From positions 434,001 to 498,000 of the forward strand of contig CANLUC010000001.1 in assembly GCA_947494195.1 (NCBI GenBank): DNA of 64,000 bases. The letters run 5' to 3'. The DNA comes from an uncultured Nesterenkonia sp. GTDB taxonomy: Bacteria; Actinomycetota; Actinomycetes; Actinomycetales; Micrococcaceae. Below are positions 1-64,000 of the stretch, in pieces. Under the pieces are notes generated by a model that worked only from the letters and a program-made list of their open reading frames with translations, did not search any database and was not told where the DNA came from. Each line of letters begins with the position of its first letter. Within the stretch, counting starts at the first letter, position 1. The position numbers and the translations under genes were made by a program.

Positions 1-441
1 CACCAGATCCACACTGAAGTCGGCACGGTCATCGAAGACCACCATGGAGGCCGGGATGTGCTGCTGGAGCGTGTAGGCCTGGCGCAGGCCGCGGTCCCCC
101 ACCCGAATGATGGCGGCGAAGCCGGTGTCGGCCAGATAGTCGTTGTCGACCTCGGCGATGCGGAACCGGCGGTCATCCAGGTCATCAGCCACCTCGCTGG
201 CGAGACCCGGCGCATTGGTGGTGTTGAACACCGAGATCTGGACCCGATCGGGGACCACCGGCTGCTGGGTGCCCCGGGGACATTCCTCCGCCGCAGGAAT
301 CGCACCCCTGCCGAAGACGCTCAGCGGCAGGGTCCCGTTGATCAGCAGCCAGCTCATCCCGGTGATGATCCCGATCACCGCGAGCGTGCTCAGCCAGATG
401 AGCAGCCGCTGGGTGCGCGTGCCTGCGGTCCTGTGATCCAT
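1..441 (-). CDS. LytR C-terminal-domain protein (3' part outside window)
   Basis: The reading frame opens at an ATG whose reverse complement lies at 439-441 and runs off the left edge, so 147 residues are visible. Residues about 12-40 form one hydrophobic membrane anchor (QRLLIWLSTLAVIGIITGM). After it comes an extracytoplasmic region with the pattern VQISVFNTTNAPGLASEVAD, typical of the LytR/CpsA/Psr C-terminal (LytR_C) domain, which also occurs alone in short anchored actinobacterial proteins. The likely place is the outer face of the membrane; the molecular role of stand-alone LytR_C proteins is not settled. It lies downstream of, and on the same strand as, the small membrane protein at 477-1028, with 35 bases between them. 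No catalytic LCP domain is seen, as expected for this short class. Confidence 0.8.
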   Translation of the reverse strand, partial: MDHRTAGTRTQRLLIWLSTLAVIGIITGMSWLLINGTLPLSVFGRGAIPAAEECPRGTQQPVVPDRVQISVFNTTNAPGLASEVADDLDDRRFRIAEVDNDYLADTGFAAIIRVGDRGLRQAYTLQQHIPASMVVFDDRADFSVDLV

Positions 442-476
442 GGCTGCAAGTCTATGAGTCCGACGCCGCGTGACCC

Positions 477-1028
477 CTATCTGCGCTTCTTATCTCCCAC
501 CGCGGCCCTGGCGGCGAAGCCGCCAGCGGCGATCGCCATGACCACCCGTGGGGCCGGCACGCGGACCCGGCGCAGGCCGCGCTCGATGGCCCCGTCGAGC
601 CAGAAGCCCATCCGCATATTCCCGTAGACCAGCGCTCCTACGGCGATCCCGCCACCGGCGCGGCCGAGCCACCGCGTGAGCGGTCTGCGGCGGGAGCGTT
701 CTACGCCAGGAGTGTCCGGTGGCTGCTGAGCGGAATTGCCGTGTGGCTGCTCGGTGGACTCGTTCCTCGCTGAACCCGCGGCTTCCGCGCCCGGTGAGTC
801 GGGGCTCGCCTGGGCAGAGTCCGCCAGGTATCGCCACGCTGCAGGGCTCGACACCAGTGCACCGAACCCGAGGGCGGGCACCCACATCATGGTCTGCCGC
901 AGCCAGGCCGGGTATCTCCGGGCGGGAACCAGCGCGCTCAGCCCCGTTCCGATCCCCTGCACCCAGGGGTCCTGGAACCATCGGTTCGCTCGACGGGGTG
1001 GGGAAGTCTGCTGCTGTGCTGAGTCCAT
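477..1028 (-). CDS. Small hypothetical membrane-associated protein
   Basis: I do not recognise a named family. From the ATG giving MDSAQQQTS the product is 183 residues. It has hydrophobic stretches near residues 45-70 (around MMWVPALGFGALVSSPAAW) and 125-150 (GGGIAVGALVYGNMRMGFW), and an Ala/Gly-rich segment at the C-terminus before a basic KKRR tail. The middle is Pro/Ser/Glu rich and looks disordered. The start is uncertain: an upstream in-frame ATG at 1061 abuts a GGGAGG and would add 11 residues, while the chosen ATG has no strong ribosome binding site. The gene sits between the SRP RNA gene and the LytR_C protein on the same strand, so all three may be read from the ffs promoter region. 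No function is proposed. Confidence 0.6.
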   Translation of the reverse strand: MDSAQQQTSPPRRANRWFQDPWVQGIGTGLSALVPARRYPAWLRQTMMWVPALGFGALVSSPAAWRYLADSAQASPDSPGAEAAGSARNESTEQPHGNSAQQPPDTPGVERSRRRPLTRWLGRAGGGIAVGALVYGNMRMGFWLDGAIERGLRRVRVPAPRVVMAIAAGGFAARAAVGDKKRR

Positions 1029-1149
1029 ACGTTGAGCGTAGAAGGGGCAGAAGATCCGGGTCATCCTCCCACAGAATGATCCTGCGCTCGGGTGCAGGTA
1101 GCGCTCCGGAGCGTCCACCGGGTGCCGCCGAGGCGGCTGGAGACATTAA

Positions 1150-1239
1150 GAGCCCCACGTGCACCTGCCAGAGCCCACTTACCCTTGCTACCTTCCGGTC
1201 CTGGGGGAGTTCAGCAGGATGGCACCGCACGTGGGGCCG
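1150..1239 (-). ncRNA. ffs: Signal recognition particle RNA, small (4.5S-like) type
   Basis: The minus strand carries the conserved SRP Alu-less hairpin tip CAGGACCGGAAGGTAGCAAG, including the GGAA tetraloop and the asymmetric internal loop that bind Ffh. The ends pair as GCCCCACGTGC with GCACGTGGGGC, which closes a rod of roughly 90 nucleotides, the length of the bacterial small-type RNA. A TAAGAT -10 box (reverse complement of 1246-1251) lies about seven bases before the proposed 5' end, and no convincing -35 is seen. The RNA acts with Ffh in co-translational targeting to the membrane. Exact ends are estimated from the helix. Confidence 0.93.
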
Positions 1240-1303
1240 GGAATCATCTTATCGTGAGGCTGCGTCCGAACGCGAATGGGTCGGGCGGCCTCCGCGGAGT
1301 TGA

Positions 1304-2986
1304 TCAGCGCTTGAGCGCGTTCGCCACATCCTCGAGCAGCTGCGGGATGTCGTCCCGGTCGGTGATCGCCTCGATGAAGACCAGCTTCTCGCGGTTGCTC
1401 ATCGTGTCGCGGCAGGCCGCCAGCAGCTGTGCCTCAGTGGTGACGCGGCGATAGAGGTAGTCCTCCTCCGCGGCGCCGAAGAGCTGCGGCACCAGCTCCC
1501 ATCGCCACGGCGCGATGTCGTTGTAGACGGCGTCGAGCCCGTGGATGGCACGCTCCACGGTGTAGCCGTCGTTGTTGACGAGCACGATCACCGTGGGCAG
1601 CCTCTCCCGGATCATCACACCCATCTCCTGGATGGTCAGCTGGGCCGACCCGTCGCCGATCAGCAGCACCGGGCGTCGACTGGGGTCGGCGAGGCCCGCA
1701 CCGAGGATGGCGGGCAGGGTGTAGCCGATGGAGCCCCACATGGGCTGGCCGATGAACGTGGACTTCGCGGGGAACCGGTGAGAGGCCATCCCGAAGTAGC
1801 TGGTGCCCTGGTCCGCCGCGACGATGTTCGCCGACTCCAGCTGGGAGGCCAGCACTCGCCACAGGCCGTCCTGGGTCAGCGGTTCATCCGAGGGCTCGCG
1901 CGGCGTCTCCGGGGCGGGAGCCTCTGCGGCGGGCATGGGCACGACGTCGTCGAGGTCTTCTGTCACCCGGTGCAGCACCGCGAGTGCGTCCTGCAGCGAG
2001 ATCGGGGTGAAGACCTCCTCCCCCACGCGGGCCCCGAAGCGCGAGACGTCGATCAGCCGGGACGGATCCAGGTTCATGGAGAAGCCGGCGGTGGTGTTGT
2101 CGGTGTACTCCACCCCTAGGGTGATCAGCGCGTCTGCGCCCTCGATGACGTCGCGGACGCGGTCCTGGGACGCGGCGCCGGCGTAGATGCCCACGAAGTT
2201 CGGGTCCGATTCATCCACCAGCGTCTTGCCCCAGGCCAGGGTCGCGAAGGGCAGCTGGGAATCCGTCAGGAAGGAGGCGAGCTCCTCGGTGGCGCCGAGC
2301 CGGTGCACCAGCAGGTCGGCCAGCACGGCGGTGCGGCGGCCGGGCAGGAAGCGCCGGACGGCCTCTTCGAAGGCGGCGACCGCACGCGGGGTGGTCACCG
2401 GCAGGTCAGTGGTCAACGGTTCGGCGGGCGGGTAGGCCGGGACCTCGGCGACGTCGGCGGCCAGCATCAGATAGCCGGGCCGACGGCGGAAGACGACGTC
2501 GCGCAGCACACGGTCGATCTCCCAGGTCGCGGTGGCGGCGTCGAGATCCGCGTGGGCGCAGGTGACCTCTTCGGCCATGCGCAGGAAGTGCTTGAAGTCC
2601 CCATCTCCCAGTGAGTGGTGGATCTTGCGGCCGGAGGCCTGGGTCTCCTTGGGCGGGGCCCCGACGATCTGGACCACCGGCACGGATTCGGCGTAGGAGC
2701 CTGCGACGGCGTTGATCGCGGAGAGCTCCCCCACTCCGTAGGTGGTCAGGAAGGCGCCGATGCCGCGGATGCGGGCATAGCCGTCCGCGCTGTAGCCGGC
2801 GTTGAGCTCATTGGCAGAGCCGACCCAGCGGATCTTGCTGTGGTCCACCACGTGGTCGAGGAAGTGGAGGTTGAAATCTCCGGGAACGCCGAACAGCTCG
2901 GTCAGTCCGAGCTCGGCCAGCCGGTCCAGCAGGTAGTCGCCGATGGTGTAGACGGCGCTGTTCTGGTCCTGAACGTCTTCGGGCAT
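1304..2986 (-). CDS. Indolepyruvate/pyruvate-type ThDP-dependent decarboxylase
   Basis: This is a 560-residue thiamine-diphosphate 2-keto acid decarboxylase of the PDC/IPDC family, which splits CO2 from pyruvate, indolepyruvate or phenylpyruvate to give an aldehyde. The cofactor-activating glutamate lies in SANELNAGYSADGYAR (E60), the paired histidines of the PDC active site in KIHHSLGDGDF (H123, H124), and the Mg-ThDP motif is GDGSAQ (444-449) ending in VNNDGYT. The chosen ATG has AGAAGG 11 bases upstream; an earlier in-frame start would add 21 Pro-rich residues. A short Pro/Ala/Glu linker near 350-370 separates the central and ThDP domains. An MDR oxidoreductase is divergently transcribed next door and could reduce an aldehyde product, but that link is only positional. 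Substrate cannot be fixed from sequence. Confidence 0.88.
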   Translation of the reverse strand: MPEDVQDQNSAVYTIGDYLLDRLAELGLTELFGVPGDFNLHFLDHVVDHSKIRWVGSANELNAGYSADGYARIRGIGAFLTTYGVGELSAINAVAGSYAESVPVVQIVGAPPKETQASGRKIHHSLGDGDFKHFLRMAEEVTCAHADLDAATATWEIDRVLRDVVFRRRPGYLMLAADVAEVPAYPPAEPLTTDLPVTTPRAVAAFEEAVRRFLPGRRTAVLADLLVHRLGATEELASFLTDSQLPFATLAWGKTLVDESDPNFVGIYAGAASQDRVRDVIEGADALITLGVEYTDNTTAGFSMNLDPSRLIDVSRFGARVGEEVFTPISLQDALAVLHRVTEDLDDVVPMPAAEAPAPETPREPSDEPLTQDGLWRVLASQLESANIVAADQGTSYFGMASHRFPAKSTFIGQPMWGSIGYTLPAILGAGLADPSRRPVLLIGDGSAQLTIQEMGVMIRERLPTVIVLVNNDGYTVERAIHGLDAVYNDIAPWRWELVPQLFGAAEEDYLYRRVTTEAQLLAACRDTMSNREKLVFIEAITDRDDIPQLLEDVANALKR

Positions 2987-3189
2987 GGGGTCTCGCCTTC
3001 TGGTCTCGGAGGCCTGCGGGGATGCGGGTGGATCGGCCGGGACCTCCAACGGTCTTCGGTGGATTCAGTCTACGTGGGAGGGGTCACAACGACCTTCGTG
3101 AGCGGAATAGCGCAGTGACCGTGACTGTTGCGGCTCGCGTACCTCATCAGGAGATATATCAGCGATAGACACTAGGAAAGTAGGCCATC

Positions 3190-4167
3190 ATGCGTGCTGT
3201 CACCCATGCGACATTCGGCGAGCCCTGGGACGTCCTCACCGTGGAGGACGTCTCCGTCCCGGAGCCCGGAGCGGGCGAGGTCCGGATCCGGACGCTGATG
3301 TCTCCGATCCACAATCACGACCTCTGGACCATCCGCGGCAGCTACGGCTTCAAGCCCGAGCTTCCTGCGCGTGCCGGCACCGAGGCCGTGGGCGTCATCG
3401 ACGCCCTGGGCGAAGGTGTGGAGGGACTCTCCGTGGGTCAGCGCGTGGCCGCCGGTGGGACCTTCGGCGTCTGGGCGGAGTACTTCACCGCCGCGGCGGC
3501 TGGGCTCATCCCGGTGGATGAGGCTGCCGCCGATGACGTCGCCGCGCAGCTGGTGGCCATGCCGTTCTCCACGCTGGCGCTGTTGGACTGGCTCGACCTC
3601 AAGGAGGGCGACTGGATCATCCAGAACGCCGCCAACGGCGCCGTCGGACGTCTGCTCGCGCAGCTGGCTCCCACCCGCGGGATCAACGTGGTGGGTCTGG
3701 TGCGCCGGGACGCAGGCGTCGATGAGCTCGCCGAGCAGGGCATCTCCCGGATCGTCTCCACCGAGACCTCCGGCTGGGAGGATCGCGTCGCTGAGATCAC
3801 CGGAGGCGCGGCGATCACCGCTGGCATCGATTCAGTGGGTGGCGAGTCCAGCAACCAGGTCCTCTCCCAGCTGGGCGAGGAGGCCACGCTGGTGATCTTC
3901 GGCGCGATGGCCGGGGGCACGATGGAGCTGAACTCCGGTGCCATCATCTTCAAGGACGTCACCATCAAGGGCTTCTGGGGCAGCCGCGTGATGGGCTCCC
4001 TGGCGCCGCAGCGCCGCGGAGAGCTCTTCACCGAGCTGCTCACCCGGGTCCAGGACGGCTCGATCTCGCTGACCACCGAGGCCACCTACTCCTTCGAGAA
4101 GGTCCGCGAGGCCGCAGAGGCAAACTTCGTGCCCGGCCGCACGGGCAAGATCATGCTGCGCCCGTGA
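3190..4167 (+). CDS. MDR-family zinc-independent oxidoreductase (enoyl reductase/quinone reductase-like)
   Basis: The 325-residue product has the medium-chain dehydrogenase fold: an N-terminal GroES-like half (RAVTHATFGEPWDVLTVEDV, PIHNHDLWTIRGSYG, PARAGTEAVGVI) and a Rossmann half with the nucleotide motif AANGAVGRLLAQLA (about residues 149-162). The zinc-ligand cysteines of alcohol dehydrogenases are missing, which fits the ETR-like (2-enoyl thioester reductase) or NAD(P)H:quinone reductase branch. It would be cytoplasmic and NADPH dependent. AGGAAAG lies about 10 bases before the ATG. It is divergent from the decarboxylase across 203 bases and is followed by a long hairpin at 4176-4210. 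The exact substrate is unknown. Confidence 0.83.
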   Translation: MRAVTHATFGEPWDVLTVEDVSVPEPGAGEVRIRTLMSPIHNHDLWTIRGSYGFKPELPARAGTEAVGVIDALGEGVEGLSVGQRVAAGGTFGVWAEYFTAAAAGLIPVDEAAADDVAAQLVAMPFSTLALLDWLDLKEGDWIIQNAANGAVGRLLAQLAPTRGINVVGLVRRDAGVDELAEQGISRIVSTETSGWEDRVAEITGGAAITAGIDSVGGESSNQVLSQLGEEATLVIFGAMAGGTMELNSGAIIFKDVTIKGFWGSRVMGSLAPQRRGELFTELLTRVQDGSISLTTEATYSFEKVREAAEANFVPGRTGKIMLRP

Positions 4168-4175
4168 GTGCAGCA

Positions 4176-4210
4176 GGCGCAGGGCCGCTCCAGATGGAGC
4201 GCCCTGCGCC
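4176..4210. terminator. Long stem-loop between convergent genes
   Basis: GGCGCAGGGC (4176-4185) pairs perfectly with GCCCTGCGCC (4201-4210), and an inner GCTCCA/TGGAGC stem closes on a two-base loop. It sits eight bases after the oxidoreductase stop and 29 bases beyond the amt stop on the other strand, so it can serve both convergent genes. There is no T tract, so termination strength is uncertain. Confidence 0.7.
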
Positions 4211-4239
4211 GTGGGGCTGGCTCGCCCACGCCGGTCAGC

Positions 4240-5568
4240 TCAGCTTTGGGCGCCGGGGGCATCTTCTGCAGTTGCGCGATAGGCATGCTCCGCATGACCG
4301 CGGGGCGACCGGGCCTGAATCTCAGGGTCCTCGTATGCGTTCTCGTGGTGGTAGGCATTGTCGAGTCCCAGCAGCTCATCCTTCTCCGAGCTACGGATGC
4401 CCATGGTGGCCTTGATCACCAGCGCGATCAGCGCCGTGACTGTGAAGGTGTAGGCCGTCACGGCTAGGATCGCCACTGCCTGGCGGCCCAGCAGTTCAAG
4501 GCCTCCACCGTAGAGCAGACCGGTGGCACCGCTCGGGGCTGCCGGTGCGGCGAGCACACCGATGAGGAGCCCGCCAACCACTCCTCCGATGTAGTGCAGG
4601 GCAGTCACATCCAGGGCATCATCGATGCGCAGTCGATACTTCAATGACACTGCAAAGTAGCAAGCAACGCCTGCGGCGGCGCCTATCGCGAGGGCGCCGA
4701 GCGGCGACACGGCCCCGCAGGAAGGAGTAATCGCGACCAGAGAAGCGATAGCGCCTGAGGACATCCCCAGAGTCGTCACTGCCCCATCGCGAAGGCGCTC
4801 CACCCCGGCCCACGCGACAGCTCCAGCGCAGGCAGCAATAAGCGTGTTGAACACTGCCACCGCGGCATCGTTGTCTGCCGCTCCCAGAGCACTCCCGTCA
4901 AAACCGAGCCACCCAGTGAGCAGCAGACCGACTCCCACCAAAACCATTGGGAGGTTGTGCGCCTTGGGCTGAGCGGGCCACACCTGTCTGCGCCCCAAGA
5001 CCAGGGCGAGCGCCACGGCCGCGATGCCGCTGTTCACATGGATTGCCGTGGACCCTGCGTAGTCCACGGCTTCGAGGGAATTGGCGATCCAGCCTCCACG
5101 GACCGAGCCGTCCGCAGAATCGAACGCAAAAACCCAGTGCGCCACGGGTAGATAGCACAGCGTGACCCATATCGGGGCAAAGACCATCCACGCACGGAAT
5201 TTCATCCGATCCGCGGCGGCACCGGCCACAATCGCGATGGTCAGTCCCGCAAACGCGAGATGGATTGCCGCGAGCCCAAGAGGCGGGGCGGAATCCGAGT
5301 CTGCTGCAGTGAGGAGCTGCTCCAGACCCGCGTGTTCAAAGGGATTCCCGAGGAGCCCCAGACCCCCTAGCGAATCCCCAAAGACCATGGAGTACCCGAA
5401 GGCGACCCAGATGAAGGCAGTCACGCAGAAGCTGCCGAAGACCATCAGCATCATGTTCATGGCCGTTCTCCGCCCGACCATTCCGCCATAGAAGAGCACA
5501 AGCCCCGGGACCATCAGTACGACGGCGAGTATGGCCGTCAGTAACCACGCGGTATTGCCGGTATCCAT
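4240..5568 (-). CDS. amt: Ammonium transporter, Amt/AmtB family
   Basis: A 442-residue polytopic membrane protein of the Amt/Mep/Rh family that moves ammonium across the cytoplasmic membrane. The pore histidines are present: H177 in STAIHVNSG and H325 in DVTALHYIGG. The recruitment tryptophan (GGW, about 160) and aspartate (VDYAG, 169) are also kept. Two places differ from textbook Amt: HGVGG is HYIGG, and GFNAGSAL is shortened to GFDGSALG. The cytoplasmic tail is long, acidic and His-rich. The ATG is preceded by GGGAGGA at good spacing; an upstream GTG would place that site inside the gene. No PII (glnK) gene lies beside it; instead a TetR gene is immediately upstream on the same strand. Transport of methylammonium or other small amines is possible. 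Confidence 0.9.
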   Translation of the reverse strand: MDTGNTAWLLTAILAVVLMVPGLVLFYGGMVGRRTAMNMMLMVFGSFCVTAFIWVAFGYSMVFGDSLGGLGLLGNPFEHAGLEQLLTAADSDSAPPLGLAAIHLAFAGLTIAIVAGAAADRMKFRAWMVFAPIWVTLCYLPVAHWVFAFDSADGSVRGGWIANSLEAVDYAGSTAIHVNSGIAAVALALVLGRRQVWPAQPKAHNLPMVLVGVGLLLTGWLGFDGSALGAADNDAAVAVFNTLIAACAGAVAWAGVERLRDGAVTTLGMSSGAIASLVAITPSCGAVSPLGALAIGAAAGVACYFAVSLKYRLRIDDALDVTALHYIGGVVGGLLIGVLAAPAAPSGATGLLYGGGLELLGRQAVAILAVTAYTFTVTALIALVIKATMGIRSSEKDELLGLDNAYHHENAYEDPEIQARSPRGHAEHAYRATAEDAPGAQS

Positions 5569-5638
5569 TCGATGTCCTCCCACAGGTTCGCCGCCCTGAT
5601 GCGGGCGATCATGTAGGAGCTATCCTGGTGTAAGCGGA

Positions 5639-5660
5639 TTTCAATACTAATTCGATATTA
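5639..5660. promoter_or_regulatory. Candidate amt promoter with motif shared with glnT leader
   Basis: The nine bases TTTCAATAC at 5639-5647 recur exactly at 6421-6429 in front of the glutamine synthetase-like gene. On the minus strand a TAATAT (5655-5660) could be a -10 box for amt, with TCGACA at 5676-5681 as a -35 at a short 15-base spacing. The shared motif would then overlap the transcription start region, as a repressor site often does. The neighbouring TetR protein is the obvious candidate binder, but this is inference. Confidence 0.42.
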
Positions 5661-5671
5661 TGTCTATCGCG

Positions 5672-6352
5672 TTACTGTCGATCTTCATAGGCAAGTCGCG
5701 CCCTTGCTCCCGCCTTTGCGTCCGCCGCAAGCATGCGCAGCGCCAAATCCGCACCGAGATGAGCAAGGTCGGCCGCAGTGCCGATTGACCGGTCGTGGCG
5801 ATGCTGAAGACCCTCATTCAGCGCAAGCACCGCCCGGGCACCGTGTTCCGGGGAGAGCGGTGGAAACTCGCCCGCCGTCACCCCTTGCGCCACAAGAATG
5901 GCAACCAGACGCTGAAGCTCCATGTAATCTTCCGCGAAGCCGGCGAATGACTCGGGGTTCGCCGCGGCGGCGCGCTCCAGCTCGTAGTACGGAAGAGCTG
6001 CGCTGATCATCTGCTCTATATCTGCGTGGATGACGCGGTAAAGCCGCTCGGCCGCCGAACCGGAGAGATCCACTGCCTCCCGCGCAACCTTCAAAGAGGC
6101 CCGATTGTCCTCCGCCAGGGTGGCGAGAATGACTTCCTTACTGGAGAACCAGTAGTAGGCAGAGGACTGGTTGATGCCGGCGCGCTCGGCTATCGCCGAC
6201 ATTGTCGTCCGATCGACGCCTCGATCCAGGAACAGTTCTACGGCAGCCACAATCAAATCGCGACGAGTATTCCCACTTCCCGCGCCGCGACTGCGCGGGC
6301 GCCCCCGGACGGGTGTTGTCTTGATGGGATCCAAGCTGACTTCCTTCCTCAC
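5672..6352 (-). CDS. TetR/AcrR-family transcriptional regulator
   Basis: The 226-residue protein begins with a basic, disordered arm (about residues 1-28). The TetR DNA-binding domain follows: LIVAAVELFLDRGVDRTTMSAIAERAGINQSSAYYWFSSKEVIL, with the recognition helix around NQSSAYYWF. The remaining helical part, about 80-220, would bind a ligand and dimerise. It lies directly upstream of amt on the same strand (103 bases apart) and is divergent from the glnT-like gene with 98 bases between the coding regions. That position, plus the shared motif in both promoter regions, suggests it controls the whole cassette and senses a nitrogen compound. The ligand is unknown. Confidence 0.85.
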   Translation of the reverse strand: MRKEVSLDPIKTTPVRGRPRSRGAGSGNTRRDLIVAAVELFLDRGVDRTTMSAIAERAGINQSSAYYWFSSKEVILATLAEDNRASLKVAREAVDLSGSAAERLYRVIHADIEQMISAALPYYELERAAAANPESFAGFAEDYMELQRLVAILVAQGVTAGEFPPLSPEHGARAVLALNEGLQHRHDRSIGTAADLAHLGADLALRMLAADAKAGARARLAYEDRQ

Positions 6353-6420
6353 ACCTTCTGAATGGTTTTACCCGACTGAAACAGAGCGGGAACAGCACGG
6401 ACACTGAAGTGCTCCAGTAT

Positions 6421-6439
6421 TTTCAATACACCATTGAAA
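6421..6439. promoter_or_regulatory. Inverted repeat in glnT-like leader, candidate TetR operator
   Basis: TTTCAATACACCATTGAAA is an inverted repeat (TTTCAA, seven bases, TTGAAA) that ends one base before the AGGAGG ribosome binding site of the ligase gene. Its left part TTTCAATAC also occurs before amt. A bound repressor here would block initiation or early elongation. A CAGTAT just upstream (6415-6420) might be the -10 box. Confidence 0.45.
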
Positions 6440-6450
6440 CAGGAGGCACC

Positions 6451-7824
6451 ATGACTGCTGAACATCTGACCGCGACAACGCCCGACGTCGAAAAATTGAC
6501 CAGCGAGCTTCGCGCCAAGGGCGTTAAGTACGCGATTGCCAGCTTCGCCGACCTGCACGGCAAGCCTAAGGGGAAGTTCGTCCCCATCGACCACTTGGCT
6601 CGCATGGCTGCCGGGTCCGAGCTCTTCACCGGAGCGGCGCTGGACGGGCTGCCCCAGGAGGTCTCGGATGAGGAGCTTTCGGCAATCCCAGACCTGTCCC
6701 GATGGTTCCAGGCTCCCTGGGATTCGCGGATTGCCTACTTCCCCAGCCTGCTTGCGACCGAGGGCGAGCTGTTTGAAGCATCCTCGCGCAACGTTCTTCA
6801 CCGACAGCTCGAAGCGGCAGCCGAACTCGGCTACACCTTCAACCTCGGTATCGAGACGGAATTCTTCGTATTCCAGGACCGGGACGGCCGTCACGACTCC
6901 GTCAGCGAGCGAGACATCCTCGATAAGCCCAGCTACGACGTCGCGTCAGCCATCGACAACTTCGGATGGTTGTCTGAGCTGGTTGACGCAATGAACGACC
7001 TGGACTGGGACGTCTATTCCTTCGACCACGAAGATGCACAGGGTCAGTTCGAGATCGACTTCACCTACTCGGATGCCATGACGATGGCCGACAGGGTCTC
7101 TTTCTTCCGGCTCATGACGGGCGAGATCACACGCAAGCATGGACACTTCGCATCCTTCATGCCGAAACCTTTCGTCGACCGGACAGGTTCTGGTGCGCAT
7201 TACAATATGTCACTGGCCGATGCGCAGACCGGAGAGAACCTTTTCATTCCCAAGGATGACGACCAGTACGGGGCGGGCGTCTCGAAGCTTGCGTACCACT
7301 TCGCCGCTGGCGTACTGCGGCACGCGAAGGCCATCAGCGCCGTCATCGCACCTACCGTGAACAGCTACAAGCGTCTGACACACAAGGGCAGCATGTCTGG
7401 CTCTACCTGGGCCCCGGTATTCGTTTCCTACGGGGACAACAACCGGACCAACATGCTGCGTGTTCCCCTTGCTGGCGGACGCATCGAATGCCGTGCCGCT
7501 GATATCAGCTGCAACCCATATATGGGGTCGGCACTGATCCTCGCCGCCGGCCTGGAAGGGATCAGGGAACAGCTTGACCCTGGTGAACCGCACCGAGAAA
7601 ACATGTACAGCTACACGGAATCAGAGATAGCAGAGCAGGGTCTGCAGATGCTGCCCCGCGATCTCGGTGAGGCTATCGAAGAGTTCCGTGCAGACAGTCT
7701 GACTCGTGAGGTTTTCGGAGACCTGCTCTACAACGCGTTCATCGACTATAAGACGGACGAATGGGAGTCCTACCGTGACCACGTGAGCTCCTGGGAGACT
7801 GACCGATACCTCCGGTTCTTCTGA
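6451..7824 (+). CDS. glnT: Type III glutamine synthetase-like glutamate-amine ligase
   Basis: A 457-residue member of the glutamine synthetase superfamily that matches the GSIII/GlnT branch described from rhizobia, which also includes gamma-glutamylmethylamide synthetases. The N-terminal beta-grasp part ends near residue 110. Active-site elements follow: GIETEFFVF (E135, E137), EDAQGQFEID (194-203), GSGAHYNMSL (247-255), and NRTNMLRVPLAGGRIECRAADISCNP (331-355), carrying the conserved arginines and metal-binding glutamate. The ATG has AGGAGG seven bases upstream; an earlier in-frame start lacks a site and would run through the inverted repeat. It forms an operon with the MetX-like hydrolase two bases downstream. 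The linkage to an ammonium transporter and TetR regulator suggests scavenging of ammonia or a small amine by gamma-glutamylation. Ammonia versus alkylamine as substrate cannot be decided here. Confidence 0.84.
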   Translation: MTAEHLTATTPDVEKLTSELRAKGVKYAIASFADLHGKPKGKFVPIDHLARMAAGSELFTGAALDGLPQEVSDEELSAIPDLSRWFQAPWDSRIAYFPSLLATEGELFEASSRNVLHRQLEAAAELGYTFNLGIETEFFVFQDRDGRHDSVSERDILDKPSYDVASAIDNFGWLSELVDAMNDLDWDVYSFDHEDAQGQFEIDFTYSDAMTMADRVSFFRLMTGEITRKHGHFASFMPKPFVDRTGSGAHYNMSLADAQTGENLFIPKDDDQYGAGVSKLAYHFAAGVLRHAKAISAVIAPTVNSYKRLTHKGSMSGSTWAPVFVSYGDNNRTNMLRVPLAGGRIECRAADISCNPYMGSALILAAGLEGIREQLDPGEPHRENMYSYTESEIAEQGLQMLPRDLGEAIEEFRADSLTREVFGDLLYNAFIDYKTDEWESYRDHVSSWETDRYLRFF

Positions 7825-7826
7825 TC

Positions 7827-8795
7827 ATGAAAACAGGCACGCACCCGTTGGGCAGGTTCCCTCTGGAGAAGGGTGGCGACCTCCCTTCAGCCGTCCTGAG
7901 CTATGCCACCTATGGCACGCTGAACGAATCCGGGAACAACGCTGTGCTCCTTCCGACGTACTACACCGGCACCCACGGGAGTTATGCGCCCTGGATCGGA
8001 CACAACCAGACCCTAGACCCGCGGAAGTGGTTCATAGTCTCAGTGGACATGTTGGGGAACGGTTGCTCCACGTCTCCCAGTACCTCCAACGCCAGGGATT
8101 TCCCAGACACCACCATCCTGGACAATGTGACCGCCCAATCGCATCTTCTCCGAGAACTGGGAGTCACGTCGATCGCGATGGTGGCAGGGTGGTCCATGGG
8201 CGCGATGCAGGCCCTGAGATGGGGGGCTGAGCAGCCGATTCCTGTGCGTGCGGTGCTCTCGGTCTGTGGCACGCTGAGTTGCGGATCTAGCAACGGCGTG
8301 TTCCTCGACGGCCTGCTCGACATCCTCGCAGCCCGGTCCGGGGAACGGGATCCGGCGGTGTTGCGCGCCTTCGGTGCCGTCTACGCTGGTTGGGCCTACT
8401 CGTCGCGCGTCCTGGCCGGTGAAGGTCTGCGTGATCTCGGGTACGCCGACGTCGAGGACATGATGGACTCTTGGCGCCAAGATCATGAGAAGTTCCACGC
8501 TGGGGACCTCGAATCTATGGCGCGCACCTGGAGACATTCATATTCAGAAGTGTCCGAGCAGGAGATCCAGTCGATCTTGCGCCGTATCACCGCCCGTACG
8601 ATCGTCATGCCGGGCTCGACAGACGCCTACTTCACGGCGAGACAAGCTGTTGAGGAAGCTCGGTGGATCGCTGACGTAGAAGTCCGCGAGCTCGAGTCTG
8701 AACTCGGCCATGTGGCTGGCCGGCCTGGGGTACGTCGCACGGAAGGTGCCGCGGTTGAGGGGGCGCTCTCCGATCTCCTAGCGGGCCGGCACTAG
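7827..8795 (+). CDS. MetX-like alpha/beta hydrolase of the nitrogen cassette
   Basis: The 322-residue protein has the alpha/beta hydrolase layout of the homoserine O-acetyltransferase group. YATYG and an LLPTYYTGTHGSY oxyanion region come first, then the nucleophile elbow AGWSMGAMQALRWG with S123, D266 in MPGSTDAYF and H295 in ELGHVAG. Some family members are true acetyltransferases; others are esterases or amidases. It starts two bases after the glnT-like stop and has no methionine-synthesis neighbour. A hydrolase that frees ammonia or an amine for the preceding ligase is therefore more plausible than a role in methionine synthesis. The substrate is not identifiable from sequence. Its stop overlaps the gluQRS stop by four bases, and its composition matches the rest of the cassette. 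Confidence 0.78.
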   Translation: MKTGTHPLGRFPLEKGGDLPSAVLSYATYGTLNESGNNAVLLPTYYTGTHGSYAPWIGHNQTLDPRKWFIVSVDMLGNGCSTSPSTSNARDFPDTTILDNVTAQSHLLRELGVTSIAMVAGWSMGAMQALRWGAEQPIPVRAVLSVCGTLSCGSSNGVFLDGLLDILAARSGERDPAVLRAFGAVYAGWAYSSRVLAGEGLRDLGYADVEDMMDSWRQDHEKFHAGDLESMARTWRHSYSEVSEQEIQSILRRITARTIVMPGSTDAYFTARQAVEEARWIADVEVRELESELGHVAGRPGVRRTEGAAVEGALSDLLAGRH

Positions 8796-9733
8796 CCTGC
8801 CTGCAGTGAAGTCGGCCTGAACACCCAGGGCTCCCGCGGCAGGCTGACTGGGTCGAAGGACTCCAGTGCCGCGGCCAGCGTCCCGGCGGAGAGTCCCAGC
8901 GAGTCCAGCAGCATCTCGCGCAGGGCCTCGTCGGTCAGGCCCTGCTCCCGCAGTGCCGAGCGGGTCACGGCCCCGTCCCGCTTGGCCAGGCGCTGCCCCT
9001 CGGAGTTGAGCACGAGGGGCACATGGGCATAGACGACCTCCGAGGCCGCCACGGTCCCGTAGAGCAGGCCGCGCAGGTAGGCCTGGCTCGGGGCCGAGGC
9101 GGCGAGGTCGTCCCCGCGGACCACCTGGTCCACCCCGGTGAGGTGATCATCGACCACCACCGCCAGGTTGTAGGCCGGGGCGCCGTCGTTGCGCTGGAGC
9201 ACGAAGTCATCCACTCCGGTGGTGATCTCCCCGAGCAGCAGGTCCTGCACGCTGACCTGCGGGGCGGCGCCGTCGTCGTCGCGGTCGGCGCGCAGTCGCA
9301 GCGAGGCAGGGCGCTCGGCACGACGGCGCGCGCGTTCTGTCTCGCTGAGGTTCCGGCAGGTGCCGGGATAGACCCCGGGAGTCGCATGCGGGGCGCGGGT
9401 GGCCTCCCGGATGTCCTTGCGCGAGCAGAAGCATTCAAAGGTCAGCCTCGACGCGGTGAGCTGCTCGAGGGCTTCCGCGTAGAGACTCAGCCGGTCGGAC
9501 TGCCTGATGGACGCGTGGCCATTCCTGGGGTCGAAGGTCAGACCCACTGCGTGCAGATCCTCGAGCTGCTGGGCTTCGGCACCCTGAACCGTGCGTTCGG
9601 CATCCAGGTCCTCGAACCGGAGCAGGAAGTCCCGGCTGCTCCACCGCGCGAAGAGCCAGGCCAGCATTCCCGTGCGCAGGTTCCCGAGATGAAGGTCTCC
9701 GGAGGGACTGGGCGCGTAGCGTCCTGCAGGCAC
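8792..9733 (-). CDS. gluQRS: Glutamyl-Q tRNA(Asp) synthetase
   Basis: At 313 residues this is a truncated glutamyl-tRNA synthetase catalytic domain, as expected for GluQRS, which attaches glutamate to queuosine in the tRNA(Asp) anticodon. The HIGH-like motif is PSPSGDLHLGN near the N-terminus and the KMSKS-like loop is RLAKRDGAV. A zinc site is suggested by FECFCSRKD and the later YPGTC. No anticodon-binding C-terminal domain is present. It lies tail to tail with the cassette hydrolase and is divergent from the tRNA-Ser gene. Confidence 0.92.
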   Translation of the reverse strand: MPAGRYAPSPSGDLHLGNLRTGMLAWLFARWSSRDFLLRFEDLDAERTVQGAEAQQLEDLHAVGLTFDPRNGHASIRQSDRLSLYAEALEQLTASRLTFECFCSRKDIREATRAPHATPGVYPGTCRNLSETERARRRAERPASLRLRADRDDDGAAPQVSVQDLLLGEITTGVDDFVLQRNDGAPAYNLAVVVDDHLTGVDQVVRGDDLAASAPSQAYLRGLLYGTVAASEVVYAHVPLVLNSEGQRLAKRDGAVTRSALREQGLTDEALREMLLDSLGLSAGTLAAALESFDPVSLPREPWVFRPTSLQAG

Positions 9734-9920
9734 CTGGGACTCCTCTGTGGGGGTTGAGCTGGGCAGATCCGAAACCCACGCGAGGGGGCGATGTGCTGGT
9801 CACTCGGCGGGGGTAAACCATCCTACGGGGAGCCGATGTGCATTCTGGGATGCATCTCCGCTAGTATGAAGTCTGCTCTCGAGGGCCGTGTCGATCAGGC
9901 AGGCCAGCGAGAAGCAGCCA

Positions 9921-10005
9921 GGAGGATTCGCCTAGCGGCCTATGGCGCACGCTTGGAACGCGTGTTGGGTTCACGCCCTCGGGGGTTCAAATCCCCCATC
10001 CTCCG
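9921..10005 (+). tRNA. tRNA-Ser (anticodon GGA)
   Basis: The acceptor arms GGAGGAT and ATCCTCC pair perfectly, the anticodon stem-loop is CACGC-TTGGAAC-GCGTG with anticodon GGA, and the T arm is GGGGG-TTCAAAT-CCCCC. A long variable arm makes it a class II tRNA of about 85 bases, as serine tRNAs are. CCA is not fully encoded (GCA follows). A strong terminator comes six bases later. Confidence 0.96.
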
Positions 10006-10011
10006 CAGCAC

Positions 10012-10050
10012 GAAGCCCGTCAGCCTGGATCAGGCTGACGGGCTTCTTTG
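10012..10050 (+). terminator. Intrinsic terminator after tRNA-Ser
   Basis: GAAGCCCGTCAGCCTG (10012-10027) pairs perfectly with CAGGCTGACGGGCTTC (10031-10046) across a three-base loop, followed by TTTGTG. This 16-bp stem ends the tRNA transcript. It also lies downstream of the convergent small Cys-rich gene and may stop that too. Confidence 0.92.
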
Positions 10051-10103
10051 TGTCTGGACCCCCTGAGCAGGCGAGTCACCGGGGAGACGGGCGGAGCGCC
10101 GGC

Positions 10104-10265
10104 TCAGCGGCCGAGCAGGCGGGCGAAGAATCCACTGGGCGGTGCGGACTCATGGCCCGGGCAGCGCTGCCCGGCACTGACTCCTCGCATCACTTCATCC
10201 ACGTGCTGCCCGCATCCGGCCCAGGTGGTCTTTCCACAGATCTTGCAGCTCACTGCACGGCACAT
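10104..10265 (-). CDS. Small conserved cysteine-rich protein
   Basis: A 53-residue protein starting MCRAVSCKICGKTTWAGCG, with an AAAGGAG ribosome binding site seven to eight bases before the ATG. Cysteines at positions 2, 7, 10, 17 and 33, plus histidines in GQHVD and PGHES, could hold a metal such as zinc or copper, or act in sulfur chemistry. I recognise the CxxCGKxTWxGCGxHVDxVM pattern from short uncharacterised proteins in many actinobacteria; no function is established to my knowledge. The tail PPSGFFARLLGR is amphipathic. Its promoter region contains a perfect CsoR-like palindrome, suggesting control by copper, another thiophilic metal or persulfide. It is divergent from the secreted nuclease. 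Confidence 0.8.
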   Translation of the reverse strand: MCRAVSCKICGKTTWAGCGQHVDEVMRGVSAGQRCPGHESAPPSGFFARLLGR

Positions 10266-10297
10266 TGCGCTCTCCTTTGATCGATAGTCTTGGGTCA

Positions 10298-10317
10298 GTA
10301 TACCCCCGGGGGTATAC
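10298..10317. promoter_or_regulatory. Perfect 20-bp palindrome, CsoR/RcnR-type operator candidate
   Basis: GTATACCCCCGGGGGTATAC is a perfect inverted repeat 32 bases upstream of the Cys-rich protein start. The TATACCCC/GGGGTATA pattern is typical of operators bound by the CsoR family (CsoR, RcnR, CstR). On the minus strand it overlaps a TATACT that could be the -10 box, so binding would repress. No csoR gene is in this window. Confidence 0.7.
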
Positions 10318-10574
10318 AAGGTGAGTGGTCGACGTCGTCGCTGGAGGTTCGGCGGCGCAACATACCCGCACAGACGGCCTCCGAACACCCGCAGGTCACA
10401 GGCATTTCCCTTCATGTAGCACGCCGTTCACATGACCCTGCTTGGATTCATCACAGGCCGAACTGTGCTTGAACTCACTCGCGGGGCTTCGCAGATCGGT
10501 CTGAAGATTCGCACTGAAACGACCACCATGGTGAGCGCTCGCAGCGATCACCTTGACCTGATGAGGACTATGAC
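10318..10574. other. Upstream region of the nuclease gene
   Basis: This 257-base stretch between the CsoR-like operator and the nuclease start has no convincing gene. Promoter elements for the nuclease must lie here, but no clean -35/-10 pair stands out. GTTCACATGACC at about 10429-10440 resembles half of an actinobacterial PHO box, without a second well-placed repeat. Confidence 0.4.
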
Positions 10575-13500
10575 GTGACGAGATCCCCCAGCAATGCTCC
10601 CCCACCAGGACGACGACGTCGCTTGACCCGCGGCCTCGCCGCCCTCGGACTGAGCACCGCGCTCCTGGCGCCGGCCCCGGCCTTTGCCACGCCCGAGACC
10701 CCTGCCCCGGACGCGGCACCCGGCGCAGACTGCGTGGTGATCAATGAGGCATTCCCCAACGGCGGCAGCGGCTCGGCCGCGCTGACCAACCGCTTCATTG
10801 AGCTGCTCAACACCTGTGAGGAGAGCGTGGACCTCGGCGACTGGTCGCTGCAGTACCGCGCCCGGTCCTCCACCGGTGCGCCGACTTCGACGGTGACGCT
10901 CGGCGGTGAGATCCAGCCCGGAGGGCACTACCTGATCCAGGGCGGAGGCAACAGCGGAGACGGCGCTGGGCTCCCCGCAGCTGACGCCGAGACCGGTGCC
11001 GCGATCGGCGCTGCCGCGGGCGGCACCTTCATCCTGGCCACCACGGCCGAGGCCCTGGAGGGACTGCCGCTGGAGTCAGTGGTCGATGAGCCGCAGGTGG
11101 CGGACCTGCTGGGTTTCGGCGGCACCAACACCTTCGAGACCGCTGCGGCGACCTCCGGGACGAACACCCAGTCCCTCAACCGCGCCGAGGGATCCGACAC
11201 CGACGACAATTCCGCAGACTTCACCCGCGGGACCCCCTCGCCCACCAACGCTGCGGGCGAGACCAGCCCTGGGGCGGAGCCTGAGCCCGAGCCCACGGAT
11301 CCGGAGCCATCTGAGCCCGGCGAGGACCCCAGCGATCCAGAGCCCACGGATCCGGAACCGACTGACCCGGAGCCGACCGATCCCGAGCCGACCGATCCCG
11401 AGGTGGATCCCACGGAGCTGGAGATCAGCGAGATCAACTCCACGTTGGCAGGCGATGACGAGGAGTTCGCCGTGACCACCCGCGGTGTGGTGACTGCCGT
11501 GTACCCCGCGGAGCAGAGCCTCAACGGCTTCTACCTGCAAACCGCCGGCTCGGGCGGAGACGTGGACCTGAGCACTCACGACACCTCGGACGCGATCTTC
11601 GTGTATTCGCCGTGGTCAGTCTCTGAGGAGCGCGTACAGATCGGGGACTTCGTCGAGATCACCGGCGACGCCGAGGTCTACTACGACGCTCCGCAGATCA
11701 GCCTGTATCCGGAGTCCACACAGACCCCGCATCACGAGTTCAGCCTGATCGAGGATGAGACCTTTGAAGCCGTCAAGCCTGCTTCCGTGGAGGTCCCCGA
11801 GACTGCGGAGGACCGCGAATCGCTGCTGGGCATGCTGATCGACCCGCAGGGCACCTACACGGTCACCGACCACTACACGCTGAACCAGTACGGCGAGATC
11901 GGCATCGTCCTGGGCGAGGAGCCGCTGGTGAACCCCACCTCGGCGTTCCGTCCGGGCCCAGAGGCTGAGGCTCTGGCCGCTGAGAACGCTGAGCGGGTCA
12001 TCTACCTCGACGACGCAGCGTCGACCTCCTGGCAGGCCTGGAGCGAAGATCGCGACCAGCCGCTGCCCTACCTCACGCTCGAGGATCCGATCCGGATCGG
12101 CGCCGAGGTGCTGTGGCAGACCGACGTCCTCATGGACTACCGGTTCGAGGAATGGCGGCTGCAGCCGCTTTCCAAGCTCACCCCGGAGACCGCAGAGCAG
12201 GTCCAGCCCGCAGAGTTCGAGAACACCCGCGAGGGAAACGAGTCCCCTGCGGAGCGGACCGGAGATGTGCGCATCGCCGGATTCAACGTGCTGAACTACT
12301 TCATCTCCCTCGGCGAGGACGAGGCCGGGTGTGAGTACTACACCGACATCGACGGCAACCCCACCACGAACGACTACTGCGACGCCCGGGGTGCCTACAG
12401 CCAGGAGAGCTTTGAGCGCCAGGAGGCCAAGATCGTCGCCGCCATCAGCGGGCTCGACGCCGATGTGGTGGCCCTGCAGGAGATCGAGAACACCCGCTAC
12501 TTCTTCGCAGACGGCGACCGTGACCGGGCGCTGGCTGCTCTGGTCGAGGCGCTCAACGGTGCCGAGAACAGCGCCGGCACCTGGGACTACGTCGAATCCC
12601 CCGAAGAGGTTCCCGCCGAGGAAGATGTGATCCGCAACGGATTCATCTACCGCACCGACCGCGTCGCGCCCGAGGGTGACTCGCGCATCCTCTTCGAGGA
12701 AGGGGTCGATGACCTCGATCAGAGCGAGCTCGGGGAGCTGGATCTGGACGCGATCTTCTCCAATGCACGTGAACCGCTTGCCCAGGAATTCACGGAGGTG
12801 GATGGCTCCGGCGAGGCGCCCGACGGCGCGGAGAGCTTCATCGCCGTCGTGAACCACCTCAAGTCCAAGGGTGGCAGCGGCACCGGCGACAATGCCGACA
12901 CCACCGGCCAGGGCTCCTTCAACGGTGACCGTGTCCGGCAGGCAGAGGCGCTCGTGGCCTTCGCCGACGCCCTCCAGGAGGACGCCGACACCGAGAAGCT
13001 GTTCCTGATGGGTGACTTCAACTCCTACGAGCTGGAGGACCCGATCCAGGTCATCACCGAGGCGGGGTACTCCAACCTCTCCGCGGCGACCGGTGGATAC
13101 AGCTACATGTTCGACGGCGCGGTGGGATCCCTGGATCATCTCTTCGCCACCGAGGCCGCCGCCGGTGACGTGGACCAGACGCAGATCTGGAACATCAACG
13201 CGGTGGAGCCCCTCGCGCTGGAATACAGCCGCTACAACTCCGTGGGCACGATGCTCTACGCCCCGGATCAGTGGCGCTCCTCCGACCACGATCCGATCGT
13301 GGCCGACCTCACCCTCTCCGGAGCCGGCACTCCCGGCGATGGTGATGAGGACGAGGACGGAGACGGCGACGACGGCGGCGGTGACGACGGCGGCGAGGAG
13401 ACTCCCAGCTACGAGGCCTGGGACTCTGCCGCGGTCTACACCAACGGCGACACCGTGAGGCACGAGGGCGGCGTCTACACAGCGCTCTGGTACTCCAAGA

Positions 13501-13718
13501 ATCAGGTCCCCGGGGCATCTCCGTGGAGCGCCTGGTCCGAGGTGGGAACCCCCGCCGAGTGTGGCGACGCGACCCTGCCGCAGTGGGCGCCGAGCTCACA
13601 GTTCGACGGCGGCGAGACGATCGTGCACGAGGGCACGAGCTACACCGCCAAGTGGTACACCCGGAACCAGGAACCGGGGAACCAGTACGGCCCCTGGGAG
13701 GAGAACGGCAGCTGCTGA
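10575..13718 (+). CDS. Secreted multidomain nuclease (ExeM/NucH-like) with chitin-binding-type modules
   Basis: A 1047-residue exported protein starting at GTG with GAGGA upstream. A basic N-terminus and hydrophobic core end at APAFA-TP (about 38), a signal peptidase I site. Residues about 50-225 look like a lamin-tail domain (CVVINEAFPNGG, NRFIELLNTCEESVDLGDWSL). A Pro-Glu-Asp linker of PEPTD repeats comes next, then an OB-like region typical of extracellular nucleases (VTTRGVVTAVYP, GFYLQ). The endonuclease/exonuclease/phosphatase domain at about 565-910 shows FNVLNYF, ALQEIEN, MGDFNSY and SSDHDPI, supplying the metal and catalytic residues. An acidic Gly/Asp linker leads to two repeats of about 45 residues (946-990, 1000-1047) with ALWYSKNQ and AKWYTRNQ, like carbohydrate-binding families 5/12. 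It probably degrades extracellular DNA for phosphate or nutrients while bound to a chitin-like polymer. Confidence 0.87.
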   Translation: MTRSPSNAPPPGRRRRLTRGLAALGLSTALLAPAPAFATPETPAPDAAPGADCVVINEAFPNGGSGSAALTNRFIELLNTCEESVDLGDWSLQYRARSSTGAPTSTVTLGGEIQPGGHYLIQGGGNSGDGAGLPAADAETGAAIGAAAGGTFILATTAEALEGLPLESVVDEPQVADLLGFGGTNTFETAAATSGTNTQSLNRAEGSDTDDNSADFTRGTPSPTNAAGETSPGAEPEPEPTDPEPSEPGEDPSDPEPTDPEPTDPEPTDPEPTDPEVDPTELEISEINSTLAGDDEEFAVTTRGVVTAVYPAEQSLNGFYLQTAGSGGDVDLSTHDTSDAIFVYSPWSVSEERVQIGDFVEITGDAEVYYDAPQISLYPESTQTPHHEFSLIEDETFEAVKPASVEVPETAEDRESLLGMLIDPQGTYTVTDHYTLNQYGEIGIVLGEEPLVNPTSAFRPGPEAEALAAENAERVIYLDDAASTSWQAWSEDRDQPLPYLTLEDPIRIGAEVLWQTDVLMDYRFEEWRLQPLSKLTPETAEQVQPAEFENTREGNESPAERTGDVRIAGFNVLNYFISLGEDEAGCEYYTDIDGNPTTNDYCDARGAYSQESFERQEAKIVAAISGLDADVVALQEIENTRYFFADGDRDRALAALVEALNGAENSAGTWDYVESPEEVPAEEDVIRNGFIYRTDRVAPEGDSRILFEEGVDDLDQSELGELDLDAIFSNAREPLAQEFTEVDGSGEAPDGAESFIAVVNHLKSKGGSGTGDNADTTGQGSFNGDRVRQAEALVAFADALQEDADTEKLFLMGDFNSYELEDPIQVITEAGYSNLSAATGGYSYMFDGAVGSLDHLFATEAAAGDVDQTQIWNINAVEPLALEYSRYNSVGTMLYAPDQWRSSDHDPIVADLTLSGAGTPGDGDEDEDGDGDDGGGDDGGEETPSYEAWDSAAVYTNGDTVRHEGGVYTALWYSKNQVPGASPWSAWSEVGTPAECGDATLPQWAPSSQFDGGETIVHEGTSYTAKWYTRNQEPGNQYGPWEENGSC

Positions 13719-13731
13719 GCTGAGCGGGGCC

Positions 13732-13764
13732 GAGCTGGGCTGGGCTGACGACTCGGCCCAGCTC
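13732..13764 (+). terminator. Stem-loop after nuclease gene
   Basis: GAGCTGGGC (13732-13740) pairs with GCCCAGCTC (13756-13764), 13 bases after the nuclease stop. No T tract follows, so it may be a weak terminator or an mRNA end structure. Confidence 0.5.
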
Positions 13765-13831
13765 ACCCGGCTTCAGCTGGGCTGATGCCGCTGAGCCGAC
13801 CTCGCTGAGCCGATTCCGCCCGCCCCACGCG

Positions 13832-13898
13832 TTTGTCGTAGAGCTATAGCGGATCGTAGAGCTATAGCCCTACGATTCTGCAGCAGCTCTACGACAAA
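13832..13898. repeat. Nested inverted repeat, copy 1
   Basis: TTTGTCGTAGAGCT (13832-13845) and AGCTCTACGACAAA (13885-13898) are perfect outer arms. Inside them 13853-13876 is a second palindrome (ATCGTAG..CTACGAT) with one mismatched pair. The word CGTAGAGCTATAGC occurs twice within the element. It resembles the second element at 14000-14072 and lies in the 377-base gap between the convergent nuclease and guaB3 genes. Confidence 0.85.
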
Positions 13899-13999
13899 TT
13901 GCGTTGAGGGGCCCCGCGTACAGAAGTGCCGGGGAAACTGGCTCCGTGTGCGCCCGGGGTCTCGACACGACTCCGCACCCGGCCAGACCGCCCCTCCAC

Positions 14000-14072
14000 G
14001 AAAAAATCGTAGAGCTGTCGCTTGTCGTAGAGCTATAGCTCTACGATTCTGCGACAGCTCTACGATTTTTTC
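14000..14072. repeat. Nested inverted repeat, copy 2 (possible bidirectional terminator)
   Basis: The outer arms are 22 bases each and perfectly complementary (14000-14021 with 14051-14072); they begin GAAAAAATCG and end CGATTTTTTC. Between them lies a perfect 22-bp palindrome at 14025-14046 (TCGTAGAGCTA/TAGCTCTACGA). The T runs at each end could terminate transcription from both sides, and the guaB3 stop is 24 bases away. The nested design is more elaborate than a normal terminator and recalls REP-like elements. Confidence 0.88.
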
Positions 14073-14095
14073 CGAGGGGCCGGTGCGTGCGTGAG

Positions 14096-15238
14096 TCAGC
14101 GGGTCTGCTGGCCCATCGGGGAGACGATTGCGTCCACGCGCTGGAAGGACTTCAGATCCACGTAGCCCGTGGAGGCCATCGCGTGGCGCAGGCCGCCCAT
14201 CAGGTTCGACGACCCATCGGTGTGGTGCGCGGGGCCCCAGAGCAGCTCCTGCAGCGGAGCGACGGTGCCCACCCGGGTGCGGTGCCCGCGCGGGAAATCG
14301 GGGTGCACCGCTTCGAGCCCCCAGTGCCAGCCCTTGCCCGGAGCCTCTTCGGCGCGAGCAAGCGTGGTGCCGAGCATGACGGCGTCGGCGCCCATGGCCA
14401 GCGCCTTGACGAGGTCCCCCGAGGAACCCATCCCGCCGTCGGCGATCACCTGGACGTAGCGCCCGCCCGATTCATCGAGGTAGTCCCGGCGAGCGGCCGC
14501 GACGTCGCTGATCGCGGTGGCCATCGGCACGCGAATGCCCATGGCGCGACGCGTGGTCGTCGCAGCCCCGCCACCGAAGCCGACCAGCACGCCGGCGGCA
14601 CCGGTGCGCATCAGATGCAGCGCCGGGGTGTACCCGGCGGCGCCGCCGACGATCACGGGCACATCGAGTTCGTAGATGAACTCCTTGAGGTTCAGCGGGT
14701 CGCCGTTCTGCGCCACGTGCTCGGCTGAGACGGTGGTGCCGCGGATGACGAACATGTCGACCCCGGCCGCGACCACGGTCTCGTAGAACTCTTGGGTGCG
14801 CTGCGGAGTCAGGGACCCCGAGACCACGACGCCGGCGTCACGGATCTCTGCCAGCCGTGCGGTGATCAGCTCGGCCTTGATGGGCTCGGAGTAGAGCTCC
14901 TGCAGGCGGCGGGTGTTGTCCGCAGAGATCTCATCGGCGCCCAGCGCCGCGATCTCGGCGAGCATCGGCTCGGGATCCTCGTAGCGGGTCCACAGCCCCT
15001 CCAGGTTCAGCACGCCAAGGCCGCCCTGCTTGCCCAGTTCGATGGCGGTGGCCGGGGACATGACCGAGTCCATTGGCGCACCGATCACCGGCATGTTGAA
15101 GGAGTAGGCGTCGATGCGCCAGTCCAGGCTCACGTCCTGCGGGCTGCGAGTACGCCGGTTCGGGACGATGGCGACATCGTCCAGCGCCCAGGCCCTTCGA
15201 CCGTTCTTGGCCAGGCCGATGGGGATCTCGTTGCTCAA
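14096..15238 (-). CDS. GuaB3-family IMP dehydrogenase-related protein
   Basis: A 380-residue TIM-barrel protein of the GuaB3 family common in actinobacteria. It resembles IMP dehydrogenase (ALDDVAIVPNRRTRSPQDVSL, IGAPMDSVMSP, GVLNLEGLW, QVIADGGMGSSGDLVKALAMGADAVMLG) but has no CBS pair. The catalytic-cysteine loop, GSICTTR in guaB, reads GGGAATTTRRAMG, so the active cysteine is missing. Normal IMP oxidation is therefore doubtful, and a related purine or regulatory role is possible. It follows guaB on the same strand after 13 bases and is very likely co-transcribed. The start ATG has AAAGGAG upstream. Confidence 0.9.
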   Translation of the reverse strand: MSNEIPIGLAKNGRRAWALDDVAIVPNRRTRSPQDVSLDWRIDAYSFNMPVIGAPMDSVMSPATAIELGKQGGLGVLNLEGLWTRYEDPEPMLAEIAALGADEISADNTRRLQELYSEPIKAELITARLAEIRDAGVVVSGSLTPQRTQEFYETVVAAGVDMFVIRGTTVSAEHVAQNGDPLNLKEFIYELDVPVIVGGAAGYTPALHLMRTGAAGVLVGFGGGAATTTRRAMGIRVPMATAISDVAAARRDYLDESGGRYVQVIADGGMGSSGDLVKALAMGADAVMLGTTLARAEEAPGKGWHWGLEAVHPDFPRGHRTRVGTVAPLQELLWGPAHHTDGSSNLMGGLRHAMASTGYVDLKSFQRVDAIVSPMGQQTR

Positions 15239-15251
15239 AACAGCTCCTTTA

Positions 15252-16898
<1,647 letters not shown>

Positions 16899-16915
16899 CG
16901 TCTATAAAGTTTCAC

Positions 16916-16924
16916 TTAGCACTC
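16916..16924. promoter_or_regulatory. Isolated CIRCE half-site
   Basis: TTAGCACTC occurs again right at the predicted transcription start, without a matching right arm. It may be a relic of a second operator or a weak accessory contact. The rest of the leader (16925-17113) shows no clear gene or riboswitch. Confidence 0.55.
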
Positions 16925-17129
16925 GAGACCCTCGGGTGCCAGCCTGTCCGCGGGCCGTCAACCTGCGGATATCAGCCTGACGGGGCACCATCCGGCACCG
17001 CGACGACGGTTGGCCACTCCTAAGGCGTGCAACAGATTTCGGCCTGTCGAGCACCCCGGCGTCACCGGGATGCCCGGTACGGGCCTGTGCAGTTATCCGA
17101 TTCCACCCCACGCAAAGGAGAGTACTGAC

Positions 17130-17426
17130 GTGTCAGTCTCCATCAAGCCTCTCGAGGATCGCATTGTTGTCCGCCCCCTGGAAGCAGAGCAGACCACCGC
17201 TTCCGGTCTGGTCATCCCGGACACCGCCAAGGAGAAGCCCCAGGAGGGCAAGGTCGTCGCCGTGGGCCCAGGTCGTTTCGACGAAAAGGGCAAGCGCATC
17301 CCCGTTGACGTCTCCGAGGGCGACGTCGTCATCTACTCGAAGTTCGGCGGCACCGAGGTCAAGGTCAGCGGCGAAGAGTACCTCGTGCTCAACGCTCGCG
17401 ACGTCCTCGCCATCATCGAGAAGTAA
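17130..17426 (+). CDS. groES: Co-chaperonin GroES (Hsp10)
   Basis: The 98-residue product has the GroES fold marks: [26 protein letters not shown] (mobile-loop region included), [35 protein letters not shown]. It caps GroEL in the cytoplasmic folding chamber. It starts at GTG with AAAGGAG upstream. An ATG 120 bases earlier is in frame but would add 40 residues unlike GroES. groEL follows after 73 bases, under the same CIRCE promoter. Confidence 0.97.
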
Positions 17427-17496
17427 GAACGGACCGCTGAAGTCTCTTCACGGACCTCATCTGGATCCGATTCTCACACTCTCAAAGGAGCAGTAA

Positions 17497-19095
<1,599 letters not shown>

Positions 19096-19114
19096 CCTCG
19101 CCTGATTCCCGCTG

Positions 19115-19152
19115 AAGGGGGCTCTGACCGTTCGCGGTCGGGGCCCCCTTTG
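19115..19152 (+). terminator. Terminator of groES-groEL
   Basis: AAGGGGGCTCTGACCG, a TTCG tetraloop and CGGTCGGGGCCCCCTTT form a long stem with one imperfect pair and a short T run, 20 bases after the groEL stop. Confidence 0.9.
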
Positions 19153-19189
19153 CTGTGCGCCAGCTGTGCTTGCTGCGGGGTCCCGCCCG

Positions 19190-19999
19190 CTATCCCGGGA
19201 TGAGCTGGAGCACCAGCGGGAAGGCGAGGAAGGCGACCACGTCCAGCAGCAGGTGCGCGATCACCAGCGGCATCACCCGGCCGTAGCGGTGATAGATCCA
19301 GCCGAAGATCACCCCCATCAACGGGTTGCCGATCCCTGGTCCGAAGCCCTGGTAGAGGTGGTAGGCACCGCGCAGCAGCGCCGATCCCAGGATGATCATC
19401 CAGATCCCCGCCCGTGGCCAGATCCGCCGCGCCCGGTCGAAGAGGTAGGCGATCATGATGATCTCCTCCAGCAGGGAGTGGCGCAGCGCGGTGAGCACCA
19501 GCACCGGAGTCGTCCACCAGTGTTCACCGACGTCGGCCGGAATCAGTTCCGCAGTGATGCCGGTGGCCCGGCCCACTGCGTAGATCACGACGGTGCCCAG
19601 TCCGATGAGCAGGAACAGTCCGACGCCGAGCAGCAGGTCCCGGACAGGGGCTCGCAGATCGAGTCCGAACCTGCGGAACGGGTTCATCCCATGCAGGAAG
19701 AACAGGTAGAAGACCAGGACCACCGGCACCAGGGCGAAGAAAGAGTCGAGCAGCTGGTAGCTGAGGTCGAAGAATTCTGCCCGCGAGCGCGAGGACTGCA
19801 CCGTCGCGGTCTGCTCCGCCAAGGGGGCGATCGTCAGCCTTTCGGCGAGCTGGAGCACGGCATAGATCGCGGCGCGACCCAGCGAGAGGCCAAGCACGAT
19901 CCCCAGCTCCCAGCCATAGAAGCGACGGCGCAGGCCACCAGGTCCCGGGGCTGCTGAATGCTCGGCCGAAGACTCGGATGTTGTTCGCTTCACGGGCAA
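19190..19999 (-). CDS. CPBP-family intramembrane glutamic protease
   Basis: The 269-residue protein has about seven hydrophobic segments and the CPBP/Abi motifs in order: HSLLEEIIMIAYLFDR (the glutamate pair, about 178-179), RGAYHLYQG (His in motif 2) and PLVIAHLLLD (His in motif 3). Family members are membrane-embedded proteases or bacteriocin self-immunity proteins, and some are CAAX-prenyl peptidase relatives. The target here is unknown. It is convergent with groEL, and its N-terminus faces the phosphatase gene across 46 bases. Confidence 0.85.
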   Translation of the reverse strand: MPVKRTTSESSAEHSAAPGPGGLRRRFYGWELGIVLGLSLGRAAIYAVLQLAERLTIAPLAEQTATVQSSRSRAEFFDLSYQLLDSFFALVPVVLVFYLFFLHGMNPFRRFGLDLRAPVRDLLLGVGLFLLIGLGTVVIYAVGRATGITAELIPADVGEHWWTTPVLVLTALRHSLLEEIIMIAYLFDRARRIWPRAGIWMIILGSALLRGAYHLYQGFGPGIGNPLMGVIFGWIYHRYGRVMPLVIAHLLLDVVAFLAFPLVLQLIPG

Positions 20000-20045
20000 G
20001 AGTCTAGGTGGGGTCCTGCGGGGTCGATGTGATCAGATGGAACGC

Positions 20046-20621
20046 ATGACTGAGACCTACACCCTGCTGGCCGTCTGCACCGGCAACATCTGCCGCTCCC
20101 CCGCGATGGATCGGCTGCTCGCCCATACCTTCGGCGGGGACGAGATCATCGTCCGCTCGGCCGGGACCCACGCCCATGTGGGCGATGACATGGAGCCTCA
20201 GATGAAGACCCGGCTCGCCGACTACGGGGCGGAGACCTCCGACTTCCAGGCGGAGCAGCTGCGCTCTGAGATGGTCCGGGACAGCGACCTCGTGCTCACC
20301 GCCACCCGCGGTCACGTGGACGACATCCTCACTGACATCCCGGAGAGCGCTCAGAAGGTGTTCACCATTCGAGAGTTCGCCCGGCTGATAGATGCCGTGG
20401 ACGAGTCCGAGCTGCGCGCGGCCCTCGCCGGCGCCGATTCGACCCCGGCCAAGTTCGCCGCGCTGGTGCCGCTGGTGGCCGCGCAGCGCGATCATGACGC
20501 GTCTGCAGGTTCCGAGGACGACGTCGTGGATCCCTACATGATGCCCGAGGAGGTCTTCGACACCTCCTTCCTGCAGGTCAGGGAACCGGTGGAGCGGCTG
20601 CGGGACGCCCTTCAGGGCTGA
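20046..20621 (+). CDS. Low-molecular-weight protein-tyrosine-phosphatase family protein
   Basis: The N-terminus reads LAVCTGNICRSPAMDRLL, the CX5R P-loop of LMW tyrosine phosphatases. The general-acid motif near the C-terminus is VVDPYMMP, so both catalytic parts are present. The start used gives MTETYT; an ATG nine bases earlier is equally possible, and neither ribosome binding site is strong. At 191 residues it is longer than the usual 150-160, because of an Ala/Asp-rich insertion of about 40 residues before DPY. Actinobacterial homologues act on tyrosine-phosphorylated proteins or cell-envelope enzymes. The substrate is not shown here. Confidence 0.85.
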   Translation: MTETYTLLAVCTGNICRSPAMDRLLAHTFGGDEIIVRSAGTHAHVGDDMEPQMKTRLADYGAETSDFQAEQLRSEMVRDSDLVLTATRGHVDDILTDIPESAQKVFTIREFARLIDAVDESELRAALAGADSTPAKFAALVPLVAAQRDHDASAGSEDDVVDPYMMPEEVFDTSFLQVREPVERLRDALQG

Positions 20622-20632
20622 CGCCGGCCGGC

Positions 20633-21523
20633 TCAGAGCTGGAGGACCTGCTCGGCCGCGCGCAGCGTGGGCCCGCGATAGCTTCCTCCGAAGAGCAGCC
20701 AGTGCACCCCGAGGCAGAAGAACTGGTGCAGTCCGATGCGGTCCTGCCATCCCTCGGCCAGCGGAAACTCCTGCTGATACCCGCACATCACAGCGTCCAG
20801 CTGGGGCAGCCCGAAGAGGTGCAGAAACGCGATGTCGGTCTCGCGGTGCCCGGTGTGGGCCGCGGGATCGATCAGCGTCCCTCGCACGGCCCCTGAATGC
20901 ACCGCCCCGGAAGCGGCCGGGGTCCACAGCACGTTGCCCGACCAGAGGTCCCCATGGATCAGCGCCGGAGGCTCGGCGTCGTCAAGCTCTCCTGCGGCGA
21001 TCCGGTCCCGGGCCGCATGCAGCAGCCGCGCGTCGGCGGCAGAGAGCTCAGGCACAAGTCCCTGCAGCATCGGGTCCAGCCGCTCCAGCGCCAGGAAGGC
21101 TCCCCAGCTGGCGTGCGCCCCGGTCCCCATGACCAGGGGCTGTTCCGCCGGGCCGAAATAGGCGGGCGTCTGCGCGGGATGCTCCGGAGGGAGAGCACCG
21201 AAACCCTCGTGAGCGGCGGTGGGGGTCGGACCGTCGTCCTCGGCTCCCCGCTGGAGGGCGAGCCATCCATGGGTTCGCGCCAGCGCCCGGCCGAACTCCT
21301 CGCCCGCCTGCTCGTCAGGGGTGGCCGTCGGCAGCTCCTCGAGTTCCAGACGTCCGCGCTCCGCCGAGCCGTCCTGCTCGTGCCCCGACCCGCGCGAGGC
21401 CGAGTGCACCGAGACCACGGGAGCTCCGCCGTCGTCGGCCGCCTGACCCAGCCAGCGCAGACCGCCCGCCTCCACCAGGGCAGCCTCGGGGTGATCAGGG
21501 GGCGAAAGCTTCACAAAGGCCAT
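20633..21523 (-). CDS. Fructosamine kinase/aminoglycoside phosphotransferase-like protein
   Basis: This 296-residue protein keeps the kinase core of the fructosamine-3-kinase family. AFVKLSPP holds the nucleotide-binding lysine, HGDLWSGNVLW (about 215-225) is the catalytic loop, and LIDPAAHTGHRETDIAF is the metal-binding Asp segment. Family members phosphorylate glycated proteins or small sugar-amines for repair. The ATG giving MAFVKL is chosen because the 27 codons before it would run into the ligA promoter region. It is divergent from ligA by 34 bases and convergent with the phosphatase. Confidence 0.85.
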   Translation of the reverse strand: MAFVKLSPPDHPEAALVEAGGLRWLGQAADDGGAPVVSVHSASRGSGHEQDGSAERGRLELEELPTATPDEQAGEEFGRALARTHGWLALQRGAEDDGPTPTAAHEGFGALPPEHPAQTPAYFGPAEQPLVMGTGAHASWGAFLALERLDPMLQGLVPELSAADARLLHAARDRIAAGELDDAEPPALIHGDLWSGNVLWTPAASGAVHSGAVRGTLIDPAAHTGHRETDIAFLHLFGLPQLDAVMCGYQQEFPLAEGWQDRIGLHQFFCLGVHWLLFGGSYRGPTLRAAEQVLQL

Positions 21524-21527
21524 ATAA

Positions 21528-24733
<3,206 letters not shown>

Positions 24734-24738
24734 GCGGC

Positions 24739-25272
24739 ATGGCGCAGAACGGCATGGCGCAGGGCACTGAGCTGCTCATCCGGGAAGCCACCGAGGCGGA
24801 CTGGGACAGGATCGCGGAGCTGACCGTGGCCGCCTACGTGGACGGCGGGTTCCTCACCGCAGGAGACTCCTATGTCAGCCACCTCACCGACGTGGCCACC
24901 CGCGCCGCCGCATCCACCGTGCTGGTGGCCGAGGTGCCCACAGACCACGGGCCCGCAGTGGCCGCCTCCGTGGCGGTCACCGATGCGGGCGGCCCGATGG
25001 CCGAGGTGTCCCGCGCGGGAGAGATGGAGTTCCGCATGCTCGCGGTGGCGCCGGAGCACCAGGGCCGAGGCATCGCGCGACGCATGGTCCGGCACATCAT
25101 CGCCCGGGCCGAGGCACGGCCGGAGATCCGGGCGCTGACACTGTGCAGCCTGACCTCGATGACGACGGCGCACGCCCTCTACCGCTCGGAGGGTTTCAGT
25201 GAGGTCCCGGAGCGAGATTTCTGGCTCGAGGAGAAGGACGCCCGCTTCCCGTTCTTCATCCGCGAGGTCTGA
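24739..25272 (+). CDS. GNAT-family N-acetyltransferase
   Basis: A 177-residue acetyl-CoA-dependent acetyltransferase. The core reads LLIREATEADWDRIAELT at the start, EFRMLAVAPEHQGRGIARRMVRHII for the acetyl-CoA pyrophosphate loop (Q/RxxGxG/A), and HALYRSEGFSEVPERDFW for the C-terminal strand. Two ATGs 15 bases apart (24739, 24754) are possible starts; the first is used. It is the last gene of the ligA-hisN unit and ends before a strong terminator. The acceptor substrate is unknown. Confidence 0.85.
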   Translation: MAQNGMAQGTELLIREATEADWDRIAELTVAAYVDGGFLTAGDSYVSHLTDVATRAAASTVLVAEVPTDHGPAVAASVAVTDAGGPMAEVSRAGEMEFRMLAVAPEHQGRGIARRMVRHIIARAEARPEIRALTLCSLTSMTTAHALYRSEGFSEVPERDFWLEEKDARFPFFIREV

Positions 25273-25303
25273 ACGCGCCTGAGTCCCCACGCGGCCCGCA
25301 GAC

Positions 25304-25359
25304 ACGAAGAAGCCCGGTGGCGCCTCTCCCCTCGAGAGGCACCACCGGGCTTCTTCGTT
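25304..25359. terminator. Bidirectional terminator
   Basis: ACGAAGAAGCCCGGTGG (25304-25320) pairs with CCACCGGGCTTCTTCGT (25342-25358), with an inner CCTCTC/GAGAGG stem. It stands between the convergent GNAT and AGCS genes and can serve both. Confidence 0.9.
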
Positions 25360-25393
25360 GCTCAACGCGAGGTGTCGCGAAGAGCTGCCAGGA

Positions 25394-26947
25394 TCAGCGG
25401 CGTTCTGCCAGCTCGTGCGGCAGGGGCTCCGGATCCTCCAGCAGACGACCGGCCTTGCGGTCTGCCATGTACTGCTTCATCTCTTCCTTGACCTTCGGCG
25501 CCAGGATGACCAGGCCGATGACGTTGATGAAGATACACATGAACAGCGCCGAGTCGGCGAAGCTGAAGATGTTGTTCGTGGAGACGAGGCAGCCGACGAC
25601 GACCAGGAGGAGGGCGATTCCTCGGAAGATGCCATCACCGATCTTGGTGGTGCCGAAGAGATGCCTCCAGGCCTGGATGCCGTAGTAGGACCAGGTGATC
25701 AGCGTGGAGTACGCGAACAGCAGGACTGCCACGGTCAGCACGATGTTGAAGCCGGGGAGGAAGGAGTCGAAGGCTGCGGAGGTCAGGCTCACCGGGTTGT
25801 CGGCGCCGCCGGCATCCAGGGCTTCCTGGTACTCGGGGGTCCAGGCGAAGATGATGACCAGTGCGGTCATGGTGCAGACGACCACAGTGTCGATGAAGGG
25901 CTCGAGTGCAGCGTTGAAGCCCTCGGAGACCGGACGGCGGGTCTTGACTGCCGAGTGGGCGATGGGAGCCGAGCCGATGCCCGCCTCGTTCGAGAAGGCT
26001 GCTCGCTGCACACCGATGATGATGACACCCAGGACGCCGCCGGAGATGCCCTCAGGAGAGAACGCGCCGTCGATGATCGCACCGAAGGCGTCACCGATGT
26101 TGGCGAAGTTCACCGCGATGACGATGAGGCAGGCGAGCACGTAGATGATGGCCATAGCGGGAACCAGCTTGGCCGTGACGGAGCCGATGGACTTGATGCC
26201 GCCGATGACGACCACGCCGACCAGGATGGCGAAGATGATGCCGAAGATCAGGGCGGCAAGGTCCGAGCCGAACACGCCCTCGTCGCCGCCGGTGGCTGCC
26301 CGCAGCTGGCCGAAGGCCTGGTTCGCCTGGAACATGCCGCCGCCGACCACGCCGAAGAGCATGATGGCGATGGCGAAGAGGCCGGTGATGATCGCCACGG
26401 GGATGCGGCCCAGCTTGTGGTAGGCGACCTTGAGGTACTGGAACGGCCCGCCGTGGACCACGCCGTTCTCGTCGATGTGGCGGTACTTCACACCGAGCGT
26501 GCACTCCACAAACTTGGTGCACATGCCGAAGATGCCGGCGACGATCATCCAGAAGGTGGCACCGGGGCCGCCCAGGGAGATCGCCGCGGCCACACCCGCA
26601 ATGTTGCCGAGCCCGACCGTTGCGGAGACCGCCGAGGTCAGCGCCTGGAAGTGGGAGACCTCACCGGGATCCTTCTCGGTGGTCCACTTGCCGCGGACCA
26701 CCTCGAGACTGATCTGCGGGGTGCGAAGCTGCACGAAGCCGAAGTAGATGCTGAAGCCGATCGCCGCGAGGATCGACCACAGCACCACGACCGGTGCGTC
26801 GAAGTCGCCCAGCGGAACGGTGGCGAAGATGATGGCCGCGAATCCCTCCGCGATGCCGGCGAACCAGCCATCCACGGTATTGGCAGCCTGCTGCAGCGAG
26901 GATTCCTCCGCAGCAGCCGCCGTGATGTATGCACTCATGGTGCTCAT
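25394..26947 (-). CDS. Alanine/glycine:cation symporter (AGCS family)
   Basis: The 517-residue membrane protein has the AGCS family marks: SILAAIGFSIYFGFVQLRTPQIS, SHFQALTSAVSATVGLGNIAGVAAAISLGGPGATFWM (the family signature), and AFSNEAGIGSAPIAHSAV. It imports alanine or glycine with Na+ or H+. Around ten or eleven hydrophobic helices can be drawn. It starts at an ATG with GAGGGA upstream; a second ATG nine bases on is possible. It stands alone, with terminators on both sides of the neighbouring units. Confidence 0.93.
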   Translation of the reverse strand: MSTMSAYITAAAAEESSLQQAANTVDGWFAGIAEGFAAIIFATVPLGDFDAPVVVLWSILAAIGFSIYFGFVQLRTPQISLEVVRGKWTTEKDPGEVSHFQALTSAVSATVGLGNIAGVAAAISLGGPGATFWMIVAGIFGMCTKFVECTLGVKYRHIDENGVVHGGPFQYLKVAYHKLGRIPVAIITGLFAIAIMLFGVVGGGMFQANQAFGQLRAATGGDEGVFGSDLAALIFGIIFAILVGVVVIGGIKSIGSVTAKLVPAMAIIYVLACLIVIAVNFANIGDAFGAIIDGAFSPEGISGGVLGVIIIGVQRAAFSNEAGIGSAPIAHSAVKTRRPVSEGFNAALEPFIDTVVVCTMTALVIIFAWTPEYQEALDAGGADNPVSLTSAAFDSFLPGFNIVLTVAVLLFAYSTLITWSYYGIQAWRHLFGTTKIGDGIFRGIALLLVVVGCLVSTNNIFSFADSALFMCIFINVIGLVILAPKVKEEMKQYMADRKAGRLLEDPEPLPHELAERR

Positions 26948-27135
26948 GTGATTCCCTCATTCGAAGTTCGGTGCAAGCGCTTATGACGTCACGCTCCGGG
27001 GAGCAACCCCGGGTTGCGCAATAATCTACTCCCCGACTGTTTCAGCCAGTTTGCGACGCGCAATGAATGTGTATCGTGCATGTTTCCAGGTGGTGGAATA
27101 TTGCACAAGAGAGAATTGTGCCATAGAACACACGA

Positions 27136-27176
27136 AACGGCCCAAGATCCACGCAGAACGCGGTTCTTGGGCCGTT
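27136..27176 (-). terminator. Terminator downstream of gatB
   Basis: AACGGCCCAAGA (27136-27147) pairs perfectly with TCTTGGGCCGTT (27165-27176). Read on the minus strand the stem is followed by TCGTGTGTTC, about 40 bases after the gatB stop. Confidence 0.85.
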
Positions 27177-27218
27177 CGAGACAGTATTCAGATGTCAGCG
27201 CGAGGGTTGCAGAAGGTT

Positions 27219-28739
27219 CTACTCCTCGATCCCGAGCTTCGTGAGAACGATCTTCCGCACGGCACCGGCGTCGGCCTGTCCGCGGGTCTCCTTCATGACC
27301 GGCCCGATCAGGGCGCCGATGGCCTTGAGCTTTCCGCCGGCGATCTTCTCCACCACATCGGGGTTCTCGGCCATGGCCTTCTCCACCGCGGCGGTGAGCG
27401 CACCGTCGTCGTCGGAGACGACCTCCAGGCCGCGGGCGCTGACGATCTCCTCGGGAGCGCCCTCCCCGGCGATCACATGCTCCAGCACCTGGCGGGCGAT
27501 CTTGTCATTGATGCGACCTTGCTCGATCAGCGCGTTGAGTTCGGCGATCGTTGCAGGCTGGACGCCCAGCGCAGCAGGTTCGAGGTCTCTCGCGTTGGCA
27601 AGCCGGGAGATCTCACCCATCCACCATTTGCGCGCCACTGAGGGGGCGACGCCGGAGGCCACGGTCTCCTCGATCTCATCGAGCAGACCGGCGGCGACGA
27701 CGTCGCGGAACTCCTGCTCCGAGAAGCCCCAGGCGGCGAGCAGCCGACGACGACGCTCGGCAGGCGGCTCGGGCAGCTGCGCGCGCAGCTCCTCGACCCA
27801 GGCGGCCGTGGTCACGATGGGCACCAGGTCCGGCTCCGGGAAGTAGCGGTAGTCATCGGCATCGGACTTCGGCCGGCCCGAGCTGGTCGTGCGGCTGCCC
27901 TCCTGCCAGTGGCGGGTCTCCTGCACGATGGTGCCCCCGGCGGCCAGGATGCCGGCATGGCGGCGCATCTCGTAGGTCACCGCATGCTCCACGGCGCGCA
28001 TCGAGTTCACGTTCTTGGTCTCGGAACGCGTGCCGAAGGTGGTGGTGCCCTTGGGCATCATCGAGACGTTGGCGTCGCAGCGGACGTTGCCGCGCTCCAT
28101 CTTCGCGTCCGAGATGCCGAGGCCCTTCACGATGTCGCGGACGGCCGAGACATAGGCTCGCGCCAGCTCCGGAGCGCGAGCCCCGGCACCGACGATGGGC
28201 TTGGTGACGATCTCCACCAGCGGGATGCCCGAGCGGTTGTAGTCGACCAGCGAGTAGTCGGCGCCCTGGATGCGACCGGAGGTCCCGGCGTGGGTCAGCT
28301 TGCCGGCGTCCTCCTCCATGTGGGCGCGCTCGATCTCCACGCGGAAGACCTCGCCGTCGTCGAGTTCGATGTCGAGGTACCCGTCGAAGGCGATGGGCTC
28401 GTCATACTGCGAGGTCTGCCAGTTCTTCGGGGTGTCCGGGTAGAAGTACTGCTTGCGGGCGAACCGGCAGCGCTCGGCGATCTGGCAGTTCAGCGCGAGG
28501 CCCAGCATCACCGCATACTCCACGGCCTTGCCGTTGACCACGGGAAGGGTGCCCGGGAGCCCCAGGCAGACCTCGTTGACGTTGGTGTTCGGCTCGTCGC
28601 CGAAGGCGTTGGGCGCGGAGGAGAACATCTTGGTCTTGGTGTTCAGCTCCACGTGGACCTCGAAGCCCAGCACCGGGTCGAAGTGCTCCAGTGCTTGCTC
28701 GTAGCTCAGCGGTTCTGCATCAGTCAGCGTCTCAGTCAT
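27219..28739 (-). CDS. gatB: Asp-tRNA(Asn)/Glu-tRNA(Gln) amidotransferase subunit B
   Basis: The 506-residue tRNA-binding kinase-like subunit of GatCAB phosphorylates the mischarged Glu or Asp and accepts ammonia from GatA. It shows VLGFEVHVELNTKTKMFSS, VCLGLPGTLPVVN, KNWQTSQYDEPIA, RIQGADYSLVDYNRSGIPLVEIVT and the C-terminal YqeY-like tail. The ATG has GAAGGA six bases upstream; the GTG 12 bases earlier, overlapping gatA, is an alternative. Third gene of gatC-gatA-gatB. A terminator follows. Confidence 0.96.
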   Translation of the reverse strand: MTETLTDAEPLSYEQALEHFDPVLGFEVHVELNTKTKMFSSAPNAFGDEPNTNVNEVCLGLPGTLPVVNGKAVEYAVMLGLALNCQIAERCRFARKQYFYPDTPKNWQTSQYDEPIAFDGYLDIELDDGEVFRVEIERAHMEEDAGKLTHAGTSGRIQGADYSLVDYNRSGIPLVEIVTKPIVGAGARAPELARAYVSAVRDIVKGLGISDAKMERGNVRCDANVSMMPKGTTTFGTRSETKNVNSMRAVEHAVTYEMRRHAGILAAGGTIVQETRHWQEGSRTTSSGRPKSDADDYRYFPEPDLVPIVTTAAWVEELRAQLPEPPAERRRRLLAAWGFSEQEFRDVVAAGLLDEIEETVASGVAPSVARKWWMGEISRLANARDLEPAALGVQPATIAELNALIEQGRINDKIARQVLEHVIAGEGAPEEIVSARGLEVVSDDDGALTAAVEKAMAENPDVVEKIAGGKLKAIGALIGPVMKETRGQADAGAVRKIVLTKLGIEE

Positions 28740-28747
28740 GGTGTCCT

Positions 28748-30328
28748 TCACTTCCCGGCGGGGTGAGCCGCCGCCTCCGCCGGTTCAGCTGCCGCTTCCG
28801 GTTCAGTCTCCGCCAGTTCCGGTGCCTGTGCCCACAGGGGTTCTGCGTCCTGGGACAGCAGCTTCTCCAGCGCCGCACCCGCCCGGTAGACGCGCGCGTC
28901 CTCTCGGATCGGGGCGAGGAACTGGATCCCCACGGGCAGCCCCTCGGAGAGTCCGCCGGGCACCGAGATGCCCGGGACTCCGGCGAGGTTGGCGGGGATG
29001 GTCGCAACGTCGTTGAGGTACATGGCCAGCGGATCGTCGAGGTTCTCTCCGAGCGGGAACGCCACCGTGGGCGAGGTCGGGGAGATCAACACATCGGCCT
29101 TCTCGAACGCGGCGTCGAAGTCCTGCTGGATCAGCGTGCGGACCTTCTGCGCCGAGCCGTAGTAGGCGTCGTAGTAGCCCGCGGAGAGCGCGTAGGTGCC
29201 CAGGATGATCCTGCGCTTGACCTCATCGCCGAACCCGGCGGCGCGGGTCGAGCCCATCACACGTTCGATGGTCAGCGGTCCCTCCTCGGGCAGCACTCGA
29301 GTGCCGTAGCGGACGCCGTCGAACTTTGCCAGGTTCGAGGAGGCCTCGGAGGGCATGATCAGGTAGTAGGCGCCCAGCGCATAGTCGAAGCTGGGGCAGT
29401 CCACCTCCACGATCTCGGCTCCGGCGGCGCGCAGGGCGTCGAGCGCCTCGTGGAAGCGGTCGAGCACACCCTGCTGGTAGCCCTCGCCCGTCAGCTGCTT
29501 GATCACGCCGATGCGCATGCCGGCGACGTCGGCGGTGCGGGCGGCCTCGCCGAAGGCGGGGACCTCTCCGGGCAGCGAGGTCGAGTCCTTGGGATCGTGG
29601 CCCGCGATGAGCTCATGCAGCAGCGCGGCATCCTCGGTGGTGCGCGCCACCGGGCCGATCTGGTCCAGCGAGGAGGCCATCGCGATCGCGCCGTAGCGCG
29701 AGACCGAGCCGTAGGTGGGCTTGGTGCCCACGGTGCCGGTGACGGCCCCCGGCTGGCGAATGGAGCCGCCGGTGTCGGTGCCCAGTGCCAGCGGGGCCTC
29801 GAAGGCGGCGACGGCGGCGGCGGATCCACCACCTGAACCGCCCGGGATGCGGGTGGTGTCCCAGGGGTTGCGGGTGACCCCGTACGCGGAGTGTTCGGTG
29901 GAGGAGCCCATCGCGAACTCGTCCAGGTTGGTCTTGCCCAGGATGGGCAGCTTCGCCTCGCGCAGCTTGGTCACCACGGTGGCGTCATAGGGGCTCATCC
30001 AGCCCTCGAGCATCTTGGAGCCCGCCGTGGTGGGCTGCCCTTCGGTGACGATCAGGTCCTTGACCGCGATCGGCACTCCGGCCAGCGGGTGCAGAGCCTC
30101 GGCCGCGCCCCCGGCCGCACGGAGGTCATCGACCTCGGCGGCGGTGCGCAGCGCCTCTTCGGCGGAGACGTGGAGGAAGGCGTGGATGCCGCGCTCTCCG
30201 CCGTCCACGGCGGCGATGCGGTCCAGATGCGCCTGGGTGAGCTCCACCGAGGTGATCTCCCCGGCCCGCAGCTTCTGCGCCATCTCGGCGGCGGTGAGCC
30301 TCGTCAGGTGGTGGGTGTGGGTCGTCAT
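28748..30328 (-). CDS. gatA: Asp-tRNA(Asn)/Glu-tRNA(Gln) amidotransferase subunit A
   Basis: The amidase subunit hydrolyses glutamine and channels ammonia to GatB. The Ser-cisSer-Lys triad can be seen in [14 protein letters not shown] (Lys), [12 protein letters not shown] (cis Ser) and [12 protein letters not shown] (nucleophile Ser). Length 526 from the ATG used. A GTG 12 bases earlier overlaps the gatC stop as GTGA, but it leaves no room for its GAGGA site, so the start is ambiguous. The C-terminus carries an Ala/Glu/Pro-rich extension of about 40 residues. Confidence 0.96.
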
Positions 30329-30336
30329 GTCAGCGG

Positions 30337-30633
30337 TCACTCCTCGTCCAGGATCGCCGGGACCTTGAACCGGCCGGCTTCAGCGTCAGGTGCATTGAGC
30401 AGCGACTGTTCAGCGGTGAAGACGTGACCGACCTCGTCCTCACGGAAGACGTTGGTCAGCGGCAGCGGATGGCTGGTGGCGGGGACCTCGCCGGAGACCG
30501 CCTCAGAGACGCTCCGCACGGAATCCACGATGACGGCCAGCTCTCCGGCCATCTTCTCCAGCTCTGCCTCAGTCATGCTGATGTGCGCGAGTTTTGCCAG
30601 ATGCTCGACGTCTGTGCGCGAGATCTCAGACAT
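30337..30633 (-). CDS. gatC: Asp-tRNA(Asn)/Glu-tRNA(Gln) amidotransferase subunit C
   Basis: This 98-residue protein is the small belt subunit that holds GatA and GatB together. It starts [24 protein letters not shown] and ends with [11 protein letters not shown], both typical of GatC. GAGGGAG lies seven bases before the ATG. It is the first gene of the operon, so the gat promoter should lie in 30640-30750. Confidence 0.95.
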
Positions 30634-30757
30634 GCAGCTCCCTCGGGTGGATCGGTGGTGGATGAACTCGGGCCAGTCTATCGGTCGGGGCCTCCCGGGC
30701 CGTGCGGGAAGGATCAGGTGAAGAGCAGACGATGAACAGGGGAGAAAGCACCAGGGC

Positions 30758-30808
30758 ACGACGACGGCGGCCGCCCACCTCTGCAGGTGAGCGGCCGCCG
30801 TCGTCGTG
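30758..30808 (-). terminator. Long GC stem-loop downstream of baeRF gene
   Basis: CACGACGACGGCGGCCGC (30758-30775) pairs perfectly over 18 bases with 30791-30808. It lies about 50 bases after the stop of the baeRF gene and upstream of gatC. No T tract is present. Confidence 0.65.
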
Positions 30809-30859
30809 TGCAGTGATCCGTCAGTGACTGTCACTGCAGGGTCACTGATCGTGAGCTTC

Positions 30860-31918
30860 TCAGTCAGCGACGTCCTCGACCGGTGCCTCGTAGCGCAGGA
30901 TCGCGGCCACGGAGTCCTGGGCAGGGGTGCCGAGGATGCCGACGGAGGCGCCCACGCTGGCCGCAGCGGCGAGCAGCTCGTCCTCGTCGGTGGCCTTCTC
31001 CTGCTGGCGGAGCAGCAGGGTCTCGACGGCGCCGAGTCGCACGGCGGCGCGGATGGCTTCTGCGCCTTCGGCGGAGCGCCCGTGTCCGTGGGCCTCCCCG
31101 TAGCGCTCGGTCTGGTCCTTGCCGCGCTGGATGACCACGCGGCGGGCGATCACGGTCAGCTCATCGCTCAGTGACTGCTCGGTGCCCTCGTCGCCATGAC
31201 CTGAGGGGATGCCGCCGCCGGCCTCGGCCTCGACGGTGAGCTCCTGCAGGGCCTTGGGCAGCTCCTCGTGCAGCGTGCGGCGACCCTGGCCCTCGCCGGC
31301 GATGACGATCACGTCGGGGTGCCAGGAGTCGGCGATCTTCGCCACGCGAGCGGAGATGTCGCGGATGTTCTGGATGGCGGCCTCGTCGGCGGAGCGCTGG
31401 ATCTGCTTATGGCTCAGTGCGCCCTCGCGGGGCTTGTGCACGGATTCCACGCTGCTGCCCTCCACGGACTCCTCGGCGCCGGAGGCGAGCAGCTCGTCAC
31501 CGGCCACCACGAGGCGGCGGATGACTGCCTGCTGCTGGTCCGCGATGGCGACCAGCATGCGAGCGGAGCCGAGGCGGTGGCGGACGTAGTCGCCAAGCTG
31601 CGGCGGCTCGCCCACCACGGCGAGGTCTCCGGAGCCCTGGGCGGCATCGAAGTGCTCGTTGAGCACCACGCGGGTCTGATCGGCGACCAGCACGCGGCCT
31701 TCGGCGTGCACCTCGGTCGGAGTGGCTTCGGCGAGCGCCTCATCCAGGGCGGTCAGCGCCTCATCGGGGGTGCCCCCATCGGCGAGCTGGGACCGCAGGT
31801 CCTGCCAGCGCAGACGAAGCTGGTCCTCAGCATCGGCGGCGGGTGAACGTGCCTCAAGGTAGACGGTGGCGAACGGGCCCTGGGCCTCGTAGACGCCTCG
31901 AAGTGTTGTCAGCTGCAT
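30860..31918 (-). CDS. baeRF-family protein (bacterial eRF1/Vms1-like, Rv2629-like)
   Basis: A 352-residue protein that I assign to the bacterial archaeo-eukaryotic release factor (baeRF) group. Marks are FATVYLEARSPAADAEDQLRLRW at the start, the central HPDVIVIAGEGQGRRTLHEELP segment, and the C-terminal AIRAAVRLGAVETLLLRQQ core. Mycobacterial Rv2629 belongs here, and recent work links related proteins (Balon) to ribosome hibernation. The eRF1 GGQ motif is not seen, so peptide release is unlikely. A ribosome-associated stress role is inference from family. It starts at ATG with AGGAAGGAG upstream and is probably a single-gene unit. Confidence 0.75.
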   Translation of the reverse strand: MQLTTLRGVYEAQGPFATVYLEARSPAADAEDQLRLRWQDLRSQLADGGTPDEALTALDEALAEATPTEVHAEGRVLVADQTRVVLNEHFDAAQGSGDLAVVGEPPQLGDYVRHRLGSARMLVAIADQQQAVIRRLVVAGDELLASGAEESVEGSSVESVHKPREGALSHKQIQRSADEAAIQNIRDISARVAKIADSWHPDVIVIAGEGQGRRTLHEELPKALQELTVEAEAGGGIPSGHGDEGTEQSLSDELTVIARRVVIQRGKDQTERYGEAHGHGRSAEGAEAIRAAVRLGAVETLLLRQQEKATDEDELLAAAASVGASVGILGTPAQDSVAAILRYEAPVEDVAD

Positions 31919-32034
31919 GGGAGCTCCTTCCTGCGTCCGAGAGCGGCACCGGAGATGATCCTCCGCCGCTCGACGCGAGCGTGGTGTGGCTGCAGTTGCC
32001 TGTCTCCGACGCTAACGAGAGCCCAGGGAGTAGG

Positions 32035-32919
32035 TCAAACCTTCGGATGCTCGGCGGTGTCCTGCCCAGCGGCTTCGTGGTGCGCCTCCTGGCGCTGAGT
32101 GTCGGTGCGCTGTGTGGCGTCCGGCTGGTCTTCCTGCTGCTGGTCACCCTGCTGCGCGACGTCCACGACGACGACGGTGACGTTGTCCCGCCCTCCGGCG
32201 CGCAGCGACTGGTGGATCAGCCAGTCCACGGTGTCCTGGGCATTGCGCCCGGCCCCGAGGATTCGGGCGATCTCCGGGTCGGTGAGCTCACCGGAGAGCC
32301 CGTCGGAGCAGATCATCAGGCGCTGGCCGGCGCGCACGGCGGAGGTGGTGAAGTCGGCATCCCACATGTCCCCCGCGCCGAGGGCCCGGGTGATGACGTT
32401 GCGCTGCGGGTGGCTGTGCAGCTCCTCGGCCGTGATCAGCCCGGAGTCGAACATGTCCTGGACCTGGGAATGGTCACGGGTGAGCTGGTGCAACTGCCCC
32501 TGCTCGAAGAGATAGGTCCGTGAATCACCGATGTTGAACACGACCCAGCTCAGACCGCCGTCGTGGTCCTCGAGCAGGGCGCCGGAGACGGTGGTCCCGG
32601 CCTTGGAATCTGTGGCCTCTCGGATGCGCTGATCAGCCTCCCCCAGGAAGGTCTGGATCTGATCGCGGGAGATCCGCCCCTCGGCCCGGTTCCAGCCGTC
32701 GGCGAGGGTCTGGACCGCCAGTGCCGAGGCCACCTCGCCGGCCTCATGCCCACCCATGCCGTCGGCGACCGCGAAGAGTGTGTCGGTGATGACCGAGGAG
32801 TCCTCGTTGAGTTCACGGCGCAGGCCCACATGAGACCCGTAGCCGTAGTCCAGGTAGAGCCCTGCAGGCTCCTGCTCGAACTCTCGGGGGTCTTCTGGGC
32901 GTTCTGCGCTGGCTACCAC
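32035..32919 (-). CDS. PP2C-family serine/threonine protein phosphatase
   Basis: The 294-residue protein has all PP2C metal motifs: LRRELNEDSSV, FAVADGMGGHEAGEVAS, VFNIGDSRTYLF, ITRALG, MICSDGLSGEL and GGRDNVTVVVVD. It would remove phosphate from Ser/Thr phosphoproteins in the cytoplasm. No transmembrane helix is seen, and the tail after residue 250 is Gln/Asp/His rich and likely disordered. Genes of the pknA/pknB and FtsW cluster, the usual partners, are not nearby. It lies between the baeRF gene and the adenylate cyclase gene on the same strand, with 116- and 124-base gaps. Confidence 0.92.
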   Translation of the reverse strand: MVASAERPEDPREFEQEPAGLYLDYGYGSHVGLRRELNEDSSVITDTLFAVADGMGGHEAGEVASALAVQTLADGWNRAEGRISRDQIQTFLGEADQRIREATDSKAGTTVSGALLEDHDGGLSWVVFNIGDSRTYLFEQGQLHQLTRDHSQVQDMFDSGLITAEELHSHPQRNVITRALGAGDMWDADFTTSAVRAGQRLMICSDGLSGELTDPEIARILGAGRNAQDTVDWLIHQSLRAGGRDNVTVVVVDVAQQGDQQQEDQPDATQRTDTQRQEAHHEAAGQDTAEHPKV

Positions 32920-33043
32920 ATCTCTATCTTGTCACGGTGCCCATGATTGCGCTGAACTCTACGCAGTGCTACGTGGCGCAGCGAGCGGGGCGGCAGATCA
33001 GGAACCGACAGATGACCGGGGTCAGGGACGTCGGCCCAGCGAC

Positions 33044-34567
33044 TCAGCCGCGTTCGATTCCCGCGCCCTGCCCGCGCAGCAGCATGTTGGGCTGGACCTC
33101 GCCGAAGCCGCGCACGATCCGCGGGGGCTGAGGCACCAGCAGGTAGTCCGGGTTGGACTCCAGCGTCTGGGCGGTCACCTGGTCCACCAGGATGGTCCCG
33201 GGGTCGGCCAGCGAGGTGAGCCGAGCCGCCAGGTTCACGGTAGGACCGTAGATGTCGCCCATCCGGGAGAGCACTCTTCCCCAGACCACCGAGACCCGAG
33301 CTTCGGGAAGCACGCCGTCGGCGGCGATCGACTCGGCCAGGGCGAGCGCGATCTCGGCCCCTGCCTCGGGGGTCTCCGCGTTGTAGAGGACCTCGTCGCC
33401 GACGGTCTTGACCAGGCGACCACCGCCGATCGAGATGATCTCGGCACATTTGGACTCGAAGTGCTGGACCATATGGGCCAGCGTGCGCTCGTTCATCTGC
33501 CGGGAGAGCGAGGTGTAGGAGACCAGATCGGCGAATCCGACGGCGCGCGCCAGCGGCAGCGCGGAATCGTTCTCGTCTCCGGTGCGCCCATGCGCGGTGG
33601 CGGCCAGACCGGACTCGACCCGGACGGTGAGTCGCTGCAGCGCGGCCGAGAGCTGGCGGCGCCAGGTGTAACCCATGAGCTTCTGGATCGGTTCGATGAG
33701 CTTCGGGAGGGTCTCCACCACCTGGGTGCGGGCCACGGCGTCGGAGAGCTGACCGTTGGCGATCTTGTCCTCCACGAGCGCCTCGATCTGCCAGACCACC
33801 ATGCGGTCGGTCATCTGGCCCACCGAGCGGGTCATCGAGATCGCGGTCTCCTCATTGAGGTGCCCGTCGCGGACCAGCTCGATCATGGTGGCGAGCGCCT
33901 CCACATCGGCCTGGGTGAAGGCCTTCACGTCGTCGTCGAGGTTGGGGAAGCCCAGGGCGCGCCACAGCCTGCGTGCCGAGCGGGTGGAGACACCGAGCTG
34001 CTGGGCCATCTCCCGGTAGGTCAAGGTCCGTTCGGCGCCCAGGAGGCGGTGTTCCAGGTCGCGGATGGTGCGGTGCCATTCCCGCTGCTCCATGTTCGGG
34101 ATGGGGATCGCTGCGGTCTCCGGGGCGCGCTCATGGCTGGCGGATTCGACCTGGCCGCGGGCGGTCTGCGCCTCGCGGGCTGCGAGGCTGACGGTGCGGT
34201 CGGCCAGTCCTTCTGCGGGGGCGGCTGAATCGGGCCCGGTGCTGATGCTGCGGTCCCCGGCCTCCTGCAGCATGGCCTCGCGGGCCCTGCCGTGCAGGCG
34301 CGGGGAGTTGAAGTCGGACCAGTCGCGCCGCGCGGCCTCCAGCTCGGCGGAGGAGTAATGGGCTGATTCTGCCGCGTCGTCGCCGTCGGCATGCTGCGCA
34401 ACGCCGGCCTCCAGGGCGCCTGACGGATCATCGAAGGCGCTGTTGGCGGCAGAGTCCCCACCGGAGGCCGCCGGGTGGCGCACCGCACGCCAGGACGCGT
34501 CGGTGTCCTCACCGCCGAGGTACACCGGGCCGGCGTCGTGACGGGGGCGCTCGCGCGGCTCAGGCAT
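33044..34567 (-). CDS. HTH-linked class III adenylate cyclase
   Basis: A 507-residue soluble protein. The first 150 residues are Ala/Asp/Ser rich and probably disordered. Residues 180-235 form a MerR-like helix-turn-helix (TYREMAQQLGVSTRSARRLWRALGF). The class III cyclase domain covers about 340-480: metal aspartates D347 (GFADLVSYTS) and D391 (KTVGDEVLY), purine-selecting K388, and transition-state N445 and R449 (YGPTVNLAARL). The usual Asp before VN is T443, as in some actinobacterial cyclases. It should make cAMP. Similar actinobacterial proteins combine an autoinhibitory or sensing N-half with a cyclase. The ATG has GGAG nine bases upstream and overlaps the end of the PH-domain gene by eight bases, so the two are coupled. 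Confidence 0.88.
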   Translation of the reverse strand: MPEPRERPRHDAGPVYLGGEDTDASWRAVRHPAASGGDSAANSAFDDPSGALEAGVAQHADGDDAAESAHYSSAELEAARRDWSDFNSPRLHGRAREAMLQEAGDRSISTGPDSAAPAEGLADRTVSLAAREAQTARGQVESASHERAPETAAIPIPNMEQREWHRTIRDLEHRLLGAERTLTYREMAQQLGVSTRSARRLWRALGFPNLDDDVKAFTQADVEALATMIELVRDGHLNEETAISMTRSVGQMTDRMVVWQIEALVEDKIANGQLSDAVARTQVVETLPKLIEPIQKLMGYTWRRQLSAALQRLTVRVESGLAATAHGRTGDENDSALPLARAVGFADLVSYTSLSRQMNERTLAHMVQHFESKCAEIISIGGGRLVKTVGDEVLYNAETPEAGAEIALALAESIAADGVLPEARVSVVWGRVLSRMGDIYGPTVNLAARLTSLADPGTILVDQVTAQTLESNPDYLLVPQPPRIVRGFGEVQPNMLLRGQGAGIERG

Positions 34568-35135
34568 AGTGGGCGTCTCCATATCCGCCCGGTGCGGGCG
34601 CCTGCTGTGCGTACTGAGCGGCCACATTGCGGCGGTACTCGCTCAGCTCCTCGGCGATGACGGTCTGAAAGTGCGCGGCGTCAGGCATGTTGTTCAGCCG
34701 GGTGCGCTGATGCTGCCCGTAGGCCCCGTGGAGCAGCATGAGATCCCCGGCCGCGGACATGGACTGGAGGCGGGAGGCCTTGAGCTGGACCTCGGAGAGC
34801 AGTCCGAGCGGCACGACCGTGGGCTGGGCGGCGCCGAGGAGGTTCTTCTGCACCAGACGGTGGCTGGTCAGATAGGTGAGCCGGTTGGCCCAGCTCAACG
34901 CGGGTTTGATGGTGCCGAAGGCGAGCGCGAGGAGGCCGGCGGCCCAGATGATGAACACTCCGATGTGGTGGTAGTGCCCGATGAACTCCGGCTGGTCCGC
35001 GCGGGAGATGTAGCCGAGCAGGAAGCTCATGACCGCCACGGTGATCAGGAAGTTGATCAGCGCGGGCAGCAGCGCACGGTGATGGGCGCGGGTCCTGATC
35101 ACCACCTGTTCACCCTCGACCAGCTTGAGCTTCAT
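34560..35135 (-). CDS. Bacterial PH-domain membrane protein
   Basis: The product is 191 residues from MKLKLVEGEQVVIRTRAH. Two hydrophobic helices (about 20-42 and 55-75) precede a bacterial PH-like domain of the YdbT/bPH2 sort (LTYLTSHRLVQKN, PLGLLSEVQLKASRLQSM). The C-terminus is Gln/Ala/Tyr rich. A longer form from a TTG or GTG near 35201 is possible; the chosen start has AGGAGG at a rather long 12-base spacing. The gene overlaps the adenylate cyclase start, which suggests a membrane partner for signalling, but that is only inference. Confidence 0.78.
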   Translation of the reverse strand: MKLKLVEGEQVVIRTRAHHRALLPALINFLITVAVMSFLLGYISRADQPEFIGHYHHIGVFIIWAAGLLALAFGTIKPALSWANRLTYLTSHRLVQKNLLGAAQPTVVPLGLLSEVQLKASRLQSMSAAGDLMLLHGAYGQHQRTRLNNMPDAAHFQTVIAEELSEYRRNVAAQYAQQAPAPGGYGDAHYA

Positions 35136-35312
35136 CGTCAGCCACAGCCTCCTGCCGGTCATCACCCCTGCGCCCTGAGCCAGGGCGCGGTCATCTTGCA
35201 CGTACAACCACCCAGTCTACCGGGCCTGTCTCCCACCCCACGTTTCACCTGGCGCTGCGGGGATCACCGGGCAGACCGGAGGCCGCGTGATCCACGCGAG
35301 GGAGGCAAGACG

Positions 35313-36320
35313 CTAGGGAGCGGGTCGGAGATGGACGACGTCGCCCGCGGAGAACGTTCTGGTCTGCGGTTCGCAGGGCACCCAGTCCTGCTCTGCGGCC
35401 GCTCGCTGCCCGGTCACCTGCACCTGCAGACCCCCATCGAGGCCCAGCGCCAGCGCCACACCGCGTGCGGCGCCACCGTCGGGCAGCTCCACACGGATCT
35501 GCTGTCCGATCGTAGCCAGCACCTCCCCCACCTGCGCGCGCAGGGTCTCGGCGACCGCGTCGGGGGCGGCGGCGGCGAGCTCCTCGAGTTCCCGCAGCCG
35601 CTGGGCGAAACGTTCCAGGAAGCCACAGAGCAGCTCGGTCCGCAGCCGCCCTCCCTCCGTGGAGGCAGCCGCGTCGGCAACTGCACTCTGACCCGCCCCT
35701 GCGGCGCGACGCAGCTCAATCTGCAGCGAGGTGGCGGACTCGAGAGGCAGCTGCGCCTCGTCCAGCAGCACGTTGATCCCGATCCCGACGACGACGGCGC
35801 CTGGCCCGATCTGCGAGCCAGGGAGGGCACCCCGTCCCGCAGGCACTGCGGCGGCGAGGATCCCGCTGATCTTCTTCGCTGTGCCGTCGGCCTGCGTGAC
35901 CTGCACGTCATTGGGCCACTTCAGCACGGCGCGCTGGGTCTCGGAGTCGAGCCCGTGGTCCTGCCGCATCGTGTCGACCAGGGCGCACCCGGCCAGCATC
36001 GAGAGCCAGCCCAGATGCACGGGGTCCAGCTGCGGGCGCAGCACCAGGGAGGTGGAGAGCGAGGAGCCCTTCGGTGAGGACCAGGTCCTGCCCAGCCTCC
36101 CTCGGCCTCCGGTCTGCTCCTCGGCGGTGAGCACTGAGAGGTGGGGCCAAGCCGTGTGACCGCTGTAGGGACCGGCTCCCGCTTCGGCGGCGAGCGCGTC
36201 GAGCAGGTATTGATTGGTGGAGCCCACCGACTCGAGCCGTTCCAGCGTGGCGAAGATCCCGGTGTTGATCAGCCGGTGACGCAGCAGCGTCTCATCGAGC
36301 GGAGGCAGGGCGGTGCTCAT
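35313..36320 (-). CDS. birA: Biotin--[acetyl-CoA-carboxylase] ligase (no HTH)
   Basis: The 335-residue ligase activates biotin with ATP and attaches it to the carboxyl carrier lysine. The biotin/ATP loop GGRGRLGRTWSSPKGSSL, VLKWPNDV and GIGINVL are all present. There is no N-terminal winged-helix domain, so it is a pure enzyme (group I), not a repressor. A central Ala-rich insertion lies near residues 210-235. Its obvious target is the alpha subunit at 40222-42087 (K586). The ATG is chosen at MSTALPPLDE; earlier in-frame codons are Cys/Ser/Pro rich without similarity. Confidence 0.93.
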   Translation of the reverse strand: MSTALPPLDETLLRHRLINTGIFATLERLESVGSTNQYLLDALAAEAGAGPYSGHTAWPHLSVLTAEEQTGGRGRLGRTWSSPKGSSLSTSLVLRPQLDPVHLGWLSMLAGCALVDTMRQDHGLDSETQRAVLKWPNDVQVTQADGTAKKISGILAAAVPAGRGALPGSQIGPGAVVVGIGINVLLDEAQLPLESATSLQIELRRAAGAGQSAVADAAASTEGGRLRTELLCGFLERFAQRLRELEELAAAAPDAVAETLRAQVGEVLATIGQQIRVELPDGGAARGVALALGLDGGLQVQVTGQRAAAEQDWVPCEPQTRTFSAGDVVHLRPAP

Positions 36321-36390
36321 GGGCCCAGAGTAGGCCACGCGTACAGGGCGGGTCCCAGGCGCCGGGTACTCACAGCAAAGCGCGGGGTGC

Positions 36391-37404
36391 TCACAGGAAG
36401 GCGTCGGGGATGAGCTCGCTCTGCGGATCCACCGCATAGTCGCTGAAGTCCGTGACGCCGAGCTGGCGCAGGACCTGTTCGTCGGTGAGGAACTGCCCGC
36501 TGACCGGTCGCACGGCACCCTCCTCGGGAATCGTCATCAGCTGACCCGAGAGCACCGCCACGGCGGCGTCCGCGACGATGTCCACCCGGCGGGCGCCGCG
36601 GATCATCGACTCACCCTGCTCTCCTGCCAGTGCGGCGAGGTTTCGGATCGCAGCGGTGTCGATATAGGTGGCGGGCCACAGCGAGTTCACGGCCACACCA
36701 TCGGCGGCGAGCTCCTCGGCCAGGCCCAGCGTGGTCATCGACATCCCGTATTTCGACATCGTGTAGGCCAGATGGCGTCCCAGCCAGACCGGATCGAGCC
36801 CTGCCTCTCCCAGCGCCAGCGGCGGGGAGAGAGTGAGGATCTGCGGGGTGAAGCCGGCCGCGCCGCCGAGACTCTCAGCGGGACTCCCGTCAGCGGCCCC
36901 GGCCGCAGCGTTCGTCTGATGCTTCGCGGCGCTGGTGCGCAGATGCGGCGCTGCCATCTTGGAGAGCAGAAAGGTGCCGCGGACATTGATGTCGTGCATC
37001 AGGTCGTAGCGCTTCATGTCCACCACCTCGGTGGGTGAGAGATCAATGGCTGAGGCGTTGTTGATCAGCATGTCGATCCCACCGAAGGTCTCCACGGTGC
37101 GTTCGACGGCGGCGCGCACGTCTTCGTCGCGGCGCACGTCACCGACGACGGCGAGTCCCTGTCCCCCGGCCGCCCGGATGTCCTCCACGGCGGTGTGCAC
37201 CGTGCCGGCGAGCTTGGGATGCGGCGTGTCCGTCTTCGCCAGGAGCGCGACATTGGCGCCGCGGGCGGCCAGGGCGACCGCGATGGCGTGTCCGATGCCG
37301 CGCGATCCTCCCGAGATGAGCGCGGTCCGACCGTTCAGATCGGCCGTCACTGCGGGTGCCGCGACCGGGGACGGTTCTGTGTCAGAGGCTGTGAACTGGG
37401 TCAT
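36391..37404 (-). CDS. Short-chain dehydrogenase/reductase (HSDL2-like)
   Basis: The 337-residue SDR shows the NADP site ISGGSRGIGHAIAVALAARGA, the structural INNAS, and YTMSKYGM for the catalytic Tyr-Lys pair. It is longer than the classical 250 residues, and the pattern KTDTPHPKLAGTVHTA with the long tail resembles the HSDL2 group of hydroxysteroid-dehydrogenase-like proteins, usually tied to fatty acid metabolism. An Ala/Gly insertion near 160-180 is poorly conserved. It is divergent from the carboxylase beta gene. The substrate is unknown. Confidence 0.85.
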   Translation of the reverse strand: MTQFTASDTEPSPVAAPAVTADLNGRTALISGGSRGIGHAIAVALAARGANVALLAKTDTPHPKLAGTVHTAVEDIRAAGGQGLAVVGDVRRDEDVRAAVERTVETFGGIDMLINNASAIDLSPTEVVDMKRYDLMHDINVRGTFLLSKMAAPHLRTSAAKHQTNAAAGAADGSPAESLGGAAGFTPQILTLSPPLALGEAGLDPVWLGRHLAYTMSKYGMSMTTLGLAEELAADGVAVNSLWPATYIDTAAIRNLAALAGEQGESMIRGARRVDIVADAAVAVLSGQLMTIPEEGAVRPVSGQFLTDEQVLRQLGVTDFSDYAVDPQSELIPDAFL

Positions 37405-37583
37405 AGTGCAACCTTACCGGTGAGTAACCATGGACGGAAGCAGCGATCCTCCCCAGAGCGCGCAACGCCTGCCTGGGATTTTGTAGAGAGTCCACAGCGG
37501 AGGAGCCCATCGGCGTGGATAGACTGGCCGCTGAATTGTGGACTTCCTCCAGCCTGCGATCGGAAAGGTGCCCCCGCGCAGCC

Positions 37584-39167
<1,584 letters not shown>

Positions 39168-39181
39168 GAGGGCAGCACACC

Positions 39182-39484
39182 ATGACCGATGCGACCGTGA
39201 CCGAGTCAGACCCGGCAGTCCTGCCCGGGGAGATGGATCCGTCCCAGGACGAGGGCCAGACCGATGCGCCGTCCGACCTCGACGTCTCCGGCACCACACT
39301 GGAGGATGAGGAGCTGGCAGCGGTGACCGCGGTCCTGGGCATGCTCGCCGCCGCGGCCGAAGGGTCGAACAACGGCGCCGGCAGCGCCGGACCCACCGAC
39401 CGCACGCTGCAGCGACGACGTCGGCTCGGCCTGTGGGGCAGGCCCGGTCCCGATTCCTGGAAGCATGCGGCGGGACTGCGATGA
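39182..39484 (+). CDS. Acyl-CoA carboxylase epsilon-like subunit
   Basis: A 100-residue protein with a long acidic front part and the short conserved block EDEELAAVTAVLGMLA, followed by a basic run and a C-terminal W-x-R-PGPDSW segment. This is the layout of actinobacterial AccE/PccE subunits, which bind the beta subunit and stimulate the complex. It sits 14 bases after the beta gene with GGAGGG upstream, and its stop overlaps the maf start. Confidence 0.84.
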   Translation: MTDATVTESDPAVLPGEMDPSQDEGQTDAPSDLDVSGTTLEDEELAAVTAVLGMLAAAAEGSNNGAGSAGPTDRTLQRRRRLGLWGRPGPDSWKHAAGLR

Positions 39485-40146
39485 CACGACTCGTCCTCGG
39501 CTCCGCCTCTACCAGCCGCGCCCGCATCCTCTCCCAGGCCGACATCGGCTTCACCGTGCGCGTCTCCTACGTCGATGAACCCGCCGCGGTGGCAGCCGCC
39601 CAGCAGCAGGATCAGGACGAGGAGCTCAGCTCGGCCGCCGAGGCGCAGCTCTTGGCGGACCTGAAGGCGGCCGCCGTCGTCGATCTGCCGGGGCTGCACG
39701 CAGGATCGGCCGCCAGCACCACGGTGGTGCTCGGCTGTGACTCGGTCTTCGAACTCGACGGCATCAGCTATGGCAAGCCCTATGAGGTCGACGTCGCCGT
39801 CGAGCGCTGGAAGCTCATGCGCGGTCGCACCGGAGTCCTGCACACCGGCCACACGCTGATCGATGCCAGCACCGGAGCCCGGGCCCAGCGGACCGTCTCC
39901 ACGCGGGTGAGCTTCGGCGAGCCCACCGACGCCGAGATCCAGCTCTACGCCGAGTCCGGGGAGCCGCTGCACTGCGCCGGGGCGTTCACCATCGATGGCC
40001 GCGGCTCGGCCTTCGTGGACAAGGTCGACGGGGACCACCTCTCCGTCATCGGGGTGTCCCCCGCGGCGCTGCGCTCGATGCTCGCCGAGCTCGGCCATTC
40101 CATCACCGACTTCTGGTCCATGCCGTCACCGGCGGCACACCACTGA
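39481..40146 (+). CDS. maf: Maf-family nucleoside triphosphate pyrophosphatase
   Basis: The 221-residue protein begins RLVLGSASTSRARILSQADIGF, the Maf signature, and continues with VVLGCDSVFELDG (catalytic Asp) and GVLHTGHTLID. Maf proteins hydrolyse non-canonical or dTTP/UTP nucleotides to monophosphates as house-cleaning enzymes. The ATG overlaps the epsilon-like subunit stop (ATGA). An insertion with QQQDQDEE near residue 40 lengthens it slightly. Its place between carboxylase subunits is a common actinobacterial arrangement. Confidence 0.92.
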   Translation: MTRLVLGSASTSRARILSQADIGFTVRVSYVDEPAAVAAAQQQDQDEELSSAAEAQLLADLKAAAVVDLPGLHAGSAASTTVVLGCDSVFELDGISYGKPYEVDVAVERWKLMRGRTGVLHTGHTLIDASTGARAQRTVSTRVSFGEPTDAEIQLYAESGEPLHCAGAFTIDGRGSAFVDKVDGDHLSVIGVSPAALRSMLAELGHSITDFWSMPSPAAHH

Positions 40147-40221
40147 GACTCCTCAGGGGCGGTACAGACCGCTCCTGCGAACCCACTGCGGTGGGTGTCA
40201 GCGAAAGCAGAGAGAGGAACC

Positions 40222-42087
40222 ATGACCGACTTCACCAAGGTCCTGATCGCCAACCGCGGCGAGATCGCCGTGCGCGTGATCCGTGCCGCCCAGGATGAGG
40301 GGCTCGCAGCCGTGGCGGTGTACGCCGACCCCGACCGCGACGCGGTGCACGTGCACATGGCTGACGAGGCCTATGCGCTCGGCGGAGCGACCGCGGCGGA
40401 GAGCTACCTGAGCATCCCGAAGATCCTCGCCGCCGCCCGGGCCACCGGTGCCGACGCGGTCCATCCCGGATATGGGTTCCTCTCCGAGAACGCGGAGTTC
40501 GCCCAGGCCGTGATCGGGGCCGGGCTGACCTGGATCGGACCCTCGCCCAAGGCGATCGAGACGCTCGGCGACAAGGTCTCGGCGCGGCAGATCGCCGAGA
40601 AGGTCGGCGCACCGCTGGCCCCCGGGACCAAGGAGCCGGTCAAGGACGCCAAGGAGGTCATGCGCTTCGCCGAGAAGCAGGGGCTGCCGCTGGCCATCAA
40701 GGCTGCCTACGGTGGCGGCGGGCGCGGCATCAAGGTCGTCCGTGAACATGATGAGATCGCCGAGCTCTACGAATCTGCGGTGCGCGAGGCGGTCTCCGCC
40801 TTCGGCCGCGGGGAGTGCTTCATCGAACGCTTCCTGGACTCCCCGCGCCACGTGGAGACCCAGTGCCTCGCCGACGAGCACGGCAACGTCGTCGTCGTCT
40901 CCACCCGCGACTGCTCGCTGCAGCGACGGAATCAGAAGCTGGTGGAGGAGGCGCCCGCGCCGTTCCTGAGCAAGGCGCAGACCCGACAGCTCTACCGCTC
41001 CTCCAAGGCGATCCTGCGCGAAGCGGGCTACGTCGGCGCGGGCACCTGCGAGTTCCTCATCGGCCAGGACGGCACGATCAGCTTCCTAGAGGTCAACACC
41101 CGGCTCCAGGTGGAGCACCCGGTCTCCGAGGAGGTCACCGGCATCGACCTGGTCCGTGAGCAGTTCCGGATCGCCCGCGGCGAGCGGCTGGGTTATGAGG
41201 ATCCCGAGATCCGCGGGCACAGCATCGAGTTCCGGATCAACGGGGAGGACCCGGGCCGAAACTTCATGCCCGCACCCGGAACCCTGGAGACCTTCGACCT
41301 GCCCACCGGTCCTGGGGTCCGCGTGGACTCCGGCGTCCGAGCCGGGGAGACCATCTCCGGAGCGTTCGACTCGATGATCGCCAAGGTCATCGTCACCGGG
41401 GCGACCCGTGAGCAGGCGCTGCGCCGCTCCCGGCGGGCGCTGAAGGAGATGAAGGTGGAGGGCATGCCCACCGTGCTGCCCTTCCACCGCGCGGTGCTCG
41501 AGGATGAGGCCTTCGCCCCGGAACTCGCCGGCGGCTCGCCGTCGAGCGCGGGAGCAGGCGCGTCCGCTTCAGCAGCGGGCCCCGCTCTAGACCGGTTCGG
41601 CCGACGTCGGGCGGCTCCGGCAGAGACCTTCGGGGTGCACACCCGCTGGATCGAGACCGAGTTCCACAACACGATCGAGCCCTATAACGCGCTGATGGCC
41701 CATCCGCCGCATGAGCAGGCCGGTGCCCGCGAATCGGTGGTGCTCGAGGTCAACGGCAAGCGCGTCACGGTGAACCTTCCTGCGGCCCTGGCGGCCGGGA
41801 AGCTCGGCGGCAAACCCGCCGGCGCGACCAAGCGGCGCAAGGCGCGCAGCTCCGGGGCGGCCGCCGTGTCCGGCGACGACCTGACCTCGCCCATGCAGGG
41901 AACCATCGTGAAGGTGGCGGCGAAGGACGGGGCCAAGGTCGCCGAGGGGGACCTGGTCCTGGTGCTCGAGGCGATGAAGATGGAGCAGCCCATCACCGCG
42001 CACAAGGCCGGTCGGCTCAAGGGCCTGAAGGCCAAGGCCGGCTCCACGGTCAGCGCCGGGGAGGTCGTGGCGAGCATCGTCGACTGA
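40222..42087 (+). CDS. Biotin-dependent acyl-CoA carboxylase alpha subunit (biotin carboxylase + BCCP)
   Basis: The 621-residue protein starts [22 protein letters not shown] and has the ATP-grasp elements [37 protein letters not shown] and [13 protein letters not shown] of biotin carboxylase. A variable Ala/Ser linker near 430-470 leads to a biotinyl carrier domain with [12 protein letters not shown], where K586 is biotinylated, presumably by BirA at 35313-36320. GAGAGGAACC precedes the ATG. With the beta and epsilon-like subunits it supplies malonyl-CoA or methylmalonyl-CoA. The intervening maf gene is read in the same direction. Confidence 0.95.
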
Positions 42088-42131
42088 CCGGTGCTCGGCG
42101 CGGGACAGCTCCCCGAGCCAGCTCAGCGCAG

Positions 42132-42185
42132 CGGCCGACCACGCCTCGGGCGGCTCGACGGCCGGCCACGCCTCGGGCAGCTCGA
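42132..42185. repeat. Two tandem 27-base repeats
   Basis: CGGCCGACCACGCCTCGGGC... at 42132-42158 is followed without gap by a second 27-base copy at 42159-42185 that differs at two positions. The repeat lies in the 238-base gap after the carboxylase alpha gene and just before a large inverted repeat. Confidence 0.8.
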
Positions 42186-42196
42186 CCCGCTGATAG

Positions 42197-42266
42197 GTCG
42201 CATGGCTATGCCATGTCCCATGGCTTTGGATGGAAATAGCCGTGGGACATGGCATAGAGGTGCGAC
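42197..42266. repeat. Large imperfect inverted repeat between convergent genes
   Basis: Arms of 29 bases (42197-42225 and 42238-42266) match at 25 positions around a 12-base loop. The core CTATGCCATGTCCCA pairs perfectly over 15 bases. It stands between convergent genes (carboxylase alpha and mtlD), like the nested repeats at 13.8-14.1 kb. No T tract follows, so it is not a typical terminator. Confidence 0.85.
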
Positions 42267-42325
42267 AAACGTGAAGCGCTGCGGGCGAACCGCGGCGCGC
42301 GGGGTGAACCAGCGCGCCGAGGCGC

Positions 42326-43468
42326 CTAGCTCTGCTGGGCTGTGACGAGCTGCTGCACCCGGTCGAAGAGCGGATCTCCTGCCTGGAGTCCGGTCACCTC
42401 GGTGGTGAACGCCGCGGGGTCGAGCTCGCGCAGCATCTTCTGCATCTGCTGGGTCTGCTCGTCGTCCGCAGAGGTGAACGCCAGGGCGGCCTCCACCGTG
42501 GCGAGCAGGCCGTCCACGCTGAGACCGCGCTCCGCGGCCTCGACAGCCGGGCCGATGAGCCGTTCGTGGCGGGAGAGCTTGCGCAGCGGCTGACGCCCCA
42601 CCCGCTGGACGGTGTCGGGAAGCTCCGGGTTGCGGAACCGCTCGAGGATGGTCCGCCGGTAGGCAGCCATGTCCTCGACCTCGAAGCCGTGCTTGGCCAC
42701 GAGCAGCGCAGAGGTCTCTTCCAGCGTGGCGCTGACCCCGGCGAAGACGGCGTCGTCAGCGAGGGCGTCGGCGATCTTCTGCTTGCCCGCGGCTGCGCCC
42801 AGGTAGGCGGCCGTGGCGTGTCCGGTGTTCACGGTGAAGAGCTTGCGCTCGATGAAGGGCCCGAGGTCTTCGACGAAGTGGGCGCCGGGAATGTTGGGCC
42901 GCTCCCCCGCGAAGGGACCAGACTCGATCGCCCACTCGTAGAAGGGCTCCACGGTCACATCGACTCCGCCACCTTCGGGCTGACCCGGGACGATCCGGTC
43001 CACCGCAGTGTTGGCGAAGACCGCGCGGGCGGCGAGCACCGGCCACTGATCACCGGCCAGCTCCTCCATATGCCCACGCAGGGTGTCGGTGGCGCCCAAT
43101 GCGTTCTCACACGCCATCACCTGCAGCGGGGCAGACTGATCGGGGCGCAGGCGGAGCCCGGCAACGATGTGCGGGGCGATGAACTTCAAGATGGTGGGGC
43201 CGACGGCCGTGGTCACCACGTCGGCTGAGGAGATCTCCTCGGCCACCGCCGCGGGGTCCTCGGCGCTGTTGACGGCGCGGAAGTTGCTGACCACCCGATC
43301 CTCGCCGCCGGCGCCGACCTCATGGACGGTGTAGCTCTCCGCTGCGGAGAGGGCATCGACCAAAGGTGCTGCGACGTCGGAGAAGACGAGGTCATAGCCG
43401 CCCTCATGCAGCAGGGTTCCGACGAAACCGCGACCGATATTGCCAGCGCCGAAATGGACGGCCTTCAT
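42326..43468 (-). CDS. mtlD: Mannitol-1-phosphate 5-dehydrogenase
   Basis: The 380-residue NAD-dependent polyol dehydrogenase converts mannitol-1-phosphate to fructose-6-phosphate. It has the N-terminal MKAVHFGAGNIGRGFVGTLL nucleotide motif, ACENALGATDTL, and the C-terminal helical block beginning KLFTVNTGHATAAYLG, where lysine and the two histidine-region residues match the family. A weak GGGAG lies ahead of the ATG. It follows mtlA in the same direction, with a stem-loop in the 121-base gap. Confidence 0.95.
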   Translation of the reverse strand: MKAVHFGAGNIGRGFVGTLLHEGGYDLVFSDVAAPLVDALSAAESYTVHEVGAGGEDRVVSNFRAVNSAEDPAAVAEEISSADVVTTAVGPTILKFIAPHIVAGLRLRPDQSAPLQVMACENALGATDTLRGHMEELAGDQWPVLAARAVFANTAVDRIVPGQPEGGGVDVTVEPFYEWAIESGPFAGERPNIPGAHFVEDLGPFIERKLFTVNTGHATAAYLGAAAGKQKIADALADDAVFAGVSATLEETSALLVAKHGFEVEDMAAYRRTILERFRNPELPDTVQRVGRQPLRKLSRHERLIGPAVEAAERGLSVDGLLATVEAALAFTSADDEQTQQMQKMLRELDPAAFTTEVTGLQAGDPLFDRVQQLVTAQQS

Positions 43469-43514
43469 AGTGACTCCCAGGGGTAGGTGCTCAAGAAACA
43501 GGATGGGAAACAGC

Positions 43515-43560
43515 GGAGGGGATGCGCCGCCGGGTGTCCCGGCAGTGACGCACCCCCTCC
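43515..43560 (-). terminator. Stem-loop between mtlA and mtlD
   Basis: GGAGGGGATGCG (43515-43526) pairs with CGCACCCCCTCC (43549-43560) with one mismatch or wobble, around an inner GCCGGG/CCCGGC hairpin. It may lower mtlD expression relative to mtlA or protect the upstream mRNA. Confidence 0.6.
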
Positions 43561-43589
43561 ACTGTCACGTACTTCTACAGATCCGCGGC

Positions 43590-45632
43590 TCAGCCCTTGT
43601 TGACGGCCGAGAGCAGCTCCAGCAGCTCTTCCTCGGAGGAAGCCTGCTTGAGGCGTGCCACCTCGGACTCGTCGGCGAAGAGCTCGGCGATCTTCGAAAG
43701 GATCTCCAGGTGCTCGTCGCCCACTCCGGCGATCCCGACCACGAAGGTGACCTTCTCGCCGGACCAGTCCACGCCACCGTCGTAACGGGTGACCGAGAGC
43801 GCCGAAGCCTTGACGGCCGACTTCGCGTCATTGGTGCCGTGCGGGATTGCCAGCTCGTTGCCCATATAGGTGGAGACCGTGGCCTCGCGGTCCTTCATGG
43901 CAGCAAGGTAGTCCTCGGTGACCGCTCCTGCGGAGCCGAGGATCTCAGCGGCCTCGCCGAGCGCCTCGTCCTGGGAAGCGGAGCCGGAGTGGATCCGCAC
44001 CTGGGAGAGCGTGAGGATCTGCGAGTCGCTGCGCACACGGGTGTCCGTGGCCACCGAACCGGCCGAGGCCGATTCGGCATGGTCTGCGCCGTGCGAACCA
44101 GAGCCGTTCGAGGGACCACCCTGCTGCTCTTCACTCTCACGCACCATCGTCACGACGTCGTCGTACTCTGGGGCGTTCATGAAGCTGTCCACCGAGACGT
44201 GCACCGCCTGGGGCTCTTTGACCCTGGCGCGGTCGGTGAGCTGCTGCTGGGTGATGACCAGGTCGGCGTTGCCGGGAAGCGAGGCGATGGCCTTATTGGT
44301 CACGGTGACACCGTCGATGCCTGCGTTCTTGATCTTCTTGCGCAGCACCGAGGCGCCCATGGCGGAGGAGCCCATGCCGGCGTCGCAGGCGAAGATGATG
44401 TTGCTGATCTTCTGCGCCGGGACCTGGCTGGCTGACGAGAGGTTCGCCAGGTGGGAGGAGGACTTGCCCTTGTTCGCCTCGGTCTTGGCCACGGCGGAGG
44501 AGAAGCTGTCCTCGGTCGAAGCAAGGTCACGCTTGCGGCTGGAGAGCAGGATCACCGAGGCCACCGCGAAGGTGACACCTGCGGAGAGGATCACCGAGAG
44601 GATGACACCCAGGTAGGAGTCCGTGGCGGTCTGTGCGAGCACGGCCAGGATCGAACCCGGAGCAGCAGGAGCGCGCAGACCCGCATCGAACACCATATTG
44701 GTGCCCACACCGGTGGCGCCGCCTGCGATGACTGCCAGCAGCAGGGCCGGCTTCATCAGCACATAGGGGAAGTAGACCTCGTGGATGCCGCCTACGAACT
44801 GGATGATCAGCGCACCGGGGGCGGTGGCCTTGGCAGCACCGACGCCGAAGAAGGTGAAGGCGAGCAGCACGCCGAGACCCGGGCCGGGGTTGGCCTCGAG
44901 CAGGAAGAGGATGGACTTGCCGTTCTCCGCCGCGTCCGCGATGCCGAGCGGCGTGAGCACACCGTGGTTGATGGCGTTGTTGAGGAAGAAGACCTTCGCC
45001 GGTTCGATGATGACCGAGGTCAGCGGGAGCAGGTTGGTGTCGATGAGCCAGCGCACGGCGGTGCCCATGGCATCCATGAGCGCGTTGATCACCGGAGCGA
45101 CCCAATAGAAGCCAGCGATGGCCAGCAGGAAGCCGCCGATGCCGGCGGAGAACATGTTGACCAGCATCTCGAAGCCGGACTTGATCTTGCCCTCCCACAG
45201 GCCGTCCAACCACTTGATGATGAAAGCGCCAAGTGGGCCCATGATCATCGCACCGATGAACATGTGGACCTCGGGGAGTTCAGCAGCACCCTCCTCCAAG
45301 CCTGCATTGAACTGGGCGACGATCCAGTCGGAGCCTGCGATGACACCCATGGTGGCGATGGCACCGACGACCGCACCTCGGGTCTCGTAGATCATCTTGC
45401 CGCCCTGCATCGCGATCAGGATCGGCAGCAGGTAGTGGATCATCGGGCCGACGATCGAGGCGAGCGCCTCGTTCGGGAAGAACCCGACGTCGATGAACAG
45501 TGCGGTGATGATTCCCCAGGCGATCAGCGCGGGGATGTTGGGCATGATCATGCCCGATAGGAATGAGCCGAATTTCTGGACGGCAACTCGCGCGCCGCCC
45601 GTCTCCCTCGTCTCAGATGACACCGTCGTCAT
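43590..45632 (-). CDS. mtlA: PTS mannitol transporter EIICBA
   Basis: The 680-residue permease takes up mannitol and phosphorylates it to mannitol-1-phosphate. The IIC domain (about 1-365) begins VQKFGSFLSGMIMPNIPALIAWGI and includes GGIHEVYFPYVLMKP. The IIB domain has phospho-cysteine C416 in FACDAGMGSSAMG. After an acidic Gly/Ser/His linker the IIA domain has phospho-histidine H598 in NELAIPHGTND. All three domains are fused, as in E. coli MtlA. The ATG at MTTVSS has AAAGAGG seven bases upstream. Phosphate would come from PtsI and HPr encoded just upstream. Confidence 0.96.
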   Translation of the reverse strand: MTTVSSETRETGGARVAVQKFGSFLSGMIMPNIPALIAWGIITALFIDVGFFPNEALASIVGPMIHYLLPILIAMQGGKMIYETRGAVVGAIATMGVIAGSDWIVAQFNAGLEEGAAELPEVHMFIGAMIMGPLGAFIIKWLDGLWEGKIKSGFEMLVNMFSAGIGGFLLAIAGFYWVAPVINALMDAMGTAVRWLIDTNLLPLTSVIIEPAKVFFLNNAINHGVLTPLGIADAAENGKSILFLLEANPGPGLGVLLAFTFFGVGAAKATAPGALIIQFVGGIHEVYFPYVLMKPALLLAVIAGGATGVGTNMVFDAGLRAPAAPGSILAVLAQTATDSYLGVILSVILSAGVTFAVASVILLSSRKRDLASTEDSFSSAVAKTEANKGKSSSHLANLSSASQVPAQKISNIIFACDAGMGSSAMGASVLRKKIKNAGIDGVTVTNKAIASLPGNADLVITQQQLTDRARVKEPQAVHVSVDSFMNAPEYDDVVTMVRESEEQQGGPSNGSGSHGADHAESASAGSVATDTRVRSDSQILTLSQVRIHSGSASQDEALGEAAEILGSAGAVTEDYLAAMKDREATVSTYMGNELAIPHGTNDAKSAVKASALSVTRYDGGVDWSGEKVTFVVGIAGVGDEHLEILSKIAELFADESEVARLKQASSEEELLELLSAVNKG

Positions 45633-45710
45633 AGCGGAGCCTCTTTCTTCTGTTGATGAGACGACCCCCTGTGGGTCCGTCAAAGGTGGTGATTCAGGAC
45701 TAGTGGTGGT

Positions 45711-47369
45711 TCAGGATCGCTGTGCGGCCTTGAGCGCCGATTCGCGCGCCTGCGCCGCGGTGGCGGCGGTGAGCGCAGCCTCGGCGATGCTCTTGGCCTC
45801 TTCGATGGTGTGCAGCTTCAGCTCGGCCCGCACATCTGCGAGCGCGGCCGGAGCCATGGACAGCGTGTTCACGCCGAGACCGACCAGCACGACGGCGAGC
45901 AGCGGGTCCGCCGCCGCCTCGCCGCAGACGCCGACCGGCTTGCCGGAGTCGATGCCGGCTGCGCCGACCTGGCGAATCAGCCGCAGCACCGCGGGGTGCC
46001 AGGGGTCCTGCAGGGTGGCGACGGAGCCCAGCAGGCGGTCCGCGGCCATCGTGTACTGGGTCAGATCATTGGTGCCGATGGAGGCGAAATCGGTGCGCGG
46101 CATCAGCTCATCGGCCATGAGCGCGATGGAGGGGACCTCCACCATGACGCCGGCAGTGGCGAGCCCGTGTTCCTTGGCCAGTGCGGTGAACTGCTCGGCC
46201 TCTTCCACCGTGGAGACCATCGGGGCCATGACCCATAGGTCAGCCTCGGTGTTCTCCTGCGCCTGCGCCAGGGCGGTGAGCTGATCCTTGAGGATCGCCT
46301 CATTGGCCATCAGCGCACGCAGCCCGCGCAGACCCAGCGCCGGGTTCTCCTCGGGCTGGTCATTGAGGAAGCTCAGCGGCTTGTCGGCCCCTGCATCGAG
46401 TGCCCGGACCACCACCTTCTTCCCCGGGAACGCCTCGAGCAGCTGCTGGTAGGACTCGCGCTGCTGCTCGACTGAGGGCGCCTCGTCGGCGCTGAGGAAC
46501 AGGAACTCGGTGCGGAAGAGCCCCACACCCTCTGCGCCCAGCTCCACCGCTTCGGCGGTGCCCTTGGGGGATCCCAGGTTCGCCAGCAGCGGCACGGAGG
46601 TGCCATCGGCAAGCGCGCCCGGAGTCACCGGCGCCGCAGCTTCAGCCTCACGGGCCGCGCGGCGGGACTCAGCGTCGCTGAGCTGCTCCTCGGTCGGCTC
46701 GGTGAAGACCGTGCCGGCCACCGCATCGACGATCACCTGCTCACCCTCGGTGAGCTCGGCTGCGTCGGCGACGCCGACGATCGCGGTGATGGAGTTCTCT
46801 CGGGCGAGGATCGCCGTGTGCGAGGTCGGTCCGCCCTGGATCGTGATCAGCGCCTGGACCTTCTCGAGGTCCAGCAGCGCGGTGTCGGCCGGAGCGAGGT
46901 CCTCGGCGACCAGGATGAAGGGGTGCCCGGGGTCCGGGATTCCGGGTGCGGGCACTCCGCGCAGGCTGGCGATGACGCGCTGGGCCACATCGGAGAGGTC
47001 CGAGGCACGCTCCCCCAGGTAGCCTCCGAGCTGCTCCAGCGTCTCGCGGAATTCGGCGAACGCCTCGTAGACCGCGAACTCGCCGGTCTTGCCAGCCTTG
47101 AGTCGAGCCTGCACGGATTCCTCCAGCGTGGGGTCCTGGGCCATCATGGCCTGGGCCTCCAGCACGTCCTTCGCGGTGCCGCCGACGGCGCGCCCGCGTT
47201 CGTCGAGCTCCGCCGCGACGGCTGCCACGGCTTCCTTCACCCGCTGGGTCTCGTCTTCGAGGCTCAGCTCCGAGGGCTGGTCCTCAGGCGCAGGCGGCGG
47301 AGGAGACATCCGGGCCACCGGTCCGGTGGCGATGCCCCTTCCGACACCGATGCCGGAGAGTTCCGACAT
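45711..47369 (-). CDS. ptsI: PTS enzyme I (phosphoenolpyruvate-protein phosphotransferase)
   Basis: The 552-residue enzyme transfers phosphate from PEP to HPr. The swivelling domain carries the phospho-histidine H184 in GGPTSHTAILARE. The PEP-binding barrel shows EFLFLSADEAPS, GTNDLTQYTMAADR and the catalytic cysteine C482 in GVCGEAAADP. Its ATG shares one base with the ptsH stop, so the two are translationally coupled. mtlA follows after 78 bases. Confidence 0.96.
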   Translation of the reverse strand: MSELSGIGVGRGIATGPVARMSPPPPAPEDQPSELSLEDETQRVKEAVAAVAAELDERGRAVGGTAKDVLEAQAMMAQDPTLEESVQARLKAGKTGEFAVYEAFAEFRETLEQLGGYLGERASDLSDVAQRVIASLRGVPAPGIPDPGHPFILVAEDLAPADTALLDLEKVQALITIQGGPTSHTAILARENSITAIVGVADAAELTEGEQVIVDAVAGTVFTEPTEEQLSDAESRRAAREAEAAAPVTPGALADGTSVPLLANLGSPKGTAEAVELGAEGVGLFRTEFLFLSADEAPSVEQQRESYQQLLEAFPGKKVVVRALDAGADKPLSFLNDQPEENPALGLRGLRALMANEAILKDQLTALAQAQENTEADLWVMAPMVSTVEEAEQFTALAKEHGLATAGVMVEVPSIALMADELMPRTDFASIGTNDLTQYTMAADRLLGSVATLQDPWHPAVLRLIRQVGAAGIDSGKPVGVCGEAAADPLLAVVLVGLGVNTLSMAPAALADVRAELKLHTIEEAKSIAEAALTAATAAQARESALKAAQRS

Positions 47370-47641
47370 CAGGAGGCCTCGTCGTGATCGGTCTTGAGGA
47401 AGGTCTCCAGGCTGTCCAGGGTCTGCTCCTCGTTCTCGCCCTCTGCCGTGAGCAGGACCTCGTCGCCCTTCTCCACCCCGAGGGAGAGCACCCCGAGGAT
47501 GCTCGCGGCGTTGACCGACTTCTCACCCTTGGCGATCGTCACGTCGGAACCGGCGGACTGGGCGGCCTCCACGAAGAGCTTGGCGGGGCGGGCGTGCAGG
47601 CCCTGGGAGGAGGCGACGGTGACGGTGCGAGTAGAGCTCAT
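47369..47641 (-). CDS. ptsH: Phosphocarrier protein HPr
   Basis: The 90-residue carrier has the phosphorylated H16 in SSQGLHARPAKLFVE and a serine at position 47 in NAASILGVLSLG, where HPr kinase acts in Firmicutes (no such kinase gene is visible here). It is slightly extended by an acidic C-terminus. The ATG overlaps the stop of the small IIB gene by four bases, and ptsI overlaps its end: a tight IIB-ptsH-ptsI unit. Confidence 0.96.
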   Translation of the reverse strand: MSSTRTVTVASSQGLHARPAKLFVEAAQSAGSDVTIAKGEKSVNAASILGVLSLGVEKGDEVLLTAEGENEEQTLDSLETFLKTDHDEAS

Positions 47642-47985
47642 GAGAGTCCCTTTCGAGTTGAAGCGGCGGCCGCCGCGTCGGGCATGGGGAGAGCCTCCAG
47701 GATCAGTGCAAGCGCACTGGTGCCCTGAAGGTCTGAATAGATGTCGGCGGGAAGAAGCTCCACCACTGTGCCGGCCGGCGCAGTGAGTCCACGGATGTCC
47801 TCCAGCGAGCCGGCCAACGGAGGGCCCAGGAGGATCATGTCCGCGGAGTCGAGGTCATGCAGCAGCGAGGTCTGGTTGCCGGCGCGCACCACATAGGGCA
47901 CGCCGCTGCGGCGCATCGCTTGCTGCACGCGCTGCGCCACGAAGGTGCTGGACGCGCCAGCTCCGCATACCACCAGGATCTCCAT
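47638..47985 (-). CDS. Stand-alone PTS IIB-like protein
   Basis: A 115-residue protein starting MEILVVCGAGASSTFVAQRV, the phospho-cysteine loop of the lactose/cellobiose IIB class (Cys at position 7). DLDSADMILLGPPLAGSL and PADIYSDLQG follow as in IIB domains. It has no IIA or IIC beside it; mtlA carries its own IIB. It is the first gene of the IIB-ptsH-ptsI unit and is divergent from the PRD regulator across 131 bases. It might serve a distant IIC or act as a regulatory phosphate acceptor. GGAG lies 10 bases before the ATG. Confidence 0.82.
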   Translation of the reverse strand: MEILVVCGAGASSTFVAQRVQQAMRRSGVPYVVRAGNQTSLLHDLDSADMILLGPPLAGSLEDIRGLTAPAGTVVELLPADIYSDLQGTSALALILEALPMPDAAAAASTRKGLS

Positions 47986-48116
47986 TGATCTCGAACTCCT
48001 TCCTCTTCGATTGTGCAGTGATTCACGGCACACCGCACCGGTGTGGGACTGAGAGTTCTTTCCGCTGGGGAGGAAAAACGCCCTGCCAGAGGCGGGCCGC
48101 CCGGTAAGGTTTGAGC

Positions 48117-50036
48117 GTGGACAGGATGAGCAAGCGTCAGGAGCAGCTGATCCAGCTGCTTCTGCGCGAGCCCGGCTGGATCACCGCGGGGTCACTGGCG
48201 GATCTGCTCGGCGTCACTCCGCGCAGCGTCCGCTCCTATATCGCGCAGATCAACGCCCGGGCCGAACCGGATCCGCACGCGGTGGAATCCGGACCGCTGG
48301 GCTACCGTGCCGATCGCGCGGCGTTGGCGGCGCTGCGCAGCGAATCGGCACGCACCTCCACGCGTGACCGTCTCCACGGGCTGGTGCACGAACTGATGGA
48401 GGCGCGCAACGGCGTCGACCTGCGCCGGACGGCGGAGCGGCTCTATGTCTCCGAGGCCACCGTGGAGGCTGACCTGGGGCGGGTGCGGGAGCTTATCTCC
48501 GGCACCGGGGTCACCGTGCAGCGCTCGGGCTCGCGAGCGCTGCTCACCGGGGATGAACTGGCTCAGCGTCGGCTGGTCTCCAAGCTGGCCCACGACGAGA
48601 TGGAGCGCGGGTCCTTCGACGGCGAGGGCCTGCGCCGCGCCGCCGGCCTCGGCTCCCTGGAGGCCGAGTCCTTCGGCCCCTTCAAACGCGCCCTCGCCGC
48701 ACAGCTGGCCGAACAGGGCTATTACGTCAACGAGTTCGCCTCCACCGACGTGGTCCTGCATGTGGCCATCGCCGCCGATCGGGTGAGCCATGGCCATCCG
48801 CTGGAGGGCACCCACCTGGAGCCCAGTGCGCAGCAGCAGCGACTGGCCGGGGTGATCGGCGCACTCTCCTCCGAGCACTTCGGGGTCTCGCTGGGCCAGG
48901 GGGACCTGCAGCATCTGGCCTCCCTGGTGCTCACCCGGGTGGTGGCCTCCGACGGCAGCGTCGACACCGAGGTGCCGCTGGACGCCGAGGTGGAGCGAGC
49001 GGTGATCCGCGCCGTCGGCCATGCCGCCGAGGAGTACCTGGTGGACATCGCGCACAGCGACTTCATCCGCCGGCTGAGCCTGCATGTGCAGAACCTGGTC
49101 CACCGGGCGCGGGAGCAGGCCTGGTCCCGCAACCCGCTGACCAAGTCGCTGAAGGCGACCTACCCGATGATCTTCCAGGTGGCGGTCTCCATCGCCAGTG
49201 ACATCTCCGAGCAGCTCAAGGTCAGCATCCGCGAGGATGAGATCGCCTATATCGCTATGCATGTCGGCGGCCGGCTGGAACGCAGCCGTCGAGCGGAGAC
49301 GGCGCTGACCGCGACCATCGTCTGTCCGGGGTACTACGAGCTCCACGACCTGCTGCGCTCACGGCTCGACGAGTCGCTCGGGCCCGGCATCGAGGTCACC
49401 GCCGTGGAGACCCGGGTGGATCCGGACTGGTCGGCCATGACCACCGATCTGGTGCTCACCACCATCGAGCCCCCGGTGCCCGACGAGCGCACAGTGCCGC
49501 TCGCTCCCTTCGTCACCGAGGCCGATATGGAGCGCATCGCCGCCGTGGCGTCGAAGCGCCGCCGCGCCCGGCGGCTGACCCGGCTGCGCGGAGAGCTGGA
49601 GCGCTACCTGAGCCCCGAGGCCTTCATCCGCCCGCTGCGAGCCAGGGATGAGGAGGATGCCATCCGGCAGCTCAGCGCCCCGCTGATCGCCCGCGAGATC
49701 ATCGACGAGGACTATGTGCTGGGCACCATCGAACGGGAGCGGCTCTCCTCCACGGCGTTCACCGAATCGCTGGCGGTGCCGCATGCGCTGAGCATGACCG
49801 CGCGGCGCACGGCACTCTCGATCGGGATCGCCGAAGGGTCCATCCGCTGGGGCGAGGGTCGCATCCAGGTGGTGGCGCTGGCGGCGTTCTCCGAATCCGA
49901 GCGCGACGCGTTCCAGACGATCTTCGAGCAGCTCGTCGAGGTGTTCAGCGAGCGCGAGTCGCTGCAGCGGCTGCTGCGCCGCGGCACCGACTTCGGCCGG
50001 TTCCTCGACGAGCTGGTCGCCGTCGTCGACGGCTGA
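48117..50036 (+). CDS. PRD-containing PTS-responsive transcriptional activator (MtlR/BglG-type)
   Basis: The roughly 640-residue regulator has an N-terminal HTH (SKRQEQLIQLLLREPGWITAGSLADLLGVTPRSVRSYI) and a second HTH near 100 (LRRTAERLYVSEATVEADLGRV). Two PTS-regulation domains follow (about 170-385, with conserved His near FIRRLSLHVQNLVHR and YIAMHVGG), then a IIB-like stretch (TATIVCPGYYELHDLL). A C-terminal IIA domain ends it, with SLAVPHALSM. Such proteins are switched by phosphorylation from HPr and sugar EII proteins. The divergent PTS genes and the downstream mtlA/mtlD make it the likely mannitol regulator. The GTG with AAGG seven bases upstream is chosen over TTG (48111) and ATG (48126). 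Confidence 0.9.
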   Translation: MDRMSKRQEQLIQLLLREPGWITAGSLADLLGVTPRSVRSYIAQINARAEPDPHAVESGPLGYRADRAALAALRSESARTSTRDRLHGLVHELMEARNGVDLRRTAERLYVSEATVEADLGRVRELISGTGVTVQRSGSRALLTGDELAQRRLVSKLAHDEMERGSFDGEGLRRAAGLGSLEAESFGPFKRALAAQLAEQGYYVNEFASTDVVLHVAIAADRVSHGHPLEGTHLEPSAQQQRLAGVIGALSSEHFGVSLGQGDLQHLASLVLTRVVASDGSVDTEVPLDAEVERAVIRAVGHAAEEYLVDIAHSDFIRRLSLHVQNLVHRAREQAWSRNPLTKSLKATYPMIFQVAVSIASDISEQLKVSIREDEIAYIAMHVGGRLERSRRAETALTATIVCPGYYELHDLLRSRLDESLGPGIEVTAVETRVDPDWSAMTTDLVLTTIEPPVPDERTVPLAPFVTEADMERIAAVASKRRRARRLTRLRGELERYLSPEAFIRPLRARDEEDAIRQLSAPLIAREIIDEDYVLGTIERERLSSTAFTESLAVPHALSMTARRTALSIGIAEGSIRWGEGRIQVVALAAFSESERDAFQTIFEQLVEVFSERESLQRLLRRGTDFGRFLDELVAVVDG

Positions 50037-50084
50037 GGTAAACCGAGACGACTGCTGCTGCTGCGATCCTCGCTGCCGAGACGA

Positions 50085-50119
50085 CTGAGGGGCGGCTCCC
50101 GAATGGAAGCCGCCCCTCA
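50085..50119. terminator. Stem-loop between regulator and MHS transporter
   Basis: CTGAGGGGCGGCT (50085-50097) pairs with AGCCGCCCCTCAG (50107-50119). It lies between two convergent genes and probably ends both transcripts, although it lacks a T run. Confidence 0.8.
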
Positions 50120-50152
50120 GGGCTCAGGCAGGGTTCAGCGCACCAACTGGGT

Positions 50153-51568
50153 TCAGTCCGCCGAGGCCTGCGTGTAGAGCGACTTCTTCGAGGTCTCCGG
50201 GGCAAGCACCAGAGCGATCACCGTCAGCGCACCCAGGCCTGCAAGGTAGAGACCGACGGCGGCGACGCCATGGTTCTGCACCAGCCAGGCCGCCACGAAC
50301 GGCGTCAGCGCCGCACCCAGGATGGAGGCCGCATTGTAGGCGACTCCGGACCCGGTGTAGCGGGTGTTGGTGGGGAACAGCTCGGGCAGCACTGCGGACA
50401 TCGGACCGAAGGTCAGCCCCATCAGCGTCATGCCCACGGCCAGGAAGATCAGCATCTGCCAGACGTTGAGGTCTTCTCCGGTGCCCATGGAATCAGCGGA
50501 GAGCCAGAACCCGAAGCTGAGCCCGAAGAGCATGATCGCCACGGTGACCACGATCAGCATGGGACGGCGCCCGAACCTGTCGGCGAGCTTGCCGGCGACG
50601 GGGACGAAGATCGCGAAGAACACGATGGCGACCAGCTGCAGCACCAGGAAGTCCTGGTAGCCGTAGCCGAGTCCCCCGGTCTCGCCCGAGCCGATGGCGT
50701 AGGAGAGGACCCAGGTGGTCATCAGGTAGAACAGGCCATAGGTGGCGAGCATGATGAACGTGCCGAGGATGATCTCCCACCAGTTGCGGCGGAAGACCTC
50801 GCCGATGGGCGCCTTCACGCGTTCGTTGCTGGCCATCGCCTTGGCGAAGACCGGGGTCTCCTCGATGCGCAGCCGGACATAGAGACCGACGCCGACCATG
50901 ATCACCGAGAGCAGGAACGGCAGGCGCCAACCCCAGACCAGGAACGGGTCGGAGAGGTCGCTCGCCGTGGAGTCGTAGGAGAAGACGGTGGCGAGCACCA
51001 GGAAGAGTCCGTTGGCCAGGATGAAGCCGAACGGGGCGCCGAGCTGGGGCCACATGGCGGCCTGAGCGCGCTTGCCCGGACGGGCGGTCTCCGAGGCGAG
51101 CAGCGCTGCGCCGGACCACTCGCCGCCAAGGCCCAGGCCCTGGCTGAAGCGCAGGATGGTCAGCAGCGCCGGCGCCCAGAGGCCGATCTGCTGGTAGGTG
51201 GGCAGAAGCCCGATCAGGAAGGTGGCGATGCCCATAGTGAGCAGCGCGCCGACCAGGGTGGCCTTGCGGCCGACCTTGTCGCCGTAATGGCCAAAGATGA
51301 TGGCACCGAGCGGGCGCGCCACGAAGGCGGCACCGAAGGTGGCCATCGAGGCCAGCAGCGCCGAGCCTTCATCGCCGTAGAAGAAGAGCAGCGGGAAGAT
51401 CGACACCGCCGCGGTGGCGTAGATGTAGAAGTCGTAGAACTCGATCGTGGTCCCGATGAGCGAGGCCAGGATGATCCGGTGGCGCGGGATGGTGCTGTGC
51501 GACTCGTCCACGGCGTCGTGGGGCCGAGGCGAGGTCTCGGGCGCAGAAGGCTCAACAGAGGCAGGCAT
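50153..51568 (-). CDS. MFS transporter, metabolite:H+ symporter family
   Basis: The 471-residue, 12-helix transporter belongs to the MHS group (ProP/ShiA/KgtP-like). Its start ILASLIGTTIEFYDFYIYATAA and the loop motifs GHYGDKVGRKATLVG and GKLADRFGRRPML are typical. LRFSQGLGLGGEWSGAALLASE is the MHS signature in helix 5. Substrates in the family include betaine/proline, shikimate, citrate and alpha-ketoglutarate, so the cargo cannot be named. The ATG MPASVE is used; GGAG lies 10 bases upstream. No enzyme neighbours hint at the substrate. Confidence 0.9.
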   Translation of the reverse strand: MPASVEPSAPETSPRPHDAVDESHSTIPRHRIILASLIGTTIEFYDFYIYATAAVSIFPLLFFYGDEGSALLASMATFGAAFVARPLGAIIFGHYGDKVGRKATLVGALLTMGIATFLIGLLPTYQQIGLWAPALLTILRFSQGLGLGGEWSGAALLASETARPGKRAQAAMWPQLGAPFGFILANGLFLVLATVFSYDSTASDLSDPFLVWGWRLPFLLSVIMVGVGLYVRLRIEETPVFAKAMASNERVKAPIGEVFRRNWWEIILGTFIMLATYGLFYLMTTWVLSYAIGSGETGGLGYGYQDFLVLQLVAIVFFAIFVPVAGKLADRFGRRPMLIVVTVAIMLFGLSFGFWLSADSMGTGEDLNVWQMLIFLAVGMTLMGLTFGPMSAVLPELFPTNTRYTGSGVAYNAASILGAALTPFVAAWLVQNHGVAAVGLYLAGLGALTVIALVLAPETSKKSLYTQASAD

Positions 51569-51700
51569 GAGGGGGCATCTCCACAAAAGGAATGAATGGT
51601 GTCAGACGCCGAAGCGGCGCAGGGAAAGATCCTAGGTCCGCGCGCCCCCGGCGCTGAAGCTTTCCCGGCGGCGTCTCAACAGCTGAGACCTCGATCAGTT

Positions 51701-52471
51701 TCAGTAGTACACCGCCAGGGGCCCGTGCGGGCCTTCGATGACCGTGACTTCGGTGTTGAAGACCCGGGAGAGCACCGCGTCACGCATGATCTCCTGGGGC
51801 GGGCCGTGTTCTGCGACCACCCCGTCCTTCATGGCAAGGATCTGGTCCGAGTAGTGCGCGGCGAAATTGATGTCATGCAGCACGATCACCACGGTGCGGC
51901 CCAGCTCATCGGCGGCTCGGCGCAGCTGCTGCATCATCTGGACCGCATGCTGCATGTCCAGATTGTTCAGCGGCTCGTCCAGCAGCACATAGTCGGTGTT
52001 CTGCGCCAGGACCATCGCCACATAGGCACGCTGCCGCTGCCCGCCGGAGAGCTGATCGAGGTAACGGTTCTCCAGCTCGGCGAGGTCAAGAAAGTCGATC
52101 GCCTCCGAGATATGACGTTCATCCTCGGCGGTGAGCCGCCCCTTGGAATGCGGAAAGCGGCCGAAGCCGACCAGCTGGCGCACCGTCAGCCGGGTGACGA
52201 AGTGGTTCTCCTGACGGAGGATGGAGAGGATCTTCGCGATGGTCTTCGACGGAGAATTCACGACGTCGTGCCCGGCGACCTCGATCCGGCCGGAGTCCAC
52301 ATCGAGCAGCCGTCCGATCATGGTGAGGATCGTGGATTTCCCCGCTCCGTTGGGTCCGACCAGCGCGGTGATGCCTCCTGCGGCGATCTCCACGGTCATC
52401 GGTCCGATCTGCACGGAGTCGGCCGACGCCCTGGAGCCGTAGTTCTTGGTGACCTCGGTCAGGCTGATCAC
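51701..52471 (-). CDS. Iron-siderophore ABC transporter ATP-binding protein
   Basis: A 256-residue ATPase of the FepC/FecE type. Walker A is GPNGAGKST (about 39-47), the signature is QLSGGQRQRAYVAM (140-153), Walker B is YVLLDEPLNNLD and the switch histidine is VLHDINFAAHYSD. It drives import through the two FecCD permeases upstream. It starts at GTG with AAAGGG six bases before, inside the stop of the preceding permease (GTGA overlap). Longer in-frame extensions upstream are not part of the protein. Confidence 0.94.
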   Translation of the reverse strand: MISLTEVTKNYGSRASADSVQIGPMTVEIAAGGITALVGPNGAGKSTILTMIGRLLDVDSGRIEVAGHDVVNSPSKTIAKILSILRQENHFVTRLTVRQLVGFGRFPHSKGRLTAEDERHISEAIDFLDLAELENRYLDQLSGGQRQRAYVAMVLAQNTDYVLLDEPLNNLDMQHAVQMMQQLRRAADELGRTVVIVLHDINFAAHYSDQILAMKDGVVAEHGPPQEIMRDAVLSRVFNTEVTVIEGPHGPLAVYY

Positions 52472-53595
52472 AGGCGACCCTTTCGCATCAGGACTATCAG
52501 GAAGACGATTCCGCCGAGGAGCTCGATGATCAGCGTCACCGCACCCTCGGCATAGAAGACATTGCGCATGATGAAATACGCGCCGGCCAGCACGGTGTAG
52601 CCGATGAGCATCGCCATCGGGAAGAGCATCCGGTGGGAGTAGGTGTCTGCGAACTGGTAGGCCAGCGTGGCCACGAGGAAGCCCAGAAAGGTCATCGGTC
52701 CAACCAACGAGGTGCTCATCGCCATCAGCACCGAGACCAGCAGCAGGATGACCATCACCTCGCGCTTGTGGTTCACTCCCAGGTTGTCCGCAGTGTTGCG
52801 TCCCAGCGCGACCACGTTGAGCCTGCGCGCCCGCCACCACAGCACTCCCCCGGCGACCAGTGCGATCGGGATCGCATAGGGAAGGTACTCGGCGCGACCA
52901 TTGCCGATGTTGCCGAAGAGCCGCGCGGTGAGCACGTCGAACTCGCTCGGGGTCAGGACTCGCTGCATGAAGGTGGACAGCGAACCGAGCCCTCCGCCGA
53001 TCACCACGCCGACGAGCAGCATGATGTGGATGTTGGAGAATCTTCCGCTGAGCAGCCAGGAGTAGAGGATGGTCGCGAAGAGGACCATCGCGGCGGCCTG
53101 CATCAGGAACTGCGGCAGGCCGGTGAGCATGGTGACCCCGGCGATGCCGAAGAAGAACACGGCTCCGGTCTGGATCGCGATGTAAAGCGATTCGAAGCCC
53201 ATGATCGAGGGGGTGATGATCCGGTTGTTCGTGGCGGTCTGGAAGGCCACTGTGGCCATCGCCTGGCAGAAGGCGACGACCCCGATGATCAGCAGGGTCT
53301 CGAGGCGCATCTGCGCGATGAGCCGGTAGCCGGAGGAGCCGAAAGGCATCGGGTTGCCGTAGCCGAGGATCCCGAGTGTGAAGAACAGCGAGAGGGCCCC
53401 CAGCAGGGCCATCACGGCGACGTAGCGCAGACCATGCCGGCGGCTGGTGATCGCTCCGGAGCGGCGGGCGCGGCCTCCTGGCGCTCGAGCTGCGTGCTCG
53501 GCGGGCGCCCATCCGCGTGCGCCCCCGCTGGTCTCGCCGCGGGGTGTGGGCCTGCGGGGGTCCTGTCCGCGTTTGCGGTCCAGCTGGGTCGTCAT
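52468..53595 (-). CDS. Iron-siderophore ABC transporter permease (FecCD), second subunit
   Basis: The 375-residue membrane protein has a basic cytoplasmic N-terminus of about 55 residues and about nine helices of the BtuC/FecCD family, with QTATNNRIITPSIMGFESLY, LLVGVVIGGGLGSLSTFMQR and GPMTFLGFLVATLAYQ. It pairs with the permease that precedes it and with the ATPase that overlaps its stop. The ATG overlaps the upstream permease end by four bases. The long basic N-terminus (RKRGQDPRRPTPRGE) is unusual for the family. Confidence 0.93.
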   Translation of the reverse strand: MTTQLDRKRGQDPRRPTPRGETSGGARGWAPAEHAARAPGGRARRSGAITSRRHGLRYVAVMALLGALSLFFTLGILGYGNPMPFGSSGYRLIAQMRLETLLIIGVVAFCQAMATVAFQTATNNRIITPSIMGFESLYIAIQTGAVFFFGIAGVTMLTGLPQFLMQAAAMVLFATILYSWLLSGRFSNIHIMLLVGVVIGGGLGSLSTFMQRVLTPSEFDVLTARLFGNIGNGRAEYLPYAIPIALVAGGVLWWRARRLNVVALGRNTADNLGVNHKREVMVILLLVSVLMAMSTSLVGPMTFLGFLVATLAYQFADTYSHRMLFPMAMLIGYTVLAGAYFIMRNVFYAEGAVTLIIELLGGIVFLIVLMRKGRL

Positions 53596-54635
53596 GTGAC
53601 CAACGCTCCTGACTTGCGCTGGCGGAGCAGCAGTCCGACGAAGACCACGGCTCCGACCACGCCGAGGACCAATCCCACGGGGATCTCGAAGGGAGCGCGG
53701 ATGGTGCGGCCGATCAGGTCACAGACCGTGACGGTGGCGATGCCGGCCAGACAGACCCAGGGCAGGTTGCTGCGCAGGTCGTCCCCGCGGAAGAGGGAGA
53801 CCACGTTGGGAACGATCAGCCCGAGGAAGGGGAGCACTCCCACGACGGTGGCGGTGACTCCGGTGGCCACGGCGACCATCGCGGTGCCCATGAAGAGCAC
53901 CGCCGTGTAGTTCAGCCCCACGTTGGTGGCCATGTCCCGGCCCAGGCCGGCCACGGTGAACTGGTCCGCGGTGACGAACACCAGGATGGTGACGCCGAGG
54001 ACCAGCCACATCAGCTCGTAGCGGCCTTCGACCACCCGGGTGAAGGACCCCGCGAACCAGATTCCCAGCGTCTGCAGGTGATCGGTCATCAGCGCGATGT
54101 AGGTGGTGAATGAGCTGACCACGGCCCCGAGCATGATGCCGATGATGGGGACGATGAGCGAGGACTTCAGCGTCACGCGTTGGAGAAACAGGAAGAAGAT
54201 CACCGTGCCGATGAAAGCCATGGTCACTGCACCGGACATCCGGGCCAGCATCGAGGCGCCGGGGAAGAGCCACAGCACCAGGATCAGCCCGAGGCCGGCC
54301 CACTCCGTGGTGCCGGTGGTGGTGGGCTCCACGAAGCGGTTCTGCGTGAGCAGCTGCATGATGAGTCCACACATCGCCATGGAGGCGCCGGCCAGGACCA
54401 GCGCAATCGTCCGCGGGACGCGGGTGATTCCGAACATCCAGAAGCCGTCCTGGCTGAAGACCTCGTATTGGCCTGTGGCGAGGGAGAGCAGCAGGAGCCC
54501 GCAGGTGATGAGGAGACCGACCAGAAGTGCGGGAGTGAAGAGTCGCTGACTTCGCTGGCTGCGCCGGGCCCCGGCGAGGCCCTCGACGGCGTCGTCCGGG
54601 GGGCTGCCCAGGGTGGTGGAGGTGTGATCTGACAT
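53592..54635 (-). CDS. Iron-siderophore ABC transporter permease (FecCD), first subunit
   Basis: The 347-residue permease begins after a soluble N-terminus with LFTPALLVGLLITCGLLLLSLATG and shows ITRVPRTIALVLAGASMAMCGLIMQLLTQNRFVEPTTTG, the family hallmark, then TVVGVLPFLGLIVPNVVSLFRGDD. It forms a heterodimer with the next gene product. The ATG MSDHTS has GGA seven bases upstream. The promoter should lie around 54660-54760, where a DtxR-like half-site is seen. Confidence 0.93.
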   Translation of the reverse strand: MSDHTSTTLGSPPDDAVEGLAGARRSQRSQRLFTPALLVGLLITCGLLLLSLATGQYEVFSQDGFWMFGITRVPRTIALVLAGASMAMCGLIMQLLTQNRFVEPTTTGTTEWAGLGLILVLWLFPGASMLARMSGAVTMAFIGTVIFFLFLQRVTLKSSLIVPIIGIMLGAVVSSFTTYIALMTDHLQTLGIWFAGSFTRVVEGRYELMWLVLGVTILVFVTADQFTVAGLGRDMATNVGLNYTAVLFMGTAMVAVATGVTATVVGVLPFLGLIVPNVVSLFRGDDLRSNLPWVCLAGIATVTVCDLIGRTIRAPFEIPVGLVLGVVGAVVFVGLLLRQRKSGALVT

Positions 54636-54735
54636 CTGAGCTTCCGGTGACGTGTGCACGGTCTGGCGAGTGAGCCTTCCCTCAGCGCCTATGGAGAGCT
54701 GGCGAATCAGTTGAAGGTATTAGCGAAGACTCATG

Positions 54736-54743
54736 TTACCTAA
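54736..54743. promoter_or_regulatory. DtxR/IdeR-like half-site before permease operon
   Basis: TTACCTAA (minus-strand TTAGGTAA) matches one arm of the IdeR/DtxR iron-box consensus TTAGGTTAGGCTAACCTAA. The other arm is degenerate. It is placed for iron-dependent repression of the permease-ATPase genes. Confidence 0.45.
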
Positions 54744-54762
54744 TAAGTTGCCTTGTCAGGTA

Positions 54763-54803
54763 CGTCAGCCTCACCCGAAGTCCACCCCCGGGAGAGGCTG
54801 ACG
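54763..54803 (-). terminator. Stem-loop downstream of siderophore-binding lipoprotein gene
   Basis: CGTCAGCCTC (54763-54772) pairs with GAGGCTGACG (54794-54803), 40 bases after the lipoprotein gene stop. It probably ends or attenuates that transcript before the permease genes. Confidence 0.65.
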
Positions 54804-54842
54804 CTGACCCTTATTCACTGACTGGCAAGACAGTGATCTCTC

Positions 54843-55931
54843 TCATTCCGCGGCTTCAAGAGCATCTGCGAAGTCACGGAAGAATTCTGTATAGGCCTGG
54901 ATGTCCTCGGTGAGGTAGAAGTTCTCGGGCAGGTAGACGATGTTGCCTTCTTCCACGGCGGTGACGTTCTGCAGCGCCTCTGAGTCCTCGACGATCTCTG
55001 CCGCGGGGCTGTAGCCCTCTTCCTCCTGACTGATGCGGGCGTCGCGGTCCATCACCAGCAGCCAGTCCGGGTTCGCTGTCGCGATGGCCTCCACCGAGAT
55101 GTCGTCGCCGTGGGACTCATTTTCACCCTCCTGCTCCAGCGCGGGCACGAGGTCGAAGGTGTCGAACACCGGCCCGATGGCGCGGCCATTCGGCCCGGGC
55201 GCCACATAGCTCATATCTCCGCCGGAGGTCAGCAGGCCCATCACCGTAGATTCACCGTCATAGGCCTCCTGGACGCGAGCCACCTCGGCCTCCAGCTCCT
55301 CGACCAGTTCGGCGGCGGCCTCCTCTTCAGCGAACACGCTGCCGAGCGACTCGGTCTTGCGAATCAGCTCTTCTACCAGGTCAGCGTCTTCCTGAGGCTC
55401 GAATTCAAGGATGGTGGCCTCGGGGGCGAGCTCGGTGAGGTCCTGGTAGTACTGCTGGAAGCGCTGGCCGTTGATGATCAGGTCGGGCTCGGCGGCGACG
55501 ACGTTCTCGAGATTCGGCTCGCGGTGCATGCCCAGGTCGAGGATGGACTCATCTTCGGCATAGCTGTGGGTCTGGGCATCCATCAACCCCAGGGGGGCGG
55601 CGCTTGGCTGCACCCCGAAGGCCTCAAGGGTGCGGAAGGAGCGATTGTCGGTGACGATCACGCTCTGCGGATCGGTGGAGACCTCATGGGTGCCGTGATC
55701 ATCCTCGATCGTCACCGTCCCGGACTCCGCCCCCTCATCGGCCGACTCCTCGGTCGACCCTTCGGCAGTCTCTTCGGCCTGGGTCTCGCTGCTGGCCTGC
55801 TCGGCGTCGGCGGCGTCCTCACCGGCACAGGCGGTCAGTGCGAACGCGGCGATGGCGCCTACGGAGAGCGCGCTGAGACCTCTGGCGCGCACGGTCGAGC
55901 TGAGCTGGGCGGTGGATGCAGAGATGGGCAT
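54843..55931 (-). CDS. Iron-siderophore ABC transporter substrate-binding lipoprotein
   Basis: A 362-residue lipoprotein. The signal peptide ends in the lipobox ALTACAG (Cys about 35). A very acidic linker (about 38-75, rich in Glu, Ser and Thr) follows, then a FepB/FhuD-type helical-backbone domain: SVIVTDNRSFRTLEAFGVQPSAAPLG, AAEPDLIINGQRF, VEAIATANPDWLLVMDRD and NIVYLPENFYLTEDIQAYTEFF. It binds ferric siderophore on the outer face and delivers it to the permeases downstream. The ATG MPISAS has AAAGG seven bases upstream. Two DtxR-like sites lie in its promoter region. Confidence 0.93.
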   Translation of the reverse strand: MPISASTAQLSSTVRARGLSALSVGAIAAFALTACAGEDAADAEQASSETQAEETAEGSTEESADEGAESGTVTIEDDHGTHEVSTDPQSVIVTDNRSFRTLEAFGVQPSAAPLGLMDAQTHSYAEDESILDLGMHREPNLENVVAAEPDLIINGQRFQQYYQDLTELAPEATILEFEPQEDADLVEELIRKTESLGSVFAEEEAAAELVEELEAEVARVQEAYDGESTVMGLLTSGGDMSYVAPGPNGRAIGPVFDTFDLVPALEQEGENESHGDDISVEAIATANPDWLLVMDRDARISQEEEGYSPAAEIVEDSEALQNVTAVEEGNIVYLPENFYLTEDIQAYTEFFRDFADALEAAE

Positions 55932-55993
55932 AGGTGTGCCTTTCACGATGCGGGTGATCGGACCCTGGGTCCGATGGTGATGGGAATGTCTAC

Positions 55994-56012
55994 TTAGCGT
56001 CCCCTAAGCTAA
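55994..56012. promoter_or_regulatory. DtxR/IdeR-like iron box
   Basis: TTAGCGTCCCCTAAGCTAA is 19 bases long like the IdeR/DtxR consensus, matches it at 13 positions and has palindromic ends TTAGC/GCTAA. It lies 63 bases before the lipoprotein start. Confidence 0.55.
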
Positions 56013-56017
56013 ATAGA

Positions 56018-56036
56018 ACCTACATAGTTAACCTAT
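56018..56036. promoter_or_regulatory. Second DtxR-like site (right arm only)
   Basis: ACCTACATAGTTAACCTAT keeps the right arm TTAACCTA of the iron-box consensus while its left half is poor. Together with 55994-56012 it may form a tandem operator. Confidence 0.4.
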
Positions 56037-56102
56037 TCGGCGCAACTGACGAGTGGGGTGTGACGGCGATGTGACGAGCGCGGGACGGTACCGTAGAAGA
56101 CG

Positions 56103-57407
56103 ATGTCCTCCTCTCCCGACTCGTTGACGCCGGTGCTCACCCCCGAAGGGTGGGAGCTGGTCAATTCGCTGCCGCCCTATGACCCCTCCGCCTCCTTCGG
56201 CCTCAATGAGCAGCTGCGCCGGGAGGGCCACCCTGCCGAACGGGTGGCGGCCGCACTGACCCAGTCCCGGCTGCGCGCCGAGGCGAGAGGGAAGTTCGGA
56301 GACTTTGCAGATCGCATGCTCTTCACCCACGAGGGTCTGCAGCAGTCGACCCGTCTGCCGGTGGCTGCCCGTCATGCGCAGCGCTTCCGTGCGGCGGGGC
56401 TTGACCGAGTGGTGGACCTGGGGTGCGGCCTCGGCGCGGACGCCCTCGCAGCAGCCTCGCTGGGGCTCTCCGTCACGGGCGTGGAGGCGGATGAGATCAC
56501 CGCGGCGGCGGCGACGATCAACCTTCTTCCCTTTCCGGAGGCGAAGGTCCTGCACAGCACGGCGGAGAGCTTCGCCGCAACCTACGAGCTGACCGGGGCC
56601 ACGGCCCCACGGGGCTGGGGGCTCTGGCTGGACCCGGCGCGCCGAGACCCGCAGGCCGCCGAGGGTTCGAGGAGTTCCGGGCCGACGAGGCTGTGGGACC
56701 CGGAGTCCTTCTCCCCACCGCTGAGCTTCGTCCTGAAGCTGGCCCGCACCGGCACACCGATGGGCGTGAAGCTGGGACCGGGACTCCCCCATGACCTCAT
56801 CCCTGTGGACTGTGAAGCGGAGTGGGTCTCCGTGGATGGAGACCTGGTGGAGGTGGTGCTCTGGTTCAACGGCCTCGCCAGACCCGGGATCAGGCGCGCG
56901 GCGACGGCGCTGCAGAGCCAGCCACAGCCGCAGGCACATCGGGTGGCGGAGCTGACCAGCTCCACGGATTTCGGCGCCGGTCTCGAGCTGGAGCCCAGCG
57001 GGAGCGCCGGGCTCACCGGGGTGCTCCACGAACCGGACCCGGCAGTGATCCGCTCGGAGCTGGTCGCAGAACTCGCCGATGAGCTGGGCGGACGCCTGCT
57101 CGATGGTCACATCGCGTACTTCTGCACCGATGCCCCCGATCCAGACACGGAGCGCGGACTGTCCCGCGGCTACCGGATCCAGGACGTCCGGCCCTATAGC
57201 GTCAAGGCGCTGAAGGCCTGGGCGGCCGAGGAGTCGGTCACCAGCCTGGAGATCAAGAAGCGCGGCGTCGACATCCTCCCCGAGCAGCTGCGTCAGCAGG
57301 TCCTGCCCAAGAAACAGACCAGGCGACGATCAGCGCGACACCACGCGACGGTGATCATCACCCGACTGGGTCAGGAACGGGTCTTCGCGGTGGTGGACCC
57401 GCTCTGA
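56103..57407 (+). CDS. Class I SAM-dependent methyltransferase with THUMP-like domain
   Basis: The 434-residue protein has an N-terminal helical region, an SAM-binding core at about 95-185 (RVVDLGCGLGADALAAASLGLSVTGVEAD, then LWLDPARRDPQ), and a C-terminal THUMP-like part (YSVKALKAWAAEESVTSLEIKKRGVDI, HHATVIITRLG). This arrangement is common in actinobacterial proteins annotated as THUMP-domain methyltransferases, so an RNA substrate is likely but unproven. Its start is divergent from the siderophore lipoprotein, and its stop is two bases from the convergent NagZ-like gene. Confidence 0.85.
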   Translation: MSSSPDSLTPVLTPEGWELVNSLPPYDPSASFGLNEQLRREGHPAERVAAALTQSRLRAEARGKFGDFADRMLFTHEGLQQSTRLPVAARHAQRFRAAGLDRVVDLGCGLGADALAAASLGLSVTGVEADEITAAAATINLLPFPEAKVLHSTAESFAATYELTGATAPRGWGLWLDPARRDPQAAEGSRSSGPTRLWDPESFSPPLSFVLKLARTGTPMGVKLGPGLPHDLIPVDCEAEWVSVDGDLVEVVLWFNGLARPGIRRAATALQSQPQPQAHRVAELTSSTDFGAGLELEPSGSAGLTGVLHEPDPAVIRSELVAELADELGGRLLDGHIAYFCTDAPDPDTERGLSRGYRIQDVRPYSVKALKAWAAEESVTSLEIKKRGVDILPEQLRQQVLPKKQTRRRSARHHATVIITRLGQERVFAVVDPL

Positions 57408-57408
57408 A

Positions 57409-59232
57409 TCAGCAGGTGGAGTGGCCCCGCTCTTCCTCGCCGACGGCGACCGGAAGCCTGCCCGGGGCTTCTTCGCCGCTGAGCACCCGGGCGAGCGCCT
57501 CGAAGGACTCCACGGTGCGCCCGTAGAGGGCGATCTGCGTCGGGGCGTCGGCAGCTGTCAGCACCTCTGGACGGTCCAGTGCGACGGCGATGTCTCCCCC
57601 GGCGGCGCTGGACTCGCCGATCAGGTTCACGACGGCGCCGGTGCCCACGGTGATCCCTTCGGCCTGCGCGGCCGAGATGAGTCTGCTGCGGTCCTGCGCA
57701 CTGCCGCCGACGACCTGGATCCCCTCAGCGGCAAGGTCTGCCTCGCACTGTCCTGCCACGAGCGTGATGGCCGAGCGTCCCAGCGTCTGCGCGGTGTCCG
57801 CTGCTGAGTCCAGCCCTTCGGCATCCCCCAGCACCTCACTGTTGCTTTCGGTCTCCCCGGCGAGCTCCTCCGGCAGCTCGACGCCCGGGCCCGCGGCTAG
57901 CTCTCCGGCGGCGAGGTCGGCCTGCCAGAGCTGCAGCGCCGCCACTCGCTGGGAGGCCTCCGTGACGCGCGAACGGTCCAGTTCTCCGGACTCCATCGCG
58001 GCGACGATCGCGGCATGGGCGCCACGGACATCGGCGGGCATCAGCAGCAGGTCGGCTCCGGCCTCCAGCGCGAGCACCGCGGCCCGATCTCCTCCGTAGC
58101 CCTGGACGATGGCCCCCATGTTCAGCGCATCGGTGACCACCACGCCCTCGTGGCCCATGTCTCGCAGCTCCGCATAGGCCGCCGCGGAGAGCGAGGACGG
58201 GGTGCCGTCTTCCAGTGCAGGCACCTCGATATGTCCCATCATGATCATCGGGACGCCGGCCTCCGCGGCCTCGGCGAAGGGCACCCAGTCCCGCGAGCGC
58301 AGCTCTTCCAGCGAGGCATCCTGGACCGGGAGCGTCTGGTGAGAGTCCTCGGTGACGGACCCGTGGCCAGGGAAGTGTTTGACCGCTCCGGCGAGCCCAC
58401 CCTCGGCGAGGCCACGGATCCCGCTCATCGCGAGTTCGGACACCGCCTCGGCGTCACCGCCGAAGGACCGCGACCCGATGGTGGGATCTGCCGCTCCGAC
58501 GGTGACATCACCCTCGGGGGCGAAGCTTGTGGTGAAGCCCAGCTCCTCCAGCTCTACGGCGAGGAAACGGTGCCCGGAGCGGGTGAGTGCGTCGTCGTCC
58601 GCCTCGTCCTCGCCCTCGGTGGGCTGAGCATCGTCCTCGGCCTGGGCGCTGCCCAGCGCTGCCGCGCCGTAGGACATGGGCGTGGGCCACTCGGTCAGTG
58701 GCGCGGCGACCCGGGTGACCAGGCCGCCCTCCTGGTCCACGCTGATCATCGGGGGCACCTCGCGGTCCTGGGCTGCTGAGGTCAGGGTCTCCAGCTCGGC
58801 GGCGAGCGTCTCGAGGTCCACACCCTGGTCCCCGCCCGGAACGTTGCCACCCATGATGATGCTCCCGGCCAGGTGCAGCTGATCGATCAGTGCCGCCATC
58901 GGCGCGGCATTGGTGCTCGCGAACTCTCCTACCAGCACGGAACCGGCGAGCTCCTCGGCGGAATACTCCTCGACGATCTCTTCGGCGCGCTGTCGGTGCT
59001 CCTCCCCCGGTCCGGCGAGCGCGGCCTCGTAGGCCTCCCTCGCTTCGGCCCGAGCTTGGGCCTCGGCCTGAGCCTCGGCGTCGGCCGTCCCCTGTGCGGC
59101 GGCCCCGGCGCTCTGTTCCGCGTCCTCAGGTGACGTCTGAGCCGCGGGCCCGCAGGAGCTGAGCAGCAGCACCCCGAGCAGCGAGGCGGCCGCCAGGCGG
59201 CGGGAACGGCGGGGTGTGCCGGGCGAAGTCAT
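57409..59232 (-). CDS. Glycoside hydrolase family 3 lipoprotein (NagZ-like)
   Basis: A 607-residue exported protein: signal peptide with lipobox LLLSSCGP (Cys about 27), an Ala/Glu/Gln-rich coiled or disordered segment to about 85, then a GH3 barrel. KHFPGHGSVTEDSHQTLP is the NagZ loop with its histidine acid/base partner, and VVTDALNMGAI holds the nucleophile aspartate. An acidic insertion (AEDDAQPTEGEDEADDD) lies near 205. A C-terminal domain of about 180 residues follows. It probably cuts N-acetylglucosamine from peptidoglycan fragments outside the cell. It starts at ATG, divergent from the glutamate-cysteine ligase-like gene. Confidence 0.88.
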   Translation of the reverse strand: MTSPGTPRRSRRLAAASLLGVLLLSSCGPAAQTSPEDAEQSAGAAAQGTADAEAQAEAQARAEAREAYEAALAGPGEEHRQRAEEIVEEYSAEELAGSVLVGEFASTNAAPMAALIDQLHLAGSIIMGGNVPGGDQGVDLETLAAELETLTSAAQDREVPPMISVDQEGGLVTRVAAPLTEWPTPMSYGAAALGSAQAEDDAQPTEGEDEADDDALTRSGHRFLAVELEELGFTTSFAPEGDVTVGAADPTIGSRSFGGDAEAVSELAMSGIRGLAEGGLAGAVKHFPGHGSVTEDSHQTLPVQDASLEELRSRDWVPFAEAAEAGVPMIMMGHIEVPALEDGTPSSLSAAAYAELRDMGHEGVVVTDALNMGAIVQGYGGDRAAVLALEAGADLLLMPADVRGAHAAIVAAMESGELDRSRVTEASQRVAALQLWQADLAAGELAAGPGVELPEELAGETESNSEVLGDAEGLDSAADTAQTLGRSAITLVAGQCEADLAAEGIQVVGGSAQDRSRLISAAQAEGITVGTGAVVNLIGESSAAGGDIAVALDRPEVLTAADAPTQIALYGRTVESFEALARVLSGEEAPGRLPVAVGEEERGHSTC

Positions 59233-59358
59233 GCCTGTCAGGATATCTGCGCAGGCTGAACAGCGCGTCCACTCGGCGAGTGCTCGGGAACCATCCAGCC
59301 TGGGCAGTATTCTGAACGTGATGCGGCCGACGGCCCTGACCGACTAAGGAGCCCCCGA

Positions 59359-60522
59359 GTGGAACTACCCTTCGCGACATCTGAACGTTCCACACTGGGT
59401 CTGGAGTGGGAGCTGGCCCTGGTGGATCGCCAGTCCGGGGACCTCCGGTCCGTGGCGGACCGCATCCTCAGCGCCTGTCACCAGGACCTCGCTGAGCTGG
59501 GTCCCGAGGATGAACACCCCTATGTCAAGCAGGAGCTGCTCACCAATACGGTGGAGCTGATCACCGATGTCTGCCCTGACGTGAACACCGGCGTGGAGCA
59601 GCTGCGTGAGACCGCGCGCAATGTGATGCGTCACTGTGAGCCGCTCGACGTCGAGCTCTACTGCCAGGGCTCCCATCCCTTCGCCGCGCCCACCGAGCAG
59701 GAGGTGACGGATAAGGAGCGCTACGCCGAGCTGATTCGCCGGACGCAGTGGTGGGGCCGGCAGATGGTGATCTATGGGGTCCACGTCCATGTGGGGCTCG
59801 ATGACGTCTCCCAGGCGATGCCCGCGGTCAACGCGCTGTGCAACTACAACGCCCACTTCCAGGCGCTCACCGCGTCCTCGCCCTACTGGGCCGGGGAGGA
59901 CACCGGGTACGCCTCCCAGCGCGCGCTGGTCTTCCAGCAGCTGCCCACCGCCGGGGCCTCCTTCCAGTTCGAGGAGTGGTCCGGCTATGAGAAGGCGGTC
60001 AGCGACCTCGCCCACACCGGGGTGATCCATGATGTCACCGAGGTCCGGTGGGACGTGCGGGCGGTGCCGCGACTGGGCACTGTGGAGCTCCGGGTCTGCG
60101 ACGGCCTCGCCACGCTGGAGGAGATCGCCGGAGTGGCCGCGCTGACCCAGTGCATCGTGCATTCCACCGTGCGCAGCATCGAGAACGGTGGCCGCGTCAC
60201 CTCCATGCCTCCGTGGTTCGTCCAGGAGAACAAATGGCGCGCGGCGCGCTACGGGCTCGACGCCGAGATCATCCTCAACGCCGAGGGGGACGAGATGCTG
60301 GTCACCGAGCACCTCGAGCAGGAGCTGAACCGGCTGGAACCGGTGGCGGCCGAGCTGGGCTGCGCCGATGAGCTGGCGCTGGTGGAGCAGATGATGCGCG
60401 ACGGCGCGGGGTATCAGCGCCAGCGTCAGGTGGCCGAGACCCATGAGGGGGATCTGCGCCAGGTGGTGCTGGACGCCGCGGCGCGCACCCGGATGTCCAT
60501 CAACGGCCCGCGCAGGATCTGA
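59359..60522 (+). CDS. GshA/YbdK-type carboxylate-amine ligase
   Basis: The 387-residue enzyme belongs to the glutamate-cysteine ligase type 2 (YbdK) family: TLGLEWELALVDRQSGDL, ELLTNTVELITDVC, YGVHVHVGLDD, VRWDVRAVPRLGTVELRVCD. It joins an amino acid to glutamate with ATP. In actinobacteria members act in ergothioneine (EgtA) or other gamma-glutamyl peptide formation; glutathione itself is unusual in this phylum. The GTG start has AAGGAG about seven bases upstream. No egtB-egtD genes are close, so the product is uncertain. Confidence 0.88.
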   Translation: MELPFATSERSTLGLEWELALVDRQSGDLRSVADRILSACHQDLAELGPEDEHPYVKQELLTNTVELITDVCPDVNTGVEQLRETARNVMRHCEPLDVELYCQGSHPFAAPTEQEVTDKERYAELIRRTQWWGRQMVIYGVHVHVGLDDVSQAMPAVNALCNYNAHFQALTASSPYWAGEDTGYASQRALVFQQLPTAGASFQFEEWSGYEKAVSDLAHTGVIHDVTEVRWDVRAVPRLGTVELRVCDGLATLEEIAGVAALTQCIVHSTVRSIENGGRVTSMPPWFVQENKWRAARYGLDAEIILNAEGDEMLVTEHLEQELNRLEPVAAELGCADELALVEQMMRDGAGYQRQRQVAETHEGDLRQVVLDAAARTRMSINGPRRI

Positions 60523-60534
60523 GCGCGCGGACTG

Positions 60535-61662
60535 TTAGACGCTGATCCGCTGCACCGGCTGGGAGGAGTCCGCCGGGATGTCCATCCCGGAGGGCTCCAC
60601 ACCGGCGGCCACGAGCTGGGCGCCCAGGGCGGCGACCATCGCGCCGTTATCGGTGCACAGGCTCACCGGGGGGATGCGCAGCTCGATGCCGGCCTCCGCG
60701 CAGCGTTCGGTCAGCAGCTCGCGCAGCCGCTGGTTCGCCGCCACGCCCCCGCCGAGCAGGAGTGTGTGGATGTCGTGCTCCCGCGCGGCCCGGACCGCCT
60801 TGCTGGTGAGCACATCGACCACGGCCTCTTGGAAGCTGGCTGCGATGTCATGGACGGGGACCTCCCGGCCTGCGGATTCGAACTGCTCCACGGCGCGGGC
60901 CACGGCGGTCTTCAGCCCCGAGAAGGACCAGTTGTGCCGGTGCTTGCCCGGCGCCTGTGCGCTGCCCTCGAACTTCGGCATGGTCAGTCCGCGCGGGAAT
61001 CTGAATGCTGTGGGATCCCCGTGTGCGGCTGCTGCGGCGATGGCCGGCCCGCCGGGGTAGCCCAGTCCGAGCAGTCGGGCGGTCTTGTCGAAAGCCTCCC
61101 CCGCGGCGTCGTCGATGGTCGAGCCCAGCAGCTGCACCTGCGAAGTCAGTGAGACCACGCGCAGTATCTCGGTGTGACCCCCGGAGACCAGCAGCGCCCC
61201 GGTGTTCTCCGGCAGCGCGGCCATCGGCGAGGAGGACTCGAGCAGCCCCACCCCGACGTGGGCCACCAGATGGTTGACCCCGTAGAGCGGCTTGCCGGCG
61301 GCCAGCGCCAGCCCCTTCGCGGCGGAGAGTCCCACCATCAGCGCGCCGGCGAGCCCGGGGCCGGCGGTCACCGCGATCGCGTCCACATCTTTGAGCTGGA
61401 TGCCGGCGGTCTCCAGCGCCTGGCGCAGCGTGGGCACGAACGCCTCCAGGTGCGCGCGGGCGGCGATCTCCGGGATGACGCCGCCGAAGCGTGCATGTTC
61501 CTCCATCGAGGAGGAGACGGTGTTGGCGAGCAGCTCGGTGCCGCGGACGATGCCGATCCCGGTCTCATCGCAGGAGGTCTCGATGCCCAGCACCAGCGGC
61601 GCCTGCGGCAGCGGCCGCGCCGACTCGCGGGACCTGGTCGAGGTGGAGGAGAGGTCGGTCAT
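60535..61662 (-). CDS. tsaD: tRNA N6-adenosine threonylcarbamoyltransferase
   Basis: The 375-residue ASKHA-fold enzyme transfers the threonylcarbamoyl group to A37 of ANN-decoding tRNAs, working with TsaB and TsaE. It shows [15 protein letters not shown], the metal-binding [10 protein letters not shown] histidine, [13 protein letters not shown], and the second half ending [19 protein letters not shown]. Length is slightly above the bacterial norm because of N-terminal Ser/Arg-rich residues. The ATG overlaps the rimI stop by four bases. Last gene of alr-tsaE-tsaB-rimI-tsaD. Confidence 0.96.
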
Positions 61663-62222
61663 GACAAGGGGCTCCTGAGATCGGTCGCGGAGCTGCGGGC
61701 ATCAGGATCGGTCAGCGGCCTGCGCATGATCAGCGCGTCCTGACCGTCGGGGTAGTAGCGGGCCCGGGTATGGATCGGCTCGAATCCCTCGCGCCGATAC
61801 AGCGCCTGTGCTCCGGGGTTGTCGGCGCGCACCTCCAGCAGGACCTGTTCTGCGCCTCGTGTGCGCGCGGCGTCGACGATCAGCCCGAGCAGTCTGGTGC
61901 CGAGTCCACGTCCCTGCATCTCGGGTGCCACAGCCAGGGTCTGCACGTCCGCCAGGGGCAGCACGCACATCATCCCGGCGTACCCGGCGAGCTCTCCACT
62001 AGGGGTGCGCGCGATCCAGTAGCGACGGGTTCCCGCGTCGGGGTCATCTGCGGCGCGCCCGTCATCTGCTCCGCGCCCGGTGTGCGTCAGCTCGTCGTAG
62101 AAGAAGCTCTCCGGCCAGGCGTCGTGAGGGAACAGCCGGTTCTCCAGCGCGAGCACCTCCGGGACGTCCAACGCAGTCATCGCAGCGAGGGTGAAGGAGT
62201 TCGTGGGGGACATCGGGTTCAC
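61659..62222 (-). CDS. rimI: Ribosomal protein S18-alanine N-acetyltransferase
   Basis: The 187-residue GNAT protein reads [59 protein letters not shown] (acetyl-CoA loop) and [31 protein letters not shown], all close to RimI. It acetylates the N-terminal alanine of ribosomal protein S18, or related termini. The GTG start overlaps the tsaB stop (GTGA); an ATG nine bases further is an alternative. Its place between tsaB and tsaD is conserved in actinobacteria. Confidence 0.92.
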
Positions 62223-63007
62223 GGGGCGGCCATCCGCGGACGCATCTGGGCGGGAACCTTGGCATCGGATTCGCGCAGGTACAGCGGCAGCGGCTCGCGC
62301 AGCACGGAAGGGCTTCCGGACTGGGCGATCTGGCCGAGCTCCACCGCGTCGGGGAGCCAGCTCGCCTCCAGCGCGGACCGGGCAGTCAGCGATTCGGAGT
62401 ACAGGCCGGCTCCGATCCCCACGGCAGGAAGATCGGGCAGCTCGCCGGCGGCGCTGACATGGGGGCCGTCGAGGAGCTCAGCAGACGCTGTGGGATCCGG
62501 GCCTGTGTGTCCCGGCGCGGCGTGATCCGGACCCGCATGATCAGCACCCGGAGCGGCACGGCTGCGGTACCGCGCCCAGTAGACCTCGCGTCGTCGTGCG
62601 TCGCTCACGGCAAGAAATTCGGACCCTGGCTCAACAGGACCACCGCTCGCGCCGGCAGAATCACCGGCAGGAGCCTGAGTGACTGCGCGGTGGGCCAGTG
62701 AATCCAGGCTGCAGAGTCCCTGCAGCGGCACCTGCCAGACCTCTGCCAGCGCATGCGCCAGCACCAGTCCGACGCGCAGGCCGGTGAAGGGCCCGGGGCC
62801 CACGCCGACGACGACGCCGCTCAGCCCGGCGCCGTCGACATCGGCCTGGCGCATCGTCTCCGCCACGGCCGCCGCGAGCACCTCGGCGTGGTTGGTGGTC
62901 TCGGCCGTGCGCCACTGGGCGAGCACCCGGCCGTGGTCGAGCACAGCCACCGAGGCACCGGCAGAGGAACCGATCGCGAGAATCACCCCTCCATGGTAGT
63001 TCTTCAC
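62219..63007 (-). CDS. tsaB: tRNA threonylcarbamoyladenosine biosynthesis protein TsaB
   Basis: The 262-residue non-catalytic partner of TsaD. Core pattern: ILAIGSSAGASVAVLDHGRVLAQW, NHAEVLAAAVAETM and GVGPGPFTGLRVGLVLAHALAEV. The usual ILAIDTS has become ILAIGSS, a change at the first conserved aspartate. A His/Pro/Asp-rich insertion with several GPDH-like steps lies near 170-190. The start is uncertain: a GTG at 63007 overlaps the tsaE stop (GTGA coupling), while the GTG at 62986 has GGAGGG directly before it with no spacing. Confidence 0.9.
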   Translation of the reverse strand: MKNYHGGVILAIGSSAGASVAVLDHGRVLAQWRTAETTNHAEVLAAAVAETMRQADVDGAGLSGVVVGVGPGPFTGLRVGLVLAHALAEVWQVPLQGLCSLDSLAHRAVTQAPAGDSAGASGGPVEPGSEFLAVSDARRREVYWARYRSRAAPGADHAGPDHAAPGHTGPDPTASAELLDGPHVSAAGELPDLPAVGIGAGLYSESLTARSALEASWLPDAVELGQIAQSGSPSVLREPLPLYLRESDAKVPAQMRPRMAAP

Positions 63008-63603
63008 AGCGCGGGCGGCTGCGCCCAGGCGGGTCCGTAGCCCCGCAGCACCGCCCGACGGGGGGAGCCGAGGACATCGGCCTCGGTCTCGGAGAAATCG
63101 GTGACGATCTCGGGCTGCGCTGGCCCCTCGGACGAGGCCGTGTCGGGACTGGGCGAGGTGTCCTCGCGCAGGAGCTCGAGATCGAGCCAGGACCCCTCGG
63201 GGCCCACGAGCGTCGCCTCCACCACTGACCGTCCCCACTCCACGACCGTCACGGCGTCCGCCATCGTGGAGAGCAGGTCGAGGGATTCCAGTCCCGCGGG
63301 GTCGCTGCGGTAGGCATCCACGTGGACCAGGTCGGGGCCTTCACCTTCCGCGCGGTGGATCCGGCTGAGGATGAAGGTCGGGGAGCTGATCATCCCGGTG
63401 ACGCCGAGCGCAGCACCCAGGGACTGGGTGAAGGTGGTCTTTCCTGCGCCCAGTCCTCCGCTGAGCACCAGCAGGTCTCCCCGCCCGAGCAGCCCGGCGA
63501 GGCCGTGGGCGAACTCGGCGGTGTCCTCCAGGTCCTCGAGGGCCACCTGGATGCTCCAGCGTTCCCCTGGGAGCGGAGAGACCGGGCCCAGCTGGGCGCT
63601 CAT
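63004..63603 (-). CDS. tsaE: tRNA threonylcarbamoyladenosine biosynthesis ATPase TsaE
   Basis: The 199-residue P-loop protein has LSGGLGAGKTTFTQSLGAALG (Walker A) and LVHVDAYRSDPAGLESLDL, VVEWGRS, as in TsaE. It powers turnover of the TsaBD complex. It carries a C-terminal extension of about 50 residues with Ser/Pro/Glu. The start ATG overlaps the stop of the alanine racemase gene, and tsaB overlaps its end. Confidence 0.94.
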   Translation of the reverse strand: MSAQLGPVSPLPGERWSIQVALEDLEDTAEFAHGLAGLLGRGDLLVLSGGLGAGKTTFTQSLGAALGVTGMISSPTFILSRIHRAEGEGPDLVHVDAYRSDPAGLESLDLLSTMADAVTVVEWGRSVVEATLVGPEGSWLDLELLREDTSPSPDTASSEGPAQPEIVTDFSETEADVLGSPRRAVLRGYGPAWAQPPAL

Positions 63604-64000
63604 GAAAAACCCTGGCCGGCAGGTGGCGTCGGGTCGGATTCCGCCGGGGTGCCGGGCAGCGGCGGAGCCTCTGAGTCCACGGCCACGCGGGGGACGCGCT
63701 CGCCGATGCGGGTGATGATCTCATAGTTGTTGGTCCCCGCCGCGGCGCCCCACTCGGCAGCCTCGATCCCGGAGTCACCCCCGAAGATCACCACCTCGTC
63801 ACCCACGGAGACCTCCGTGTCGAGCTCCGCGAGGTCCACCACGAACTGATCCATCGCCACCCGTCCCACGGACTGGTAGCGGCGGCCGTTGATGCAGACC
63901 GGAGCGTGGACGGCGACGCGCGGAATGCCGTCGGCGTATCCCAACGGGATGAGCGCTAGCGTGGTGGGCTGGTCCACCCGGTGGGTGAGGCCGTAGCTGA
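63600..64000 (-). CDS. alr: Alanine racemase (C-terminal part; gene continues beyond window)
   Basis: The visible 3' part encodes the C-terminal beta domain of PLP-dependent alanine racemase, which makes D-alanine for peptidoglycan. SYGLTHRVDQP holds the catalytic tyrosine region, then LIPLGYADGIPR, INGRRYQSVGRVAMDQFVVDL, VSVGDEVVIFGG and TNNYEIITRIGERVPR. An extra tail of about 25 Pro/Glu-rich residues follows the normal end. The PLP lysine domain lies outside the window. Confidence 0.95.
   Translation of the reverse strand, partial: SYGLTHRVDQPTTLALIPLGYADGIPRVAVHAPVCINGRRYQSVGRVAMDQFVVDLAELDTEVSVGDEVVIFGGDSGIEAAEWGAAAGTNNYEIITRIGERVPRVAVDSEAPPLPGTPAESDPTPPAGQGFS

Follow-up and report, generated by a model that had tools for sequence, protein, structure and literature searches.

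A transferred Amt, TetR, ligase and hydrolase cassette in Nesterenkonia and a possible route of small-amine glutamylation

Two described ligase systems lie closest to the locus reported here. Active-site roles have been assigned for the methylamine ligase RhGmaS, and the sections of PMC7948447 used here place Ala48' at the position of Asp50' of glutamine synthetase and Trp300 at that of its flap Glu. In Streptomyces coelicolor, the GlnA4 ethanolamine cluster combines a gamma-glutamyl-amine ligase with a regulator, a putative transporter and a hydrolase, and further holds two dehydrogenases and a glutamine amidotransferase; the excerpts of PMC6529630 describing it also report that D50 and E327 of glutamine synthetase are not conserved in GlnA4. 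For the hydrolase of our locus, the best solved matches by both sequence and fold are the acetylester hydrolase of C. glutamicum (5d6o) and MekB (5e4y). We take the protein in 5d6o to be CgHle, and we know of no operon link between either enzyme and a ligase.

Here we analyse a four-gene cassette in a 2.78-Mb genome of an uncultured Nesterenkonia sp. It lies in the window, by which we mean the whole stretch of 64,000 nucleotides that was analysed. Like the GlnA4 cluster as excerpted, the cassette encodes a ligase, a regulator, a putative transporter and a hydrolase; unlike it, the cassette has an Amt and an alpha/beta hydrolase and lacks the two dehydrogenases and the amidotransferase. An earlier note on this DNA had known of no named pathway with exactly this set. 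Our literature search agrees, as neither such a pathway nor a published description of the four-gene set was found among the matches listed. The cassette is probably a variant of known glutamylation pathways that has not been worked out before.

The insert and its empty site

Profile matches confirmed the four gene families previously named at 4240-8795, which form two divergent units. On the minus strand are amt (4240..5583), an Amt-family channel gene scoring 380.3 bits against the TIGR00836 cut-off of 343.3, and tetR (5672..6352; PF00440), the gene of a probable cognate regulator. On the plus strand is the gene of a gamma-glutamyl-amide (GmaS-like, 'type III') ligase (6451..7824), whose open reading frame at 6409-7824 scores 546 against the TIGR03105 cut-off of 469.6 bits; the start is most likely the ATG at 6451, which has GGAGG upstream, rather than the GTG at 6409. 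It is followed by an alpha/beta hydrolase gene of PRK07581/MetX-like type (7827..8795, plus strand). ORF and family searches recognised no further genes in the insert. We infer that a GC-rich hairpin at its amt end (4176..4210), seen by eye, lacking a T run and not reported by a computational search, is a terminator.

Both flanking genes are native. To the left lies a medium-chain quinone-oxidoreductase-like gene (3190..4167, plus strand) and to the right gluQRS (8792..9733, minus strand), whose last codons the insert has replaced: by eye, GluQRS ends in FRPTSLQAG in the window and in FRPTDL in the nearest relative, L085. The stops of the hydrolase (8795) and gluQRS (8792) overlap, as already recorded for this locus. 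Among 30 genomes of the genus, 21 match gluQRS at E<=1e-60, the window's own included. In eight of the 20 other gluQRS-bearing congeners (L085-L092), the oxidoreductase gene adjoins gluQRS across only a short spacer; in the remaining 12 it was not found within ~1.5 kb either side of gluQRS. Alignment to L085, at 91-94% DNA identity, ends at window position 4174 and restarts at 8811. This homology break gives the insert approximate limits of 4175..8810, and L085 has about 24-25 bp where the window has 4.6 kb.

The three genomes nearest by gluQRS (G203, G205 and G214) contain no relative of the cassette ligase at E<=1e-90. At that threshold, ligase relatives occur in six of the 30 genus genomes (the window, four at 61-64% identity and one at 40%), and the other Amts of the genus, including this genome's second Amt, are 44-46% identical to the cassette Amt. 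No repeats within 4150-8840 frame the insert, and ORF and family searches recognised no integrase between the native flanks. A tRNA gene, tRNA-Ser (GGA) at 9921-10006, is more than 1 kb away from the insert; it is followed at 10012-10046 by a self-complementary, terminator-like hairpin that also occurs in L085 and L090. Elsewhere in the window, a bacterial small SRP RNA (1145-1241, minus strand) is overlapped by mechanical ORFs.

Compared within the window, G+C content is 61.3% in the insert versus 67.7% in the remainder. The values for amt, tetR, ligase and hydrolase (63.3, 62.4, 59.0 and 62.3%) all fall below the lowest of 38 other, mechanically picked long ORFs of the window (63.5%), and only 1, 1, 3 and 1 of these 38 have a lower GC3 than the respective gene. 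The insert is thus G+C-poor, as first noticed, but the figure of near 58% given at the time describes its low end and not its mean: 1-kb windows reach 58.2% at 7001-8000 and 59-60% at other places in 5501-7500. Because the site is empty in eight congeners, G+C is low, the layout occurs elsewhere and a palindrome is shared (see below), the four-gene set is almost certainly a transferred, co-regulated unit. The earlier note had suggested a transferred functional module; its proposed checks of composition and of flanks in relatives both strongly support that part of the idea.

Ligase and channel

The solved structures nearest to the ligase are 9qur, a glutamate–methylamine ligase, and 7cql, RhGmaS. 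We mapped its residues by hand through the numbering of PMC7948447, from which the 7cql chain is offset by 20. The ligase belongs to the fold family of GmaS and keeps equivalents of the catalytic Arg312, Asp177 and Glu186 (R332, D192 and E201). Also as in GmaS, it lacks the two residues with which glutamine synthetase handles ammonia, having T60 in place of Ala48' (Asp50' of glutamine synthetase) and W320 in place of Trp300 (the flap Glu). The two enzymes differ at Ala48' itself and in the methylamine pocket, where Gln175, Asn188 and Trp189 of GmaS become S190, D203 and F204. T60, S190, D203, F204 and W320 are invariant in 42 alignment rows (41 loci and the window), a count that omits the misread or too-short rows G133, G049 and a PuuA-like protein of the same genome and comes from an alignment without L078, L081 and L117-L121. 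The scan pattern FDHEDAQ includes D192 and E194, and the search itself thus accounts in part for the invariance of these two. The 40% relative in the genus (G188) carries A, A, N and V at the T60, S190, D203 and F204 positions.

Since the active site lacks both ammonia-handling residues, the substrate would be an amine rather than ammonia. The protein scores above the cut-off of TIGR03105, the GmaS profile; from its residues we predict a gamma-glutamyl-amide ligase and do not class it as GmaS. N-methylglutamate synthase, the partner of GmaS, has no close match in the genome: a query with one subunit from a single source gave a best match of 34% in a 1601-aa GltB-looking frame, and one weaker. 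The nitrogen role proposed for a glutamate ligase beside an Amt is supported by family membership. As to what the ligase would capture, ammonium or a small amine in the first account, the active site makes glutamine synthesis from ammonia unlikely and indicates an amine.

These residues bear on plain ammonia scavenging, in which Amt would import ammonium, the ligase would make glutamine and the hydrolase would be incidental. The family names (TIGR00836, TIGR03105) and the intact pore histidines of the channel fit that account, but it has to accommodate a ligase missing both residues, a genome that already holds three other GS-domain genes and a second Amt, and a ligase-hydrolase pair kept in 23 loci of two cluster types and in the window. 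We consider it improbable.

Aligned to EcAmtB, the cassette Amt keeps the equivalents of the twin His, F107, F215 and D160, and by profile score it belongs to the family. It lacks the S1-site Trp: the equivalent of W148 is F152. Phe occupies this position in all 11 readable cassette Amts (the window's and 10 of 10 from the type A loci described below), a further one in Cryobacterium (L048, 7648-8984) being broken by an in-frame stop; the second Amt of the genome, the one non-cassette Amt compared, has Trp. W148 belongs to the S1 ammonium site according to the available parts of PMC10433425, and those of PMC7256485 cite raised methylammonium transport by EcAmtB for W148A and S219A. W148F may behave like W148A. 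The mutants cited in those parts of PMC7256485 do not include W148F, and the triple S1 mutant F107A/W148A/S219A is cited there as transporting near wild type; both points count against the mechanism that we propose below.

A plasmid search returned 263 records at E<=1e-60, none at >=60% identity. The two plasmid neighbourhoods examined carry amidotransferase, glxC/GXGXG and glutamate-synthase-like genes, and one also has amtB. On a plasmid of Pseudomonas aeruginosa RW109 (L083, 8013-13821), genes annotated as glutamine synthetase 3, glutamate-synthase-like proteins and amtB are consecutive. An Amt in a GmaS-type cluster is therefore not unique, because this plasmid amtB follows a type III ligase and glutamate-synthase-like genes. 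The genome studied here also holds a second gamma-glutamyl-amine-like cluster (L023, G000:C3:255000-273000), with a permease, a GS-like gene, a Peptidase C26 (PuuD-like) gene and an aldehyde dehydrogenase (permease and dehydrogenase identified by eye), and with the second Amt nearby.

Recurrence and hydrolase neighbours

Scanning 84,980 genomes with two ligase patterns yielded 43 loci, one of them (L081) a 22-residue match only; the scan finds close relatives only, and all locus counts are therefore lower bounds. Type A comprises 11 of the 43 (L039-L049) and has the identical divergent four-gene layout, so in this part of the ligase-found loci the four genes occur together, as the earlier proposal of a co-occurrence check had asked. 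Its hosts are Arthrobacter, Pseudarthrobacter, Cryobacterium and Planctomonas (Micrococcaceae and Microbacteriaceae). Type B, also 11 loci, is found in four Nesterenkonia (N. haasae among them), three Nocardia, two mycobacteria, Aeromicrobium and Desertihabitans, and L117 is one further locus of this type. Its TetR (orthologous in 11/11), palindrome, ligase and hydrolase are orthologous to those of the cassette, the TetR of the N. haasae cluster being 44% identical. In place of Amt, type B has an ABC importer with an SsuA-like binding protein (10/11) and, after ligase and hydrolase, a D-2-hydroxyacid dehydrogenase, a 2-hydroxy-3-oxopropionate-reductase-like dehydrogenase and an FAD monooxygenase, family assignments that score under the model cut-offs. 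In L075, TetR precedes the ligase and the examined stretch shows no importer. The other 20 loci with a full or partial ligase are cyanobacterial except for the gammaproteobacterial L080.

Sampled frequencies at E<=1e-150 were 2 of 396 genomes of the order and 5 of 396 of the phylum, with the window in both; the ligase subfamily is therefore rare. Hydrolase relatives at E<=1e-20 are commoner (15 of 197 family genomes) and mostly distant or partial, and no GS-like ORF was seen by eye in five loci of distant ones (36-39% identity). Trees of ligase, hydrolase and TetR each separate types A and B. In the ligase and hydrolase trees, both flagged with long-branch warnings, the window is placed next to type B, and in the TetR tree next to type A. 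Its end branch is long in every one of them, and a separate lineage that shares the type A layout is the best description of it. An Arthrobacter-type donor gains no support from these trees or from a comparison of G+C with the flanks (not with whole genomes), in which seven of the 11 type A cassettes differ from their flanks by no more than 0.5 points, two are lower by 1.5-1.8 and two (L043, L048) by 3-4.

The hydrolase falls far short of the MetX cut-offs. It reaches 113 bits against a cut-off of 500 for the homoserine acyltransferase model TIGR01392; its top NCBIfam match, PRK07581, gives 268 bits and is also below its cut-off (332), which a cyanobacterial relative in L051 exceeds at 468. 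S123, D266 and H295 are invariant in a 22-row alignment and are taken as the catalytic triad. An AlphaFold2 model (pLDDT 93.8) superposes on 5d6o and 5e4y with a TM of 0.92, above MetX enzymes; sequence identity to these two is just 28-31%. The hydrolase had been assigned the release of nitrogen; its nearest solved relatives, being acetyl-ester hydrolases, lend that no support.

We surveyed the ligase neighbours at 47 loci, namely the 42 pattern-scan loci other than L081, together with L117-L121. In 38 of them the gene directly beside the ligase comes from one of three hydrolase families that are unrelated to one another. Twenty-four loci (all 22 of types A and B, L117 and L080) have an alpha/beta hydrolase of the cassette's family there, ten a class I amidotransferase and four a creatininase-family gene. 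An alpha/beta hydrolase also occurs in L051, downstream of the ligase in the same gene run but not adjacent, and some kilobases off in L050 and L064 of the amidotransferase group. By tblastn, eight loci (L052, L054, L056, L057, L074, L077, L078, L119) have none of the three, the examined stretch stopping at or just past the ligase in L056, L077 and L078. This swapping of hydrolases beside the ligase is our main ground for placing the hydrolase in the same route.

The order of the two steps is another matter. The hydrolase could act before the ligase, the order given in the earlier note: within the cell it would split a small amide or ester, the ligase would capture the amine or ammonia so released, and Amt would recover leakage. 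Such an order avoids a futile cycle, and the creatininase-family neighbours are relatives of amidohydrolases. On the far side of amt, moreover, four of the 11 type A loci (L042, L044, L047, L049) carry genes for a carbon-nitrogen hydrolase, a cytosine/purine-type permease and a zinc-type alcohol dehydrogenase, which fit the same order; families upstream of type A amt, TetR excepted, were profile-tested for L042 and read by eye in the others. But the cassette has no uptake gene for an amide or ester, and the closest hydrolase structures are those of acetyl-ester hydrolases, so we consider a hydrolase-first order rather unlikely. By eye, an additional TetR gene adjoins the type A cassette at least in L042, L044 and L049.

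Seven cyanobacterial loci encode an iron-type alcohol dehydrogenase and an aldehyde dehydrogenase, as expected for a glutamylated amino-alcohol route like the one proposed for GlnA4 in the excerpts of PMC6529630; L053 has only the former. In L051 (1406-10691) and L078 (8325-10867), the cassette-type ligase subfamily stands beside arginase-family ureohydrolases, and L051 additionally has hypA, hypB, a Rieske oxygenase, an NMT1-type importer and its alpha/beta hydrolase; these may be substituted-guanidine clusters. In L118 (1265-9436), ligase and creatininase-family gene lie near a large biotin-dependent carboxylase gene, presumably for a urea or guanidine carboxylase. For the window-type cassette, guanidine was set aside as a lead only, as the ureohydrolase-family neighbours (PF00491 in L078, agmatinase-like in L051) do not occur there. 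Scans of the window, L051, L118, L074, L039 and L080 for a guanidine riboswitch or other Rfam element gave only the SRP RNA of the window above threshold.

A shared operator and a proposed route

A 19-bp palindrome, TTTCNATANNNTATNGAAA, emerged as a consensus from the loci compared here. Putative TetR operators lie before the ligase (6421..6439, TTTCAATACACCATTGAAA, one mismatch) and before amt (5639..5657, TTTCAATACTAATTCGATA, a weaker site with three mismatches). Both promoters carry the palindrome in 11/11 type A loci with <=2 mismatches; other sites in these loci and the window number none at two mismatches, one at three (~276 kb) and five at four. All 11 type B loci have it <=105 bases before the ligase match, again with <=2 mismatches, in a scan of 500 bp upstream and without a separate background. 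With a looser pattern, the genome of the window shows the cassette ligase site at zero mismatches and three other places at two, and a reversed control gave no sites. The search of seven other genomes gave 22 distinct sites, 17 of them inside cassettes and five, each with two mismatches, outside; the reversed control found one site, in one genome. No sigma-70-like promoters were found. The TetR is thus inferred to bind the palindromes, and with one TetR gene and a palindrome at both promoters the cassette genes apparently share regulation.

Judged from palindrome sites only, the TetR regulon is apparently small and local. That would suit a detoxification or synthesis unit, in which the ligase would block a harmful amine or produce a gamma-glutamyl compound and the TetR would sense stress; the lack of a complete catabolic route in the cassette would suit it as well. 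Yet the unit holds an uptake channel and no efflux pump, and the second cluster type has ABC uptake and oxidation genes. We regard this role as quite doubtful.

We instead favour, at slightly less than even confidence, small-amine uptake and glutamylation for nitrogen, in which the hydrolase would cleave a coupled ester or amide. In this mechanism, TetR would bind the palindromes and be released by a small primary amine (alkyl or hydroxyalkyl) or a product. The variant Amt would let the amine in, as the ammonium form, and the ligase would couple it to glutamate, dependent on ATP, to give a gamma-glutamyl amide. The alpha/beta hydrolase would then cleave an ester or amide of the glutamylated intermediate, standing in for the class I glutamine amidotransferase or creatininase-family enzyme found beside the same ligase elsewhere; any oxidation step between the two would come from host enzymes. 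Several points beyond the Amt mutants weigh against glutamylation followed by hydrolysis. With no close N-methylglutamate synthase match in the genome, there would be no known step to follow a methylamine product, and a ligase with a gamma-glutamyl hydrolase but no oxidation step would run a futile cycle. The nearest solved hydrolase relatives cut acetyl esters, not amides, eight of 47 loci have none of the three hydrolases, and the window's amt palindrome has three mismatches.

More broadly, and with less confidence still, these loci of actinobacteria, cyanobacteria and a gammaproteobacterium may belong to a family of gamma-glutamyl-amine pathways that has not been described, with the T60/S190/D203/F204 ligase subfamily as its hallmark and any of three unrelated hydrolases to complete the route. 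The Amt cassette would be its smallest and most mobile form, with Amt retuned for an amine. The TIGR03105 model is named 'type III glutamate--ammonia ligase', and the active site described here indicates an amine, not ammonia. The set, a single regulator, channel, ligase and hydrolase, is compact enough for its substrate to be tested with few assays. The cassette would thereby test whether organic amines are within reach of a retuned Amt and whether glutamylation pathways exchange their hydrolases freely.
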